From: Planctomycetota bacterium
GTDB lineage: Bacteria > Planctomycetota > Phycisphaerae > WQYP01
Direction of reading: 5' to 3'
Length of the DNA stretch: 64,000 bases
Assembly (NCBI GenBank): GCA_021819825.1
Contig: JAKAEZ010000006.1
Coordinates: forward strand, 37,332 to 101,331
The position numbers and the translations under genes are program-made. Within the stretch, counting starts at the first letter, position 1. Every line of letters starts with the position of its first letter. Shown one piece after another: positions 1-64,000 of the stretch. Below the pieces are notes generated by a model. That model was not told the origin of the DNA. It ran no database searches and saw only the letters and a list, made by a program, of their open reading frames with translations.

Positions 1-1422
1 CAAAATAAGGGCCTAAGCAATGCGCGCAATCTTGGCTTGCAAGCCGCTACCGGGGAAATCGTCGCGTATCTGGATGATGACGCGTGTCCCACGCCGTACT
101 GGCTGCATTTTCTGGTGGAAACTTTCCGCACCGGGAAATATGTCGGCGTGGGCGGACCGAACATTGCACCGCCCGGCGATGCGGATATTGCTGATGCGGT
201 AGCCCATTCCCCCGGCGGCCCGATTCATGTTTTGTTAAGCGATACGGAGGCCGAGCACATTCCCGGCTGCAACATGGCGTTTTTGACGCAGTCCTTACGG
301 GCGGTCGGTGGTTTTGACCCGCTATTCCGAATTGCCGGTGACGATGTGGATGCCTGTTGGCGGCTGCAGGCTCGCGGCTGGCACCTGGGCTTTAGTCCGG
401 CGGCTGTGGTGTGGCATAAACGCAGAAATTCGCTGCGCGCCTACTGGCGGCAACAGTTGAATTACGGTAAAGCCGAAGCCATGCTGGAACGTAAATGGCC
501 TGAAAAATATAATGCCTTCGGCCATATCGCGTGGCACGGGCGGATTTATGGCCGCGGATTGTGGCAGTTTCTAAACTGGGGACACCGCAGAATATATCAT
601 GGCTCCTGGGGCGGAGCCTTGTTTCAAAGCGTGTATCACGGCTCGCCGGGGGTTATGATGTCATTGGCTATGACGCCCGAATGGTATCTGGGCGTGCTGA
701 TGTTAAGTGTGATGGTCATGGTGGGCTTTTATTGGCACCCTGTCGTACTGGGCATACTGCTTCTGGCGGCCTTGACCGCGACCGTGACCCAGGCGGTCAT
801 TGGTGCTTTCTACTGCCGCTTTGACGAGGTTCCCCGCACGCGAAAGGCCGTGTTAAAATTGCGGCTCCTGACCATGTGGTGTTATCTCATTCAACCGGTG
901 GCGCGCTTGCGTGGTAGACTTTCTCGAGGTTTATCACCTTGGCGGATGCGTATGCCAAGCGGGCTGGATATTCCTGTGCCGCGGGAATTTGTTCTCTGGA
1001 GCGAAGCGTGGCGCGGTACCGAAGATCGCCTGACTGATCTGGAATCCTTCCTTAAACAGGAAGGAATGTGTGTGCAGCGCGGGGGCGATTTTGACCGCTG
1101 GGATCTGACATGTCGCAGCGGTACATTTGGCTCCCTGCGCATCCGGCTGGTCATGGAAGAGCATGGAAATGGCCGGCAACTGGCCCGCTTGCGCACCTGG
1201 CCGACAGTTCCCCGCGTTATTTTGATGATGTTGGTTACTTTAATTGGTCTGGGGATTTTTGATCTTAGTGCGCGCAGTTGGCCCGGGGCTATTCCCATGT
1301 TGCTGGTGGCCGGGGCGTTGGCGCTGCGGGTGTCCATGGATGCGGGCGCGGCGTTGGCGGTCATCTTCAAATACATCCGCCAGAGTCGGCCCGGTGAATG
1401 CGAAGTCAGGAATGATCGATGA
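1..1422 (+). CDS. Glycosyltransferase family 2, 5'-truncated by window edge
   Basis: Frame is open from base 1 (QNKGLSNARNLGLQAATGEIVAYLDDDACP...); GT-A type DDD motif, C-terminal TM segments. Confidence 0.85.
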   Translation, partial: QNKGLSNARNLGLQAATGEIVAYLDDDACPTPYWLHFLVETFRTGKYVGVGGPNIAPPGDADIADAVAHSPGGPIHVLLSDTEAEHIPGCNMAFLTQSLRAVGGFDPLFRIAGDDVDACWRLQARGWHLGFSPAAVVWHKRRNSLRAYWRQQLNYGKAEAMLERKWPEKYNAFGHIAWHGRIYGRGLWQFLNWGHRRIYHGSWGGALFQSVYHGSPGVMMSLAMTPEWYLGVLMLSVMVMVGFYWHPVVLGILLLAALTATVTQAVIGAFYCRFDEVPRTRKAVLKLRLLTMWCYLIQPVARLRGRLSRGLSPWRMRMPSGLDIPVPREFVLWSEAWRGTEDRLTDLESFLKQEGMCVQRGGDFDRWDLTCRSGTFGSLRIRLVMEEHGNGRQLARLRTWPTVPRVILMMLVTLIGLGIFDLSARSWPGAIPMLLVAGALALRVSMDAGAALAVIFKYIRQSRPGECEVRNDR

Positions 1423-3281
1423 ACGTGCCGGCCAAAACGGTTCGACCCGCCCGGCCCGGTGCCTTGCGCACGGCGGCACGGCTTTTGGCGTTGTGCATGG
1501 GCGGGGAAGTGCGAACAACAAGTATCGGTCTGTTGCTGATGCTCTCCGGATCATTAATCGGGCTTTTGCAGCCGTGGCCGCTGAAATACATTATGAATGT
1601 GGTGGCGACAAAATCCGCACCGCCGGGATTTCTGGTCGCCACGCAAAACTTTATCGCGCATTTAATTCCTATCGGCAACAACAAGCTGGGGCTAATCGGA
1701 TTGTTATGTCTGGCGTTGCTGCTTTTAAGTGTGGGCAGCGCTGCGATAACCGTCCTAAGCACCTGGCTTCTGGTTTCATCCGGCTTGCGCATGGTCTTTA
1801 AACTCCGCTGCCGCGTCTTTGAACATATGCAACGCCTGCCCTTGAGTTTCCACGATTCCACCACGGTCGGCGACTCTTTATACCGCATTACCTGGGATAC
1901 GTATGCTGTGCAGGCTCTGTTTAATGCGGGGTTGGTGCCGGGGATTTCATCGGTTGTCACACTCGTGGGCATTGCGATCGTGATGGTCGGACAGGATTGG
2001 GAGATCGCGGTGGTGGCTCTGGTTATCGGCTGCGTGTTGCTGGTGCTGGTTCATGGGCTGGAAAAGCCCACAACCGAGCTATCTACGCGTGTGCATGAAT
2101 ATGAGAGCCGCGTCAGTACGCGCGTGGAGCAAACCCTGGGCGGTATTCGCGCGGTGCAAGCCTTTGGCCGGGAGGCCTTGGAGTCAACGCGCTTTGCCAA
2201 GCAGGCCAATGAAAGCCTGAAGGCCAATTTACGCCTTACGGTCCTGCAAACCGCCAGTCAAAGCGGCGTGGCCGTTTTGTTCGCTTGCGGTACTGCCGCC
2301 ATCATATGGATGACGGCTCGCCGGGTGCTGGCCGGGCAGTTGTCACCGGGCGATATTGTTCTGATGGTCGGTTACACCGCCCTGTTGTTTAAGCCGCTGG
2401 AAACACTTTCTTATACAGTATCGTCCATACAAGGATCAGTAGCCGGAGCGCATCGGGTTTTTGAAATTTTGGATAAAAAACCCCTGATCAGTGATTCGCC
2501 CCATGCCACTGCGATCAAAACCCCGGTGCTGGGGAAAATCGAATTCGAGCATGTCACTTTTGGTTACCAACCCGACCAAAAGGTGCTCGGCGGCGTTGAC
2601 CTGACCATTCCCGCCGGTACGTCTGTGGCGATGGTAGGGCCGTCCGGTGCGGGAAAAACTACGTTGGCGTCGCTGATTTTACGCTTTTATGATCCGGTTC
2701 ACGGGCGGATATTGCTCGATGGCCGCGACTTACGCGACATTACGCTGGCGTCTTTGCGACGGCAGATTGCCATTGTGCCGCAGGAACCGGTGCTTTTCGA
2801 TGTCAGCATTCATGAAAATATCGCCTATTCCCGGCCGGAAGCCACCCTTGAGGATGTCCATGCCGCCGCCCGCGCTGCCGGAGCCTGGGATTTCATTCAG
2901 GCATTGCCCGCGGGTTTTGATACGGTTATCGGAGAGCGCGGCGTGATGCTCTCCGGCGGCCAACGGCAACGATTGTCTCTGGCCCGCGCGTTTTTGAAAG
3001 ATGCGCGAATTGTTGTGCTGGATGAACCCACCACCGGCCTGGATGCCCAAACCGAAGCAGATGTTTTATCTGCCCTGCGGCGGCTTATGGCGGGCCGCAC
3101 GACCATTATCATCGCGCATCACCTGCATACCGTGCGGTATGTGGATCAGATTATCGTGCTGCAAGGCGGAGCGCTCATTCAAACCGGAACGCACGATCAA
3201 CTGCTGCAACAGGATGGTCTGTACCGCCAGTTGTATAATTTGCAATATCAGCCTCAGATGCAGCCGGCGGAGGTTCCATGA
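1419..3281 (+). CDS. ABC transporter, fused permease/ATP-binding protein (MsbA-like)
   Basis: Walker A GPSGAGKTT, signature LSGGQRQRLSLARA, Walker B IVVLDEP; N-terminal TM domain; ATGA overlap with upstream gene. Confidence 0.93.
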   Translation: MNVPAKTVRPARPGALRTAARLLALCMGGEVRTTSIGLLLMLSGSLIGLLQPWPLKYIMNVVATKSAPPGFLVATQNFIAHLIPIGNNKLGLIGLLCLALLLLSVGSAAITVLSTWLLVSSGLRMVFKLRCRVFEHMQRLPLSFHDSTTVGDSLYRITWDTYAVQALFNAGLVPGISSVVTLVGIAIVMVGQDWEIAVVALVIGCVLLVLVHGLEKPTTELSTRVHEYESRVSTRVEQTLGGIRAVQAFGREALESTRFAKQANESLKANLRLTVLQTASQSGVAVLFACGTAAIIWMTARRVLAGQLSPGDIVLMVGYTALLFKPLETLSYTVSSIQGSVAGAHRVFEILDKKPLISDSPHATAIKTPVLGKIEFEHVTFGYQPDQKVLGGVDLTIPAGTSVAMVGPSGAGKTTLASLILRFYDPVHGRILLDGRDLRDITLASLRRQIAIVPQEPVLFDVSIHENIAYSRPEATLEDVHAAARAAGAWDFIQALPAGFDTVIGERGVMLSGGQRQRLSLARAFLKDARIVVLDEPTTGLDAQTEADVLSALRRLMAGRTTIIIAHHLHTVRYVDQIIVLQGGALIQTGTHDQLLQQDGLYRQLYNLQYQPQMQPAEVP

Positions 3282-3847
3282 GCACGCCATCGGCTGATTG
3301 TATGACCCCTTGGGACGGCGGAACATTGCCGACGGGAGTTCGCGTCGGCGCGAATACCTGTATCTTGGGTAAAGCTGCGTTTCGCAGATTTCGCGGGCAA
3401 CTGCCCGATGCTCTGGTCATCGGGGATCAGGCGACTATGGACGGCGTCCAATTTTCCGTGGGGCCGGCGGCCCGGATTGCCATCGGCAGTTTCTGCTGTT
3501 TCACCGGCGCTGTGCTGATGTGTGAATTATCCATATCCATTGGCAGTTACGTACTTATTGGGTGGAATGCGGTGATCGCGGACAGTGATTTTCATCCCAT
3601 TGCCCCGGCAGAAAGAATTCTGGACGCGGTAGCCTGCTCTCCGGCAGCCCATGGGCCGCGGCCGAAGGTGCTGACGGCGGCGGTAGTTATTGAGGACGAT
3701 GTGTGGATCGGACCGAATGCCACCATTTTTAAGGGTGTGCATATCGGCCGGGGGGCGTGGATCGGGCCGGGCAGCGTGGTAACGCGGAATGTTGCTCCGG
3801 GCACACGGGTGGCCGGCAACCCGGCTCGCCCGGTGGAGGCATCCTAA
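3278..3847 (+). CDS. Hexapeptide-repeat (left-handed beta-helix) acyltransferase
   Basis: VVIEDDVWIGPNATIFKGVHIGRGAWIGPGSVVTRNVAPGTRVAGNPARPV; overlapping start. Confidence 0.88.
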   Translation: MSTPSADCMTPWDGGTLPTGVRVGANTCILGKAAFRRFRGQLPDALVIGDQATMDGVQFSVGPAARIAIGSFCCFTGAVLMCELSISIGSYVLIGWNAVIADSDFHPIAPAERILDAVACSPAAHGPRPKVLTAAVVIEDDVWIGPNATIFKGVHIGRGAWIGPGSVVTRNVAPGTRVAGNPARPVEAS

Positions 3848-4446
3848 TGAGCCGCACGATACCAGGCGACTGGCATAACGGATACATTCCGGACAATGCC
3901 GTAGTGGGCGACGGTGCCTATGTGGAAACGTCCTGGAGTTTTCAACGATGCCGCAGCACGCGCGATCAGGCGATCATATTGGGAGAAAATAGCTCGGTAT
4001 ACATGGGCTGCATGTTTGACATGGGAATGGAAGCGCAGCTGACTGTCGGGGCGTACAGCCTGATAAATGGCCTGTGGCTGATTTGTGATCAGCGCGTGAC
4101 TATCGGCACGCACTGTCTGGTGTCATGGAATGTGGTCATCATGGACAATTTCCGTGCCCCGGAGGATATTCCCTCGCGCCGGCGCATGTTGGAGGAATTT
4201 GCCGCCGGGCGCGACCGCCGACTGACGCCCGCCATAAAACCGCGGCCGGTCGTCATCGGCCATAACGTATGGATTGGTTTTGATTGTTGCATATTGCCGG
4301 GCGTTCGCATCGGAGACGGCAGCATTATCGGCGCGCGATCGGTGGTGGACGGCGAGATACCTCCGTATTGTATTGCCGCCGGCAACCCGGCACGAATCAT
4401 TCGTTTCCTGTCGGAAAAGGAGGACCGCCTTGGCCGCCGAATCTAA
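3847..4446 (+). CDS. Hexapeptide-repeat acyltransferase (second copy)
   Basis: ATG 3847 in TAATG overlap; VVIGHNVWIGFDCCILPGVRIGDGSIIGARSVVDGEIPPYCIAAGNPARII. Confidence 0.87.
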   Translation: MSRTIPGDWHNGYIPDNAVVGDGAYVETSWSFQRCRSTRDQAIILGENSSVYMGCMFDMGMEAQLTVGAYSLINGLWLICDQRVTIGTHCLVSWNVVIMDNFRAPEDIPSRRRMLEEFAAGRDRRLTPAIKPRPVVIGHNVWIGFDCCILPGVRIGDGSIIGARSVVDGEIPPYCIAAGNPARIIRFLSEKEDRLGRRI

Positions 4447-5599
4447 ACCTAAAATAATTGTTTTTGGCATTCTGTTCTGGTATCCGCTGGCGGGCGTAAC
4501 GTATCAATTTCTGCACTTTATGCTGGGCCTGCGGAAGCTGGGGTATGATCCCTATTACGTGGAAGATTCCGCGCGGTGGGTCTACAACCCTGACGTAGGT
4601 GATTGCACTGCAGACGCTTCAACAAACATTAACGCCGTGACTCCCATTCTAAGCCGGCACGGCTTGGCGGACCGCTGGGCATTTCGCGGGAATTATGAAG
4701 GCGGCCAATGTTATGGCATGACCGACTCACAAATAACAGAACTCTATCGCACCGCGGATGTGATGATCAACGTGACCGGAGCGCAGGAACTGCGGGAAGA
4801 GCATCTGCGGTGTCCCGTACGCGTTTATCTGGAAACTGATCCGGTGGAATCGCAAATTCGCATTTCACAGGGAGATCCAAAAACGCTGGCCACGCTGGAT
4901 CAGTACACGCACCACTTTACCTATGGTGAAAATCTGGGCTATCCGGATTGCAAACTTCCCGCAGGGCGTTACCACTGGCGGCCTACGCGACAGCCGGTAC
5001 TTCCGGATTTATGGGAGCCGCTGGCGGCGGTTCCCGGCGCACCGTTCAATACGATTGCGACGTGGAAAAACAAGGGAAAAGATATCGTATTTAACGGCGA
5101 AACTTACCACTGGTCAAAAGATCGTGAGTTCCTCAAATTTATTGATTTACCGAAGCGTTGCTCCGCGGCATTTGAACTGGCAACCGGCGCTGATGCCCCA
5201 ACGCGAACTCTTCTGGAATCAAATCGCTGGCGCGTTGCCGATCCCGTGGCAGTTTCACGGGATATGCAGCGTTACCGCGACTATATCCGGCAATCTCGCG
5301 GGGAATTTACGGTGGCCAAAGATCAGAACATCCGTCTGAGAAGCGGTTGGTTCAGTGATCGTAGCGCCTGTTATCTGGCGGCGGGGCGGCCGGTGATTAA
5401 TCAGGAAACCGGTTTCAGTAACCATCTACCCACCGGACGCGGACTGTTTTCTTTTCAGACCATGGATGATATCCTTATGGCCGTTGACGCAATTAATACC
5501 GATTATCCTGGTCATTGCCAGGCGGCGCGGGAAATTGCCCGGCAGTATTTTTCCGCGGAAAAAGTTTTGAAAAATGTCATGGATCAAATTGGATGCTGA
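4430..5599 (+). CDS. Glycosyltransferase-like protein
   Basis: TTG start at 4430 after AAAGGAGG; KIIVFGILFWYPLAGVTYQFLHFMLGLRKLGYDPYYVED and C-terminal AAGRPVINQETGFSNHLPTGRGLFSF, GT1-like. Confidence 0.65.
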   Translation: MAAESKPKIIVFGILFWYPLAGVTYQFLHFMLGLRKLGYDPYYVEDSARWVYNPDVGDCTADASTNINAVTPILSRHGLADRWAFRGNYEGGQCYGMTDSQITELYRTADVMINVTGAQELREEHLRCPVRVYLETDPVESQIRISQGDPKTLATLDQYTHHFTYGENLGYPDCKLPAGRYHWRPTRQPVLPDLWEPLAAVPGAPFNTIATWKNKGKDIVFNGETYHWSKDREFLKFIDLPKRCSAAFELATGADAPTRTLLESNRWRVADPVAVSRDMQRYRDYIRQSRGEFTVAKDQNIRLRSGWFSDRSACYLAAGRPVINQETGFSNHLPTGRGLFSFQTMDDILMAVDAINTDYPGHCQAAREIARQYFSAEKVLKNVMDQIGC

Positions 5600-6345
5600 A
5601 TTCTACCGGCACGGTAAGGCCACAGGGAAAACAAAAGCGGTTAATTATTAATGCCGATGATTTCGGCTTAAGCACTGAAACCAACCGCGGCATTATTCAA
5701 TGTCGTCAGCACGGAGTGTTAACCAGCGCCAGCCTCATGGTGCGAGCCCCCGCGGCGCGGCACGCCGCGCAATATGCCTTGGACGATCCCGAACTAAGCC
5801 TGGGGTTGCATGTTGACCTGGGGGAATGGGTTTTGCGTGGTGATCAATGGGTGCAGACGCGATCGGTAGTGCCGCTGGATACGCCATCCGCCGTGCGCGA
5901 TGAAATTTATGCGCAGTTGGACACATTCAGAGAATTAACACAGCGGAATCCCACGCATCTGGACTCGCATCAGCATACGCATCAGCGGCCATTCATAAAA
6001 GCCCTCATGCTGGAAATCGCCGCGCAGATGGGAATTGTGCTGCGCGGCACAGATAACCGTGTTCGTTTCTGGGGTGCTTTTTTCGGACAGGATGAATATT
6101 TGCGGCCAAGGGTGGAAAATATCTCCGTGGCTAATTTCATCACACTGTTAAACAACCTCCAACCCGGTGTTACCGAATTGAGCTGCCACCCGGGCCTTGA
6201 TGATCAATTAGATTCAGATTACCGCGCGGAACGCCTCCTGGAAGTTCAGACACTCTGTGATCCACGGGTCCGCCGAGTCATTGAAGACTTGGGAATCCAA
6301 TTAACCTCATTTTTGTCCCTAGGTTCGACAGTTGCGGATGCTTAA
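5593..6345 (+). CDS. ChbG/HpnK (YdjC-like) family deacetylase
   Basis: LIINADDFGLSTETNRGIIQCRQHGVLTSASLMV; HLDSHQHTHQ; TELSCHPG motifs. Confidence 0.88.
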   Translation: MLNSTGTVRPQGKQKRLIINADDFGLSTETNRGIIQCRQHGVLTSASLMVRAPAARHAAQYALDDPELSLGLHVDLGEWVLRGDQWVQTRSVVPLDTPSAVRDEIYAQLDTFRELTQRNPTHLDSHQHTHQRPFIKALMLEIAAQMGIVLRGTDNRVRFWGAFFGQDEYLRPRVENISVANFITLLNNLQPGVTELSCHPGLDDQLDSDYRAERLLEVQTLCDPRVRRVIEDLGIQLTSFLSLGSTVADA

Positions 6346-6851
6346 CAGCATGATGGGACGACGCACACGACGCCACGAACGCTGGAGTATTTTTTCACCG
6401 CTGAGGTAGGCGGGGTGATGAAGGACACGGAGGCGAACTGAGGCGGAGCGAGCTTACGCGACTTTAGGTGACGGGGAACAGGAAAAGCATTTAGCAGTCC
6501 TTTCCACTGATCAAAGATCACGGGTCACTGATCGAATTGGCGTAGGCGGTGGGCGGTTCAGTTTCAGCGGCAAATGGCGTATCGATCGGTTAATTTGCGA
6601 CTCGTGGATTTGCGGGTTTGCGGGTTGGGGCTTGGCGGGAACGGGGGAGTATGCAAACGAGTTTCACTTGGGTCAACACGTTTGGCAATCGGCGGTTGGT
6701 GGTATAATCTGCTTTCATGGTCAGGCTTGTTGTGCGCTTGGCAGGCCGAAAGGCCGTGAGCGGGTACGCGTTTTCCAACATGAGCCGGTCAACCATGGAG
6801 TGCTCTGTGAGGCCATCACACGTTACGCCAAATATTTTGGAGGTACGAACC

Positions 6852-7757
6852 ATGTTGCGGCCGAAACTGATAATCTCTGGTTGCATTTTCGTGGCCCTGC
6901 TGCTTGCAGGCGGCGTTGCGATGGCATCAGCTCCACGCCATGGCAACCATAACAAGTTGACGGCACAAGACATAATTATCAAAACGACACATGCCTACGC
7001 CGCACTTTCAAGCTACAGTGACAAGGGGACGGCCGTCGCAAAGATGCGAGGTATGAACGGTGGTGCGTCGTTCACGATGCGCACGACTTTCAGTATCCAT
7101 TTACAACGCCCCCAGCTTTATCGCATACATTGGTCGCAACGGCTATTCGATGGCATGACCGGGGGCGGGGCCGTGTGGTCGGATGGAAAGGGAAGTTTTG
7201 TCGTGATGAATGTGGATGGCCATGAGGTGAAGAAAAAGTACTCTGATGGCCAGTTGGCGCTGGCTGCCGGTGCCGGTGTTTCCAACGGCGCTTCGTCAAC
7301 CATTCCCGAAATTTTCTTCGGGCACAAAAAACTGGGCGATGTCCTCGATTCGACCAACGCCACGCTGCGCCAACAAAAAGATCAAGCCCTGCACGGCGTT
7401 GATTGCTATGTCGTTTCATGGCACACACACCCTGCCGCCGGTCACGGAAAGCAGCCGGAATTGGCGTCCTCGGGAACCACTGTGACACTTTGGATTGACA
7501 AAAAGAATTTTCTCATTCGCCAGGTCAGAATGGTAATCCAAGCAGGGCATGGCGTACCGCACGTGAGTGATGCGGAGATCAAGAAGGACTTAGCTCAACT
7601 GCACGAGCCGGCCACGCCTGCTGCGGTTGCTACCCTCCGAAGGGAATTAAAAAAAGCATCAAAAATGCGGTTGAAAGGATCGATTACGTTTACTGAGACG
7701 CACGGCAAGATTGTGTTGGACAAAAACCTTCCGTCGGCGGATTTCAGCAATCATTAA
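6852..7757 (+). CDS. Secreted DUF2092/LolA-like protein
   Basis: Signal peptide MLRPKLIISGCIFVALLLAGGVAMASA; YRIHWSQ... VVSWHTH... LWIDKKNFLIRQVRM pattern of outer-membrane-lipoprotein-sorting-like folds. Confidence 0.6.
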   Translation: MLRPKLIISGCIFVALLLAGGVAMASAPRHGNHNKLTAQDIIIKTTHAYAALSSYSDKGTAVAKMRGMNGGASFTMRTTFSIHLQRPQLYRIHWSQRLFDGMTGGGAVWSDGKGSFVVMNVDGHEVKKKYSDGQLALAAGAGVSNGASSTIPEIFFGHKKLGDVLDSTNATLRQQKDQALHGVDCYVVSWHTHPAAGHGKQPELASSGTTVTLWIDKKNFLIRQVRMVIQAGHGVPHVSDAEIKKDLAQLHEPATPAAVATLRRELKKASKMRLKGSITFTETHGKIVLDKNLPSADFSNH

Positions 7758-8150
7758 CGCCGTAGTTCAGCGACCGCGACGCGCGATCCGTCTTGGGGAA
7801 GGGGGGCGTGACGGTTGCAGCATCGCAAAAGCGGCGGCTGCGGTCGCAGAGCAGTTGATCAGGAGAGAGTTGAGCAGTAGAGCATATTAACGCCGTGCTT
7901 CAACGAATAACGAGGGAGAGGGCCTGTGACCGATTCTGCAACGCGGCGGCGCTTCGATCATTGGGGGGTTATGTTTCAGGATTTCACGGATCACGAATCA
8001 ATATGGCGACGGGCGACAAACAATCCAGAATCCGAAATCGGAAAGGCCTTTACGCTATTTATCAGAATTGTTCAGTAGTTTCAGTCATGATCAGTAGGGG
8101 CTGCCGCGGCTGAGGTTTCAGGTTATAGGCGAGTTTTCGGGCTGCCGGTG

Positions 8151-8372
8151 CAAGTTGCTCAAGAAGCTCAAGATGTTTTGGGCCTCCAGGGGGCATTCAG
8201 AAGTTAGGAGTTAGGAGAATAGGAGTTAGAAGACTTTGCGAATTTCAAGGTGCCCAAGATGCCCAAGTTCGGGGGCAAGTTGCCCAAGTTGGGCAAGTTG
8301 ATGGAAGCGTTGATTTTAGCGGGTTTGCTTCAAGTTGCTCAAGAAGCTCAAGATGTTTTTGGCCCCCAGGGG
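8151..8372. repeat. Direct repeat pair (29 bp identical, 180 bp apart) in non-coding stretch
   Basis: caagttgctcaagaagctcaagatgtttt at 8151-8179 and 8331-8359, each followed by similar ggcc..ccaggggg. Confidence 0.85.
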
Positions 8373-8942
8373 GGGCAGTATTTGGCATTGAGGAGTTAGG
8401 AGGCGTTTTACAGTATTGGTCGGTATTGGTCAGTATTGATCAGTAATTTGAGAATTGAGCGGAATGGGCGCGGGCTGTTGGCTACAACGAACAACGAAAC
8501 GCTGCGCTTAACGAGCAGCGAGCAACGAAACACACGGGCACTCAACGAGAGACGAGCAACGGGTTTCCGTTCAGGATTCTTTTCCGCGATCACTGTGGCG
8601 GCATGTTATTTACTTGTCAAACCCCGGCGGACCGGAATGCGGCACTTATGCCGTGGAGAGGCTATAGGGGGTGAGACAGGCGCATAATGAAATAATGAAT
8701 AATCAATGAGTAATGGCCAAGACGAGGGGGGCTATCCATCCCGGCGCGCACGGGATAAACTCCGGCGGAGGGGTAGCCGCTGCGGCGGCTGGAAGAGGAG
8801 AACAGTAGATAGTTGAGCTGTAGAGCACATAAGGCTGGCCTGGAGAGTTGCCGGTGCTTGCGACCAGCAGCGGTTGGGCAGGGGGCTGGCGGCGGGTCTG
8901 GTGTGGTTTGTCGGCATGGGTGATTGGGGTTAAACTTTTGCC

Positions 8943-11900
8943 ATGTCGTTGGATATCACATTTATCACGAATGAAAGCGGCAAAACGCTACGCGATCGAC
9001 TCGCGGCGTTGCTCGGTACCGACACGCGACAGTTTGACTGCCTGGTAGGCTATTTTTTCATCAGCGGATTTTATAAGATTTATCCGAGTCTGGAAAAAGT
9101 AGAAAGGGTTCGCATCCTTGTCGGTCTGAACACCGACCACACCGTTTGGAAGCTTTCGCAAAATGCCAAAGCGCCCTCGGATGAGCCTCCCGCCTTCCAT
9201 TTCCACTCCCACTCGGAGGTGCAGAAGGAAATTCCCCGCACCATGCTGCGAGAATTGGAACATGCCGCGTACACCGCCGAGGTCGAAACTGGCGTGGATA
9301 AGTTCGTACAATGGATCAAATCGGGAAAATTGGAAATCAGGGCGCATCCATCCCGGGATCTGCACGCGAAGGTCTACATCGTGACCTTTCGCGATGGGGA
9401 TAGGGATATTGGCCGCGTGATTACCGGCTCAAGCAACCTGACCCAATCCGGCCTGCAGGACAATCTTGAATTCAACGTCGAGCTGAAAAACCGCTCCGAT
9501 TACGATTTCGCCATCGACAAATTCAATGCACTCTGGACCGGTGCTGTGGAATTATCTGAACCCTGTAAACAGGCCATTTTGTCGCAGTCCCCGTACGCCC
9601 AGTTCACCCCTTATGAGCTTTATCTGAAGTTCCTTTACGAGTATTTCCGCAGTGAGCTGAACCGTCCGACGGAGCTTGACGACCTCTACGTCCCGGATGG
9701 GTTCAAAAAGCTCAAATATCAGGAAGAGGCCGTCCTGACGGCGAAAAGAATTCTTGAAGAATACGGCGGTGTGTTTCTTTCCGATGTCGTCGGGTTGGGA
9801 AAAACTTACATGGCCGCCATGCTTGCCCAGCAGCTTAAAGGCCCATCACTCGTGCTCGCTCCGCCTCATCTTATTGATGCCAAGAATCCCGGTTCATGGC
9901 GCAATGTGTTCCGCCAGTTCAACGTTCCGCAACACACAGATTTCGAATCCATCGGAACGCTGGATTCCCTGCTCCAGCGTGATATGTCCAAATACAGGAA
10001 CGTGTTTATTGATGAATCACATCGCTTCCGCAATGAGGATAATCAAACCTACGCCAATCTCGCGCAAATCTGCCGGGGAAAGCGCGTTATTTTGGTATCC
10101 GCCACCCCGCTTAACAACACTCCGGGTGACATTCTCAGCCAGATCAAGCTGTTTCAGAACGGCACCAACAGTACCATCCCCAATGTCCGGAATCTCGTGG
10201 AATTCTTTGGCAAATTGCAACGGAACCTCCGCGGTCTTGACCGCCGCACCCACCGAGAGCAGTATCTCCGCACCGTTCAGGCCAACGCCAAAACCACGCG
10301 GGAAAGCGTTCTTAAATATCTCATGATCCGCCGCACCCGTGGCGAGGTGGCAAGGTATTATGCCACCGACCTTGCGTTGCAGGGCGTGACATTTCCCGAT
10401 GTTGTGGACCCCAAAGCTCTTTTTTACAAGTTCAATAAGGAAGAAAGCCGAATCCTGGATTCCACTATGCAGATGCTGGGGCACGATTTCAAATATGCAC
10501 GCTACAAGCAGCTCGCCTACTACCTGGGCGAGCGCGAAGGGGGGCAATCTCAGGCCCAGCAGAACCTTGCGAAGTTCATGAAAATACTCATGGTCAAGCG
10601 CCTGGAAAGCAGTTTCCATGCTTTTCGTCTCACGCTGGACCGTTTCATTCGCACCTACCAGCGTGTTATTGCGGAATTCCGCAAGGGGAATGTTTACATC
10701 AGCAAGAAATATACCAGCAAAATTTTTGACCTGCTGGATGATGACGAACAGGAATCCATACAACAATTACTTGATGAAGACAAGGCGGAAATGCTCGACG
10801 CGAAGGAGTTCCGTCCTGAATTTATCGTCGATCTGGAAAGCGATCTGGCCATCCTGAATTCCATCCGCAGTCTCTGGAACAACATCAAACGCGATCCCAA
10901 GTGGGAGGCCTTCCGCCAACTCCTGCTTGATGATAAGCAGCTTAAGCAATCCAAGGTGATCATATTCACTGAATCAAGGGAAACCGCAGAGTATCTGGGC
11001 CGGCAGATCGCGGCCGGGGTGGAGAAAAGGGTCCTGGTTTCCAGCAGTGATTCCGATGAGGCCGTGTATCGGCAAGTCACGGACAATTTTGATGCCCGGG
11101 CACTGCACCGTAAGGATGACTTCCGTATTCTTGTGGCCACAGAGGTGCTTTCGGAGGGTGTTAACCTGCACCGTTCCAATGTCGTCATTAACTATGATAT
11201 TCCGTGGAACCCCACGCGCCTGATTCAGCGTGTGGGCCGCGTGAATCGGGTGGGCACAACTTTCGACACCATCCACACTTATAACTTTTTCCCGACGGAT
11301 GAAGGCAATGATCTTATCAAACTCAAAGAGGCCGCCGAGGCCAAAATCAACGCCTTCATTGAAATGCTTGGTAATGATGCCCGCCTGCTGACGGATGGCG
11401 AAGAAATTAAATCACACGATCTCTTTGATCGGTTAAATTCGAAAGCCACGATCACCGGTGAGGATGAGCAGGAAGAAACCGAACTCAAATACCTTGCCGA
11501 GATACGGGAAATCCGGGATAAGAACCCCGATTTGTTCATCCGCATCAAGGCGTTGCCTAAAAAGGCCCGCTCCACCCGGGCGGTGCCGGCACCAATTGGC
11601 ATCGCGCCAAAATTTGCGTTCCCCTCGTTGGTCACGTACTTTCGGCAGGGGCAATTGGACAAGTTCTTCATCGCCACGCCGTTGGGCATTTCTCAGGAGT
11701 TGGATTTCATGCGGACTGCGGCGCTTCTCAAGCCCGTTGACGCCAATGAGCCGCTGCTGAAAATTGCCGAGAACTTTTATGACCTGTTGGATAAAAACCG
11801 GGCCGAGTTCTTGGCCGCCACCAGCGCCGAGGCCTCCGGGGCCACCGCGAGACCCGGCGGCGGCGTCAACGCCGCCTACATTCTCAAGCGGTTGGCCGCC

Positions 11901-12173
11901 CGGGAAGTCCGAGATTACCATGGTTACACTGAAGAGGATGAACTCCTTATGCAACAGGTGATCCAGTGCCTCGCGGACGGGGCGATTCCCAGGGCCATCG
12001 CGAAGAAAGTTGCGGGCGCAATGAAGAAACAGGCCGATCCCCTGAAGGTACTGGCTATCCTGCGGCGCGATATTCCCCAAGCGCTGCTTTCGCCCATGCA
12101 GGCGGCGCAATCCCACGGAACGAACAGTCCGCGTGAAGTGATTCTCTCCTCCATGCTGTTGGAGGCACGATGA
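8943..12173 (+). CDS. PLD-like nuclease domain fused to SNF2-type helicase (defence-associated)
   Basis: HAKVYIV...ITGSSNLTQSGL (HKD-type), SDVVGLGKTYMAAMLAQQL (Walker A), VFIDESHRFRNE (DESH), GRVNRVGTTFDTIHTYNFFPTDEGN (helicase C). Confidence 0.9.
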   Translation: MSLDITFITNESGKTLRDRLAALLGTDTRQFDCLVGYFFISGFYKIYPSLEKVERVRILVGLNTDHTVWKLSQNAKAPSDEPPAFHFHSHSEVQKEIPRTMLRELEHAAYTAEVETGVDKFVQWIKSGKLEIRAHPSRDLHAKVYIVTFRDGDRDIGRVITGSSNLTQSGLQDNLEFNVELKNRSDYDFAIDKFNALWTGAVELSEPCKQAILSQSPYAQFTPYELYLKFLYEYFRSELNRPTELDDLYVPDGFKKLKYQEEAVLTAKRILEEYGGVFLSDVVGLGKTYMAAMLAQQLKGPSLVLAPPHLIDAKNPGSWRNVFRQFNVPQHTDFESIGTLDSLLQRDMSKYRNVFIDESHRFRNEDNQTYANLAQICRGKRVILVSATPLNNTPGDILSQIKLFQNGTNSTIPNVRNLVEFFGKLQRNLRGLDRRTHREQYLRTVQANAKTTRESVLKYLMIRRTRGEVARYYATDLALQGVTFPDVVDPKALFYKFNKEESRILDSTMQMLGHDFKYARYKQLAYYLGEREGGQSQAQQNLAKFMKILMVKRLESSFHAFRLTLDRFIRTYQRVIAEFRKGNVYISKKYTSKIFDLLDDDEQESIQQLLDEDKAEMLDAKEFRPEFIVDLESDLAILNSIRSLWNNIKRDPKWEAFRQLLLDDKQLKQSKVIIFTESRETAEYLGRQIAAGVEKRVLVSSSDSDEAVYRQVTDNFDARALHRKDDFRILVATEVLSEGVNLHRSNVVINYDIPWNPTRLIQRVGRVNRVGTTFDTIHTYNFFPTDEGNDLIKLKEAAEAKINAFIEMLGNDARLLTDGEEIKSHDLFDRLNSKATITGEDEQEETELKYLAEIREIRDKNPDLFIRIKALPKKARSTRAVPAPIGIAPKFAFPSLVTYFRQGQLDKFFIATPLGISQELDFMRTAALLKPVDANEPLLKIAENFYDLLDKNRAEFLAATSAEASGATARPGGGVNAAYILKRLAAREVRDYHGYTEEDELLMQQVIQCLADGAIPRAIAKKVAGAMKKQADPLKVLAILRRDIPQALLSPMQAAQSHGTNSPREVILSSMLLEAR

Positions 12174-12358
12174 ATCGGCATCAGGCCCGCAAACTCGGTA
12201 CGGTCTTCACCTGGGAATTGGAGGCAAGGCGACTTCTTGGATTTTTCGGCAAGCAGTTGAGCATGATGGGACAACCCAAGGAGTTCGTTCGCAACAGCCG
12301 ATACGTCGAAGACATGTTGGCGCTGCCTGTAAAGGGCGTGGAAGGAGAGGCATCTTGA
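12170..12358 (+). CDS. Small ORF, possible N-terminal remnant of a methyltransferase-like gene
   Basis: ATGA-coupled to the helicase; N-terminus MNRHQARKLG resembles MNRDQARQLV of the 13619 gene. Confidence 0.4.
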   Translation: MNRHQARKLGTVFTWELEARRLLGFFGKQLSMMGQPKEFVRNSRYVEDMLALPVKGVEGEAS

Positions 12359-13518
12359 TCAAGAAGCGCGGCCATTTAGCCAAATTACAACCCAGAATCG
12401 CCGACTATGATTCGATACTGACCGACGTTACCGGTCTCCTGGAATCCGCCCGGCGCGGTGCCGCACGGGCGGTTAATGCGACGATGACCACCGTTTATTG
12501 GCGCGTCGGAGAGCGAATCGTGGAATGGGAGCAAGGCGGGCGCAACCGTGCTGATTATGGTGTTGCACTTCTCAAGCGGCTGGCTGGCGACTTGAGAACC
12601 CGCTTTGGAACCGGATTTTCGGAGCGCAATCTCGAACAGATGCGACTGTTTTACCGCCAGTGGCCAATTTCGCAGACACCGTCTGCGAAATTGGCCACAA
12701 TGTCCGCCCCGCCCCCCTCTGCGCCCATTACTCAAATTGTGCAATCACCGTCTGCACAATTCGCCTCGCCACGGTTCCCGCTGGCCTGGTCTCATTATGT
12801 TCGGCTTCTTGCGGTGAAAAATGTCTTGGCAAGACAATTCTACGAAACCGAGGCCCTCCGTGGCGGATGGTCGATCCGGCAACTTGATCGGCAGATAGAT
12901 TCCCTTTATTACGAACGCACGGTCTTGTCAAAAAATAAGGCCGCCATGCTTACCAAAGGCCAAAAGCCAGCCTCCGGCGACTCTGTTACGCCCGAAGAAG
13001 AAATCAAAGACCCCTTTATTCTCGAATTCCTTGACCTCAAAGATGAATATTCCGAAACCCAATTGGAGGAGGCACTGATCCGCCATTTGGAATCGTTCCT
13101 TCTGGAACTTGGCGATGACTTCGCCTTCCTTGGCCGGCAACGGCGATTACGGATTGGTGACCAATGGTTTCGTGTGGACCTGTTATTCTTCCACCGCAGG
13201 CTAAAATGTCTGATCGTAATCGATCTCAAGACGGGAAAATTTACCCACGCCGACGCCGGCCAAATGCACCTATATCTCAATTACGCCGCAGACCATTGGA
13301 CCAAGCCCGGTGAGAATCCGCCTGTAGGACTGATACTCTGCGCACAAAAAGATGCGGCCGTTGTCCACTATGCACTGGAGAATCTGCCCAACAAAGTTCT
13401 CGCGGCTGAATACAAGATGAAATTACCTGATGAAGCCACCCTCGCTGGTGAAATAGATCGCACGCGCCGGGCGCTGGAAGTCAGATCGGTGGGCGGACGC
13501 GGGGGCAGGAAGAAATGA
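12355..13518 (+). CDS. DUF1016 / YhcG-like PDDEXK nuclease domain protein
   Basis: N-terminal MTTVYWRVGERIVEWEQGGRNRADYGVALLKRLAGDL and C-terminal FRVDLLFFHRRLKCLIVIDLKTGKFTHADAGQMHLYLNY, characteristic of the family. Confidence 0.92.
   Translation: MIKKRGHLAKLQPRIADYDSILTDVTGLLESARRGAARAVNATMTTVYWRVGERIVEWEQGGRNRADYGVALLKRLAGDLRTRFGTGFSERNLEQMRLFYRQWPISQTPSAKLATMSAPPPSAPITQIVQSPSAQFASPRFPLAWSHYVRLLAVKNVLARQFYETEALRGGWSIRQLDRQIDSLYYERTVLSKNKAAMLTKGQKPASGDSVTPEEEIKDPFILEFLDLKDEYSETQLEEALIRHLESFLLELGDDFAFLGRQRRLRIGDQWFRVDLLFFHRRLKCLIVIDLKTGKFTHADAGQMHLYLNYAADHWTKPGENPPVGLILCAQKDAAVVHYALENLPNKVLAAEYKMKLPDEATLAGEIDRTRRALEVRSVGGRGGRKK
12660..12698. repeat. Perfect 18-bp inverted repeat with 3-nt loop inside the DUF1016 gene
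   Basis: gtggccaatttcgcagac-acc-gtctgcgaaattggccac. Confidence 0.97.
12735..12761. repeat. Second, related inverted repeat (9-bp arms) in the DUF1016 gene
   Basis: aattgtgca-atcaccgtc-tgcacaatt; shares caccgtctgc with the first hairpin. Confidence 0.85.
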
Positions 13519-13622
13519 GTATACCACGAAATATTAGGCGCTACGTTGCGATCATCGCTGCGGCTCATACCGCAGGCCCGCGTGGGGCTATTCTTTCCCC
13601 CATGTTGTTGGAGGCACCATGA
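13515..13622 (+). pseudogene. 35-codon micro-ORF resembling the helicase C-terminus
   Basis: MSIPRNIRRYVAIIAAAHTAGPRGAILSPMLLEAP*; compare helicase tail AAQSHGTNSPREVILSSMLLEAR*; ATGA-coupled at both ends. Confidence 0.5.
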
Positions 13623-16600
13623 ATCGCGACCAGGCTAGGCAGCTTGTTAAGAACACATTCAAGCAGAAATTCGATAAGGGCCGATTCACCACTTTTATCG
13701 GAAACCTGCTCAACCATATCGATGTTTCCAACGCCACCTCCTGTAATTTCCGTCGTATAAAGGATGCGTATAAGCCGCATGTTGACCTCTCCCAGCGAAT
13801 TGGTACTTACACCTCCCCAGATAATCAGCTTTTGGATGTTTTGGTAGTCCGGCTCACAAGCCAAGCAAAACTAATCCGCACTCGTGCTGCAATTCGGAAT
13901 TTCGTGGCTGATTACCTCGCGGGGGAAGGTAAACATGCCGCCCTTGTCGCCTTTGTTTCCCCGTCTGAAAACGCCTGGCGATTTTCCTATGTGAAAATGG
14001 AATATGCCACAGTTGAAAAGTCATCCGGCGATGTCGGCGTGGAGGCCCGCCTGACCCCCGCCCGGCGGTTTTCTTATCTGGTCGGCCCCGGTGAAAGCTG
14101 TCATACGGCCCAAACCCGGTTTCTTGATCTGCTGCAAAATACGCAGACCAATCCGCAGTTGGAGGACATTGAAGAAGCCTTCAGCGTGGAGGCCGTTACC
14201 AAGGAATTCTTTGCGGGGTACAAGGATCTCGCCCTTGAGGTTAAGGAGGAACTGGACAGGCTGGCCGCGGGCGATAACGCCATCAGGGACGAATTTGCCG
14301 CCTGTCAGATCAGCACCATCGGCTTTGCCAAAAAACTCATGGGCCAAATTGTATTTCTTTACTTTCTCCAGAAAAAGGGCTGGCTCGGCGTGGCCAAAGA
14401 CGCCCCTTGGGGTACCGGCCCGCATAATTTCTTGCGCAAACTGGCCGATGGCGATTTTGGCCAACGCGCCAACTTTTTCGATGATATGCTGGAGCCGCTA
14501 TTTTATGGCACTCTGGCCAAGGATCGCGGCCATGAGGCCTTTTGCGAACGCTTTGATTGCCGCATCCCATTTCTCAATGGCGGCCTTTTTGAACCGCTCA
14601 ATAATTACAATTGGCGCAAAACCGAAATCCTGCTGCCCAACCGTCTGTTCACCAATGACGTTGCGGTGGAGGAAGGAATTACCGGCACCGGCATTTTAGA
14701 TGTTTTTGACCGTTACAACTTCACCGTCAATGAAGCCGAGCCGCTGGAAAAGGAAGTGGCCATTGATCCGGAAATGCTGGGCAAAGTGTTTGAGAACCTG
14801 CTGGAAGTCAAAGAGCGTAAATCCAAGGGATCGTTTTATACCCCGCGTGAAATTGTCCATTACATGTGCCAGGAAAGCCTGATTAACTATCTCGACACGG
14901 CGGTCAATGGTGAATGTGACACAGGCATTCCTGCCTGTACCCCATCAAAAACACCCAGCCAGGCACAAGAAACACAGACAGGAATGTCTGTGCTACCGCA
15001 ACCACAAACACAGACAGGAATGTCTGTGCCACGTTGTGACATTGAAACGTTCATCCACGAAGGGGACCGCATTGCGGATTACGACGCCGTTAAGGCCAAC
15101 CATGGCATTGAGTTGCCCGCCGCCATAAAAACCCACGCCCGGCTGTTGGATGACAAACTTGCCGCGATCACCGTGTGCGATCCGGCAATCGGATCAGGCG
15201 CGTTTCCGGTGGGCATGATGCAGGAAATCGTCCGCGCCCGCTCCGCACTGACACCCTATTGCAACGATGTGCATGATCGCACCGCCTACCACTTCAAACG
15301 CCACGCGATACAAAACTGTCTGTACGGTGTGGATATTGATCCCGGTGCCGTGGAGATCGCCAAATTGCGACTCTGGCTTTCACTGGTGGTGGATGAAGAG
15401 GATGTGCGGCAGATCAAGCCGCTGCCGAACTTGGATTACAGGGTCGTGGTTGGGAACTCCTTGCTGGGCTTTCTATTCAGGTCCGTGCGCGTACAGAAAA
15501 TCGAGGAACTCAAGGCCCGATTTTTTGGGGAGACTGACTACGACGCGAAAATGCGACTAAAGACGGAAATTGATGGCCAGCTTTCACAGGCCTTCGCCAA
15601 CTCGAAACGGAGCCTGGGCTACGAGGTAAACTTCGATTTTCAAACGGTATTCTCTGAGGTCTTCCGCGGGGGCGGTTTCGATGTCGTCATTGGCAACCCG
15701 CCCTATGTTAGCCATGAACACATCCGGGAAATGAAGACCGCGCTGCGGGAGGCCTCCGAGGTCTATAGCCCATTTGCTGACATTTATTGTTATTTCATCG
15801 AGAAGGCCGTCAGAGTCTTGGCCAAAAAAGGAGTCCTAGCATTTATAACGTCCAACTCCTATATTAAGGCGGACTACGGAGCAAAACTTCGCGAATATCT
15901 TGGCAAACATACAAATATCCTGCAATTGCTTAGCGTTGAGCGCTCGCAGATTTTCGATACGGCAATCGTCAACGTTGCGATCCTACTCGCGACAAAGGCG
16001 CAGCCGGTCGAAGGTGCAACCGCTTACGTAATTAACTCAGCGTGGAACTCAGCGTCTTTTCGGAGATTCGTTCGGGCCGCCGGCTTCGAGGTACCAAGGT
16101 CCGTATTCAATTCATGTACCTGGGCGCTCGCGCACGCCAATGTGCAAGAACTCCGCGCGAGGGTCGAGGCGAACGGAAAGGCTCTTATTTCGCTGGGGGC
16201 TAAGATTCGCTTGGGAATAGCCACCGGGCGTAACGACGCCTTCCTCCTTACCGCCGCAGCGAGGGACGCACTTTTGGACATGGACGGGAGAAATGGTGAT
16301 GTCATTGTCCCGGTCGTTCGTGGTCGCGACATCGAACGATACGGGAAAATTGAGCCGGGGACGTACTTAATTGCTGCGCGGAATGGAGTCAATATCAAAA
16401 GGGACTATCCGACGTTATATCGCCATTTCGAATCCTTCGGCGCTAGCTTTCGGTCGCGCGGAGCGCAGGGGCAGGAGTGGTGGAACCTGCGGGCCTGCAG
16501 CTTCTACGACGATTTCGATTGCGAGAGAATTGTCTGGATCGAACTGAGCAATGAGGCTCGGTTTACCAGGTGCCCGGCGGGAGTGTGGTGCCTTAACAGT

Positions 16601-16936
16601 GCATACTTCATGTTGCCGCCGCTGGGGTTTTCTCTCAGCTACATTCTCGGAGTGCTGAATTCCCGGTTGATAAAGTTCTATTTCAATCTGATCGCACAGA
16701 CAAGCGGCATGGGCGTTACTCGTTGGATAAACGTTTACGTTGAGAAATTCCCGATTCCCACCGCGCCGTCGGAGGAGCAGGGAGCAGTGGAGCGGCTGGT
16801 TGACCGCATTTTAGCGGCTAAGGAAGAAATGGTCTCTCCGGACACCAGCTCGCTGGAACGCGAGATCGACCAGCTTGTCTACCAACTTTACAACCTGACG
16901 CCGGAAGAAATTGCGATTGTTGAGGGGGCGGGGTAG
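13619..16936 (+). CDS. Eco57I-type class I SAM-dependent DNA methyltransferase (type IIG-like)
   Basis: KGSFYTPREIVHYM, VCDPAIGSGAFPVGMMQEI (motif I), DVVIGNPPYVSHEHI (NPPY motif IV), C-terminal TRD-like region. Confidence 0.93.
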   Translation: MNRDQARQLVKNTFKQKFDKGRFTTFIGNLLNHIDVSNATSCNFRRIKDAYKPHVDLSQRIGTYTSPDNQLLDVLVVRLTSQAKLIRTRAAIRNFVADYLAGEGKHAALVAFVSPSENAWRFSYVKMEYATVEKSSGDVGVEARLTPARRFSYLVGPGESCHTAQTRFLDLLQNTQTNPQLEDIEEAFSVEAVTKEFFAGYKDLALEVKEELDRLAAGDNAIRDEFAACQISTIGFAKKLMGQIVFLYFLQKKGWLGVAKDAPWGTGPHNFLRKLADGDFGQRANFFDDMLEPLFYGTLAKDRGHEAFCERFDCRIPFLNGGLFEPLNNYNWRKTEILLPNRLFTNDVAVEEGITGTGILDVFDRYNFTVNEAEPLEKEVAIDPEMLGKVFENLLEVKERKSKGSFYTPREIVHYMCQESLINYLDTAVNGECDTGIPACTPSKTPSQAQETQTGMSVLPQPQTQTGMSVPRCDIETFIHEGDRIADYDAVKANHGIELPAAIKTHARLLDDKLAAITVCDPAIGSGAFPVGMMQEIVRARSALTPYCNDVHDRTAYHFKRHAIQNCLYGVDIDPGAVEIAKLRLWLSLVVDEEDVRQIKPLPNLDYRVVVGNSLLGFLFRSVRVQKIEELKARFFGETDYDAKMRLKTEIDGQLSQAFANSKRSLGYEVNFDFQTVFSEVFRGGGFDVVIGNPPYVSHEHIREMKTALREASEVYSPFADIYCYFIEKAVRVLAKKGVLAFITSNSYIKADYGAKLREYLGKHTNILQLLSVERSQIFDTAIVNVAILLATKAQPVEGATAYVINSAWNSASFRRFVRAAGFEVPRSVFNSCTWALAHANVQELRARVEANGKALISLGAKIRLGIATGRNDAFLLTAAARDALLDMDGRNGDVIVPVVRGRDIERYGKIEPGTYLIAARNGVNIKRDYPTLYRHFESFGASFRSRGAQGQEWWNLRACSFYDDFDCERIVWIELSNEARFTRCPAGVWCLNSAYFMLPPLGFSLSYILGVLNSRLIKFYFNLIAQTSGMGVTRWINVYVEKFPIPTAPSEEQGAVERLVDRILAAKEEMVSPDTSSLEREIDQLVYQLYNLTPEEIAIVEGAG
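14921..15028. repeat. Three short palindromic repeats inserted in-frame in the methyltransferase gene
   Basis: acaggca-ttcc-tgcctgt (14921-14938); cacagaca-ggaa-tgtctgtg (14973-14992 and 15009-15028). Confidence 0.95.
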
Positions 16937-17177
16937 GCGGGACCCTACGGGGAGTATTATAGGAACAAGGCCGAGTATCCCGGCGGCACGATCCGGCCGA
17001 GCGGTTAACGGCGGCCACGGGCAAATGTCGGCGGGAAGCCCGGTGAAAACTATATGATGCCAGGCCACTTTCGGTTACACTGAAAGACGGAAACAGGGTG
17101 CACGGTGGCGTACTGCCTCCCGCTGGCGGTTTTCGGTCACCGTACACCGCGGTGGAAAAGATGTAACGGGTTATGTT

Positions 17178-18248
17178 ATGCAATGCGTATTAGAGCCAAC
17201 CTCCAAACCAGCAGAGGACCGCAGGATTGGTGCCTTATGGATGCGGTCTATCAGGTTTGCGGGATTGGCGAGGGTACTTCATCTGTTCGGTGGACGCCAC
17301 GCCGAATTCAAAGCTAAAGATCTTAATTATCGCATCATCGAAACGGGGGCGTACCAGACTGAGCGTCGCACTCAGCCGTCAACGACCACGCTTTACCATT
17401 GTCGGAACACACTCCTGCAGATCGGGGCACTAACCAAGGCGGATGGTCATTATCGCCTGGCACAGAGGCCCGAAATTGAAACGATTCTCTCGAACACCGA
17501 ACCCAGCACGGAGAAGCTCAACTGGGAGGCTTGCAACGCATTTGCAGACTTGGTACTGCAGAATACGGATTGCCAGACCGCGTTTTTCTCCCTTTTCAGC
17601 CGACAAGGGTGGCTACGCAGTGCCGCCGATTTCCGAGAGGGTGCGATTCCCGTATCTTGGCGGTCCACGCAGGCTCAGGGTAGTCGTGACCGCTTAGGAG
17701 TAATCCTCGAATCGGAGGGAAGCGGTGAACACCGCTCCCTAGCGACCAAACGCGTGACTATTGGCGGTAACCGGAGCCAAGATATCTGCAGCATACTTTA
17801 CGGCGTGCGGTACTGGGCGAGGGACGAACTTCGCCTGGTCGATGAGTATTTTAGCCTTGGCCGAGGCTCGGTCATGTTCCCCATCCGGGCGGAGAACACG
17901 GAGGCCGCTACGGTAGTGGTAATGGATAGGATAATCAAGTCCGTCGCAGAAGATAGGGCTTGGACAAGATTTTCGCTGCAGGATATGATCAGCCGCTACT
18001 GTGTTGGGGAGCGGTACGCACTCGCGGCATTGCATTTGGCAATAAAAAAACTTGTCGCATCCGCACCCGGCAAGGTAGTGCTGATTCCCTCGGCGGAGTC
18101 GTTTGCCGCGAATACGCTCTCGGCCACATTTCCGGGAACACGGGCACACGAGTTGGGAAGCTATTACAGGGATGGCTCCGGTAGGTTGATCTCCCACATA
18201 CGATTGCATGTTTCAATTGCAAGGATGAATTATGCCCAGTCCGCTTGA
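17178..18248 (+). CDS. Uncharacterised protein with a possible winged-helix segment, first gene of a 4-gene cassette
   Basis: 356 codons; TTTLYHCRNTLLQIGALTKADGHYRLA looks wHTH-like; overlaps next gene by 17 bp. Confidence 0.75.
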   Translation: MQCVLEPTSKPAEDRRIGALWMRSIRFAGLARVLHLFGGRHAEFKAKDLNYRIIETGAYQTERRTQPSTTTLYHCRNTLLQIGALTKADGHYRLAQRPEIETILSNTEPSTEKLNWEACNAFADLVLQNTDCQTAFFSLFSRQGWLRSAADFREGAIPVSWRSTQAQGSRDRLGVILESEGSGEHRSLATKRVTIGGNRSQDICSILYGVRYWARDELRLVDEYFSLGRGSVMFPIRAENTEAATVVVMDRIIKSVAEDRAWTRFSLQDMISRYCVGERYALAALHLAIKKLVASAPGKVVLIPSAESFAANTLSATFPGTRAHELGSYYRDGSGRLISHIRLHVSIARMNYAQSA

Positions 18249-19389
18249 GCGCCTTCAACTAAAGTTCAATCCCTTCGAGCCGTCCGGAAGCGGCGCTCCG
18301 GCTTCAGAGAAGGAGCCGTGGCTTCCGGAAAGGTGGAAGCAGAAGCTTAAGAAATATTTCGAGCAATTGGGTGTGGGGGAGGGGATCAGGCCCCTTGCCG
18401 TGGTTGGGGAGTACGGCAGCGGGAAAAGTTATCTGTTGCATTGGTTGGATCAACATGAGTTCCCGCGTCGGCGCGTGCAGAGCTATTACTTTAATGACCC
18501 CGGCGTGCAGTTCTACGACTTGGCAAACCAATTTTTGCGGCGCCTTGGACGAAAGCACTTTTCCAAACTGGTGTGGGAGCTTGCGCAGCCACATGTCATG
18601 CACAGGCAACTTACTCTCTTTACCGGGACCTACGAAGACTTTCTGGGATCGTTTAGACAAAAGGATAGGCCCAAGCTAGAGCAGCAGATCCAGGCGGCGC
18701 TCATTGCAGCCAAGGTAACAACGGATGAAGAGATAGCCAGTCGCCTTGCCCAGATTGTTATGGATACCCCTAACAAGCCGTATTTTGAGTACCGCGATTT
18801 TGTTCCCGGCACGGCGCGATCGGTCGTCGCGGAGCATCAAGGGGCCAACTACTTCGGTGCATTGCTCCGAACGTTGCGATTGGCCGCGGGCGTGGAGAAG
18901 GTAGCGTTCTTGATAGACGAGTTCGAGGAGATTTCTCTTCACCGTAATATCACCGCCGCTGCATCCCAAGACTACCGCGTCACTCTGAAGAGGCTTATTG
19001 ATCTGACAGATGCGGGCGAACTTTGGCTCGTGTTATCGCTGACGCACGATGGAGCAGAAAAGACCAAACAGCTCGACCAAGCATTATGGAGTCGAATGTT
19101 CGAGTTCACAGTCGACCCGCTCGAGGATGATGAGGCTTACGATTTGGTCAAGAACCGTTTGGCCGATGCACGTCCGGACGAGTTAAAGCCGAAGCACGAT
19201 CTATTCCCCTTCGATCCAGGCTTCATGGCAGATCTTCGGCCGGTCACGAGATCCATTCCCCGATCCATCGTTAAGGTGTGTTCTGCCGCAATAAGCCAGG
19301 CCGCGAGCCGGAACAAAAAATCTATAAGTAACGTGGACGTGCTAGCCGTGGAGGAGAATCTCTTCCCGGTAAGTGGTGGAGAAAGATAA
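18232..19389 (+). CDS. AAA/P-loop ATPase
   Basis: Walker A VVGEYGSGKSYLLHWL, Walker B VAFLIDEFEEI; N-terminal LQLKFNPFEPSGSG typical of Orc/ExeA-like ATPases. Confidence 0.85.
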   Translation: MPSPLERLQLKFNPFEPSGSGAPASEKEPWLPERWKQKLKKYFEQLGVGEGIRPLAVVGEYGSGKSYLLHWLDQHEFPRRRVQSYYFNDPGVQFYDLANQFLRRLGRKHFSKLVWELAQPHVMHRQLTLFTGTYEDFLGSFRQKDRPKLEQQIQAALIAAKVTTDEEIASRLAQIVMDTPNKPYFEYRDFVPGTARSVVAEHQGANYFGALLRTLRLAAGVEKVAFLIDEFEEISLHRNITAAASQDYRVTLKRLIDLTDAGELWLVLSLTHDGAEKTKQLDQALWSRMFEFTVDPLEDDEAYDLVKNRLADARPDELKPKHDLFPFDPGFMADLRPVTRSIPRSIVKVCSAAISQAASRNKKSISNVDVLAVEENLFPVSGGER

Positions 19390-20216
19390 TGAAGCCGGAT
19401 GAGACTGGAAGGACGCCCCCGCAACCGACCGCGCCATCACCGATCCTTTTTTTGGACACAAATGGAATCCACTACGCGCGGCTTGCATTGTCGCTCGCGA
19501 GAACGCAACACCGAAAAATTCTGAAGATGGATAATGATGAGTTCAAGGCCGCGATCAAGCGGGCCAGGGTCTGGAAGGGATCGGAAAAACCCTACATGGA
19601 CGGTTTTGCCATTGGTCACTATTTAGCAAAGCGCGTCGACGAGAGTGATGCCCGCGTTCAATACGCACCTGTCAGCGGGTTTGAGTTGCTATGCGGAGGC
19701 CTACGCGGCAGGGCCATCGTAAATGCTGCCAGAGGTAGGGTACCCAATCGGTGGTACAGCCGGTTGGACGAGGCCGAGTTGCTGCACTACCTCAACCCTG
19801 GCGACTTCGCTAAAAACGATTCCGACCGCATGGGCATATCCGATCTCTTTCAGGGCCAACTTGGCTTCACCGTCGGCGAGGCGGATGAGCGCGACATCGG
19901 GAGGGTCTTCGACTTGTCAAAATCCATATTAAAAGCCACGTTTCTCGAGATTGGCGACTGTTTGGTATACGCTAGTTCAATGCTCGCGCGAGCCGAGGCG
20001 GTAATTACCTGCGACTCGCACTTGGCAAACGTGATCCGCTCGGTGGAGAACCCGGGATCAAATCCAGAGCTTGCCAAGCAGTTTAACCGCGCGAGCAAGA
20101 TCATCCGCGAATGCGTGGCAGCGATATTAGAGGTTCAGGCATCACAGGTGTCGCTACCAAAAGCGCTGAAGATCAAGGATATGACGCAAAAAAAATCCCA
20201 AAGAGGTGCCGGGTGA
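19389..20216 (+). CDS. PIN-like domain protein (putative nuclease)
   Basis: Spaced acidic motifs FLDTNGIHYARL / SGFELL / IGDCLVYASSMLARAEAVITCDSHL as in PIN domains; starts at last base of ATPase stop codon. Confidence 0.65.
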   Translation: MKPDETGRTPPQPTAPSPILFLDTNGIHYARLALSLARTQHRKILKMDNDEFKAAIKRARVWKGSEKPYMDGFAIGHYLAKRVDESDARVQYAPVSGFELLCGGLRGRAIVNAARGRVPNRWYSRLDEAELLHYLNPGDFAKNDSDRMGISDLFQGQLGFTVGEADERDIGRVFDLSKSILKATFLEIGDCLVYASSMLARAEAVITCDSHLANVIRSVENPGSNPELAKQFNRASKIIRECVAAILEVQASQVSLPKALKIKDMTQKKSQRGAG

Positions 20217-21487
20217 TCGAGAATCGGAAAGAATGGAGCGCATGGGTTACGCCGCGCGCACTGCGATCAGAACCAATCCACCGCTGGTACACGTTCCCGC
20301 ATAGTTTCACGCACCAATTGGTCGATGCCTTGGCAGAGGAGTGGGGGCTTGGGGGCCACGACCTTATTTTGGACCCTTTTGTCGGGGCTGGAACGACCGT
20401 CCTCGCGGCGAAGCTCGGTGGTATTCCCGCCGTAGGGCACGATCTTTCTCCGCTTGCCGTGTTCGTGAGCCGTGTTAAATCAACCCATTACAGCCTACCG
20501 GAAGTGCAGAAGGCATGGAACGGGCTTCTGCCGCGGCTTGTGCCGGGCAACTGGGATATGCCGCAGGGAGCGTATCCCCAGCTAGTAATCCGCGCACTTC
20601 CGTCGAAATTGCTGGGTGCATTCGAAGGGATCAGCAGCGGGATCGGCAGGATGCGTTGCCCGGAGGCGACAAAAGATCTTTTTCGGCTGGCTCTCCTCGC
20701 GACCATACCTGATTTTAGCCAGGCCGTTGCAACCGGCGGCTGGCTTTCTTGGGTTGGGAAGCGGCGTACCAAGGCGGAACTCGTTCCGGCATTCAGGCTA
20801 CGGATGCAGAAAATACTGGAGGACATCCGCGAGTCGCCAGCACCTTGCAATGGAAACTGGCCTGTTTCATGCGCTGACGCCCGGAAACTTCCGGAGGCTG
20901 ACTCGACGGTCAGTGCGGTGATTACGTCACCCCCGTACCCAAACCGGCATGATTACACGCGCGTTTTCGGGGTCGAGTTGATGTATGGCTTTTTGGATTG
21001 GGAGCGAACTCGAGATCTCCGCCGCCAGAGTTTTCAATCCCACCCCGAATCGCGGCCGGACCGGCCAACTTCAACTGAGTACTTCCCGCCACCGCGCCTT
21101 ATAAAACTTCTCCGCGAGCTGAAGGAAGCTGGCGTTGAGGAAAAAATTACGGGGATGATCAGCGGCTATTTTCTGGACATATTCTTATGTCTCCGCGAAC
21201 TCCGACGGGTCTGCAAGCCGAACGCTCCGATAGCCCTAGTCCTGGGTAATGCCCGTTACGCCGGAGTTCCGGTGATCGTTGACGAGCTGACGGCAACAAT
21301 TGGGGAGCAGGCGGGCTTACGTTGCGAACGCATCAGAGCAGTCCGATTTCGAGGAAACAGCGCCCAACAAATGGGGGCCTATGGGAGATCGCCGTCCCGT
21401 GAGAGCGTCATCATTTTCCGGAACGGCAAAGATAGGGTCACAAATCGGGAAGGTAATCCGTCGTATCGCCGCTCGGGCCGGGAATGA
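20213..21487 (+). CDS. Amino-group DNA methyltransferase (N4C/N6A, N6_N4_Mtase-like)
   Basis: GTG 20213 after AAAGAGG, GTGA overlap with PIN gene; DLILDPFVGAGTTVLAAKLGGIPAVGHDLSP (motif I), ITSPPYPNRHDYTRVFGVE (motif IV). Confidence 0.88.
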   Translation: MIENRKEWSAWVTPRALRSEPIHRWYTFPHSFTHQLVDALAEEWGLGGHDLILDPFVGAGTTVLAAKLGGIPAVGHDLSPLAVFVSRVKSTHYSLPEVQKAWNGLLPRLVPGNWDMPQGAYPQLVIRALPSKLLGAFEGISSGIGRMRCPEATKDLFRLALLATIPDFSQAVATGGWLSWVGKRRTKAELVPAFRLRMQKILEDIRESPAPCNGNWPVSCADARKLPEADSTVSAVITSPPYPNRHDYTRVFGVELMYGFLDWERTRDLRRQSFQSHPESRPDRPTSTEYFPPPRLIKLLRELKEAGVEEKITGMISGYFLDIFLCLRELRRVCKPNAPIALVLGNARYAGVPVIVDELTATIGEQAGLRCERIRAVRFRGNSAQQMGAYGRSPSRESVIIFRNGKDRVTNREGNPSYRRSGRE

Positions 21488-21740
21488 ATGCGAATTACCA
21501 CGCCTGTCAGTCAATTATTGCCCGAGAAATGTGACGGGGACGTAACTGGATTATAAAATTGGCGACGGCATTCACGGTTGCTGAATTGTGCGGCGGCTAT
21601 CGCCGCGGAGCAGGCGAATTTGGAGCAGGGGAGCAGGGGAGCACTTATGGCGGGCGGCGCTGCGCTTAATGAATAATGAATAATGGGACGCGGTGCGGGG
21701 CACTGCTTAATGGTTTTGGGTTGCGGATCGCGTTGGGTTA

Positions 21741-21770
21741 GGGGGGGGGGACGCGGGCACGATGCCCGCG
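21741..21770. repeat. G10 run followed by 8-bp hairpin cgcgggca-cga-tgcccgcg
   Basis: Direct reading of sequence; REP-like. Confidence 0.85.
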
Positions 21771-21844
21771 GCTTAATGGGCGGCGGCGGGGTGGCGGATA
21801 CCACGGGTACTTGCTTCCTGTTGCCTATTGCGCTAGGATGTGTC

Positions 21845-21865
21845 ATATACCCCATGGGGGTATAT
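21845..21865. promoter_or_regulatory. Putative CsoR-type copper operator
   Basis: atatacccc-atg-ggggtatat, perfect 9-bp arms, immediately upstream of the CsoR-family gene; matches the known TACCC...GGGGTA operator style. Confidence 0.75.
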
Positions 21866-21884
21866 AAGACGGAGTAGCGCTTCT

Positions 21885-22286
21885 ATGCCTAAGAATGTGA
21901 AAAGCCGAAACTTAGAACCCAGGCCGGCCGAACAACATGGCCGTTCTCCTGGCCCGGCTGACCGGCCTCTACCGAAATTGCGGCGGTTTGGCCCCGGAGG
22001 GAACGCTTTCGCGGTGGATGCGGATAAGAAGAGGGCCAACCTCCATCGCCTCAAAAGAATTGAAGGCCAAATTCGCGGTGTGCATGAGATGGTGCAACAG
22101 GACCGGTACTGCGCGGATATTCTTATTCAGATTGCCGCCGCGCAAAAGTCTCTTTCGGGTGTCGCACGGCAATTGCTGGCTAATCATCTCAAGCATTGTG
22201 TTGCGCATGAGATTCGGGCCGGCGGGGCGCAGGCTGATGCCGCCTGCGAGGAACTTGTGAAACTCATATCTCATCTGGACCATTAA
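21885..22286 (+). CDS. CsoR/FrmR family metal-sensing repressor
   Basis: [55 protein letters not shown]. Confidence 0.92.
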
Positions 22287-22302
22287 GCGGAAGAAGGAAA
22301 CT

Positions 22303-24993
22303 ATGAATACCGTGAATATAACAACTGATACATCATTGCAGGGCAGCCAGACGCTTGACCCAGTCTGTGGCATGAAGATAACGCCCGAAAAGGCGGCAGC
22401 GCACCGTGAGCATGGCGGCCAGACCTATTATTTCTGTGGTAAAAGCTGCCTGGAGAAATTCCTGCTTCACCCGGAGCAATACGTGAAAGCAAGCGTTGTC
22501 GCTCAGACGGCGATTGATCCAGTCTGCGGCATGAATGTTGCGCGGGAAACTGCGCGGGGGAAATGGGAGCATCGGGGTGTTACCTATTATTTCTGTTGCA
22601 AAGGGTGTTTAGAAAAATTCCAGAGCGATCCGGAAAAATATCTCAATAAGCAGCCATTAAAGCCAGGGGGTGGCGGCCTGGTGCAACTGGGAGTTTCCGC
22701 AAAAACGATGAGGACAACGCCCGCCGCCGCGTTGACCGCTGGTCCGGCAGCGCCGCTTGGGGCCGCAAATCACCAATACATCTGTCCGATGGATCCGGAA
22801 ATTCACAGTGATAAACCGGGAGCGTGCCCCAAGTGCGGCATGGCCCTGGAACTTGATTTGTCATCGCCGCCTGCCCGCAAGGCAATGCGTTATACCTGCC
22901 CGATGGATCCGGAAATTATCCGTACTGAACCGGGCGCGTGCCCCAAGTGCGGTATGGCCTTGGAGCCAATGGAAGTTCAATCGGCTGGCGAACCGGAGAA
23001 TCCGGAATTAGTGGATATGTCCCGGCGTTTCCGCATTGGCCTGGCACTGGCGGTGCCGGTGTTTATATTATCCATGCTGGCAGATTTAAAAATTGCCCAT
23101 CTCAACACGTCGGCGTGGGTAAACTGGGTCAACCTTCTCTTATCTACACCGGTGGTGTTCTGGTGCGGCATGCCCTTTTTTGTGCGGGCGTGGGCTTCGA
23201 TTAAAACCTGGCATCTCAACATGTTTACGCTGATCGGGTTAGGCGTGGGCGTGGCGTATGTGTACAGCTTTGTTGCCACGCTGGTGCCGCAAATTTTTCC
23301 CCCGGCATTTCAGGTTCATCCCGGCCTGGTGGCGACATACTTTGAAGCTGCCGCCGTGATTGTCGTGCTGGTGTTGCTGGGGCAAATGCTGGAGTTGCGG
23401 GCACGCGGCAAAACCGGCGCGGCCATCCGGGAATTATTGGATTTATCGCCCAAAAGTGCCCGGCGTATTGCCGCCGACGGCAATCAACAGGATGTGCCGC
23501 TGGAACAGATTGCCGTGGGGGATAAACTCCAAGTGCGCCCCGGGGAAAGACTCCCCGTTGATGGAATCGTGCTGGAAGGTTCCAGTACCGTCGATGAATC
23601 CATGATTTCCGGGGAACCCATTCCTGTGCTCAAGGCGACGGGGGACAAAGTCATTGGGGGCACGGTGAATGGCACCGGCGGCCTGGTGATGGAGGCGCAA
23701 AAAGTCGGGGCCGATACGCTGTTAGCGCAAATTGTGGCGTTGGTTTCCCAGGCACAGCGCAGCCGTGCGCCGATTCAACGTCTGGCTGATAAAGTTGCCG
23801 GAATTTTTGTGCCCGCGGTGGTAGGCTCGGCAATTCTGACGTTTATTTTATGGTCCCTATTTGGCCCCGCTCCGGCGATGGCCTATGCGCTGGTAAATGC
23901 GGTGGCGGTGGTGATGATCGCCTGCCCCTGCGCCCTGGGGTTGGCCACACCGATGTCCATCATGGTGGGTGTTGGCCGGGCGGCCCAATCGGGCGTGCTG
24001 ATAAAAAACGCGGAAGTTCTTGAAGTCATGGAAAAAATTGACACCATCGCACTGGATAAAACCGGTACGTTGACACAGGGCCATCCGAAGGTGGTAACAC
24101 TTCAGCCGCAGCCGGGCGTTTCCGCTGATGATTTGCTTCAATTGGCCGCTTCGTTGGAGCGTGGCAGCGAGCATCCGCTGGCGGCAGCCATTGTTTCCGC
24201 GGCCCAAACCCGGGGCATGCCGCTATTGCCGGTTGAGGAATTTCAATCCACCAGCGGACAGGGTGTCTGTGGCAAAATCAAGGGGCAGAATGTGGCCATC
24301 GGCAATGCGGCACTGATGCAGCAACTGCGGATTCCCATTGAATCCGTGTCACAACAAGAGGAAGTTCTGCGCAGCACCGGTCAAACAATTATGTATGTGG
24401 CGGCGGAGGGAAATTTTATGGGTCTCTTGGGTACGCAAGATCCGCTGCGTCCCGGTGCCGCGGAAATGGTTAAGCGTATAAAGTCTCTGGGCCTGTCTGT
24501 GGTTATGATCACCGGTGATAACGAGGCCACGGCCAAGGCCGTTGCCCGTCGCGTGGGTATTGACGCGGTCGAAGCGAATACTTTACCGCAGCAAAAAGCC
24601 GAGGCGGTGCGCCGCCTGCAAAGTCAGGGACGAAAAGTGGCTCTGGCGGGCGACGGCATTAATGACGCGCCCGCCCTGGCGCAGGCGGATGTGGGTATTG
24701 CCATGGGTACCGGTACGGATGTCGCAATCGCCAGTGCCGGTGTGACATTACTGCACGGAGATTTAGCCGGCATACTCCAGGCGCGACACATAAGCATCGC
24801 GACGATGCGGAATATCCGGCAGAATCTTTTATGGGCATTTGGTTACAACATTCTGGGAATACCGGTTGCCGCGGGTATTTTGTATCCATTTTTCGGCATT
24901 CTTCTAAGCCCCATGATCGCCGCGGCAGCGATGAGCTTCAGTAGCGTATCGGTTATTGCCAATTCTCTGCGGCTGCGAAAACTGAAACTGTAG
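22303..24993 (+). CDS. copA: Copper-translocating P1B-type ATPase with 2 YHS and 2 heavy-metal-binding (YxCPMDPE) domains
   Basis: DPVCGM...YYFC x2, YICPMDPEI...CPKCGMALE x2, [36 protein letters not shown]. Confidence 0.95.
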
Positions 24994-25184
24994 CCTGACG
25001 CGGCAGCGTCATGGTTTGATGCGGAGTGGGGCGGCGGGCGAAAACACAGTCCAGTTCGGCACGCAGTGTACGCATCGTGACGGGGGAAGCGCATGGTGTC
25101 ACAGGAACGTAATCCGCAAAAAACTCAACGCTGCCGCATTGAGCTAATCACACGGCATGGTTGGGATGGGCATCGCCGCGCCGA

Positions 25185-26591
25185 TTACGGTTCCTGCGCT
25201 AATGATTTATTGGTCGTATCTATACGAAACAGCCAGGTTGTCACACCGCCCAAAACCGACCCCGCGGCCAGGACCAGCAGCAGTTTTGGCGTGCCAATCG
25301 CCTTGCCTAATACGGGGAGAAAAAACGTGCTCGCCACCGCTCCCAGACGGGAAAAAGCGGTGGCAAAGCCGTGGCCCGCAGCTCGCACGTCCGTGGGGAA
25401 TACTTCCGCCGCCAGAACATACGTGGTGTTGCCGGGGCCAAAAGCGTTAAAAGCCTGTGAGAGCATCATTCCCAGAAACACCATGGCCAATGCCAGCGTG
25501 CTGTATTGCATCACCCATTGCGCGTGGCCATGTTTTATTACCTGGTGGGCGGGAACATTCATCGCGGTGACGCCCACGAGGACCAGCGCTACCGCACTGC
25601 CGACAAAGCCAATAATCTGCGGCCAGATGCGCCCGATGCGATCCACGGTGAGCGCCAATGGCACATATCCGAGCAAAAACGTGACCGAGAGCATCGCCGA
25701 ACCAAGTATCTGCTGGTGTGCCGTCTTAAAGCCAAGATGGCCGAGAATCAGCGGTGTGTAAATGGTCAGGTAATAACCCACAAGGTCCATGATAAACCAT
25801 GGAATGCACACCAGCAGCGTGGCGCGAATATAGCGCTTTTGAAATAACACACGCCATGGCGTTCTGGGTGCCACGGCCCGCTTTTGCTCCGCCGCCAAGA
25901 TGACGTTGAGATCAGCCGGTGTGATCGTGGGATCAACACGCGCTAAAACCGCCGCCGCATTTTCCGCCTGCCCATGGCGCAGGTACCACCTTGGCGACTC
26001 GGGCAAATTACGCCGCAACCAGATGACAAACAACGCCGGCACTGCGCCAATCAGCAGCATAATCCGCCAGGCGATGGGGCCAAACGATAGCAGGCTGTAT
26101 GCCACCAAACCGGCGGCAATAGCCCCACCTGTCCACAGGCCGAAGGTCCAGGTAATTACGCCGCCGCGTTTATTTTTAGGCATGAACTCGGCCATGTATG
26201 TAGCGCTGATAGGATAATCCGCACCGATGCCCATACCCAGTACAAAGCGGAACGCTACCAGAGCCTCAATGTTCCAGGCCGCACTGCATAGGATCGCGGC
26301 AAAAAAAAAGGTGATCAAATCAATAAGGTAAATAGCCTTGCGCCCGTAGCGGTCCGCCACGTGCCCCCCGATCAGGGCACCAAGAAATGCCCCGGCCAAT
26401 GCGGATGTGCCAACCCAGCGGTATTGCGACGGCCCAAGATGCCATTGTCGCGCCAGCAGCACCAGCACCGCACCGACAATAATTGTGTCATAGCCGTCGA
26501 GAAATATGCCCAGCCCTGCCGCCCAGGCCAGTCGCCGATGCAAGGGACTCATCGGGGCATCATCCATTTTTTCCAGCAGGCTATTCACCAA
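25185..26591 (-). CDS. MFS transporter
   Basis: 12-TM pattern; DRYGRKAIYLIDL and GIGADYPISATYMAEFMPKNKRG motifs. Confidence 0.9.
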   Translation of the reverse strand: MVNSLLEKMDDAPMSPLHRRLAWAAGLGIFLDGYDTIIVGAVLVLLARQWHLGPSQYRWVGTSALAGAFLGALIGGHVADRYGRKAIYLIDLITFFFAAILCSAAWNIEALVAFRFVLGMGIGADYPISATYMAEFMPKNKRGGVITWTFGLWTGGAIAAGLVAYSLLSFGPIAWRIMLLIGAVPALFVIWLRRNLPESPRWYLRHGQAENAAAVLARVDPTITPADLNVILAAEQKRAVAPRTPWRVLFQKRYIRATLLVCIPWFIMDLVGYYLTIYTPLILGHLGFKTAHQQILGSAMLSVTFLLGYVPLALTVDRIGRIWPQIIGFVGSAVALVLVGVTAMNVPAHQVIKHGHAQWVMQYSTLALAMVFLGMMLSQAFNAFGPGNTTYVLAAEVFPTDVRAAGHGFATAFSRLGAVASTFFLPVLGKAIGTPKLLLVLAAGSVLGGVTTWLFRIDTTNKSLAQEP

Positions 26592-29438
26592 TTAATCTCC
26601 ATGCGCCGGTCCGTCCCCGGCATCGCTTGCAATGTAATGAGTCAGAGGCTGATCCTGCGCTTTGGCCAAGCGTCGCAGGTACGCCATCACATGCCGGTAC
26701 GATGCCTTGCCTTTTACCGCGATCCATTCCTGCCGCATCTGTTCGGGGCCGGGAACTTTCATCAGTTCTGTGGGCGTAAACATTGGACGGCTGATTTGGG
26801 CGGCCGCTGCGCCGTGTACTTTTAGCCAATGGGGCGAAAGCCAATGACCCGTTTTGCCGGCCTTACGCCGCAGTTGTTCGCCCTGCCACATTTTTCCGGG
26901 ATTATAACCCACCGGTACGCGAATCGGTTGCACATCATACGGAGCAAAATTCGGATGGCGTGTCCAGATCCCGGAAAGCACCTGGGCGTTGGCGTCCCAC
27001 TGGGACATAGGGGGTACACCCGTAATGGCTTCAATGGTGCGCATCAGATTAACTTGGGAATAGCGATGCGTGATCAGCATTCCCGGCTTCATCCATGGGC
27101 TGACGATCACCGCGAAAGAACGGTGGGCGTCAATATGATCGGCTCCGGATTGCGCATCATCTTCGGTGATAAATATGGCCATGTGCTTCCATTGCGGGGT
27201 GCGGGTTAATTCCGCCACAATTTGCCCGGTCGCCAGATCATTGTTAGCCACGTAATACTGTGGCGTGTAATACCCGGGTGATCGGCCGGCGGTATGATCA
27301 TCCGGAAGCCATATATACATGAAGTGCGGCAGATTGTTTTTATGGGCGGCTATGAATTCATGCACCACGTTCGCCCGATCCGTATCGAGAATAAAGCGAT
27401 TCCACGCCGGGAAATTTTTGCCCAGATGTTTGGCCATTTCCGGGCTGATTTGTCCGGCCTGGCTGCGGGATACAAATTCACCGAAATCCATAAATGAAAC
27501 ATGGTTGGTCAGCAGATCATTAAAAATAAACATGCCGCCGGGATAGGAAATCCACGGATTAGACCAATGCTTAAGCGAGCTTAAATTGATGTAATCGGAA
27601 TAGGGATCATCTCCGCCGCTAAAGCCGGTGCCGCTCTGGTACGCCTGGCCCTCAAGATTTTGCGACCAGCCTGGATTGGGAACGATTCCCCGGTTGGAAT
27701 AATACATGGGCCACGTCCGCTGCACATAATCCGAATCCTCCGCGGCGGTCGTCCATTGATGCCCCTGGGCGGTTACTTCGCCATCCATATAGAAATTTAC
27801 GCACAATCCAAACCGGTCGGCCATGGCGTAAAGATTTGGCAATTCTGTGCGGTTGTAAAGGTCCAAGTGTGGATCGGCCCAGCGGCCCGCGCGGTGGTAG
27901 GCACCAAATTCTTCATCAAAGGTCTTGTTTTCCCGAAGGATAAAGACTACATAGTGGATATGGTGGTTAATAAACCGGGTGGCGATTTTATTTTGCGCTG
28001 CCAACTTCGCGCGCTGCATCCGGGAAAAGCCATTATTGGCTAAAGCGGCGTGAGTCCATGCTGCAAGATGGGTGGGCAAATCAGTGAGGGCAATACGCTG
28101 GACCGTGCCGGGCATGGAATTGCCGATCCATTGATAATGCGGATTCGGTGCTGATCCCAGGCCTTTGGCGGAAACCACATACAATGCGTGCTGATAAATA
28201 CATAAGTTGGTTGGATACCATCCGGTGGGAATTAAGCCCTCCAGCTTACCTGTGGCGGCATTAAATACCGCGACATCATCGTTGCCCGCATTCCCAGCGA
28301 AGACTTTGCCGTCCGCCACCGCCAGCGCGTCGGGAAATGATCCCGGCGGGGCATCATGGTATGAGCGGTCGATAGCCATGCCGATAATGGCCAAACGCGC
28401 GGCATTAATTTCGGTAAGAATATCCGCGTTGGCGCAGGCCACCCAGACGGTTGCGGAATTGCCCACCGCCGCCAGAGCGGTGGGATGTACTCCGGGCAGT
28501 TGATTATTTGGACCGGTTGGGCCGCCGATGCGGATAAAGCCCAGCGATTGCATGGTTTGGGCATTGAGCACCATGACGCCGTTATCTCCCCAGTCGCTGA
28601 CCACCAGCCGTCGGCCATGATCGCAGACAACCACTTGAAAAGGCATGGCTCCGGCATTGGCATAAACCGTGTGCCCGGTATGCAGGTTAATGCGGGCCAC
28701 GCTGTTACTTAGCAATCCGATAGTGAATATATGTAGACCGCGCGTTCCCACCGCTACTGAGTCCGGATAAAAATCCCAGGTGGAATGTTTTTGCGATCCG
28801 GTCGATGGAATAATTTCGCCTGATGTGCCGACGGCCTTTTCCCCGGTTGAATCAATATGTTCCCCTTGATACGTATAGGGGTATTGTTTGCTTGAAAACA
28901 TTTGAAATGCCAACGGATATTTGCGAAGCAATTTCAACGTGCCGCCGGCGGTCACCTGCAAGGCCAGCACGTTGTTGGAAACGCCGCCGGCGGCATAAAC
29001 CATGCGATGCGGCCCGGCGGCCAGGCCTTGAAAAAGGCTTTGTCGCGAAACACCTGGGAGTTTTTCGCTGCGCCAGGATCGGCCCTTGAGAAATCCGATC
29101 TGGGACTGCATACCAAGACTTTCCGCATCCATGAGCGTTAACGTATGGCGAAACGCGTCTCCCGCCGCCTCCACCACCACGTGGTTCCCCACACCCACAA
29201 CCCCAATGGCAAAATTCGGCGTCATGGCCATTGTGCCAACCGGGCTGATAATTCGGTCCGTGGCGGTTTTATGGATGACAGGCATAGTGCCTGCCGCAAT
29301 CGCAAACATTCCGGTAACCATCAGCGGGAGCACCGCTGATGCCGTGGCGGCGCATGCGGCGGTAACTGCAGCCATCCGAGAAATATTTATATTTCCCAAA
29401 ATCTCTGATTTATGTCTGATGTATAACCGCGTTTTCAT
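26592..29438 (-). CDS. Bifunctional YncE-like beta-propeller / phosphoesterase (alkaline phosphatase superfamily) protein
   Basis: VVFILRENKTFDEEFGAYH, IFITEDDAQSGADHIDAHRSFAVIVSPW; N-terminal propeller-like repeats and signal segment; start chosen at MKTRLY. Confidence 0.85.
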   Translation of the reverse strand: MKTRLYIRHKSEILGNINISRMAAVTAACAATASAVLPLMVTGMFAIAAGTMPVIHKTATDRIISPVGTMAMTPNFAIGVVGVGNHVVVEAAGDAFRHTLTLMDAESLGMQSQIGFLKGRSWRSEKLPGVSRQSLFQGLAAGPHRMVYAAGGVSNNVLALQVTAGGTLKLLRKYPLAFQMFSSKQYPYTYQGEHIDSTGEKAVGTSGEIIPSTGSQKHSTWDFYPDSVAVGTRGLHIFTIGLLSNSVARINLHTGHTVYANAGAMPFQVVVCDHGRRLVVSDWGDNGVMVLNAQTMQSLGFIRIGGPTGPNNQLPGVHPTALAAVGNSATVWVACANADILTEINAARLAIIGMAIDRSYHDAPPGSFPDALAVADGKVFAGNAGNDDVAVFNAATGKLEGLIPTGWYPTNLCIYQHALYVVSAKGLGSAPNPHYQWIGNSMPGTVQRIALTDLPTHLAAWTHAALANNGFSRMQRAKLAAQNKIATRFINHHIHYVVFILRENKTFDEEFGAYHRAGRWADPHLDLYNRTELPNLYAMADRFGLCVNFYMDGEVTAQGHQWTTAAEDSDYVQRTWPMYYSNRGIVPNPGWSQNLEGQAYQSGTGFSGGDDPYSDYINLSSLKHWSNPWISYPGGMFIFNDLLTNHVSFMDFGEFVSRSQAGQISPEMAKHLGKNFPAWNRFILDTDRANVVHEFIAAHKNNLPHFMYIWLPDDHTAGRSPGYYTPQYYVANNDLATGQIVAELTRTPQWKHMAIFITEDDAQSGADHIDAHRSFAVIVSPWMKPGMLITHRYSQVNLMRTIEAITGVPPMSQWDANAQVLSGIWTRHPNFAPYDVQPIRVPVGYNPGKMWQGEQLRRKAGKTGHWLSPHWLKVHGAAAAQISRPMFTPTELMKVPGPEQMRQEWIAVKGKASYRHVMAYLRRLAKAQDQPLTHYIASDAGDGPAHGD

Positions 29439-29704
29439 TCCAACGTGCCTTTCAAAAGAGCTTTCCGTCCAAACTGCTCCCGAATCGGTTCGGAAATAAT
29501 AACACAAAACCAACCGCACGGGCGGCCCGGGCGTCCGCGAACGAGAAGGTCGCTATCGACCACGCACCCGCTGCCGGCGCTGATCTTAACTACGCTGATC
29601 CGATGGGCAATGGCACATCGGGCACAATTGGAAAGCCTGGTGATTTCACAAGAGATAAAAAATACGGTATCTTCCATACGAATATCACACAGGAGATGAT
29701 TCTG

Positions 29705-30532
29705 ATGATCCTTCGCCATCAAATCCTGCTTCCACTGATATTTCTGGCTGTGGCATGGGTGCCCGCGGTGGCACCTGCGGCGGTGATCTTGGTGGGCAAT
29801 AAGCATTCGATCAGTGAATACACCGCTGCGGGACAGGTTATTAACCGTGCCCTTATATCGGGGTTGCATCTTACGTTTGGCCTTGCGGTATCCGGACGGG
29901 ATGTATTCGTTGCCAATGAAAACTCCGGAACGATCGGCAAATACAGCCTCTCCGGGCGTGTGATTAAGGCCGCGCTGATTTCGCACCTGGATGGCCCCGC
30001 CGGTATTGCCATCTCAGGAAACGAATTGTTTGTAGCCGACTACCGCGCGGATACTATTGGTGAGTACACCACTTCGGGACGTGTGATCAACGCCGCGCTG
30101 ATTACCGGATTGTACGGCCCTACGGGCATCGCGGTATCGGGCAATGATTTATATATCGTAAATTTCAACTCCGGTGCCGTCGGCGAATACACCACTGCGG
30201 GCCGCGTGGTCCATGCCGTACTAATTTCCCGACTGGCTGGTCCGGATGCCATCGCGGTGTCGGGGAAGGATTTGTTCGTTGTGGCCGGGGGCGCTGGAAC
30301 GGTGGGCAAATACACCATCTGGGGTCAGGCGGTCAACGCCGCCCTGATTTCCGGGCTGCACAACCCCTTCGGCCTGGCCTTGTGGAGAAACAGGATTTTT
30401 GTCACCAATGAACGCACCCACGGCACCATCGGCGAATATACCGCAGCCGGGCGCGTGATCAATGCGGCATTGGCTACGGGACTCAATTATCCCGGCTTCG
30501 TCATTGTGTCCAATCAGCGGCGCGGGAGATGA
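29705..30532 (+). CDS. Secreted tandem-repeat beta-propeller (NHL-like) protein
   Basis: Signal peptide; repeated ~40-aa unit IGEYTTSGRVINAALITGLYGPTGIAVSGNDLYIV; RBS AGGAG at 29691. Confidence 0.8.
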   Translation: MILRHQILLPLIFLAVAWVPAVAPAAVILVGNKHSISEYTAAGQVINRALISGLHLTFGLAVSGRDVFVANENSGTIGKYSLSGRVIKAALISHLDGPAGIAISGNELFVADYRADTIGEYTTSGRVINAALITGLYGPTGIAVSGNDLYIVNFNSGAVGEYTTAGRVVHAVLISRLAGPDAIAVSGKDLFVVAGGAGTVGKYTIWGQAVNAALISGLHNPFGLALWRNRIFVTNERTHGTIGEYTAAGRVINAALATGLNYPGFVIVSNQRRGR

Positions 30533-30576
30533 AAAAGGGAAATGTTGCTTTGCATAAGTCAGCTTGCGGTCAAGCT

Positions 30577-30686
30577 GTTATTGCATTTCCGCCGACTGCC
30601 GCCGGCGCAAAATGTGCGGGCCAAGCAACAGCATCGCGGTCAAAAGTGCGACAGTGAGGATCAGGCCGTTGCCTGGCTGGGGCGCA
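30577..30686. repeat. 110-bp direct repeat, left copy (orphan)
   Basis: gttattgcatttccgccgactgcc...gcctggctggggcgca; 109/110 identical to 42609-42718. Confidence 0.98.
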
Positions 30687-30846
30687 CCAGGCCCGTGGCC
30701 CTCGTGCCCATCAAATTTCCGCTGACCCGCCTCGCGGTAAATCATGATGCAAATGCGATCTGGTTGTCGGGCATCGCGCGATTATGGTATAAATCGTCTG
30801 GCGAATGAGGTTGATAATTGTTTAGTGGAGGTGCCGGCAGGATACT

Positions 30847-31080
30847 ATGCGTTGTATTGGAGCACTTCTCAATGCGCGAATGGTGCTTGGACTATTTGTG
30901 GCACAGAGTGTTGGCGACTGGATCGCGCATCACGCCCATGCCATCGACACGGTGCCCACGTCGATTGAGACTGATGCCCGGGAGTTTCAACGCTTCATTG
31001 CCAAGCCCTTGTCCTGCGATAGGGAGTTCTGCCAACTCACAACATCTCGATCCCTTGCGTATGTGACGGCGGCACCTTAA
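30847..31080 (+). CDS. Small hypothetical protein coupled to ureF
   Basis: GGAGG upstream; stop TAA overlaps ureF ATG (TAATG). Confidence 0.4.
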   Translation: MRCIGALLNARMVLGLFVAQSVGDWIAHHAHAIDTVPTSIETDAREFQRFIAKPLSCDREFCQLTTSRSLAYVTAAP

Positions 31081-31748
31081 TGAAGTCATCAACGGAATAT
31101 ATTTTCTGGCAGCTTGCTGATACCAGCTTTCCCACCGGTGGTTTCGCCCATTCCTCGGGCTTGGAATCCGGATGGCGGCATGGTCTGGTGCAGCGCGAAA
31201 ATATCCACGACTTTTGCCACGATCTGATTCGGCAAGTTTCCATGCAGACCGGGCCGTTTGTGGATGCAGCCAGCCAAAATCCTTCGCGAATCTGGTCATT
31301 GGACAGTTTGTATCATGTCATGTGTGCCAATCATGTCGCGCGCCGGGCCAGTATTCTTCAGGGCGGCGCGATGCTGCTGGCAGCCCAGCGAGCATTTGGT
31401 CTGGAAGCACTCAAGAGTTTGCAGGAATCGCATTGCACAGGCGAATTTAATGGACATTTCGGCCCTGTATTTGGAGCGGTCTGCGGGCTGGTGCATATTG
31501 AGCCCTTGGCGGCCGTGCGATTGCTGTTGTTTGGTACCGTGCGACAGACGTTGTCGGCAGCAGTGAGACTGGGAATTATGGGTTCGCTGGAAAGTTTGCC
31601 GATGCTCCATGCGATGACGAATCTGATGGATCAGGCCGCCGAATCAGCATTGAATCGGCTGCCGGAACATGCTGCCATGGCCTGTCCGCTGGTAGATATT
31701 TGTCAGAGCAGTCACGACCGTCTCTATTCTCGATTGTTCCAAAGTTAG
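31080..31748 (+). CDS. ureF: Urease accessory protein UreF
   Basis: YIFWQLADTSFPTGGFAHSSGLESGWRHGLV. Confidence 0.93.
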   Translation: MKSSTEYIFWQLADTSFPTGGFAHSSGLESGWRHGLVQRENIHDFCHDLIRQVSMQTGPFVDAASQNPSRIWSLDSLYHVMCANHVARRASILQGGAMLLAAQRAFGLEALKSLQESHCTGEFNGHFGPVFGAVCGLVHIEPLAAVRLLLFGTVRQTLSAAVRLGIMGSLESLPMLHAMTNLMDQAAESALNRLPEHAAMACPLVDICQSSHDRLYSRLFQS

Positions 31749-31769
31749 TTCATTGTAGGAGTCGCGTTT

Positions 31770-32495
31770 ATGCACAGAATAAATTCCGATGTGGGTCACA
31801 CCCATGACAAAGCCGATCATCCGGGGTCCTTCCCACAACGGGCAAAGCCGTTGAATCGTGATTTCCAGCAGCGGGCATATACCGTTGGGATTGGCGGCCC
31901 GGTGGGCAGCGGAAAGACGGCTTTGGTGTTGGCGCTGTGCCGACATCTGCGGGAGACCATGAGTCTGGCAGTGGTAACTAACGACATATTTACCCGGGAA
32001 GATGGCGAATTTCTCACGAAGCACGCCGCTCTGCCGGCAGAGCGTATTGCCGCCGTAGAAACAGGAGGGTGTCCTCATTCCGCGATCCGCGAGGATATCT
32101 CCGCCAATTTACTGACGTTAGAGCGTTTGCATCGGCGTTTTTCTCCCGAACTTATGTTTGTTGAGTCCGGGGGAGACAATCTTGCCGCCGACTTCAGTCG
32201 AGAGCTTGCTGACTACACGGTATATGTCATTGATGTGGCCGGCGGCGATAAAATTCCACGAAAAGGGGGGCCGGGGATTACCCAATCCGATTTGCTGGTA
32301 ATAAATAAGACCGATCTTGCTTCCGCCGTCGGAGCCGACCTGGCCATCATGCAACGTGACGCTCAACTCATGCGCCAAGATGGACCGTTTATTTTTGCCC
32401 AAGTTAAACATGATCAGGGCGTGGCTGAAATCGCCCGACACATCCTGCACGCGCTGCACCACGCTCTTGGGCAGCCGCACGATCATGTAGCATGA
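31770..32495 (+). CDS. ureG: Urease accessory GTPase UreG
   Basis: [60 protein letters not shown]. Confidence 0.97.
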
Positions 32496-32963
32496 CCCTG
32501 CTTGTCGGCTACGCCGGAAAGATAGGGGCGTTCCAGCCATCCCGGGGATAGTCTGTACTTGAATGGTCATCATCAGATCGCTTGAGTACTTGCAATGCCG
32601 ATGTGGCCACAGTCCGGCGGCATGCCGGCTGCAAAAGTTCAAGGTCGCATTGGCGCTTCGGCCAGGGCATTGGTTGTCCGCATAGCAAATGACCAGTCAG
32701 AACATCGCTTGCGCGCTAGGTAGGCAATCACCGGATGTGAAGACCTGCGTATATTACACTTAGTAATGAACTTCGTCGCAATGCGGCTTTTTTCCCAGTG
32801 TATGGCATGTGGTTTGCATCTGTTTACGGTAGTGACTAATCCTGGGGTAACATAACCGGGTTAGATACTTTCCGGGTGTGGGCCGTTTTGGATCGTTTGA
32901 TTCACGCGGTAAGCAAAGATGCCCGGAGGTAGATTTTTTGTCGTTCCTTTTTTAGGAGCTGTC

Positions 32964-34250
32964 ATGTCTGGGTGTCTTTCATCTTCGTTGCAATTTGTTC
33001 GGCGGTGCGGCAGGAAACTGTCGTCGGGTTTTTCCCTTACCGCACTTTTGTTAGCGGGCGTCGCCGGTGCGGGCGCGGCCCACGGAGCCGGGACGGTCAA
33101 GGTTGGCATACTGCATTCGCTTACTGGCACGATGGCTATTTCTGAAACATCTCTGCATGATGTTGAACTTATGGCGATCCATGAAATCAACGCCAAAGGC
33201 GGTGTGCTGGGCAAGCAAATTGATCCGGTGGTTGTAAATCCTGCGTCCAATTGGGATTTATTTGCGCAAGACGCCAACACCCTTATTGAAAAAGACAAAG
33301 TTAAAGTCATTTTCGGATGCTGGACATCCGTGAGTCGAAAGTCCGTGCTGCCGGTAGTTCAGGCAGACCATGGCCTGTTAATTTATCCGGTGCAGTACGA
33401 AGGTGAAGAATACAGCCCCAATATTTTCTATATGGGGGCCGTGCCCAATCAGCAGTTGATTCCTTCGGTAAAATATCTTATGAGCAAATCCGGCGGCAAG
33501 CGGAAGCGATTTTTCCTGCTGGGAAGTGATTATGTATTTCCCCGGACCGCCAACGAGATCATTGAAGGCTATTTATTAAGCCACGGCGTGCCGAAATCGC
33601 GGATTAAAGTAATGTACGTTCCGTTGGGTTACACGGATTTCCAGACGGTTGTGTCCAAAATTAAGGCTTTTGCTCAGGCTGGGCATGCCTGCGTGCTGTC
33701 AACTCTCAATGGCAGCAGCAATGTGCCGTTCTACACCGAATTCGCCAATCAGGGATTAACGGCCGAGTCCTGTCCGATCATGGCGTATTCCATTGCGGAA
33801 GATGAACTGAGATCGATGGATACCACCAAACTTGTAGGCCATTACGCATGTTGGAATTATTTTGAGTCACTGCGCAGCAAGTCCAACAAAAAATTTGTCC
33901 GGGACTTTAAAATGTGGTGTATGTCCAATCATTTACCCGGCGGCATGGCTCGGGTGACCGATGACCCAATTGAGTGCGCGTACACCGGCGTGTATCTCTG
34001 GGCGGCGGCATGTGAGAAAGCCAAATCATTTGCCCCGATGAAAGTGGCTAAAGCTATGATCGGGCTGAAGATGATGACGCCCGGCGGAATGGTGAAAGTC
34101 GCAAAGAATCACAATCTTTACAAGCCCGTGTATGTCGGTAAGATTCTCGCCGATGGACAGTTCCGGATTGTCTGGAAGAGCAAAGGTTGGGTCAAACCGG
34201 TGGCCTTCAGTCCCTACATCAAGGTGGCGATGAAGAATAAAGCCAATTAA
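32964..34250 (+). CDS. urtA: Urea ABC transporter substrate-binding protein
   Basis: VKVGILHSLTGTMAISETSLHDVELMAIHEINAKGGVLGKQIDPVVVNPASNWDLFAQ; RBS AGGAG before ATG 32964. Confidence 0.94.
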   Translation: MSGCLSSSLQFVRRCGRKLSSGFSLTALLLAGVAGAGAAHGAGTVKVGILHSLTGTMAISETSLHDVELMAIHEINAKGGVLGKQIDPVVVNPASNWDLFAQDANTLIEKDKVKVIFGCWTSVSRKSVLPVVQADHGLLIYPVQYEGEEYSPNIFYMGAVPNQQLIPSVKYLMSKSGGKRKRFFLLGSDYVFPRTANEIIEGYLLSHGVPKSRIKVMYVPLGYTDFQTVVSKIKAFAQAGHACVLSTLNGSSNVPFYTEFANQGLTAESCPIMAYSIAEDELRSMDTTKLVGHYACWNYFESLRSKSNKKFVRDFKMWCMSNHLPGGMARVTDDPIECAYTGVYLWAAACEKAKSFAPMKVAKAMIGLKMMTPGGMVKVAKNHNLYKPVYVGKILADGQFRIVWKSKGWVKPVAFSPYIKVAMKNKAN

Positions 34251-34375
34251 GCCTTCATCGGCGCGGGTTGCCGCGCCGGATCTCCTTCCAACGCCGAAGG
34301 GGCGGACAGGCTTGGAACTTGTCTCGCCCCTTGGCGATCTGGCCTGATGGGCTTAGTACATCGGAGGATGTTACT

Positions 34376-36058
34376 GTGAAAATCGCATCGACACTCCTGA
34401 TCGTATGTGTGGCGATGGTTATTGCCGTGCTGTGTAACAGGGGCCAGGCTTCGGCAATGCCCCAGGTGCCTGCCCGTGTGCCACTATCCCAGGTCTTGAC
34501 CGACCTCGGTTCCGATTCCGACGCGCAAGTTTCAGCGGCGCTAAGGCAAATCGCAGCCAGCGGGAATTATCACCTGATAACCGCGTTGCAGGCCTATCAG
34601 AATGGTCTGCTGGCAATGCATGGCGGACAACTGGTGATGTTCGGTTCTCCGATAATGGATCCGGTCAGGGGAAAGCTTTATCCCTTGCTTAATGCCCTCA
34701 CGAACCGGCAAGTGATAGCTCACGGTAAGCCCGTCCTCGCAGATTCCATCCCTGATAACACGCTGGCGGTGCCAGACTCGGATTCCGATCAGCTTCAGCA
34801 GACAATTAACACTCTTTCAATGTATATTCCGGGGCAATCAGCCCGGCGACAGGCAATTGTTGCCTTGGGTAACGCCGGAAGTCCGGCTTATCTTCCACCT
34901 CTGCAGCAACAATTGACGCAACACCATTCTTCGCGCATTCATCGACTATTGCAGGAAAGTATCGCCCGAATTCTCCTGCGGCACGGAACTCCGGCGCAAA
35001 AAATGCAGGCAGCCGTGTTGCTGGGGCAGATCCATTCCACGCGAGGGCTGGAACTGCTCAAACGCTCCTGGCGAACGCTCCGGAATGCTCCAACGTCCGC
35101 CATGGCCAGGGCCGTGAGAACCTCCATCGACCAGATCAAGGGATATACGAAACTGACCAACCTCCTATTTGACTCCTTTGCGGGACTGTCCCTTGCTAGT
35201 ATCTATGTGCTTATCGCCTTGGGGCTGGCGATTATTTTCGGCCTGATGGGTGTCATCAACATGGCGCAGGGTGAGTTCCTGACCCTTGGTGCTTTTACCA
35301 CTTTTGCTGTAGGCGAAATATTCAAAACTTACCTGCCGCCGTCGGATTATAACTGGTACTTTGTCTGTGCGATTCCGGCTGCGTTTCTGGTATCGGCACT
35401 GGCCGGGGCGATATGCGAATGGACCATCATCCGTCGCTTATATGGTCGTCCGCTGGAAACACTTCTGGCTACTTTTGGATTGAGCTTGATTCTCATCGAA
35501 TTGATTCGAGTGGTCTTTGGGAATAACAATGCCATGATCGCGCCATCGTGGCTTTCCGGCGGACTCTGGATAATGCCGGGATTGGTTTTTCCAAAAAACC
35601 GCCTTTTTATCATCGTATTTTGCGCCGGATGTATTATCGCGGTCTATGCCCTGATCAGGAAAACCAAGCTGGGGCTTCTGCTGCGCGCCACGACGCAGGA
35701 TCGTGAAATGGCGGCGGCTCTGGGTGTGCATACGCGCATGGTGGACATGCTGACGTTTTCCCTTGGTACCGGGTTGGCGGGACTGGCGGGATGCGCTGTG
35801 CCCCTGTTTTCAACCTTGGATCCTCGCATGGGACAATCCTACATTGTGGAGAGTTTTCTGGTGGTCGTAACGGGAGGCGTGGGCAATCTTGCCGGGGTTA
35901 TTTGTGCGGGGGCCGGGCTGGGTTTCCTGGAAAAATTTATTGAGCCATGGGTGCAGCCGGTTTACGGCAAGGTGTTTGTTTTGATTATTGTTATTGCTTT
36001 TCTGCAATGGAAGCCGTCGGGGTTATTTGCAGCCAAGGGCCGGTCGATGGACCATTAG
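34376..36058 (+). CDS. urtB: Urea ABC transporter permease UrtB
   Basis: GTG 34376 after GGAGG; long extracytoplasmic N-terminus then LGLAIIFGLMGVINMAQGEFLTLGA. Confidence 0.93.
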   Translation: MKIASTLLIVCVAMVIAVLCNRGQASAMPQVPARVPLSQVLTDLGSDSDAQVSAALRQIAASGNYHLITALQAYQNGLLAMHGGQLVMFGSPIMDPVRGKLYPLLNALTNRQVIAHGKPVLADSIPDNTLAVPDSDSDQLQQTINTLSMYIPGQSARRQAIVALGNAGSPAYLPPLQQQLTQHHSSRIHRLLQESIARILLRHGTPAQKMQAAVLLGQIHSTRGLELLKRSWRTLRNAPTSAMARAVRTSIDQIKGYTKLTNLLFDSFAGLSLASIYVLIALGLAIIFGLMGVINMAQGEFLTLGAFTTFAVGEIFKTYLPPSDYNWYFVCAIPAAFLVSALAGAICEWTIIRRLYGRPLETLLATFGLSLILIELIRVVFGNNNAMIAPSWLSGGLWIMPGLVFPKNRLFIIVFCAGCIIAVYALIRKTKLGLLLRATTQDREMAAALGVHTRMVDMLTFSLGTGLAGLAGCAVPLFSTLDPRMGQSYIVESFLVVVTGGVGNLAGVICAGAGLGFLEKFIEPWVQPVYGKVFVLIIVIAFLQWKPSGLFAAKGRSMDH

Positions 36059-36117
36059 CCGACATGCATCCCGCGCTTTCCCTGCACTGAATCTCCGATA
36101 GGAAGAGACGGTAATTT

Positions 36118-37536
36118 GTGATCAGCCCCTCATCCGATAAAACTTCTCAGCCACCGGCAGCCGCCGATTCTGACGGCCGGATTCCCGCGCTGCCACGACT
36201 GAATCCTCGGGTCAGGCAGTTGCGGATTAGCGCGATAATCGCGGTGGTGGCGTTATTTTATATATTGATACCGGTACTAAACAGTGTGGGCGCGGTTTCA
36301 GATTTAAGCGTCAATATTCTTGGCCGGTACCTGTGCTTCGCGATCGTTGCTTTGGGCATTGATTTAATCTGGGGATACGCGGGGTTACTGTCTCTGTGCC
36401 AGGCTTTTTTCTTCTGCCTCGGCGGTTATGCCATCGGCATGTTCTTGAGCCTGCCGGAAGGGGGCGGGCAGGTTCAGAAAGCCTACAACAACATTCCGCA
36501 ATTTTTCTTCTTTAATAATCAATCAACGCTGCCGACATTCTGGAAGCCTTTTGCATCGCTTCCATTTGCTCTTGCCATGGGTATTTTGATTCCTGCGGTC
36601 GTTGCCGGTATTTTCGGATTCTTCATTTTCCGCAGCCGCGTGCGCGGCGTTTATTTTGCCATTATCACACAGGCGTTGGCCTGGGCGGCGTATCTGCTGT
36701 TTTGCCGAAATGAGTTGTTACTGGGGGGGACCGACGGTTTGAATAATTTTTATCCGCCGCTGCAGCACGATCATCATTGGATACTGGGTCTGTATTTCCT
36801 CACGGCCGCGATTCTGGGATTGCTGTACCTGGCGCTTTTCAAGCTTACCAAAAGCCGTTTCGGCAGAATATTGGTGGCTATCCGCGATCGGGAAGTGCGT
36901 CTGCACTTTGCCGGCTATAAACCCTACGCGTTTAAGGTCTTCGCGTTTGTCATCGCAGCGGTGATCGCGGCTATAGGAGGGATGCTATATGTGCCGCAAA
37001 ATGGGATTATTACACCCGGCACGATGGCCGTGGAATCGTCTATACTTATGGTTGTGCTGGTGGCGGTCGGCGGGCGCGGGCGATTATGGGGCGCAATTAT
37101 TGGCGCACTGGTCGTGCGCTACGCCTACAGCATTCTTAGCTCGGATATGCCGGCGATGTGGTCGTTTTTTGAGGGCGGCCTGTTTATTGCCGTGACGCTG
37201 CTATTTTCCAACGGGCTGGTGGGGCTATGGGATGAACTCGAAGAGAAAATGCGGATGCGCCATGGAGGCCTACAACTGGCCCTCTCGGTAATCCCGCTGG
37301 CAAGCGTCCTGGGATTTGTCCTGTGTGAGGCGCTTGGCATCATGCCGAAGGCGCTGCAACAGACAATTGCCACACCATGGAGTGTCATGCCCGATATTCC
37401 AATCAAATTTATTCTACTGGCGGGAATTCTCATTTCGGTCGCCCTCGCACGGTGGCTGGTAAGGTTCATCGGGCGTCCGCGTGGCAGCGTCGTTGTGCCG
37501 GTATCGCACACGGCGGTGGAGGAGGTGCACGCATGA
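36118..37536 (+). CDS. urtC: Urea ABC transporter permease UrtC
   Basis: LGIDLIWGYAGLLSLCQAFFFCLGGYAIGM; order and LivM-like features. Confidence 0.93.
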   Translation: MISPSSDKTSQPPAAADSDGRIPALPRLNPRVRQLRISAIIAVVALFYILIPVLNSVGAVSDLSVNILGRYLCFAIVALGIDLIWGYAGLLSLCQAFFFCLGGYAIGMFLSLPEGGGQVQKAYNNIPQFFFFNNQSTLPTFWKPFASLPFALAMGILIPAVVAGIFGFFIFRSRVRGVYFAIITQALAWAAYLLFCRNELLLGGTDGLNNFYPPLQHDHHWILGLYFLTAAILGLLYLALFKLTKSRFGRILVAIRDREVRLHFAGYKPYAFKVFAFVIAAVIAAIGGMLYVPQNGIITPGTMAVESSILMVVLVAVGGRGRLWGAIIGALVVRYAYSILSSDMPAMWSFFEGGLFIAVTLLFSNGLVGLWDELEEKMRMRHGGLQLALSVIPLASVLGFVLCEALGIMPKALQQTIATPWSVMPDIPIKFILLAGILISVALARWLVRFIGRPRGSVVVPVSHTAVEEVHA

Positions 37537-38315
37537 TACATGCCCCGACAGACTCCTCGGCTTCTGCTGCGGGAACGTCGACCGCCTACACGGTGTTCTT
37601 AGAGGATGTGACGGTCGATTTTGACGGCTTCCGGGCGTTGGACATTTATCGCTTCGGCGTGTTTCGCAATGAATTGCGCGTAGTGATTGGTCCCAATGGG
37701 GCTGGGAAGACCACGTTGTGCGACGTTATCAGTGGTAAAACGCATCCCAGCGGAGGCCGAGTGTTTTTTAAAGGAATGGATATTACCCATCGTCGCGACA
37801 CCGACATAGCAGCGCTGGGTGTGGGGCGAAAATTTCAGACGCCGACAATTTTTCCCAGTCTGACGGTCTATGAAAATATGGACTTGGCGTTACCGGGCAG
37901 GAGGAGGGTTTTTCAGAATATATTCAGACACGAATCCCCTGAAGCTAAGGAAAAAATATTCAATATTTTACGCCGTGTGCGGCTGCTGGATTTGGCGCAT
38001 TGTCCGGCTGGTACTTTGAGTCACGGGCAGCGCCAGTGGCTGGAAATAAGTATGCTCATGGCTGCGGAACCAGAACTCCTGCTGGTAGATGAGCCCGCGG
38101 CCGGTCTTACCGACGCCCAGACAGACGTGACCGCAGAGTTGCTGCTGGAACTAAAGGGGCGTCACACCATTATTGTCATCGAACACGATATGGAGTTTGT
38201 GCGCCGCCTTAATTCCCGTGTGACCGTTCTGAATGAAGGAAAGGTGCTCTCGGACGGCTCCATGGAACAGGTTCAGCGGGATCCAAAAGTTATTGAAGCG
38301 TATCTGGGGCGATAA
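37533..38315 (+). CDS. urtD: Urea ABC transporter ATP-binding protein UrtD
   Basis: VVIGPNGAGKTTLCDVISGKTHPSGG; LSHGQRQWLEISMLM; ATGA overlap with urtC. Confidence 0.93.
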   Translation: MIHAPTDSSASAAGTSTAYTVFLEDVTVDFDGFRALDIYRFGVFRNELRVVIGPNGAGKTTLCDVISGKTHPSGGRVFFKGMDITHRRDTDIAALGVGRKFQTPTIFPSLTVYENMDLALPGRRRVFQNIFRHESPEAKEKIFNILRRVRLLDLAHCPAGTLSHGQRQWLEISMLMAAEPELLLVDEPAAGLTDAQTDVTAELLLELKGRHTIIVIEHDMEFVRRLNSRVTVLNEGKVLSDGSMEQVQRDPKVIEAYLGR

Positions 38316-38341
38316 TTTAAAGGCATGGCGAGGACCTGACG

Positions 38342-39049
38342 TTGAGTGAAATATTGCTGTCAATCCGGAATCTGGCGTTTTCATACGGTGCCGTGCAGGC
38401 CCTGCGCGGCGTGGATATGGACGTTTCCCGGGGAAGTATCACCTGCCTGATGGGACGTAACGGCGTGGGAAAAACCACCCTGGTGGGAGCAATCATGGGG
38501 TTGTTGAAATCCGACTCCGGGGTAATAACGTTTGACGGGCAGAACGTCACTAAGTGGCCGGCGTTTAAGCGGGCCAGACATGGCATTGGGCTTGTTCCCC
38601 AAGGGCGGCGGATATTTCCCAAGCTTACGGTAAACGAAAATCTGATCGTCGGAATGCAGGCGGCAGGCGGCCGGACAAAAACAATTCCGGATTCGGTGGT
38701 GGAAATGTTTCCGATTATCAAAACCATGTCCGGACGATTGGGCGGCGACCTTTCCGGCGGTCAACAGCAGCAACTGGCGATTGCCCGCGCCCTGGTGGGC
38801 AGGCCGAAGATCCTCCTCTTGGACGAACCCACCGAGGGTATCCAGCCCAATATTATTAAGCAGATCGGTCAGGTGCTGCGAAATTTGGTGAAAGAACACA
38901 ACATGACGGTTCTGCTCGTGGAGCAATATGTCGATTTTGTCCGTGAATACGGGGATCACTTCTACATCATGAATCGGGGGAGAATTGTCGCCAACGGAAA
39001 TACGGAGCAGTTGCATGCCGGTGTGATCCAGGAGCATTTAAGTGTTTGA
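38342..39049 (+). CDS. urtE: Urea ABC transporter ATP-binding protein UrtE
   Basis: MGRNGVGKTTLVGAIMGLL; LSGGQQQQLAIARALVGRPKILLLDEPTEGIQPNIIKQIG. Confidence 0.94.
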   Translation: MSEILLSIRNLAFSYGAVQALRGVDMDVSRGSITCLMGRNGVGKTTLVGAIMGLLKSDSGVITFDGQNVTKWPAFKRARHGIGLVPQGRRIFPKLTVNENLIVGMQAAGGRTKTIPDSVVEMFPIIKTMSGRLGGDLSGGQQQQLAIARALVGRPKILLLDEPTEGIQPNIIKQIGQVLRNLVKEHNMTVLLVEQYVDFVREYGDHFYIMNRGRIVANGNTEQLHAGVIQEHLSV

Positions 39050-39154
39050 TCCACCCGAGAAAATGCGGATACTCATTGAAGCTTCCGTCGGCTCGATCGG
39101 GATTGGGCCGTACACAACCGGCCGGGGCGCCATCGGATTTTCCGGAGCGTTCCT

Positions 39155-40057
39155 ATGAAATCCCCGACGATATGCCGAGATCGATTCTCCGAAGTTTCAA
39201 ATGACCGTTGCGCCCCAGGCGATACACCGGTTCGACCGCAGCGTGCCGCCGTTTTCGGCCATGCCGAATTCGCACTGCAGGGAGATAGCACACGCGTGGT
39301 ATCCCTTGGCAGTCGCGCGCCCTTACAACTGCTTGCACCGCGCGCCGGCAGTGACGTGGGGTGGCTGGTAATGGGAAGTCTTGGGGGCGGCCTGCTAGGC
39401 GGTGACCACATCAAGGTGGATTTGCATGTACAGCAAGGCGCAGGGGCGTATGTCACGACCCAGGCTTCTACCAAGATTTTTAAATCCGGAGGTTGCGGGG
39501 CTGTCCGCCAAAGTCTTGATGCGCTGATAGCCCCGGATGCCTCCATGCTATTGGCTCCTGATCCTGTGGTCTGCTTTGCCCAATCAGATTATCAGCAGGA
39601 ACAGAAATTCTATCTGCACGCCGGCAGTTCATTGCTGGCAGTTGATTGGTTTACCAGTGGGCGGTGGCAATGCGGCGAACGCTGGAACTTTGCGCGCTAT
39701 ATAAGTCGTCAGAGTGTCTATGTTAACGGGGATCCTATTTTGCTTGACGCCTTGGAGTTGGATAATACGGTGTCCCATATTTCCCGAACGGTCGGATTCA
39801 ATGTGGTGAACGCTTTGGCGACGGTGATATGCCTCGGGCCGAGATTTGCGGGTGCCGCCCTTGCCCTGCTGCAGCGGCTGCATAATACGCCGATACAAAC
39901 AAAAGACTCCGTGATGTTTGGCATCAGTGAACTCGCTGATGGATTTCTTCTGCGGGTGGGGGGCGATTCAGCGGAAAACGTCGGCCGCTTTCTCCAGAAA
40001 GAGTTGGTCTCGGCTGCCGCCGCAATGGGCGTAGAACTCTGGCAGCGTAAATGGTAA
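39155..40057 (+). CDS. ureD: Urease accessory protein UreD
   Basis: GSLGGGLLGGDHIKVDLHVQQGAGAYVTTQASTKIFKSGG. Confidence 0.92.
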   Translation: MKSPTICRDRFSEVSNDRCAPGDTPVRPQRAAVFGHAEFALQGDSTRVVSLGSRAPLQLLAPRAGSDVGWLVMGSLGGGLLGGDHIKVDLHVQQGAGAYVTTQASTKIFKSGGCGAVRQSLDALIAPDASMLLAPDPVVCFAQSDYQQEQKFYLHAGSSLLAVDWFTSGRWQCGERWNFARYISRQSVYVNGDPILLDALELDNTVSHISRTVGFNVVNALATVICLGPRFAGAALALLQRLHNTPIQTKDSVMFGISELADGFLLRVGGDSAENVGRFLQKELVSAAAAMGVELWQRKW

Positions 40058-40069
40058 AGGATTTGGAAC

Positions 40070-40828
40070 ATGCACCTGACACCGCGTGAACTGGACAAAT
40101 TGGTCTTGCATCAGGCCGGGTACCTGGCACAGAAACGCCTGGCGCGCGGGCTGCGGCTGAATTTGCCGGAGTCCATTGCTCTCATCGCCGCCCAGTTGCT
40201 GGAATTGATCCGCGACGGTCAAAGCGTTGCCCAACTCATGGAAATAGGACGCAGCATGCTGGGCCGTCGCCAAGTTATGGAGGGTGTTGCTGAAATGATT
40301 GCCGAGGTGCAGGTTGAAGGAACTTTTCCGGATGGGACCAAGCTGGTTACTGTGCACCACCCGGTGGTCCGGGAAAATGGGGATCTTGCCCTGGCGCTTT
40401 ACGGCAGTTTCTTGCCGGTGCCTGACGCTGCCTTATTTCAAACGCATCACACGCCTTGCATGCCGGGGCAGATCTGTCCGAGCGATGGAGACATAACGCT
40501 TAATGCCCAGCGCCCAACGGCGACGGTCATGGTAGTTAATACAGGTGATCGCCCCATTCAGGTGGGCAGCCACTATCACTTCATTGAAGTTAATAAAGCA
40601 TTGAAGTTTTCACGCGGTGCGGCCTACGGCATGCGACTGGATATACCCGCGGGCACAGCCGTGCGGTTTGAGCCTGGCGAGGGAAAAACGGTACAGCTAG
40701 TTGCCATTGCAGGCGGTAAGGTTATTAGCGGCGGCAATAATTTGGCATCGGGTCCAGTGTCGGATCAGGGCCGCTTAGAGGCCTTGCGCCGCGTGGCACA
40801 GGAAGGATTTCAATGTACGGAGCATTAA
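40070..40828 (+). CDS. ureAB: Urease gamma/beta fusion subunit
   Basis: [40 protein letters not shown] fused to [37 protein letters not shown]. Confidence 0.95.
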
Positions 40829-40829
40829 C

Positions 40830-42545
40830 ATGAGCAACCAGATTTCACGCACGGCCTATGCGGGTATGTATGGTCCTACCACCGGCGATACCGTGCGCCT
40901 GGCCGATACCGAATTGATTCTTCGCGTTGAACGGGATCTCACACATTACGGGGATGAATGCAAATTCGGCGGAGGGAAAGTATTGCGCGAGGGAATGGGT
41001 CAGGCCGCAGGCGTTGATCCGGCCGCGGCATTGGATCTGCTGATCACCAACGCGCTGATTGTGGATTATACCGGTATCTATAAGGCGGATGTGGGAATAA
41101 AAAGCGGCCGCATCTCCGCAATTGGTAAGGCTGGCAATCCCAATGTTATGGCAGGTGTAACGCCGGGAATGATTTTCGGCGTTACAACCGAAGTCATCGC
41201 CGGCGAAGGACTGATACTTACCGCCGGTGGCATAGACGCCCACATCCATTTCATTTGCCCGCAGTTGGCACATGAGGCGATTGCCTCTGGCCTGACCACC
41301 ATGATCGGCGGCGGCACAGGCCCCGCCACGGGGACATGCGCAACGACCTGCACGCCCGGAGCCTTTCATATCGAAGCAATGCTGGGCGCAACGGATGATC
41401 TGCCGTTAAACTTCGGCTTCACCGGAAAGGGGAATGCGGCGTCACCGGAGGGTCTGGGAGCGCAAATTGAAGCCGGCGCGATTGGCCTGAAACTTCATGA
41501 AGATTGGGGTACCACTCCCGCCGCCATTGATTGCTGCCTGACCGTAGCCGAAGATTATGACGTTCAGGTGACTATTCACACCGATACGCTTAACGAATCG
41601 GGCTTTGTTGAAAGTTCCATCTCCGCGTTTCGAGGGCGTACGATACACACCTATCATTCCGAGGGTGCTGGCGGCGGCCATGCGCCGGATATTCTCCGGG
41701 TTTGCGGACAAAGTAACGTCTTGCCGAGTTCCACCAACCCCACGCGCCCGTTTACCGTCAACACCCTTGACGAACATCTTGATATGTTGATGGTATGCCA
41801 TCACCTCGATTCTGATCTTCCGGAGGATGTCGCTTTTGCGGAAAGCCGTATCCGCGGCGAAACGATCGCCGCTGAAGATATCCTCCATGATCTTGGAGCC
41901 ATCAGCATCATCAGTTCCGACTCTCAGGCCATGGGTCGGGTGGGGGAAGTCATTACCCGCACATGGCAAACAGCGGATAAAATGCGTCGACAACGCGGTT
42001 CGCTTCCGGAGGATGTCCCAGGTGACGATAATTTCCGCATCCGTCGCTATGTGGCCAAGTACACGATTAACCCGGCAATAGCCCATGGTGTGGGGCATCT
42101 GATTGGCTCAATTGAAATCGGCAAGCTTGCCGATCTTGTGCTCTGGAGGCCCGCGCTTTTTGGGGTCAAACCGGAGTTGGTAATTAAGGGCGGCTTTGTG
42201 GCCTGGGCCCAGATGGGAGACCCCAATGCCTCCATTCCTACTCCCCAGCCGGTAATTATGCGGCCCATGTTCGGGGCCTTCGGCAACGCACCGGCCAAAA
42301 CCAGTCTGGCGTTTGTAAGTGCGGCCGCCGCCGCCAGCGGCGTAACTGAACATTATGGCCTGAAAAAAAACATTGCAGCCGTAAAGGCGTGCCGCGATCT
42401 CACCAAGCGGGATATGAAACTTAACGATGTGCTGCCGGTTATTGAAGTCGATCCGGAAACCTATCGCGTGTCCGCCGATGGGGTCCACCTGACCTGCCGG
42501 CCCGCGGAAATATTGGGTCTGGCTCAACGCTATTTTTTGTTTTAA
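40830..42545 (+). CDS. ureC: Urease subunit alpha
   Basis: [58 protein letters not shown] (carbamylated Lys); [33 protein letters not shown]. Confidence 0.98.
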
Positions 42546-42608
42546 TTTTTTGGGATTCAGTGCCTGTACCGAGATGTCAGAGCATCAGGCGTCGCGGTGC
42601 GCAGCTCC

Positions 42609-42718
42609 GTTATTGCATTTCCGCCGACTGCCGCCGGCGCAAAATGTGCGGGCCAAGCAACAGCATCGCGGTCAAAAGTGCGACAGTGAGGATCAGGCCG
42701 TTGCCTGGCTTGGGCGCA
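42609..42718. repeat. 110-bp direct repeat, right copy (3' end of GH44-like gene)
   Basis: 109/110 identity to 30577-30686; encodes PGNGLILTVALLTAMLLLGPHILRRRQSAEMQ* on minus strand. Confidence 0.98.
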
Positions 42719-44331
42719 TCGACCAGATTCAAGGTGCTCACGCTGTACGCGGGCATGGTATAGGTGAAAAAAGCGGGATTGGTAATCGTTACATCGCCGG
42801 CAAACATGGGGCTGGCGGCGCTGCTGGTCAACTGATACACCTGTGCCTGGTCAAAGGTTTTGGTGTGATCCAAGTTAATGGTTACCGTGATGGCATTGGC
42901 GGTTTTATTAATGGCAATCACCACCATGTGCGACGGATCATTGGAATCCAGACTGGCATAAACTGAAGTATCCGCCACATCACTGGTACTGGCGGATATG
43001 GACGTATCGCCAAATGTCGCTCCCTTGCCATTATAGTTGCGGTACATGGCAAACGCGGCCTGCGTATACGGTTCGCTGGACGCCAAGGCCCATTGGTTGG
43101 CGGAATACACGCCGTACTTTCCGAATATCCCCAGCACATCCGCTTCCGCGATTGCACCGGAAATATCCGAACCTCCGCCGTAGTTATATTCGCTGAAGGA
43201 AAGCTTCGTTCCGGAATAATTGGCGTTAATTTCGCTTTGAAGTGTCGGCAGCAGATCAATAGCTTTGCCGCCGAGGCTTTGGGTAATCCAGCTTGTTTCA
43301 ACATACGTCGGGTCCCAAAGCGAGCGCGGTGCCTGCAATCGGGCTGCTACCACTGCGGGATCGGATGAGCTTTCGGTGGTAATTCGCGTGCCATCGCCCG
43401 TGGCTTCCGGGTACCAATGCAGATCCAGCACATCCAGCAGGCGAAGCTTGGCGGCGATGCCCGCCAAGTGCATTTGCGCCAGATAGCACGAGAGAAAATT
43501 GCCGTAGGGTTTTCCGGTATAGGGATCAATGGCGGCATTATCAGCGGTGGAATCAGTTGCATTTTGTAACGTCTGATATCCCTCCCAGCCGTAGCTCACC
43601 GGACCATACACCAAGCTGGTGGGCGCAATGCTTTTAATCATGGTGGAATATTGAATCGTTTTTTGCAGCAACTCCGCATACGTCACGGGCGTGGGATGTA
43701 CTTCCGGATGGGTGCTGGACCACAAATCCGGTTCGTTGTCGAGGTCAAAATTAATCGGCGTGCTGCTGCCGGCGGTAAAGTCCTGTGGATAATTGGTTTT
43801 AACCCAGTTCACAAATTGGCTTTGGTATACCGGGTTGGTGGACATGCCGGTAACCGATGCCGGCGCGTTGGCATATTCGGGGACAAAATAAGGTGAAGTG
43901 GCTGGATTGGCGGTAGGGCTGGCGTCGCCGGATTTGGCGGCAGAGACATAGCCTGCCATCGGGACGGTCAGGAGTAATCCCGCGCCATTGGCGGCAGCAT
44001 TGTTAATCCCGGGAATCATGGCACCGCCGGGCGTTGATCCGCCGCCCAAAAATGTATCGTTGGAATATTTATAATCACTTCCCGCATTGGAGTAATTGTT
44101 GGTCCAGTTGTAGGCGGTCCAGCGATTTCCGCCGAGGCGGTCATACGTCAGGTTGGAGCCGGAGGTAATGGGTTGATTAATGCCATAAATGTATCGGGAG
44201 ATGGCGTGGACATTTTGCGAGGCGTCAATAGTAAAAGTAACCGCGTTCTGGACCTGAGCGGGGTGCACTGAAATGGTTGCCGCCAAAAGCGCGCAAATGC
44301 TCAAAGCCTGCCGGTTCATCCGAATTGTCAT
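42610..44331 (-). CDS. Glycoside hydrolase family 44-like secreted protein with C-terminal TM anchor
   Basis: ISRYIYGINQPITSGSNLTYDRLGGNRWTAYNWTNNYSNAGSDYKYSND; DLHWYPEATGDGTRI; C-terminal hydrophobic segment + RRR. Confidence 0.82.
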   Translation of the reverse strand: MTIRMNRQALSICALLAATISVHPAQVQNAVTFTIDASQNVHAISRYIYGINQPITSGSNLTYDRLGGNRWTAYNWTNNYSNAGSDYKYSNDTFLGGGSTPGGAMIPGINNAAANGAGLLLTVPMAGYVSAAKSGDASPTANPATSPYFVPEYANAPASVTGMSTNPVYQSQFVNWVKTNYPQDFTAGSSTPINFDLDNEPDLWSSTHPEVHPTPVTYAELLQKTIQYSTMIKSIAPTSLVYGPVSYGWEGYQTLQNATDSTADNAAIDPYTGKPYGNFLSCYLAQMHLAGIAAKLRLLDVLDLHWYPEATGDGTRITTESSSDPAVVAARLQAPRSLWDPTYVETSWITQSLGGKAIDLLPTLQSEINANYSGTKLSFSEYNYGGGSDISGAIAEADVLGIFGKYGVYSANQWALASSEPYTQAAFAMYRNYNGKGATFGDTSISASTSDVADTSVYASLDSNDPSHMVVIAINKTANAITVTINLDHTKTFDQAQVYQLTSSAASPMFAGDVTITNPAFFTYTMPAYSVSTLNLVDAPKPGNGLILTVALLTAMLLLGPHILRRRQSAEMQ

Positions 44332-44824
44332 GGAAAATTCCTCTCCACCGCCGATATTCATGGGGCTTATGTGTGTGACCGTGGCGTGATCATACATTGG
44401 CCCAATCAGCGGCGAGATAAGCAGTCAACCCGTGAGGGAACGCTTATCTGGTAAATGGAGTGTAACATGTTGATGTGGGCGCATCAATAAAATATCTTCC
44501 ATTTTTTTGCAACCAAAATCAGCCTGTGGCTGAGATTGCGGGGGCCTTCCAAGAATCAAAAGACTGCCAATTTGGCCCAATTTCCGCGCTAACACGGGAT
44601 TTTTTCACTCCCACGAGGCAGCGCCCCCGGTGAGGAGCCATGGAGCCTGCTCCGGGCCGTCCGAGATTTTACCTATTTTTCGCTTGACCCAATCGCCTTT
44701 AGCGGTGATAGTTTTAGTACAGCGCCGAAGCTGTCGTGGCCCGGGGTTCGATTATTGGATGGTCGATGGCGTCACGAGGCTGCGGCATGCCGGTCAGGAT
44801 GTTTGGCTACGGAGGCTTTCACCT

Positions 44825-46237
44825 ATGGCAACAGTTCGCACACAGCGCAGCGCGCCACCTTACGCACTTATTGTTTTCATCGGTCTGTTTCTTGTGGTGA
44901 CCGTGGTCGCCATTCTGCTTTACCTTAAATTAGGTAAGGCGGAACAAACGGCTTCCGCCGATCAACAGAATCTGGCACTGATCGCGTCAACCGAAGATCA
45001 GAATCTTCCGATCGTTGCGGATCTTAAAGCTAACGCCTCCGCCGGCAATACGGTGGTGCGGCAGTTGGTTTCGCAAATAAATCAGTTGGAAGTTGAGATC
45101 AGCGGCAACAGTGGGACACAGGTGTCGCAGCTCATTGGGCCGTCCGGTCCGGTGAATCGGGTGTTGACCAAGGCTGGTATGACTGGAAAATCCCTTGTCC
45201 TGGCTTTGTCACAAGTGGATTCGGCCCTGGTCAATGCGCGAAATGAAATTAAGCAGTATCGCCTGCACCTGGCCAATTATCAGCGTCGGTTTGCTTCCAC
45301 ACGATCATCTTTTAAGGATGATATTCATGCGATTAATGATAAGCTGACATCCGCGCAGAATCGGATCGATGCTTTAACGGCCAAGTTAAATGCCGCCAAC
45401 ACACAAGTTTCCACCGAGGCCGGCACGTTGCAACAGCAAATTACCGGTGAACAAACCAAGTACATTTCGGAACTGCGCGGGCAGGTTATTCAGATTCAGC
45501 AGCTCAAACAGGAACTCCAGGCGCGAATCGCCGTGGTACAGGATTTGCGAAATCAAATCGCAGCCTATCGTGCTCCGAACACTGGTGCCAACGCCATTTT
45601 GAGTCAGGCCGACGGCAAAGTTATTCGCGTGTCGCCGATGACCCAGCATGTTTATATCAACTTGGGTACCTCTGAACATATTACCGTCGGCCTATCGTTT
45701 GCGGTGTATAATCCGAATCTGGGCGTCAACACGGGCCAGAACGGTGGCGGGGTGGGTTCCATATCCGTTATCCGCGCGGGGAAATTCGCGTCGGTCTGCC
45801 GCATTACCCACCTGCAACCCAATGCGCAGATTTTTGCCGGCGATCTGATTGCCAACCCGGTATTCCATAAAGACCAGAACCGGAAGTTCCACTTTGTTAT
45901 CTACGGCGATTTTGATGTCAACGGTAACGGCGTACCCACGGCCGCCGGTCGTCGGGAAATTGTGCGGCTCGTTGAATCCTGGGGCGGCGTGGTGCAGAAG
46001 CACCTTTCCACACAGACCGATTTTCTGGTGCTGGGATCACGGCCCGCCAATTCGGAGCTGAATTTCAGCGGTGTGGAAACGGCGCAGACGGCGGCCCTCA
46101 AGGCCGCCCGCGCAACGCAACAGCAACGCTATGAGCATCTGGAACAAAAGGCACAGAATCTTTCCGTGCCGATTCTCAATGCCAATCGCTTCCTTGCGAT
46201 GATCGGTTATTACGCCCATCCACTGGTGCGGCAGTAA
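44825..46237 (+). CDS. Membrane-anchored coiled-coil protein, function unknown
   Basis: N-terminal TM PYALIVFIGLFLVVTVVAILLYL; heptad-rich middle; conserved-looking C-terminus. Confidence 0.7.
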   Translation: MATVRTQRSAPPYALIVFIGLFLVVTVVAILLYLKLGKAEQTASADQQNLALIASTEDQNLPIVADLKANASAGNTVVRQLVSQINQLEVEISGNSGTQVSQLIGPSGPVNRVLTKAGMTGKSLVLALSQVDSALVNARNEIKQYRLHLANYQRRFASTRSSFKDDIHAINDKLTSAQNRIDALTAKLNAANTQVSTEAGTLQQQITGEQTKYISELRGQVIQIQQLKQELQARIAVVQDLRNQIAAYRAPNTGANAILSQADGKVIRVSPMTQHVYINLGTSEHITVGLSFAVYNPNLGVNTGQNGGGVGSISVIRAGKFASVCRITHLQPNAQIFAGDLIANPVFHKDQNRKFHFVIYGDFDVNGNGVPTAAGRREIVRLVESWGGVVQKHLSTQTDFLVLGSRPANSELNFSGVETAQTAALKAARATQQQRYEHLEQKAQNLSVPILNANRFLAMIGYYAHPLVRQ

Positions 46238-46238
46238 T

Positions 46239-47048
46239 ATGACCGACAGGCTTTCAGCCGCGTTTGCCGCACCAAGTCGCAATCGGCGGGCGCTATTGTG
46301 CCCCTTTGTGACCGCCGGTTATCCGAGCGTTGACCTGCTGGGACCTGTCTTGGAATCGCTGCAACGGGCCGGTGCTGGTTGTATTGAATTGGGAATTCCC
46401 TTTTCTGATCCCATTGCCGATGGGCCGACCATACAGGAAAGCTATCGCCTGGCGCTGCAAAATGGTGCTACAGTACCACGCATCATGCAGTCGGTGGAAA
46501 AAATTCGCGGCCTTGGTTTTTCGCTGCCCATCATGGCCATGGCCAGCTTCAGCATTATTTTCAAACATGGGGCTGATGCGTTTGCGTCAGCGTGTGCCAA
46601 TGCGGGAATCGATGGGTTGATTTTGCCGGATGTACCCCTGGAGGAAGCACCGGCGCTGGTTGCTGTGTTAGACAAACATCATCTCAAAAGCAGTCTTTTG
46701 ATCGCTCCTACAACAGCTCCGGATCGACGGGCAAAAATTGCCGCCTTATGCACCGGGTTTATTTATTATCTGTCGGTAACCGGTATAACCGGAGAACGAC
46801 AATCCCTGCCGGCTGATGTGCCGTTAAATCTTAAAGTGTTGCGTGCAATGACACCGCACCCCATTTGTGTAGGATTTGGAATTTCCCGTCCGGATCAGGT
46901 GGCGGAACTGGCCTCGCTGGCCGATGGCATCATTGTGGGGTCAGCCATTATCAAGACCATTACCCGCGAACTGGCTAAGCCGGCACCGGATGTTGCCGCC
47001 GCGGTTGGGACGTTCGCAGCGGAACTTGCCGCCGGATTAACGCAATAA
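46239..47048 (+). CDS. trpA: Tryptophan synthase alpha chain
   Basis: LLCPFVTAGYPS, CIELGIPFSDPIADGPTIQ, GFIYYLSVTGITGER, ICVGFGISRPDQV. Confidence 0.97.
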   Translation: MTDRLSAAFAAPSRNRRALLCPFVTAGYPSVDLLGPVLESLQRAGAGCIELGIPFSDPIADGPTIQESYRLALQNGATVPRIMQSVEKIRGLGFSLPIMAMASFSIIFKHGADAFASACANAGIDGLILPDVPLEEAPALVAVLDKHHLKSSLLIAPTTAPDRRAKIAALCTGFIYYLSVTGITGERQSLPADVPLNLKVLRAMTPHPICVGFGISRPDQVAELASLADGIIVGSAIIKTITRELAKPAPDVAAAVGTFAAELAAGLTQ

Positions 47049-47148
47049 CCAATTGTTCCACAAAGCCGTCGGCACTGCTGACAGTATCGCATTCGACTGC
47101 ACCCAAGCCTGAAAATCATTTTAACGCTGTGCCGGCAAGCGCAAAAAA

Positions 47149-47514
47149 TCAAATCCCCGGTTTATAAACACAGCGAATAATAGATCGCAATCCACCCCGC
47201 GGCGTCCATTCACTGATCAGGGTCATTTGCCGGGGTTTTAGCCGTTGGACCAATTCATCTAAGATAACATTCGTGACATCTTCGTAAAAAATGCCTTCAT
47301 TGCGAAAACTCTGAAGATACATTTTGTAGCTTTTCAATTCCACGCATAATTTGTCCGGAATGTACAGCAAACGAAGGGTCCCGAAATCGGGCTGTCCGGT
47401 TTGGGGGCAAACGGACGTAAATTCCGGAGCAATGTGTTCAATTTCGTAATCTCTTGCAGGATGTGGATTATTGAATGTTTCCAGCAGGTGAATTCGTCGG
47501 GCCTGTTTTTTCAT
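47149..47514 (-). CDS. queF: NADPH-dependent preQ1 synthase (7-cyano-7-deazaguanine reductase)
   Basis: [49 protein letters not shown]. Confidence 0.95.
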
Positions 47515-47588
47515 TATATATTCCTTTGCTTTTAACAATGTCTTAAAATTAGTCACCGCATAACGGTTAAGTTTTACACGGGCAACTT

Positions 47589-48287
47589 TTACGTTCCGCG
47601 GGTGTTTCCATACAGCAGAATATGCAAACGCATTCCAAAGCGAAAGCCCCGCTCGCGGCATATTTCCGCCAGCCAACTCCCACGCGTTTGCACCGCATCG
47701 GCGGTAACGCCTTCCGGCATGAGGATAACATCAGCGGGATTAATCGGCGCTGCTTGCGACACCCTTGATAAAATCATATCCACCTCCTGCATATCCTCCG
47801 GCTTACAGATGACAAATTTCCATTGCCGCTCAACAATGAAATCAGATCGGGCAAACTGTGCCAGCACGTCCCAATTCAAACGCCGCCGCTCGTGCGTTGG
47901 CGACCAGGCGGAATGATCCGTCGGAGTAGAATTGGATAATTTTGGGCTGATGCTGGCAAGGTTCATGGGCACATCCTGCCACAACGTACCGGCTGTCTCG
48001 ATGGTAATATGCCGGCCCATATTTTTTAAGCCGGTGACAAGTTCCGGCAATTGACTTTGCATCATCGGTTCGCCGCCGGTGATGACCACGTGCCTACCGG
48101 GCTGTCGGGCCGCTTGATCCAGAATTTGCGAAACCGTCATATTCTCCCCCGTGGGTTCCCATGAGCTGTACGGGGTGTCGCACCAGCGGCAGCGCAAATT
48201 GCACCCGCTGCTACGAATAAATAATGAGGGAACTCCAGTGAGTTTTCCTTCTCCCTGTATACTGTAAAACATCTCCGCTATTTTCAT
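47589..48287 (-). CDS. queE: 7-carboxy-7-deazaguanine synthase, radical SAM
   Basis: [37 protein letters not shown] (CxxxCxxC); [10 protein letters not shown]. Confidence 0.96.
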
Positions 48288-49009
48288 GGGCAATCGCCGC
48301 GGTTCGGTTCATACGGTGCCGGGTCGGTGATGCCCAACTGTTCAAACGCGGCCAGCCGCAGTTGGCAGGCATCACAACGACCGCAGGCTGCACCGGTAAA
48401 GCCCGGATCGTAACAGGTCCAGGTGTGGCCGTAATTAACTCCCAGGGAGAGTCCAAGCTTGATAATATCCGCTTTGTGCAGGCTTATCAGCGGGGAATGA
48501 ATATGAAACTTTCCTCGGCCTTCAATGCCCGCGCGCGTGGCCAGATTGGCCATGGTTTCAAATGCGGCAATATAATCCGGGCGGCAATCCGGATATCCGG
48601 AGTAATCCACCGCATTGACCCCAATGAATATATCGAAACACTCCAGCACCTCCGCCCAGGCCAAAGCACAGGACAGAAATACCGTATTGCGCGCCGGCAC
48701 ATAGGTCACCGGTATGTCGTGGGTCATCTCCGCGGCGGGGCGGTCTTTTGGCACGGCAATATCCGCCGTCAGTGCTGATCCGCCGAAGTGCCGCAGATTT
48801 AAGTCCAGCACCACGTGCCGCGCAACGCCTGCCTCTGTGGCCAACTGTGCAGCCGCATGAAGTTCCTGCCGATGGCGCTGCCCGTAATCAAAACTCAGAG
48901 CATAGCATAGATAGCCGCGGTCTTTTGCGACGGCCAACACCGTGGCGGAATCCAGCCCGCCGCTTAACAGCACGACCGCCTTTTTTGTTTTTATATCCGC
49001 ATCCATCAT
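48284..49009 (-). CDS. queC: 7-cyano-7-deazaguanine synthase
   Basis: [62 protein letters not shown]. Confidence 0.97.
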
Positions 49010-49025
49010 ACCCAGAGTTTACCGG

Positions 49026-49622
49026 TTAGTGCGATTTGTGCCAGTGGTACCGTTCCAGAAGCTTCCACAGGTCGGTAAGAGACTGTTTATTGACCGCAAT
49101 CGCATTGTTCAGATATTGTCGCAAGCCCGGTCCCGCCTGATTCTTCCGGGCTTGCTTTTGGGCCGCCTTATCCATGGCAAGCTGCCAGGAATAATCCATG
49201 TACATCATGATCAGATAGCGTTTTTGAAAATCGGCGGAATTGCTGTGCAGCAACAGTGAGCCTTGGTCATCCGCGATAATTTTCTGGGCTTTGCCGAAAA
49301 GGCCCGGACGATAAAAGTAATGCAGCTTAACGCCATGCTTTGTTGCCCAGGCTTTGAGTTCTTTTAAAAGCTTTCCCTGACTGCTGGACATATAACTGTT
49401 AAACCGGCTTACCGATGTTGACAATCCCTTAAAATCCGCAAGAAAGGCCAGTTGGGTTTTATCTTTATGACCCTTAGCCAAGGACCGCAATATTTGCAGG
49501 ACCGCCGGGTTAAGCGGCTGCCGCATCGCGGGCCGTGGCGGCGCAGAATTACTGCATCCGGGAAGGAAGAAAAATAATACGGGTGCCAACACCAGCACCG
49601 CAAAAATATTCATCAACCGCAT
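49026..49622 (-). CDS. Hypothetical lipoprotein
   Basis: MRLMNIFAVLVLAPVLFFFLPGCSNS lipobox. Confidence 0.65.
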   Translation of the reverse strand: MRLMNIFAVLVLAPVLFFFLPGCSNSAPPRPAMRQPLNPAVLQILRSLAKGHKDKTQLAFLADFKGLSTSVSRFNSYMSSSQGKLLKELKAWATKHGVKLHYFYRPGLFGKAQKIIADDQGSLLLHSNSADFQKRYLIMMYMDYSWQLAMDKAAQKQARKNQAGPGLRQYLNNAIAVNKQSLTDLWKLLERYHWHKSH

Positions 49623-49951
49623 AAGCCAACTCCTTACCAAGGTGCACCTTCCAAGTGTATACCAGAATTTCCTCCAAGGCCACGCGGCGGGCGGCGGCGT
49701 CAAGCCAAAGTAAAATGTCTGTTTTGAGGAACTTGAGCCATCGCGCAGCAAGGCGGCCTAATGCAACAAGCATCGGCGATCACCATTGTTGCGGCATTAC
49801 CAAGATCCGTAACCTCCTGAGGAACTTGATTCGGTTGACGTGCGACTGAACGGTCGAAGTCATTTCACGGTTTTGAATGTGCCGCATTAACAGATAATTA
49901 ATATTTCGGCGCATCAGAGGGAACAAATCAAAATATTTCTAAACTATCCTC

Positions 49952-52933
49952 TTAATATCTCGGAGATGTGTGCGGTCGTGTATCCGGCATCGTATCGTCG
50001 GAGGTAGTGGCCTTTTGAGAGTTGGCGGAGAGCAATGGCTTTATGAGTTCTTCCGCAGGGACCGGTCGGCCAAAGAAATAGCCTTGGAAAAGTGGACAAG
50101 CACGCTCTTTCAGTGCCTCAAACTGCTCGAGTGTTTCAATACCTTCGGCGACCACCTGCAGTTGATGGTGGTGCGCGATTGCGAGAATGGCCTCGACAAG
50201 TGCGGCATCATTGGGATTCGTGGCTATGTCACAAATAAATGAGCGATCAATTTTTAATTCATTTAACGGAAGATTTTTCAGATAACCCAGTGAGGAATAG
50301 CCTGTGCCAAAATCATCAATTGAAAAGCCGATACCCAGTTGATTGATCTCCTTCATTTTTTCCACCGCGTCTTTGGCATTACGCATCAGTACTGACTCGG
50401 TGATTTCGATGGTCAGACTTCTGGGGTCAATTTCGGAGGATTTTACAATTGCTATGATGCGTTGCACAAAATCAGTCATCTGAAATTGCCGCAGACTGAC
50501 GTTGACGGAAATGCGGAATCTGATGTCGGCACGCTGAAGCCGCCGCAATATGTGACAGGCCTCACGCAGCATGAACTCTCCCATCGGCACGATCAGGCCG
50601 GTATCTTCCGCTGCGGGAATGAACTTGGCTGGAGCGATCAGACCCCCTTCCCTGGATTGCCAGCGAATTAACGCCTCCGCTCCGATTATTGATCGGGTCT
50701 GATCTACCTGCGGCTGGAGAAATATCCGGAAATCACCATTGCTTAGGGCGATTCGCAGATCCTGTACCATCGCGACTCTTTCTTTGATCCGCTCCTGCAT
50801 TGCAGGCTCAAAAAAGCAGATGGTGTTGCGACCCGCCTCCTTGGCACGGTACATGGCAATATCCGCCTGCGTAATGAGTTCCGGCGCGGTCGTATTCCCC
50901 TGTGGAAAAAGCGTCACACCCATACTGGCGGTAATCGCATATTCCGCATGACCAACTTTGATCGGCTCGGATAACAGTTGGATAATCCGCTGTAAAATCA
51001 ATTCCAGTTCATTGGCTGCCCTCTGGCGATCAGGCGAAAGATCCGGCAGAACAATGACGAATTCGTCGCCGCCAATGCGTCCCAGCGTATCGGTCTGGCG
51101 TAATATCGTACGCACCCGCTCGACCATCATAATCAGCAGCGAATCGCCGGCTTCGTGGCCTTGAATATCATTGACTTCTTTGAAATGATCCAGATCCAGA
51201 AATACCAGCGCTCCGTAATTGCCGCTCCGGTTTGCTGCGGCGATATCATGTTCAAGTTGCACCAATGTCAATTGACGATTCGGTGCGCCGGTCAGGGAAT
51301 CATAATAGGCCAGGTGCTCGAGTTTCTCCTCCGCTGCCAGACGTGCCGTAATATCATTCTGGATTCCCAGCCAATGCGTTATGTCGCCGTGCGTATTACG
51401 AACCGGTGAAATACTTACTTCGCACCAATATGCTGTGGCATCTTTTCGATAGTTTTTCAAAATGGTATGGGCGCTGCGCCCCTCACTGATGGCACGGCGA
51501 ACGTCATCGCGGCCCATACGATCTCGCGTTACACCCTGCAGTAGCCGCGGATTCTTTCCCCGAACTTCATTTAATGTATAACCTGTAAGTTTTTCAAAGG
51601 CGGGATTTACGTAAACAATAGGAGTATCGGATGGTGTCGCATCTGTAATGATGATCCCATTGGCCGATGCCTCAATGGCCTGTTGAAAAAGCGATAGGTC
51701 TGCAAGAGCTTCTTTGCGTTCCGTGTCATCGCGAATAACGTCATAGATCACGGTGCGGCCGGCGAGATTTAGTGCCACCGAGTACGCATCGACGTCCCGG
51801 ATATCGCCGTTTTTAAGGCGATGTTGAAAATGAAAATGCGCTTTGCTTCCGGACGTGACATGTTTGATCCGCTCTTCAATCACAGCGCGAGGAAGTGTGT
51901 TGATATCCCAGATATGCAGATTTTGAAGTTCCGGGCGGGAATAGCCGTAAAATGTTGCGGCGGCTTGATTGCAGTCCAAAATCTTTCCGCTTTCGGGATC
52001 CAGCAGCAAAATAACTTCACTGTTTTTCTCAAAAAGCGTTCGGAATTGTGCCTCGCTTTCAGTAAGCCTCTGGTGGGGTTCCCGAAAGCCGACCATAAAA
52101 GTATAGCGAAGAACCCAGGCGAATCCCATCAGGCGATAAAAGTGTGTCAATAATATCAATTGATTTCTGCCGCTGATTGATGCGAAAATCTGAATTAATT
52201 CTCCCGCTGTGAGAAGAATAATTGCCAGCATGTAATCAGTGGCATTGGGATTGGGTTTCCGGTGCGCGCCCGACCAGGTGACCAAGATTGCTCCGCCGTA
52301 TAGGCCTAACAGTGCAGTGGCCATGAGCGCCGCCGCCGCATGTTGCCATGGAAAAATAGCCGCGCTCCATGTCTGCAGAATGCTCGTGAAGTAAAGTGTC
52401 GCTAACGCAAGAGGTATCCCGGCGATCCACAGCGCGATATTGGAGCGGGGGACGCGCCACTGCAGTGCCCGTTCTGACCGGATCCCCATCATAAACAGTG
52501 CCGCCGCCAGCAGTATCTCCGCGGTGGAATCCAAATGTTCCCTTAGAAGATGATGAACATATGCCGACTCGATCGGCCTGTATCCCTTTGATGCCAGTTC
52601 AATCGCCAATAATAGGCCGCCGGTAATAAACAGCAGTGCAAAAGTCAGTCGCAGGACAAAGTGCTCAATGCGTAGGGATTCCCAGCTTACAAGTGCATTC
52701 AGCAGGACAACTGTTACGATACCGGCCTGAACGATTGCATACAACTCCGCCATTGGCTTTGTGGTTATATGTGAGAAAACAAGCCAGAACAGAAATGGCG
52801 AAATAATAAGTAGGCCGGATCGCAGCAATCTGCAAACTCGACTGTGATGACATGTATTCCGATTGTTGGTTGCCGCAAGATCGGAATGGTCCTCCGCATG
52901 TTGATGTTCGAGCTGATCGGGTGGTTCAAGCAT
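49952..52933 (-). CDS. Membrane PAS-GGDEF-EAL protein (diguanylate cyclase/phosphodiesterase)
   Basis: RIGGDEFVIVL; GAEALIRWQSREGG; PAS repeats EAQFRTLFEKNSEVI...; N-terminal TM helices. Confidence 0.95.
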   Translation of the reverse strand: MLEPPDQLEHQHAEDHSDLAATNNRNTCHHSRVCRLLRSGLLIISPFLFWLVFSHITTKPMAELYAIVQAGIVTVVLLNALVSWESLRIEHFVLRLTFALLFITGGLLLAIELASKGYRPIESAYVHHLLREHLDSTAEILLAAALFMMGIRSERALQWRVPRSNIALWIAGIPLALATLYFTSILQTWSAAIFPWQHAAAALMATALLGLYGGAILVTWSGAHRKPNPNATDYMLAIILLTAGELIQIFASISGRNQLILLTHFYRLMGFAWVLRYTFMVGFREPHQRLTESEAQFRTLFEKNSEVILLLDPESGKILDCNQAAATFYGYSRPELQNLHIWDINTLPRAVIEERIKHVTSGSKAHFHFQHRLKNGDIRDVDAYSVALNLAGRTVIYDVIRDDTERKEALADLSLFQQAIEASANGIIITDATPSDTPIVYVNPAFEKLTGYTLNEVRGKNPRLLQGVTRDRMGRDDVRRAISEGRSAHTILKNYRKDATAYWCEVSISPVRNTHGDITHWLGIQNDITARLAAEEKLEHLAYYDSLTGAPNRQLTLVQLEHDIAAANRSGNYGALVFLDLDHFKEVNDIQGHEAGDSLLIMMVERVRTILRQTDTLGRIGGDEFVIVLPDLSPDRQRAANELELILQRIIQLLSEPIKVGHAEYAITASMGVTLFPQGNTTAPELITQADIAMYRAKEAGRNTICFFEPAMQERIKERVAMVQDLRIALSNGDFRIFLQPQVDQTRSIIGAEALIRWQSREGGLIAPAKFIPAAEDTGLIVPMGEFMLREACHILRRLQRADIRFRISVNVSLRQFQMTDFVQRIIAIVKSSEIDPRSLTIEITESVLMRNAKDAVEKMKEINQLGIGFSIDDFGTGYSSLGYLKNLPLNELKIDRSFICDIATNPNDAALVEAILAIAHHHQLQVVAEGIETLEQFEALKERACPLFQGYFFGRPVPAEELIKPLLSANSQKATTSDDTMPDTRPHTSPRY

Positions 52934-53100
52934 GAAGCTTTCCTTCATAAGCGCAGAGACGCACCGATTTTCGATTGCTGTGCGCTCTATGCTGTCGATG
53001 AATCCTCGCGTGCCATCTTTTCACGGATAGACTCAAGCAGCTTGCCCATTATCGTAAATTATCGGTCTTTGAGCTGAAAAAAAATCAAGTAATTTTCTGA

Positions 53101-55863
53101 TTATTCTACCATGGACGTTTTTGCGGTGGCTGCTCTAGCGTAAACCCCCTTATTGGCCAGCCGCCAGGTCAGCAGGGGGCGGATCACAAAGATGGCTGAT
53201 AGATAAATACAGGCAATTCCCAGCGCCATGATCACACCCAGGCTGGCGATGCCGCGGTCGCGGGAAAGACCCAGAAAGCCAAAACTGCTGCACGTTACAA
53301 AAGCGCACATCAGCAATGCCCGTTCACTGACATCCCAGAACCGCCAGATACGGCGCGGATTATGTTCCGCCTCGCGGTAACGATGCATCATAAATACGCC
53401 GTATTCGTGGCCCGCACCAATGAGAATCGGCATGGCAAAAAAGTTCGCAAAGTTCCATTTCAGCCCCAGCACACCCATGATCCCAACCAGCATCGGCAAT
53501 CCCAGCGCTAATACTGAAACCGTCATAGCGGTGCGCCCAAGGGAGCCCAAATCCAGATACACCAGAAAAATGACGACCAGAAATGCCAATACGGTTGTCT
53601 GCATAAAGGCCGCGCGAATGGATTTTGTGGAATGATAAAGTTGAATAGCAATGCCGGTTAAATCGACGTTGCCGGGTACCAAGCCGGGCGCTTGCGCTGT
53701 GCCCTGTACCGCCGCTACGAACTGCCGCAAGCGCGATTGATCCCATAGATCAAACCGGGGATAAATATACAAAGCATACTCACCAGTGGCCGCCCGAAAA
53801 TGCCGGCTTATCTGTGGAGGCACGCGGGCCATGTCTAACTTACCGGGCGTGAGCATCGCCGCCGCGGATGCCAGAGATTGGCTGAAATTGGTCTGCCACC
53901 GTGAGAGCTGCTGCGCTGCAACATCCCGTTGCAACCCGGTTGCCGAATTCAATTTTACGGCAAACGCGCGCAGCGTTGCGACCGCTTCTGGAGCCGGTGC
54001 AGCGGCGGTTGGCGCGGTGCCATGAATGGGTTGGCTCCAAGAGTCGGCCAGTGCATCGGCGGCCTGGGCAATGGCGGGTAGGTCTACGGGGGCTACCGCT
54101 GATGGATTATGCCAGTGAATATTTCGCAAGACTGCGTTATGCCCGGCGAGATATTTTTGTTTCGCTGCGGCACTGAGAATACTGCTGGTGGATAATATCG
54201 GAGAATCGGCGTCCGCTGCCGCTTTATCGAGCGTGGCTTGAATGGGAGCCAGTTGCGACAAGGATTTCGACAGCACAACGGCGTACCAGGTGGGCATTTC
54301 TTTGACAAGTTTTACCGAGGTCAGGCCGCGGGCCTGCAAATCCAGCAGATTTGGATCAAACCGCAGTTGCAGCGCGTAGGGAATCAGCCCGATAAGAATA
54401 GCCAGCCACAGACCCAGTCCCAGAAAATTTTTCAAACCCGCACGCGGTGGGGGACGATTATCCGTGTAGCGTTGGGCGGGTTGAACTTTACCGAGTTTCG
54501 GGGGAAATAGGACCAGCAGGGCGGGCAAAACCGTATAACCCGCCAGCAGGCATAGCAATAGTCCGGCACCGGCGATTAACCCCAATTCCGCATCGCCTCT
54601 AAAGTGAGTGGTCAACGCCACGAGAAATGCGCCGGCCGCGCCGGCGCAGGATGTGGCTATCGGCGGCCCGGCGTATCGGAAAACCCGCGCCCAGATCGCT
54701 TGTTTCCTTTCATAACGCCGGGCTTCGCGGCGGTAGCGCAACATGATTTGAATAAGATAATCCATACCAATGCCGATCAGGGCAATGACAAATACTGTGG
54801 AAAGCAAATTCAATTCGCCAACGAAAATCGTGGCGAAGCCAAATGTCCAGGCAATCGCGATGGCCAGCGTTATTCCCGCCGCAAATCCCATCCAGATGGA
54901 GCGTAGCATCAATATCAGGCCGATCAGTACGACGATCATCGCCAGTGTCTCGGCTTTGTCACTATCCGAGGTGGTAATCCGCATTTCGTCTGCGGCCAGT
55001 ACGGGGCGACCGGTCATCCCAAACGTGAATTCCGAATGAAAGTCCCTGGTGGATTGGACCATGGCCGCATGGATTTTCTCCAGCGGCAAGGATACCGCTG
55101 CCAGAGAATCAAACGTAAATTTAGGGAAGACTTTGATCAGCAGCAAATGTTCGGAGCCGTTGCCTGCTTGAATGTAGTAATAGCCCGCCGCGGCCGGAGT
55201 AGTCGGGCGTTGGGATAACAGGGTTGGCAAATCCGGAGTCACGACGGGCTTGGCAATCGGCTGTCTTAGGGCCTGAAGCCAGGATTCGCTGAGCATTCGA
55301 ACAAAGCCGGTAGTTTGCACGCTGGGTGTTTGTGCAGCCAGAAGCCGCAAAAATCGCTGTATGCGCGTATGGCCAAAGAACGACATCGGGATGTCAGGTT
55401 TTTCTCCCCAGACTGTAGCTAATTGTGCCAATGACTGGGCACCATTGGCTGCCGCCCGCAGGTCAGGCCAAGTTGCAAATAAGAGAGCTTGATTGCCAAG
55501 CTTTTTTAACGGCACGTGGCTGTCCACGGATATAACATACTTTGGCAACTTTCGAAGTGACGCGGTGACGGCATTTGCTGCGGCAATCCATTGGCTGCTC
55601 GCGGGTGGATGGGCCGGATTTCGCGCTTTAATGACGATATAGGCCGCCTCATTTTCGGGAAATTGCTTAATAAATTGGAGATATTGGTGGAAGAACGCGA
55701 CGTGCGAGGAAAAAAGCTTGTTTTGATCCGTGGAAATTCGCAGGCGGGTGCACGCCAGAAAAGCACTGATTGCCGCGAGCAACAATGCTATGCCCAGCAC
55801 CGTGCGCGGGTACCGGGTGAGCCGCAACGTGTCCTTCAGAACTCTTCGATGTATTGGACCCAT
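53101..55863 (-). CDS. RND/MMPL superfamily exporter (HpnN-like)
   Basis: Two sets of TM helices; FVIALIGIGMDYLIQIMLRYRREA and ILIGAGHEYGVFMMHRYRE. Confidence 0.85.
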   Translation of the reverse strand: MGPIHRRVLKDTLRLTRYPRTVLGIALLLAAISAFLACTRLRISTDQNKLFSSHVAFFHQYLQFIKQFPENEAAYIVIKARNPAHPPASSQWIAAANAVTASLRKLPKYVISVDSHVPLKKLGNQALLFATWPDLRAAANGAQSLAQLATVWGEKPDIPMSFFGHTRIQRFLRLLAAQTPSVQTTGFVRMLSESWLQALRQPIAKPVVTPDLPTLLSQRPTTPAAAGYYYIQAGNGSEHLLLIKVFPKFTFDSLAAVSLPLEKIHAAMVQSTRDFHSEFTFGMTGRPVLAADEMRITTSDSDKAETLAMIVVLIGLILMLRSIWMGFAAGITLAIAIAWTFGFATIFVGELNLLSTVFVIALIGIGMDYLIQIMLRYRREARRYERKQAIWARVFRYAGPPIATSCAGAAGAFLVALTTHFRGDAELGLIAGAGLLLCLLAGYTVLPALLVLFPPKLGKVQPAQRYTDNRPPPRAGLKNFLGLGLWLAILIGLIPYALQLRFDPNLLDLQARGLTSVKLVKEMPTWYAVVLSKSLSQLAPIQATLDKAAADADSPILSTSSILSAAAKQKYLAGHNAVLRNIHWHNPSAVAPVDLPAIAQAADALADSWSQPIHGTAPTAAAPAPEAVATLRAFAVKLNSATGLQRDVAAQQLSRWQTNFSQSLASAAAMLTPGKLDMARVPPQISRHFRAATGEYALYIYPRFDLWDQSRLRQFVAAVQGTAQAPGLVPGNVDLTGIAIQLYHSTKSIRAAFMQTTVLAFLVVIFLVYLDLGSLGRTAMTVSVLALGLPMLVGIMGVLGLKWNFANFFAMPILIGAGHEYGVFMMHRYREAEHNPRRIWRFWDVSERALLMCAFVTCSSFGFLGLSRDRGIASLGVIMALGIACIYLSAIFVIRPLLTWRLANKGVYARAATAKTSMVE

Positions 55864-55929
55864 AAATAATACGCAACGCGGCCCACTATCCGCCAGGTGT
55901 TACAGCAACAACCGCGGGAGTAACCTCTG

Positions 55930-57321
55930 CTAAGCCTTCACAACGTTTTTTGCCAACCCCAATACGGTATCCCACGCGGTACCGGGGAATTTTTGTGTAT
56001 CGGCCAGGACTTCCTGCATGGCTCGCAGGAACCAGTCCATATCCTGTTTGGTGGCCACCAGCGGCGGCAGAAATTTGATCACCTCGGTATGGTAACCCGC
56101 AACCTGCGTAAGTATATGGTGCTTTTTCAGCAGCGGAATAATAATCATCTGCCCAAAGACGCCGAAGTTAAGTTTATGAAGCATGTCCCATGCCAGACGG
56201 AGTTTCAAGGAATTCTCCGGACGGGCGAAATCAATGCCGAACATCAGCCCTTTGCCGCGGACTTCCGTCACAAATGGGCAGGTTTTTCCGATTTCCGCCA
56301 GGCGAGTCATGGTGTAGCGCCCCAATTCATCGGCATTTTCAACCAGTTTGTCTTCTTCAATAACCTGTATGCTCGCCAATGCCGCCGCCATGGCCAGATC
56401 ATTTTGGCCGAAGGTGTTGGAATGCACGACACAGCGCTCCATGGAATTAAAAACCGCATCCATAATGCGGGGCCGCGTTATCACCGCACCTACGGGGACG
56501 AAACCGCCGGAAAGTCCTTTGGCCACGCAGATAATATCCGGTTCTACCTCGGGCCAATGCTGAAAGCAAAACCATTTTCCCGTGCGGCCCATGCCGGATT
56601 GTACTTCGTCCACCACCAATAAAGTGCCGGCCTTGCGGCACAGGCGTTGGGCTTCAGCTAAATAGCCATCTGCGACAAGTTCACAACTTTTTCCCTGAAT
56701 GGGTTCAAGAATAAAGGCCGCGGCATCCTGTTTGGCCAAGGCTTTTTCCAGTGAAACCAGATCGTTAAAGGGAACCGCCTCGGTATGCGGCAGCAGATCG
56801 CCGAAGCGCTCCCGGAAAAACTCGGCACCGTTGATGGCCAGTGATCCGGTGGTCAGCCCGTGAAACGCATGTTCACAGTATATGATTTTTTGCCGGCCCG
56901 TGGCACAACGGGAAAATTTTATCGCGGTCTCCACGGTTTCCGTGCCGCTGTTGCAGAAAAATACGCGGTCCAATCCGTCTGGGGTATGCCGCACCAGAGC
57001 CTCCGCGGCTAAACCGCTTAAAATGCTGCAATCCATGCGCACCAGATTGGGGCTTTGCGCATCGAGTACTTGCCGCAGCACCTGGCGCACTTTGGGATGA
57101 TTCCGCCCGAGCATAAATACGCCCCAGCCCGTCAGCAAATCCAGATATTTCGTGCCTGCACCATCCCATAAATAACACCCCTCCCCGCGGGTATAATTGC
57201 GGTCAAAGCCAATGGTCTTGAGCATTTTTACGAAAGTCGGGTTGATATGATCCGTGTGCAGGTCATATTGCGTTCCACGATGCTGTTCCACCCAAGCGAT
57301 AAAATCTTCATGCATTACCAA
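55930..57321 (-). CDS. Class III (PLP-dependent) aminotransferase
   Basis: FFCNSGTETVETAIKFSR; LLVVDEVQSGMGRTGKWF; DIICVAKGLSGGFVPVGAVI. Confidence 0.93.
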   Translation of the reverse strand: MVMHEDFIAWVEQHRGTQYDLHTDHINPTFVKMLKTIGFDRNYTRGEGCYLWDGAGTKYLDLLTGWGVFMLGRNHPKVRQVLRQVLDAQSPNLVRMDCSILSGLAAEALVRHTPDGLDRVFFCNSGTETVETAIKFSRCATGRQKIIYCEHAFHGLTTGSLAINGAEFFRERFGDLLPHTEAVPFNDLVSLEKALAKQDAAAFILEPIQGKSCELVADGYLAEAQRLCRKAGTLLVVDEVQSGMGRTGKWFCFQHWPEVEPDIICVAKGLSGGFVPVGAVITRPRIMDAVFNSMERCVVHSNTFGQNDLAMAAALASIQVIEEDKLVENADELGRYTMTRLAEIGKTCPFVTEVRGKGLMFGIDFARPENSLKLRLAWDMLHKLNFGVFGQMIIIPLLKKHHILTQVAGYHTEVIKFLPPLVATKQDMDWFLRAMQEVLADTQKFPGTAWDTVLGLAKNVVKA

Positions 57322-57508
57322 TATCCTTCATGCCGTACAGGGAGTCTATCCCGGCCATTACCCGGACAAACTCCAAGCAGCGAATTATACGCCCCGCAGT
57401 GGAAAAATGAAAAATTGCGCAGCGATATCAGGTTTCTTGCGCTGAGGCTGTAAGCGTGCCTCACGGCCAACCCGGCGATTACTCAGACAGAGCACTAGGG
57501 TTAGATTC

Positions 57509-59005
57509 CTATTGGCTGGCGGCCCATAGTGTTAATGCGGCCCCGGTTGCGGCGGCGATCAAAATCCCCAGGCGCATTAACCAAATGCGGCGGGCGAATT
57601 GCTTTTGCCTATTCGGCGATTCGGCCAGTGCGGCCAGCAGGTCCACCCGGTTTTGCGTGCTCGGATGCATCCATCCCGCGCGATCGCGCGGCCGATTGGC
57701 GATACCCACCAACATTGTCAGGCTTTCAGAAAAAATTCTTGCTCCGGCCTGATATGGCGTTTCCTGCGTGATCATGGCAAGTTCATCCGTGCGCGGCGGA
57801 TCAACGACGGTGTCCTCGGGAGGTAGGTATTCCGCCGCAGATGCCACCGGCACCTGCACGGTGGCTCCGACGCGATCGGCAATATGCCGGGCGGCAAACC
57901 AGTCCGCCTGGTGTTCGCATAATCGGCTTACCTGCGAAAAACCGAAGAGCAGCAGCAGTCCCACAATTGAAAAATTCAGCAGCATGGCGGCGTTATCGCT
58001 TAATGACCAGTAATTTCCCGCCCAGAGAGATATTCCCGTGCCCAATAGATCGGCGGCGGTAAAGGTCAGCAGGTACCACCAGATATGCCGATGGTATCCA
58101 TGCCCTACTTCATGGGCAAAGACGGCTTCCACCTGTTGCGGTTCCAGACGTTCCAGAAGCAGGTCCGTAAGCAGAAAATACCGGCACCAGGGCAGCAATC
58201 CCAGGATCGCCGCGTTGGGAATGCGGTAATAGGTGTTCCATATTCGTATATCCATGAATCCAACTTTTTTACGGCGGGATAAATCTTCCAGGCGTGTGCG
58301 CAGTGGTCCGGATGGAAGCCGGGTGGTGCGCCAATAACGCACGATGATCGCCGGCAAAACCAGAAATAGAATCATCGCGGGCAGCAATGACGCGATTTCC
58401 GACCAATTCCCCAGATTCAGATGTTCCAATAGCGCGGTAAATGGAATCGTCAGCAGATCAAACCCCAACAGCACCACCAGCAAGGACATGCCATGGCGGA
58501 ATTGCATGTTGACGTATTGCATGCGGGATGGAAGGGCGTGCGTTGGTAGATCGTCATCCGGTTGGGAAAGTTCCCCGAGGTTGTGAATCCGCACTTCCAG
58601 CGGATATTCCAGATACCATATCATCAGCCATGTCACCACCGGAGCGATCAGCCAGATCACGGATGACAGCATCGGAATATGGTGCGCATTCCAATGGTAC
58701 TTAACCAGGTAGCCGAACCCGAATAACCACAAATCCGCAGCCAGCAACATGATGTTAAATGCGGTCAGACGGCGGAGCGTTTTTTGAATTGCGCCGGCGG
58801 CCTCAAAAGTTGAGGTACGGCCGTTACCCAGTTGCTGATCCAGGCTCGCAAAGCGCCGCCGGCCCCGAAGCAGCAATGCGCCGTGCGCCAGAATCACCAG
58901 CAGAACGATCATGAACGGGGAAAGATGAATTGGCGGGCGCTGGGGAGCAGCATTAAATGCGGCGACCATCAAGAGAAGAATAATAACCTGCAACGGAGCA
59001 ATCAT
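57509..59005 (-). CDS. M48 family membrane metalloprotease
   Basis: VEAVFAHEVGHGYHRHIWWYLLTF (HExxH), multiple TM helices. Confidence 0.9.
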   Translation of the reverse strand: MIAPLQVIILLLMVAAFNAAPQRPPIHLSPFMIVLLVILAHGALLLRGRRRFASLDQQLGNGRTSTFEAAGAIQKTLRRLTAFNIMLLAADLWLFGFGYLVKYHWNAHHIPMLSSVIWLIAPVVTWLMIWYLEYPLEVRIHNLGELSQPDDDLPTHALPSRMQYVNMQFRHGMSLLVVLLGFDLLTIPFTALLEHLNLGNWSEIASLLPAMILFLVLPAIIVRYWRTTRLPSGPLRTRLEDLSRRKKVGFMDIRIWNTYYRIPNAAILGLLPWCRYFLLTDLLLERLEPQQVEAVFAHEVGHGYHRHIWWYLLTFTAADLLGTGISLWAGNYWSLSDNAAMLLNFSIVGLLLLFGFSQVSRLCEHQADWFAARHIADRVGATVQVPVASAAEYLPPEDTVVDPPRTDELAMITQETPYQAGARIFSESLTMLVGIANRPRDRAGWMHPSTQNRVDLLAALAESPNRQKQFARRIWLMRLGILIAAATGAALTLWAASQ

Positions 59006-59047
59006 TATTTCATATTACCCGAATTCGATTGCCGAAGTAAAAACCGT

Positions 59048-60106
59048 TTAATAACTCATGCGGACGAACAACCCCAGAATGGTCGCGTCACTGTGAGTCC
59101 CGGCGGGCTGTGAATATCGTGATCCCGCAAAAATGCTATTGATCACCGCTCCAACTTCATAATGGCCGCGGTCCGCGGGGATATGAAATATTCCGTTGAG
59201 CGGATAGGTCAGGATCGTGCCGACAAACGTGCCCAGATAGCCGTCACGATAGCTTCGCAGGTTGACATCCAGACGCTTTTCATCATGGATAAATGATACG
59301 CTCAACGGCGAATAAATAGTCAGGCCACCGGTATGCGGAACCACGAAAATCGGATTCATTCCGATTTCAAAGTATTGCCCGGCCCCGCTGGTGTAGTAAG
59401 CTCCATCATAATCAAAGCCCACAAGCACAAACGGATGAAACGCGAATTGACCAAAATAACGATCATCATTGAAACTCAGGCGGATGTATGCCTCCTGGCT
59501 GTCGGCCTGCCCGTGGCTGATGATCGTGTTAGCCAGCGGATCACCGGACGGCACAAAATACTGGTTTATGGGGGTAATATAATTGGTGTACCCGGCATCA
59601 AAGCGAAAAATATCCATGATGTCGTATTGATAACCAATGGTAATATCGGCTTCTGTAAAATTGCTGGAGGGAACATATCCGACGTTGCCGCCCGCCACAG
59701 GTCTGCCGGCAATTCCCCGGGATAGTGCATTGATGTATGGATTGCGAATATCGTAAGAATAATCTTCAAATGTCCGCAGGTAGACTGATCCCCATTTTTT
59801 TAAGCTTAAACTGATTTGTGTGACATTTTGCAGATTGGGGCGGTTGGGCGCTACGTCATGATAGCGAAACCAGTAATCATTGAAGTACCCGAACAGTGTA
59901 GTAATGCGCCACGCCTGCTTGTGCACGTGATAGGCCGCTAGAGATGGGATCATGGTGCCTGTTTCTTCCGCGTTGGCGGGATTGTCCGCACCGAAGCTGG
60001 GCGTCGGCAAGGGCATAATGCCGTTATCAACGCCTGCGGCCATAGCCGGTCCGGCGGCCAAACCAGCCGTGAGAAACAGTCCAACGATCGCGCTTTTATT
60101 AGCCAT
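59048..60106 (-). CDS. Putative outer-membrane/secreted beta-barrel protein
   Basis: Signal peptide ...VGLFLTAGLAAGPAMAAG; alternating aromatic strands, C-terminal ILGLFVRMSY. Confidence 0.6.
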   Translation of the reverse strand: MANKSAIVGLFLTAGLAAGPAMAAGVDNGIMPLPTPSFGADNPANAEETGTMIPSLAAYHVHKQAWRITTLFGYFNDYWFRYHDVAPNRPNLQNVTQISLSLKKWGSVYLRTFEDYSYDIRNPYINALSRGIAGRPVAGGNVGYVPSSNFTEADITIGYQYDIMDIFRFDAGYTNYITPINQYFVPSGDPLANTIISHGQADSQEAYIRLSFNDDRYFGQFAFHPFVLVGFDYDGAYYTSGAGQYFEIGMNPIFVVPHTGGLTIYSPLSVSFIHDEKRLDVNLRSYRDGYLGTFVGTILTYPLNGIFHIPADRGHYEVGAVINSIFAGSRYSQPAGTHSDATILGLFVRMSY

Positions 60107-60138
60107 ATATTATTAACCCACGCTGTTTCCCATACGCC

Positions 60139-63100
60139 TTACGGCGCGATAGTCTGCAACGCCTGCTGATTGGTAATGCCCGCCTGCGGGAACCCGGCCG
60201 GCCAGAGACTTACCATGGCGGCAGTAGTGGCAGTATCCGCATTATAGGCCAAGGTTATTCCGACATAAAACCGCGGAATTTCACGTACCAGGGTAAAATC
60301 GGTTGCGACATTATGATTGAGCGCAAAATCGTAGCTTTCCGAAGCGGCGATGGTGTATTTGCGCGTGAGTTTATAGGAAATCGCCGCCGTCCACTGATCC
60401 GAATCAACGGCCCGGATATACCGATTACCCAGGAAATAACTTAAATTCGGTGATTGATTCACTTCCACACCCGAGTCGAGCTGCTCAAGCTGCTGCAAAT
60501 CAATATTCCAGCTTTCATCCGCCAGGAATTCGACATTTGCGCCAATCCGCCATGAAAAATTAGCATTGATGCTGTCGGCAATCTGGCTTAATTCCGGGCG
60601 GCTCCAGTCATAGTAGCCAATCAACGGATTGCCAAAATCACTGGTGGAAAATGGTGCCCCCGCATATTGCGGGTTATTTGGATCAAAAGGCCCGGATAAA
60701 TTATGGTTCCAAAATACGTCCGCCGCCACGTTAAAGGTGATCCAGTCCACAATCTGACGGTGTCCTTTGCGTCCACGCTTGGTTTGCAGAGTTTGACGCA
60801 ACGCGAATTCGGCACCACTGGCATCAGTAATGCCTTCCACATTGCGGTCAAAGGGTTGCAGATAACCCTGTTGCACATTGGCACCGGTGGCAAACATGCT
60901 GACCTCCGGTTCAATGATATGCCGCAACTGGTCAACATCCAGCAAATCTGACTTCACATCCGGATACACCTTCCAGAATGTGGTGGAACTGCGGAACCCG
61001 ACGGTTCCCCACGCCCGGGTTGTGCCGCCGCCCAACTGATTGTCCACCACCGGGAAACTTGTATCCCAATACGTCAAGCGTCCGCTGACAAACGGATCAA
61101 ATTGCACCGGTCCAACCGCCATCGGAAAGTCAATTTCCTGCCGCGAATCCAATCGTGCGACCGGTTGATCCGTCCAGCCATTGCTCAGGTAATATTGAGA
61201 GAATGTTTCATTGGGATTTAAACCCGGAAAATTCAGTTCCAACGCCCGCACGCCCGAAGTCGTGTTGCTGAATTGATCATTGATGATTCCGCCGCTGCTG
61301 TCACTGAAATACGTGAACAGGCCCAGAATTTTATCTCCCTCACGGTAATAATGCGCTTCAGGATAGCGTTGCACGGAGTATTCATTATTTTCCAGATCAG
61401 CATTGGTTATAAAGCCCGTCAGATTCCATTTCCCCAGCGCGGTAAATGCTTCCGTATCATGCTGCTGTTTGACATAAATGGAGGTTTGCTGCTCCGGTGC
61501 CGTGGAATAAATGTTTTGAAAATACTGCTCAAGATAATTCGGATCTGAAACGTAACTTCCTTCCACCGCGACCGTCCATTGATTCGAAAGTTGCTGCATG
61601 TGCCGGACGGAAATATAGCCGCGCGTGTGCTGCGTGACCGGTAAATTATCGCGATTGGCTCCAAGTTGATCTGTGCCCGTGTCATACATCAAAGCGCTAT
61701 TCACCACGCCGTGCATTCCGTCAATGTTATAACGCGCGTTGACACCCGTCGACGGTCCGCGGCTGGAGTACTCATTAACATTGACATCGGCTTCTACACC
61801 GCCCGGTGGCGTAATGCCCATTAGGGCCAATAAGTTCCAATCGGTTTGCACCGTGGCACCAAAGATACTGGAATTGCCGACGCTGACGGATTTCAGCGGT
61901 GACGGATTTTGCTGCGTGGTGCCTGTAACATACGGCCAATAGAAAAATGGTACACCCAGAAAATAGGCCGTGGTATTGGTGGAGGAAAAGGCATAGTACG
62001 CGGTTTTAGGTTTGGTGCCCGGCGGAGCCGGTGCCGCAACGCTGCGCACCGTCATGGCACCGGCACCGATATAGTAATGCGGCTGATAAAATTCATCCGT
62101 CGACAGTTTCACCGATTTAGCTTCAAATTGCCCCTGCGCCAGTTGGATGATTTCATTGGCCCGCATGTACAAGGGCGAGTTTGCCTGAATATCGGCGGAA
62201 CTTAATACCGCATGAAGCAGGATGGCACGATTCGTTGTGAAATCAAAATATACCTGATTGGCATGCAGTGTCTGCTGTCCGTAGGTGACTGTTACGTCGC
62301 CTTCAAGATATACACCCTGTACCTTACGCGCAAAGGGGACTGTTTGTGGATTTGCGGGTTTTTTACCGCCGCCGTCTTGATGCCCCGCCGCACTAAACAT
62401 AACGGCGTTGTTGGCCCGCAGTTCAAGAGCATTATGGCCGGGCACTTGCCTGAACAGATAAAATTCACCCTTGGCCACCGTCAGGCGTTGGTCTCCAACA
62501 ACTTCCTCTTGGATGATATTGCCTGTGGCCATAACAGTGGGTGTCGGCGCAGGGGGAACGGCACGTTTTGGCGCTCCAATTTTAGATACGGATGACGCGT
62601 TTACCGGTGCCACAGGAATGGGTGCCACCGGCATGCGTGATCCGCCGGCAAACCAGCCATTGCGCAAAGCCAATTCGGTCGGCGATATTTCAATAGTGGG
62701 AATCGCCATTTGCCCCTGCGGAGCCGCCGCCAATTTATCAATAAGTTTTCGTCCGCGAATCACCAGAGCATTTTTTGATTCATCGCGGGCAATCGGCGGT
62801 GGCCCGGATAATCGCACGCGTGAGGTAATGCGCGTGGTTACCAGCATTTCATTGGCGGTGCTTACCGCCGCATTCATCGCACCTTCACGGATTACCACAT
62901 GCCCCGCCAGAAATATCCGCACCTTAAAATATCCGGACTGTCGCTGTCCCCGCGGATACAACCAGATGACCACATGTTCCGCCGAGAGCCGACGATACGC
63001 GACGTCCACGTGCACGTTCCCCGCGGCCAAAAGATGTATGGTTCCTCCATTATTTTGCCACGTCGTGGTATGCTGTGCCGCCACCACCAGCGGCACGCCG

Positions 63101-63324
63101 ATGGTACCCGTGGGTTTAAGAATCGGGTAAATAGTCGGGCTGATTGGCGGCTCAAACGTTTGCGCTTGAACCATGCCAAAGCCCGTTGCCCCAAGGACCG
63201 CCGCCACAATTGCGGCACGAAACTTTCCGCGTAGCGCGAATGTGGGTGCCAACGAGTTGGGTCTTTTGTCTTTTATGTTCGTCACAGTCCCGCTCAATAT
63301 ACCCCTGCAAAGATCACCAGCCAA
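60139..63324 (-). CDS. LptD/OstA-like LPS-assembly protein (start uncertain)
   Basis: OstA-like segments (VQGVYLEGDVTVTYGQQTLHANQVYFDFTTNRAIL), large C-terminal barrel. Confidence 0.72.
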   Translation of the reverse strand: MAGDLCRGILSGTVTNIKDKRPNSLAPTFALRGKFRAAIVAAVLGATGFGMVQAQTFEPPISPTIYPILKPTGTIGVPLVVAAQHTTTWQNNGGTIHLLAAGNVHVDVAYRRLSAEHVVIWLYPRGQRQSGYFKVRIFLAGHVVIREGAMNAAVSTANEMLVTTRITSRVRLSGPPPIARDESKNALVIRGRKLIDKLAAAPQGQMAIPTIEISPTELALRNGWFAGGSRMPVAPIPVAPVNASSVSKIGAPKRAVPPAPTPTVMATGNIIQEEVVGDQRLTVAKGEFYLFRQVPGHNALELRANNAVMFSAAGHQDGGGKKPANPQTVPFARKVQGVYLEGDVTVTYGQQTLHANQVYFDFTTNRAILLHAVLSSADIQANSPLYMRANEIIQLAQGQFEAKSVKLSTDEFYQPHYYIGAGAMTVRSVAAPAPPGTKPKTAYYAFSSTNTTAYFLGVPFFYWPYVTGTTQQNPSPLKSVSVGNSSIFGATVQTDWNLLALMGITPPGGVEADVNVNEYSSRGPSTGVNARYNIDGMHGVVNSALMYDTGTDQLGANRDNLPVTQHTRGYISVRHMQQLSNQWTVAVEGSYVSDPNYLEQYFQNIYSTAPEQQTSIYVKQQHDTEAFTALGKWNLTGFITNADLENNEYSVQRYPEAHYYREGDKILGLFTYFSDSSGGIINDQFSNTTSGVRALELNFPGLNPNETFSQYYLSNGWTDQPVARLDSRQEIDFPMAVGPVQFDPFVSGRLTYWDTSFPVVDNQLGGGTTRAWGTVGFRSSTTFWKVYPDVKSDLLDVDQLRHIIEPEVSMFATGANVQQGYLQPFDRNVEGITDASGAEFALRQTLQTKRGRKGHRQIVDWITFNVAADVFWNHNLSGPFDPNNPQYAGAPFSTSDFGNPLIGYYDWSRPELSQIADSINANFSWRIGANVEFLADESWNIDLQQLEQLDSGVEVNQSPNLSYFLGNRYIRAVDSDQWTAAISYKLTRKYTIAASESYDFALNHNVATDFTLVREIPRFYVGITLAYNADTATTAAMVSLWPAGFPQAGITNQQALQTIAP

Positions 63325-63413
63325 TTCGCCGGGACCCCTTCAGGGCGCACCAAAACAACCGGGGCAAATCATAGAGCGCCCGGGGGTTACTGGGAAGTCA
63401 ATAGAGTAAAAAA

Positions 63414-63492
63414 CTCCGCGGGTAGGATTCGAACCTACAATCCCGATAGCCATCGGGATTAATCCCGGCTCGCCGGGACTCTACCATTGAGC
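63414..63492 (-). pseudogene. tRNA-like pseudo-copy (3' end and D arm of tRNA-Asn; anticodon arm replaced by palindromes)
   Basis: aaactccgcgggtaggattcgaacctacaa identical to tRNA-Asn 3' end; aatcccgat-agcc-atcgggatt and tcccggc-tc-gccggga in place of anticodon arm. Confidence 0.7.
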
Positions 63493-63752
63493 AGTTGCTC
63501 GCGAATCCAGCGGGCTGATTTCATGGCTTTGATCTGCCGTTCTCGCCGTACCGCGGAACTTCGTGACGGATGGGCCTCCGACCATCGCATCACCCATGGG
63601 CCTCTGGCTCGCGTATATTTAAAGGCGGAATCCGCTGACTGGTCATTGTGTTGCTGAAATCGGCGTTGGAGGTCCTCCGTGCTTCCGACATAAAATCGTC
63701 CCGCAGGATTTTCCAAAACATAGACCCAGAATTCGTGAGAAGAGTCATCCAA
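63459..63752 (-). CDS. GIY-YIG family endonuclease-like ORF
   Basis: FWVYVLENPAGRFYVGSTEDLQRRFQQHN; TTG start directly after tRNA-Asn 3' end. Confidence 0.75.
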   Translation of the reverse strand: MDDSSHEFWVYVLENPAGRFYVGSTEDLQRRFQQHNDQSADSAFKYTRARGPWVMRWSEAHPSRSSAVRRERQIKAMKSARWIREQLLNGRVPASRD

Positions 63753-63753
63753 A

Positions 63754-63825
63754 CTCCGCGGGTAGGATTCGAACCTACAACCGATCGGTTAACAGCCGAT
63801 TGCTCTACCATTGAGCTACCGCGGA
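63754..63825 (-). tRNA. tRNA-Asn (anticodon GTT)
   Basis: Full cloverleaf by eye: TCCGCGG TA GCTC-AATGGTA-GAGC A ATCGG-CTGTTAA-CCGAT CGGTT GTAGG-TTCGAAT-CCTAC CCGCGGA G. Confidence 0.95.
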
Positions 63826-63850
63826 AAAAAGGCTTCCGCTAAATTTATAC

Positions 63851-63927
63851 TATCGGAGCCGGACTCGAGCCGACAACCGATCGGTTAATCCCGGCGCGCC
63901 GGGACTCTACCATTGAGCTACCGCGGA
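63851..63927 (-). pseudogene. tRNA-like unit 2 of a tandem array, acceptor arms do not pair
   Basis: 5' half identical to tRNA-Asn, 16-bp palindrome tcccggcgcgccggga in anticodon region, different T arm GTCGG-CTCGAGT-CCGGC; 102-bp period. Confidence 0.6.
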
Positions 63928-63952
63928 AAAAAGGCTTCCGCCAAATTTATAC

Positions 63953-64000
63953 TATCGGAGCCGGACTCGAGCCGACAATCCGATCGGTTAATCCCGGCGC
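63953..64000 (-). pseudogene. tRNA-like unit 3, truncated by window end
   Basis: actatcggagccggactcgagccgacaa-tccgatcggttaatcccggcgc, repeat of unit 2. Confidence 0.55.

What the first reader, a model, noticed from the sequence alone, without database searches (positions are those of the whole stretch)
17178..21487. Candidate undescribed 4-gene system: unknown/wH-like + AAA ATPase + PIN-like + DNA methyltransferase
Seen: four same-strand genes with overlapping stops and starts (18232/18248, 19389/19389, 20213/20216), so they are probably translated as one unit. Motifs: P-loop GEYGSGKS with FLIDEFEEI; PIN-like acidic quartet; DPFVGAGTT plus TSPPY methyltransferase. Inference: the methyltransferase marks self DNA, the PIN-like protein is an RNA or DNA effector, and the ATPase is a motor or sensor with the 356-aa protein as adaptor or regulator. 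I recognise no BREX (PglZ/BrxC), DISARM (DUF1998), Dnd or type I-III R-M composition here. It sits immediately downstream of another methyltransferase system, as expected in a defence island.
Basis: partly seen in the sequence, partly recalled or inferred. Interest (0 to 1): 0.85.

Follow-up and report, generated by a model that had tools for sequence, protein, structure and literature searches.

The report
Methylase–ATPase–PIN nuclease defence operon
Four overlapping bacterial genes encode a DNA-marking enzyme, an ATP-driven switch, a DNA-binding adaptor and a nuclease; they are inherited together across distant bacteria and archaea and look like an unnamed immune system that tells own DNA from foreign DNA.

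Summary
In detail: four intact, overlapping same-strand genes. P1 has winged-helix ends, the second gene is a BrxC/BrxD-type AAA+ ATPase, the third a PIN nuclease with an invariant acidic quartet, the fourth a TSPPY DNA methyltransferase. One scan of about 85,000 species genomes with the ATPase found 16 loci. Every intact locus with enough sequence on both sides keeps all four families, in several bacterial phyla and archaea; a distant subtype (MT–P1'–ATPase–PIN') occurs in Bacteroidota and one more genome. A second bait, P1, found two archaeal loci, also with all four genes. The order P1–ATPase–PIN is fixed; the MTase sits before or after. Identity matrices of the four families correlate at r = 0.84–0.97. 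Some members add NurA plus a HerA-like ATPase, or a truncated BrxL, and many lie beside restriction–modification genes. PglZ, the BREX hallmark, is never linked. P1 and PIN match no PADLOC, Pfam or NCBIfam family above threshold; no held paper I read describes the set. Best reading: a rare, uncatalogued, BREX/Ssp-like modification-linked defence system in which the MTase marks self, P1 plus the ATPase senses unmarked DNA, and PIN is the effector. Defence activity and PIN substrate are inferred.

The parts
17178..18248 (+). P1: 356-aa adaptor with winged-helix-like ends around a central alpha+beta part; conserved WMR, YHxR, FFxxF, GxRxW and C-terminal SHIR motifs
   Evidence: ORF; family of 11 sequences; AF2 model; winged-helix-containing matches in Foldseek, none significant over the whole chain; no Pfam/PADLOC family
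18232..19389 (+). AAA+ ATPase (385 aa), BrxC/BrxD-like; Walker A GEYGSGKS, Walker B FLIDEFEE, conserved PR near the C-terminus
   Evidence: ORF; AAA_22 3.5e-7; 16-sequence alignment; relatives in L020 and L049 exceed the Pfam BrxC_BrxD cut-off
19389..20216 (+). PIN-domain nuclease (275 aa), acidic quartet D23/E99/D190/D209
   Evidence: ORF; invariant in 13/13 sequences; AF2 pLDDT 90; nearest folds VapC/FitB
20213..21487 (+). DNA methyltransferase (424 aa from GTG at 20213), motif I DPFVGAGTT before motif IV TSPPY; amino-methyltransferase, probably N4-cytosine by motif
   Evidence: PF01555 2.3e-8; PADLOC MTase_II PDLC03224 5.7e-57; alignment; GTGA junction
13619..16936 (+). Neighbour, not part of the set: type IIG restriction enzyme-methyltransferase
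   Evidence: PDLC03596 1.6e-297

Best explanation
A four-gene, modification-linked anti-invader system. Shown: the four families form one heritable unit. Inferred: (1) the MTase, guided or assisted by P1 and the ATPase, methylates a site in host DNA; (2) P1 (winged helices) and the BrxD/SspC-like AAA+ ATPase assemble on DNA and read its modification state or an invasion intermediate; (3) on unmodified DNA, ATP turnover releases or recruits the PIN nuclease, which stops the invader by cutting RNA (translation shutdown, abortive type; somewhat favoured because its fold is nearest VapC) or by cutting the DNA itself; (4) some lineages add DNA-degrading or BREX parts (NurA plus a HerA-like ATPase, BrxL).
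For: All four families occur together in every intact locus with enough flanking sequence, from two baits. Identity matrices of all family pairs correlate at r = 0.84-0.97. Catalytic residues of ATPase, PIN and MTase are invariant. Genes overlap or nearly abut in most members. Neighbours are restriction-modification genes: IIG in the window, Eco57I/N6-methylase type in L024, IIG in L049, type I hsdM/hsdS and hsdR on either side in L027, a TdeIII enzyme in L034. Added modules: a NurA-domain protein plus a HerA-like ATPase and BrxL. Haloarchaeal plasmids pair a homologous ATPase (hhalign E 2e-31) and a small protein with an HTH-like N-terminus with a tRNA-guanine transglycosylase, which suggests that the ATPase module works with interchangeable modification enzymes. 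Ssp systems pair an Orc/Cdc6 ATPase with a triple-wHTH SspB (PMC10853773). In the decayed locus L031 PIN and MTase are lost together.
Against: No phage, methylome or biochemical data. The system is rare; no P1, PIN or ATPase relative of the window type was found in plasmid records and none of the ATPase in phage records. That P1 discriminates modified DNA is an analogy; its fold has no significant full-length match. The PIN substrate is unknown, and in subtype B the PIN gene matches subtype A only through its LDTN motif, acidic residues and position, not by profile.
Confidence: 0.62

Rival explanations
1. Restriction by DNA cleavage: PIN acts as a DNase and P1 plus ATPase is a loader or motor, so the set is an unusual ATP-dependent restriction-modification system with PIN in place of a PD-(D/E)XK nuclease.
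For: MTase always present; linkage to DNA-processing NurA/HerA; location next to or inside R-M operons.
Against: The nearest solved folds are VapC/FitB toxins, and VapC is best known as an RNase (PMC13092281); the ATPase is a small BrxD-type protein, not an SF2 translocase.
Confidence: 0.25
2. Toxin-antitoxin-like or addiction module: PIN is a toxin held in check by P1/ATPase, and the MTase controls expression or self-immunity.
For: VapC-like fold; PIN and MTase are lost together in the decayed L031 locus.
Against: No small VapB-like antitoxin; a conserved ATPase and a DNA methyltransferase are unusual for such modules; repeated restriction-modification neighbourhood.
Confidence: 0.12
3. A divergent BREX system.
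For: ATPase relatives exceed the BrxC_BrxD cut-off; BrxL in L049.
Against: PglZ not found in the own genome and not linked to the locus in 15 other genomes; MTase is not a BrxX/PglX type; PIN is constant.
Confidence: 0.05
4. A housekeeping or epigenetic-regulation operon unrelated to defence.
For: No experiment shows defence.
Against: Sporadic spread (1 of 393 genomes of the phylum with P1; 2 of 295 with the ATPase in another phylum), domain-crossing spread and R-M neighbours are typical of defence genes.
Confidence: 0.08

Closest known systems
SspBCD(E) phosphorothioate systems
   Same: An Orc/Cdc6-type ATPase (SspC) with a winged-helix protein (SspB) and a DNA-modifying enzyme (PMC10853773); the window ATPase weakly hits the SspC model (9.5e-4)
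   Different: Methyltransferase instead of the PAPS-reductase-type enzyme SspD; PIN nuclease instead of SspE; P1 shows no detectable sequence kinship to a named family
BREX (types 1-6) and BREX-related systems
   Same: BrxC/BrxD-type ATPase, a methyltransferase, and a truncated BrxL beside one archaeal member
   Different: No linked PglZ; no DUF499 ATPase hit, the core of the BREX-related systems (PMC12839542); different MTase; constant PIN
Haloarchaeal TGT-wH-ATPase plasmid loci (L057-L060)
   Same: Homologous ATPase directly after a small protein with an HTH-like N-terminus and a nucleic-acid modifying enzyme
   Different: Modifier is a transglycosylase; no PIN seen; middle protein not detectably related to P1
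AvaI/BsoBI-type R-M methyltransferases
   Same: One plasmid relative of the MTase sits beside an AvaI/BsoBI-family endonuclease, another beside a type II endonuclease
   Different: Here no type II endonuclease; three other genes replace it

Membership tests
BREX | PglZ (BrxZ) in the locus | tested here: not met
   PF08665 absent from the own genome, which is 68% complete; in the 15 other genomes searched, PglZ hits occur in 6 (5 above cut-off) but not at the locus
BREX | BrxC/D-type ATPase | tested here: met
   PF10923 above cut-off for L020 and L049 members; below cut-off for the window copy
BREX | BrxX/PglX-type methyltransferase | tested here: not met
   Window MTase hits PDLC03224 type II; PglX not among the 25 best PADLOC matches shown
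DUF499-centred BREX-related systems | DUF499 ATPase | tested here: not met
   No DUF499 hit for the ATPase in Pfam
Ssp phosphorothioation | PAPS-reductase-type enzyme SspD | tested here: not met
   None of the four window proteins or the tested upstream neighbours matches one
PIN-domain nucleases | PIN fold with acidic quartet | tested here: met
   D23/E99/D190/D209 invariant; VapC-like fold, Foldseek probability 1.00 but E = 0.017
Type II restriction-modification | Cognate restriction endonuclease | tested here: inconclusive
   No known REase family in the four genes; whether PIN cuts DNA is untested
Anti-phage defence system | Protection against phage | not testable with these tools
   Needs an experiment

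The most novel reading that the evidence does not exclude
A new class of modification-gated immunity: a BrxD/SspC-like ATPase and a winged-helix adaptor read the absence of a DNA methyl mark and respond by releasing a PIN ribonuclease, so self/non-self discrimination on DNA is turned into RNA cleavage; the same sensing module is re-used with other DNA modifiers such as transglycosylases.
Probability: 0.33. Interest if true: 0.88.

Novelty: new variant of a known kind. Interest (0 to 1): 0.74.

Why it matters
It would add a compact, domain-crossing member to the modification-linked defence systems, one that lacks the BREX nuclease/phosphatase PglZ and uses a PIN nuclease instead. It suggests a general plan, in which one winged-helix plus ATPase sensing module is combined with interchangeable DNA modifiers (methyl, transglycosylase, phosphorothioate) and interchangeable effectors. 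With four small genes, the open question of how BREX- and Ssp-like ATPases couple DNA modification to restriction could be tested directly in vitro.

Tried and rejected
Plasmid and phage records: no P1, PIN or ATPase relatives of the window type in plasmids and none of the ATPase in phages. The MTase-only hits in plasmids that were opened sit beside type II endonucleases, other methylases, or an unrelated McrBC-like set in Cryobacterium. Two viral-contig scans with single window proteins found nothing; later viral scans failed for technical reasons. Whole-protein Foldseek for P1 gave no significant match, so an SspB/BrxA-type triple winged helix could not be confirmed. Promoter and terminator scans are at chance level. 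P1 profiles of subtypes A and B align only weakly, and the PIN profiles do not align beyond the LDTN motif; kinship there rests on the ATPase and MTase and on gene position.

Full report
OBSERVATION. The window is part of contig 39 of a 2.49-Mb, 68%-complete draft genome. Sequence at the junctions shows a 17-nt overlap (P1/ATPase), TAATG (ATPase/PIN) and GTGA (PIN/MTase). Homologues start near the GTG at 20213, so the MTase is 424 aa rather than the 458-aa longest ORF. Upstream lie a PLD-SNF2 helicase, a DUF1016/YhcG nuclease and a type IIG enzyme. Downstream lie a metal-sensitive repressor and a copper-type P-ATPase (by sequence), neither related to defence.

FAMILIES. P1 and PIN match no PADLOC, Pfam or NCBIfam family above threshold. 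The window ATPase passes AAA_22, and its relatives in L020 and L049 exceed the BrxC_BrxD cut-off. The MTase is a PF01555/type II methyltransferase with TSPPY. By established motif knowledge (not tested here) S/T-PPY points to N4-cytosine, and motif I preceding motif IV by about 180 residues suggests that the target-recognition region lies between them.

CO-CONSERVATION. A distant ATPase relative in the same phylum (L020, 21% identity) led to an MTase-P1'-ATPase-PIN' locus next to a 1334-aa ORF that carries methylase motifs. A scan of about 85,000 species genomes with the two-ATPase profile returned 16 loci. ORF maps and profile searches show three arrangements. P1-ATPase-PIN-MTase: window, Planctomycetota L022, Ardenticatenaceae L023, Nitrospira L027/L029, Latescibacterota L028, Vicinamibacterales L030, Thermoflexus L034, and Kapaibacterium L024/L025 with two extra genes. 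MTase-P1-ATPase-PIN in archaeal L032/L033 (the L033 MTase is split). Subtype B, MTase-P1'-ATPase-PIN', in Prevotella L036, Bacteroides graminisolvens L037 and L020. L026 and L035 are cut by contig ends. L031 is a decayed relative of L028: it shares flanks, keeps the ATPase at 85% identity, has P1 debris and lacks PIN and MTase. To avoid bait bias, P1 was used as bait in the class of L033: two further archaeal genomes hit, and both carry MTase-P1-ATPase-PIN. In sampled phyla P1 and PIN profiles found nothing beyond the genome already known. Pairwise identity matrices of the four families across 15 loci correlate at r = 0.90-0.97 (0.84-0.96 within subtype A), with no permutation in 5000 reaching the observed values. 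The permutation test does not correct for shared species history.

ACTIVE SITES AND FOLDS. The PIN acids D23, E99, D190 and D209 are invariant in all 13 subtype-A sequences, and subtype B keeps D16, E55, D144 and D169. The AlphaFold2 PIN model (pLDDT 90) is nearest to VapC and FitB: probability 1.00 for VapC, but E = 0.017 and TM-score about 0.55 to the target. The P1 model (pLDDT 81) shows what reads as a winged helix at each end; Foldseek found winged-helix-containing structures such as the CUL1 WHB entry and PadR, but none significant over the full chain.

CONTEXT. Two Kapaibacterium genomes insert a NurA-domain protein (PF09376) and a HerA-like ATPase (PADLOC HerA 7e-10) between PIN and MTase. 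One archaeal locus is followed by a split, shortened BrxL (5e-27 and 2.5e-110) and preceded by a IIG enzyme. In L027 the four genes lie between hsdM/hsdS and hsdR, and L034 has a TdeIII endonuclease nearby. Subtype-B ATPase relatives on haloarchaeal plasmids follow a tRNA-guanine transglycosylase and a roughly 293-aa protein; the ATPases align over the full length (hhalign E 2e-31), while the middle protein is not detectably related to P1 but has an HTH-like N-terminus by eye.

MECHANISM. Published comparative work proposes that Orc/Cdc6-type ATPases with triple-winged-helix partners scan DNA and hand over to a modifier or a nuclease in Ssp systems (PMC10853773), and lists endoRNases including PIN as backup effectors around BREX (PMC12839542). 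Catalytic PIN domains are essential in two recently validated phage-defence systems (PMC13092281). By analogy the MTase marks self, P1 plus ATPase senses unmarked DNA, and PIN executes. Shown here: unit inheritance, intact catalytic residues, defence-rich surroundings. Inferred: every functional step.

MEMBERSHIP AND NOVELTY. BREX membership fails on PglZ and on the MTase type; Ssp membership fails on the modifying enzyme. No held paper found in seven searches describes the set, but bioRxiv and most subscription journals are not held, and the PADLOC copy dates from 2023, so a later description cannot be excluded. I therefore call it a new variant of a known kind: a modification-linked, BREX/Ssp-like defence system with a PIN effector.

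Noticed in passing
window 8943-16936: Three-gene set directly upstream: PLD-SNF2 helicase (best PADLOC hit C3a139 HKD+Snf2), DUF1016/YhcG nuclease (PDC-S02) and a type IIG restriction-methylase; it looks like a separate defence cluster.
   Followed up: partly
L024 and L025, 9904-12845: Kapaibacterium members carry a NurA-domain protein and a HerA-like ATPase with an unusual Walker A (GLATKTS) inserted between PIN and MTase; L026 begins a homologue of the first.
   Followed up: partly
L049:10452-11885: A split and shortened BrxL directly follows the PIN gene of an archaeal member, although no PglZ was found in that genome.
   Followed up: partly
L031:3867-5372: Natural decay of the locus: ATPase intact, P1 broken, PIN and MTase gone, same flanks as L028.
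   Followed up: yes
L057-L060: Haloarchaeal plasmids encode transglycosylase, small HTH-like protein and BrxD-like ATPase in a row, some near queuosine-type genes, EVE-domain or restriction genes: possible 7-deazaguanine analogue of this system.
   Followed up: partly
L004:6956-13190: Cryobacterium plasmid operon with two methyltransferases, a hypothetical protein, an McrB-like AAA ATPase and an McrC-like nuclease (by eye); unrelated by sequence.
   Followed up: no
L032:3744-6443 and L034:6744-8909: A second, large methylase-like gene follows the four-gene set; the L032 one begins with a DUF1156-like sequence, by eye.
   Followed up: no
window 21840-24993: Metal-sensitive repressor plus copper-type P-ATPase immediately downstream; the defence region ends at 21487.
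   Followed up: no
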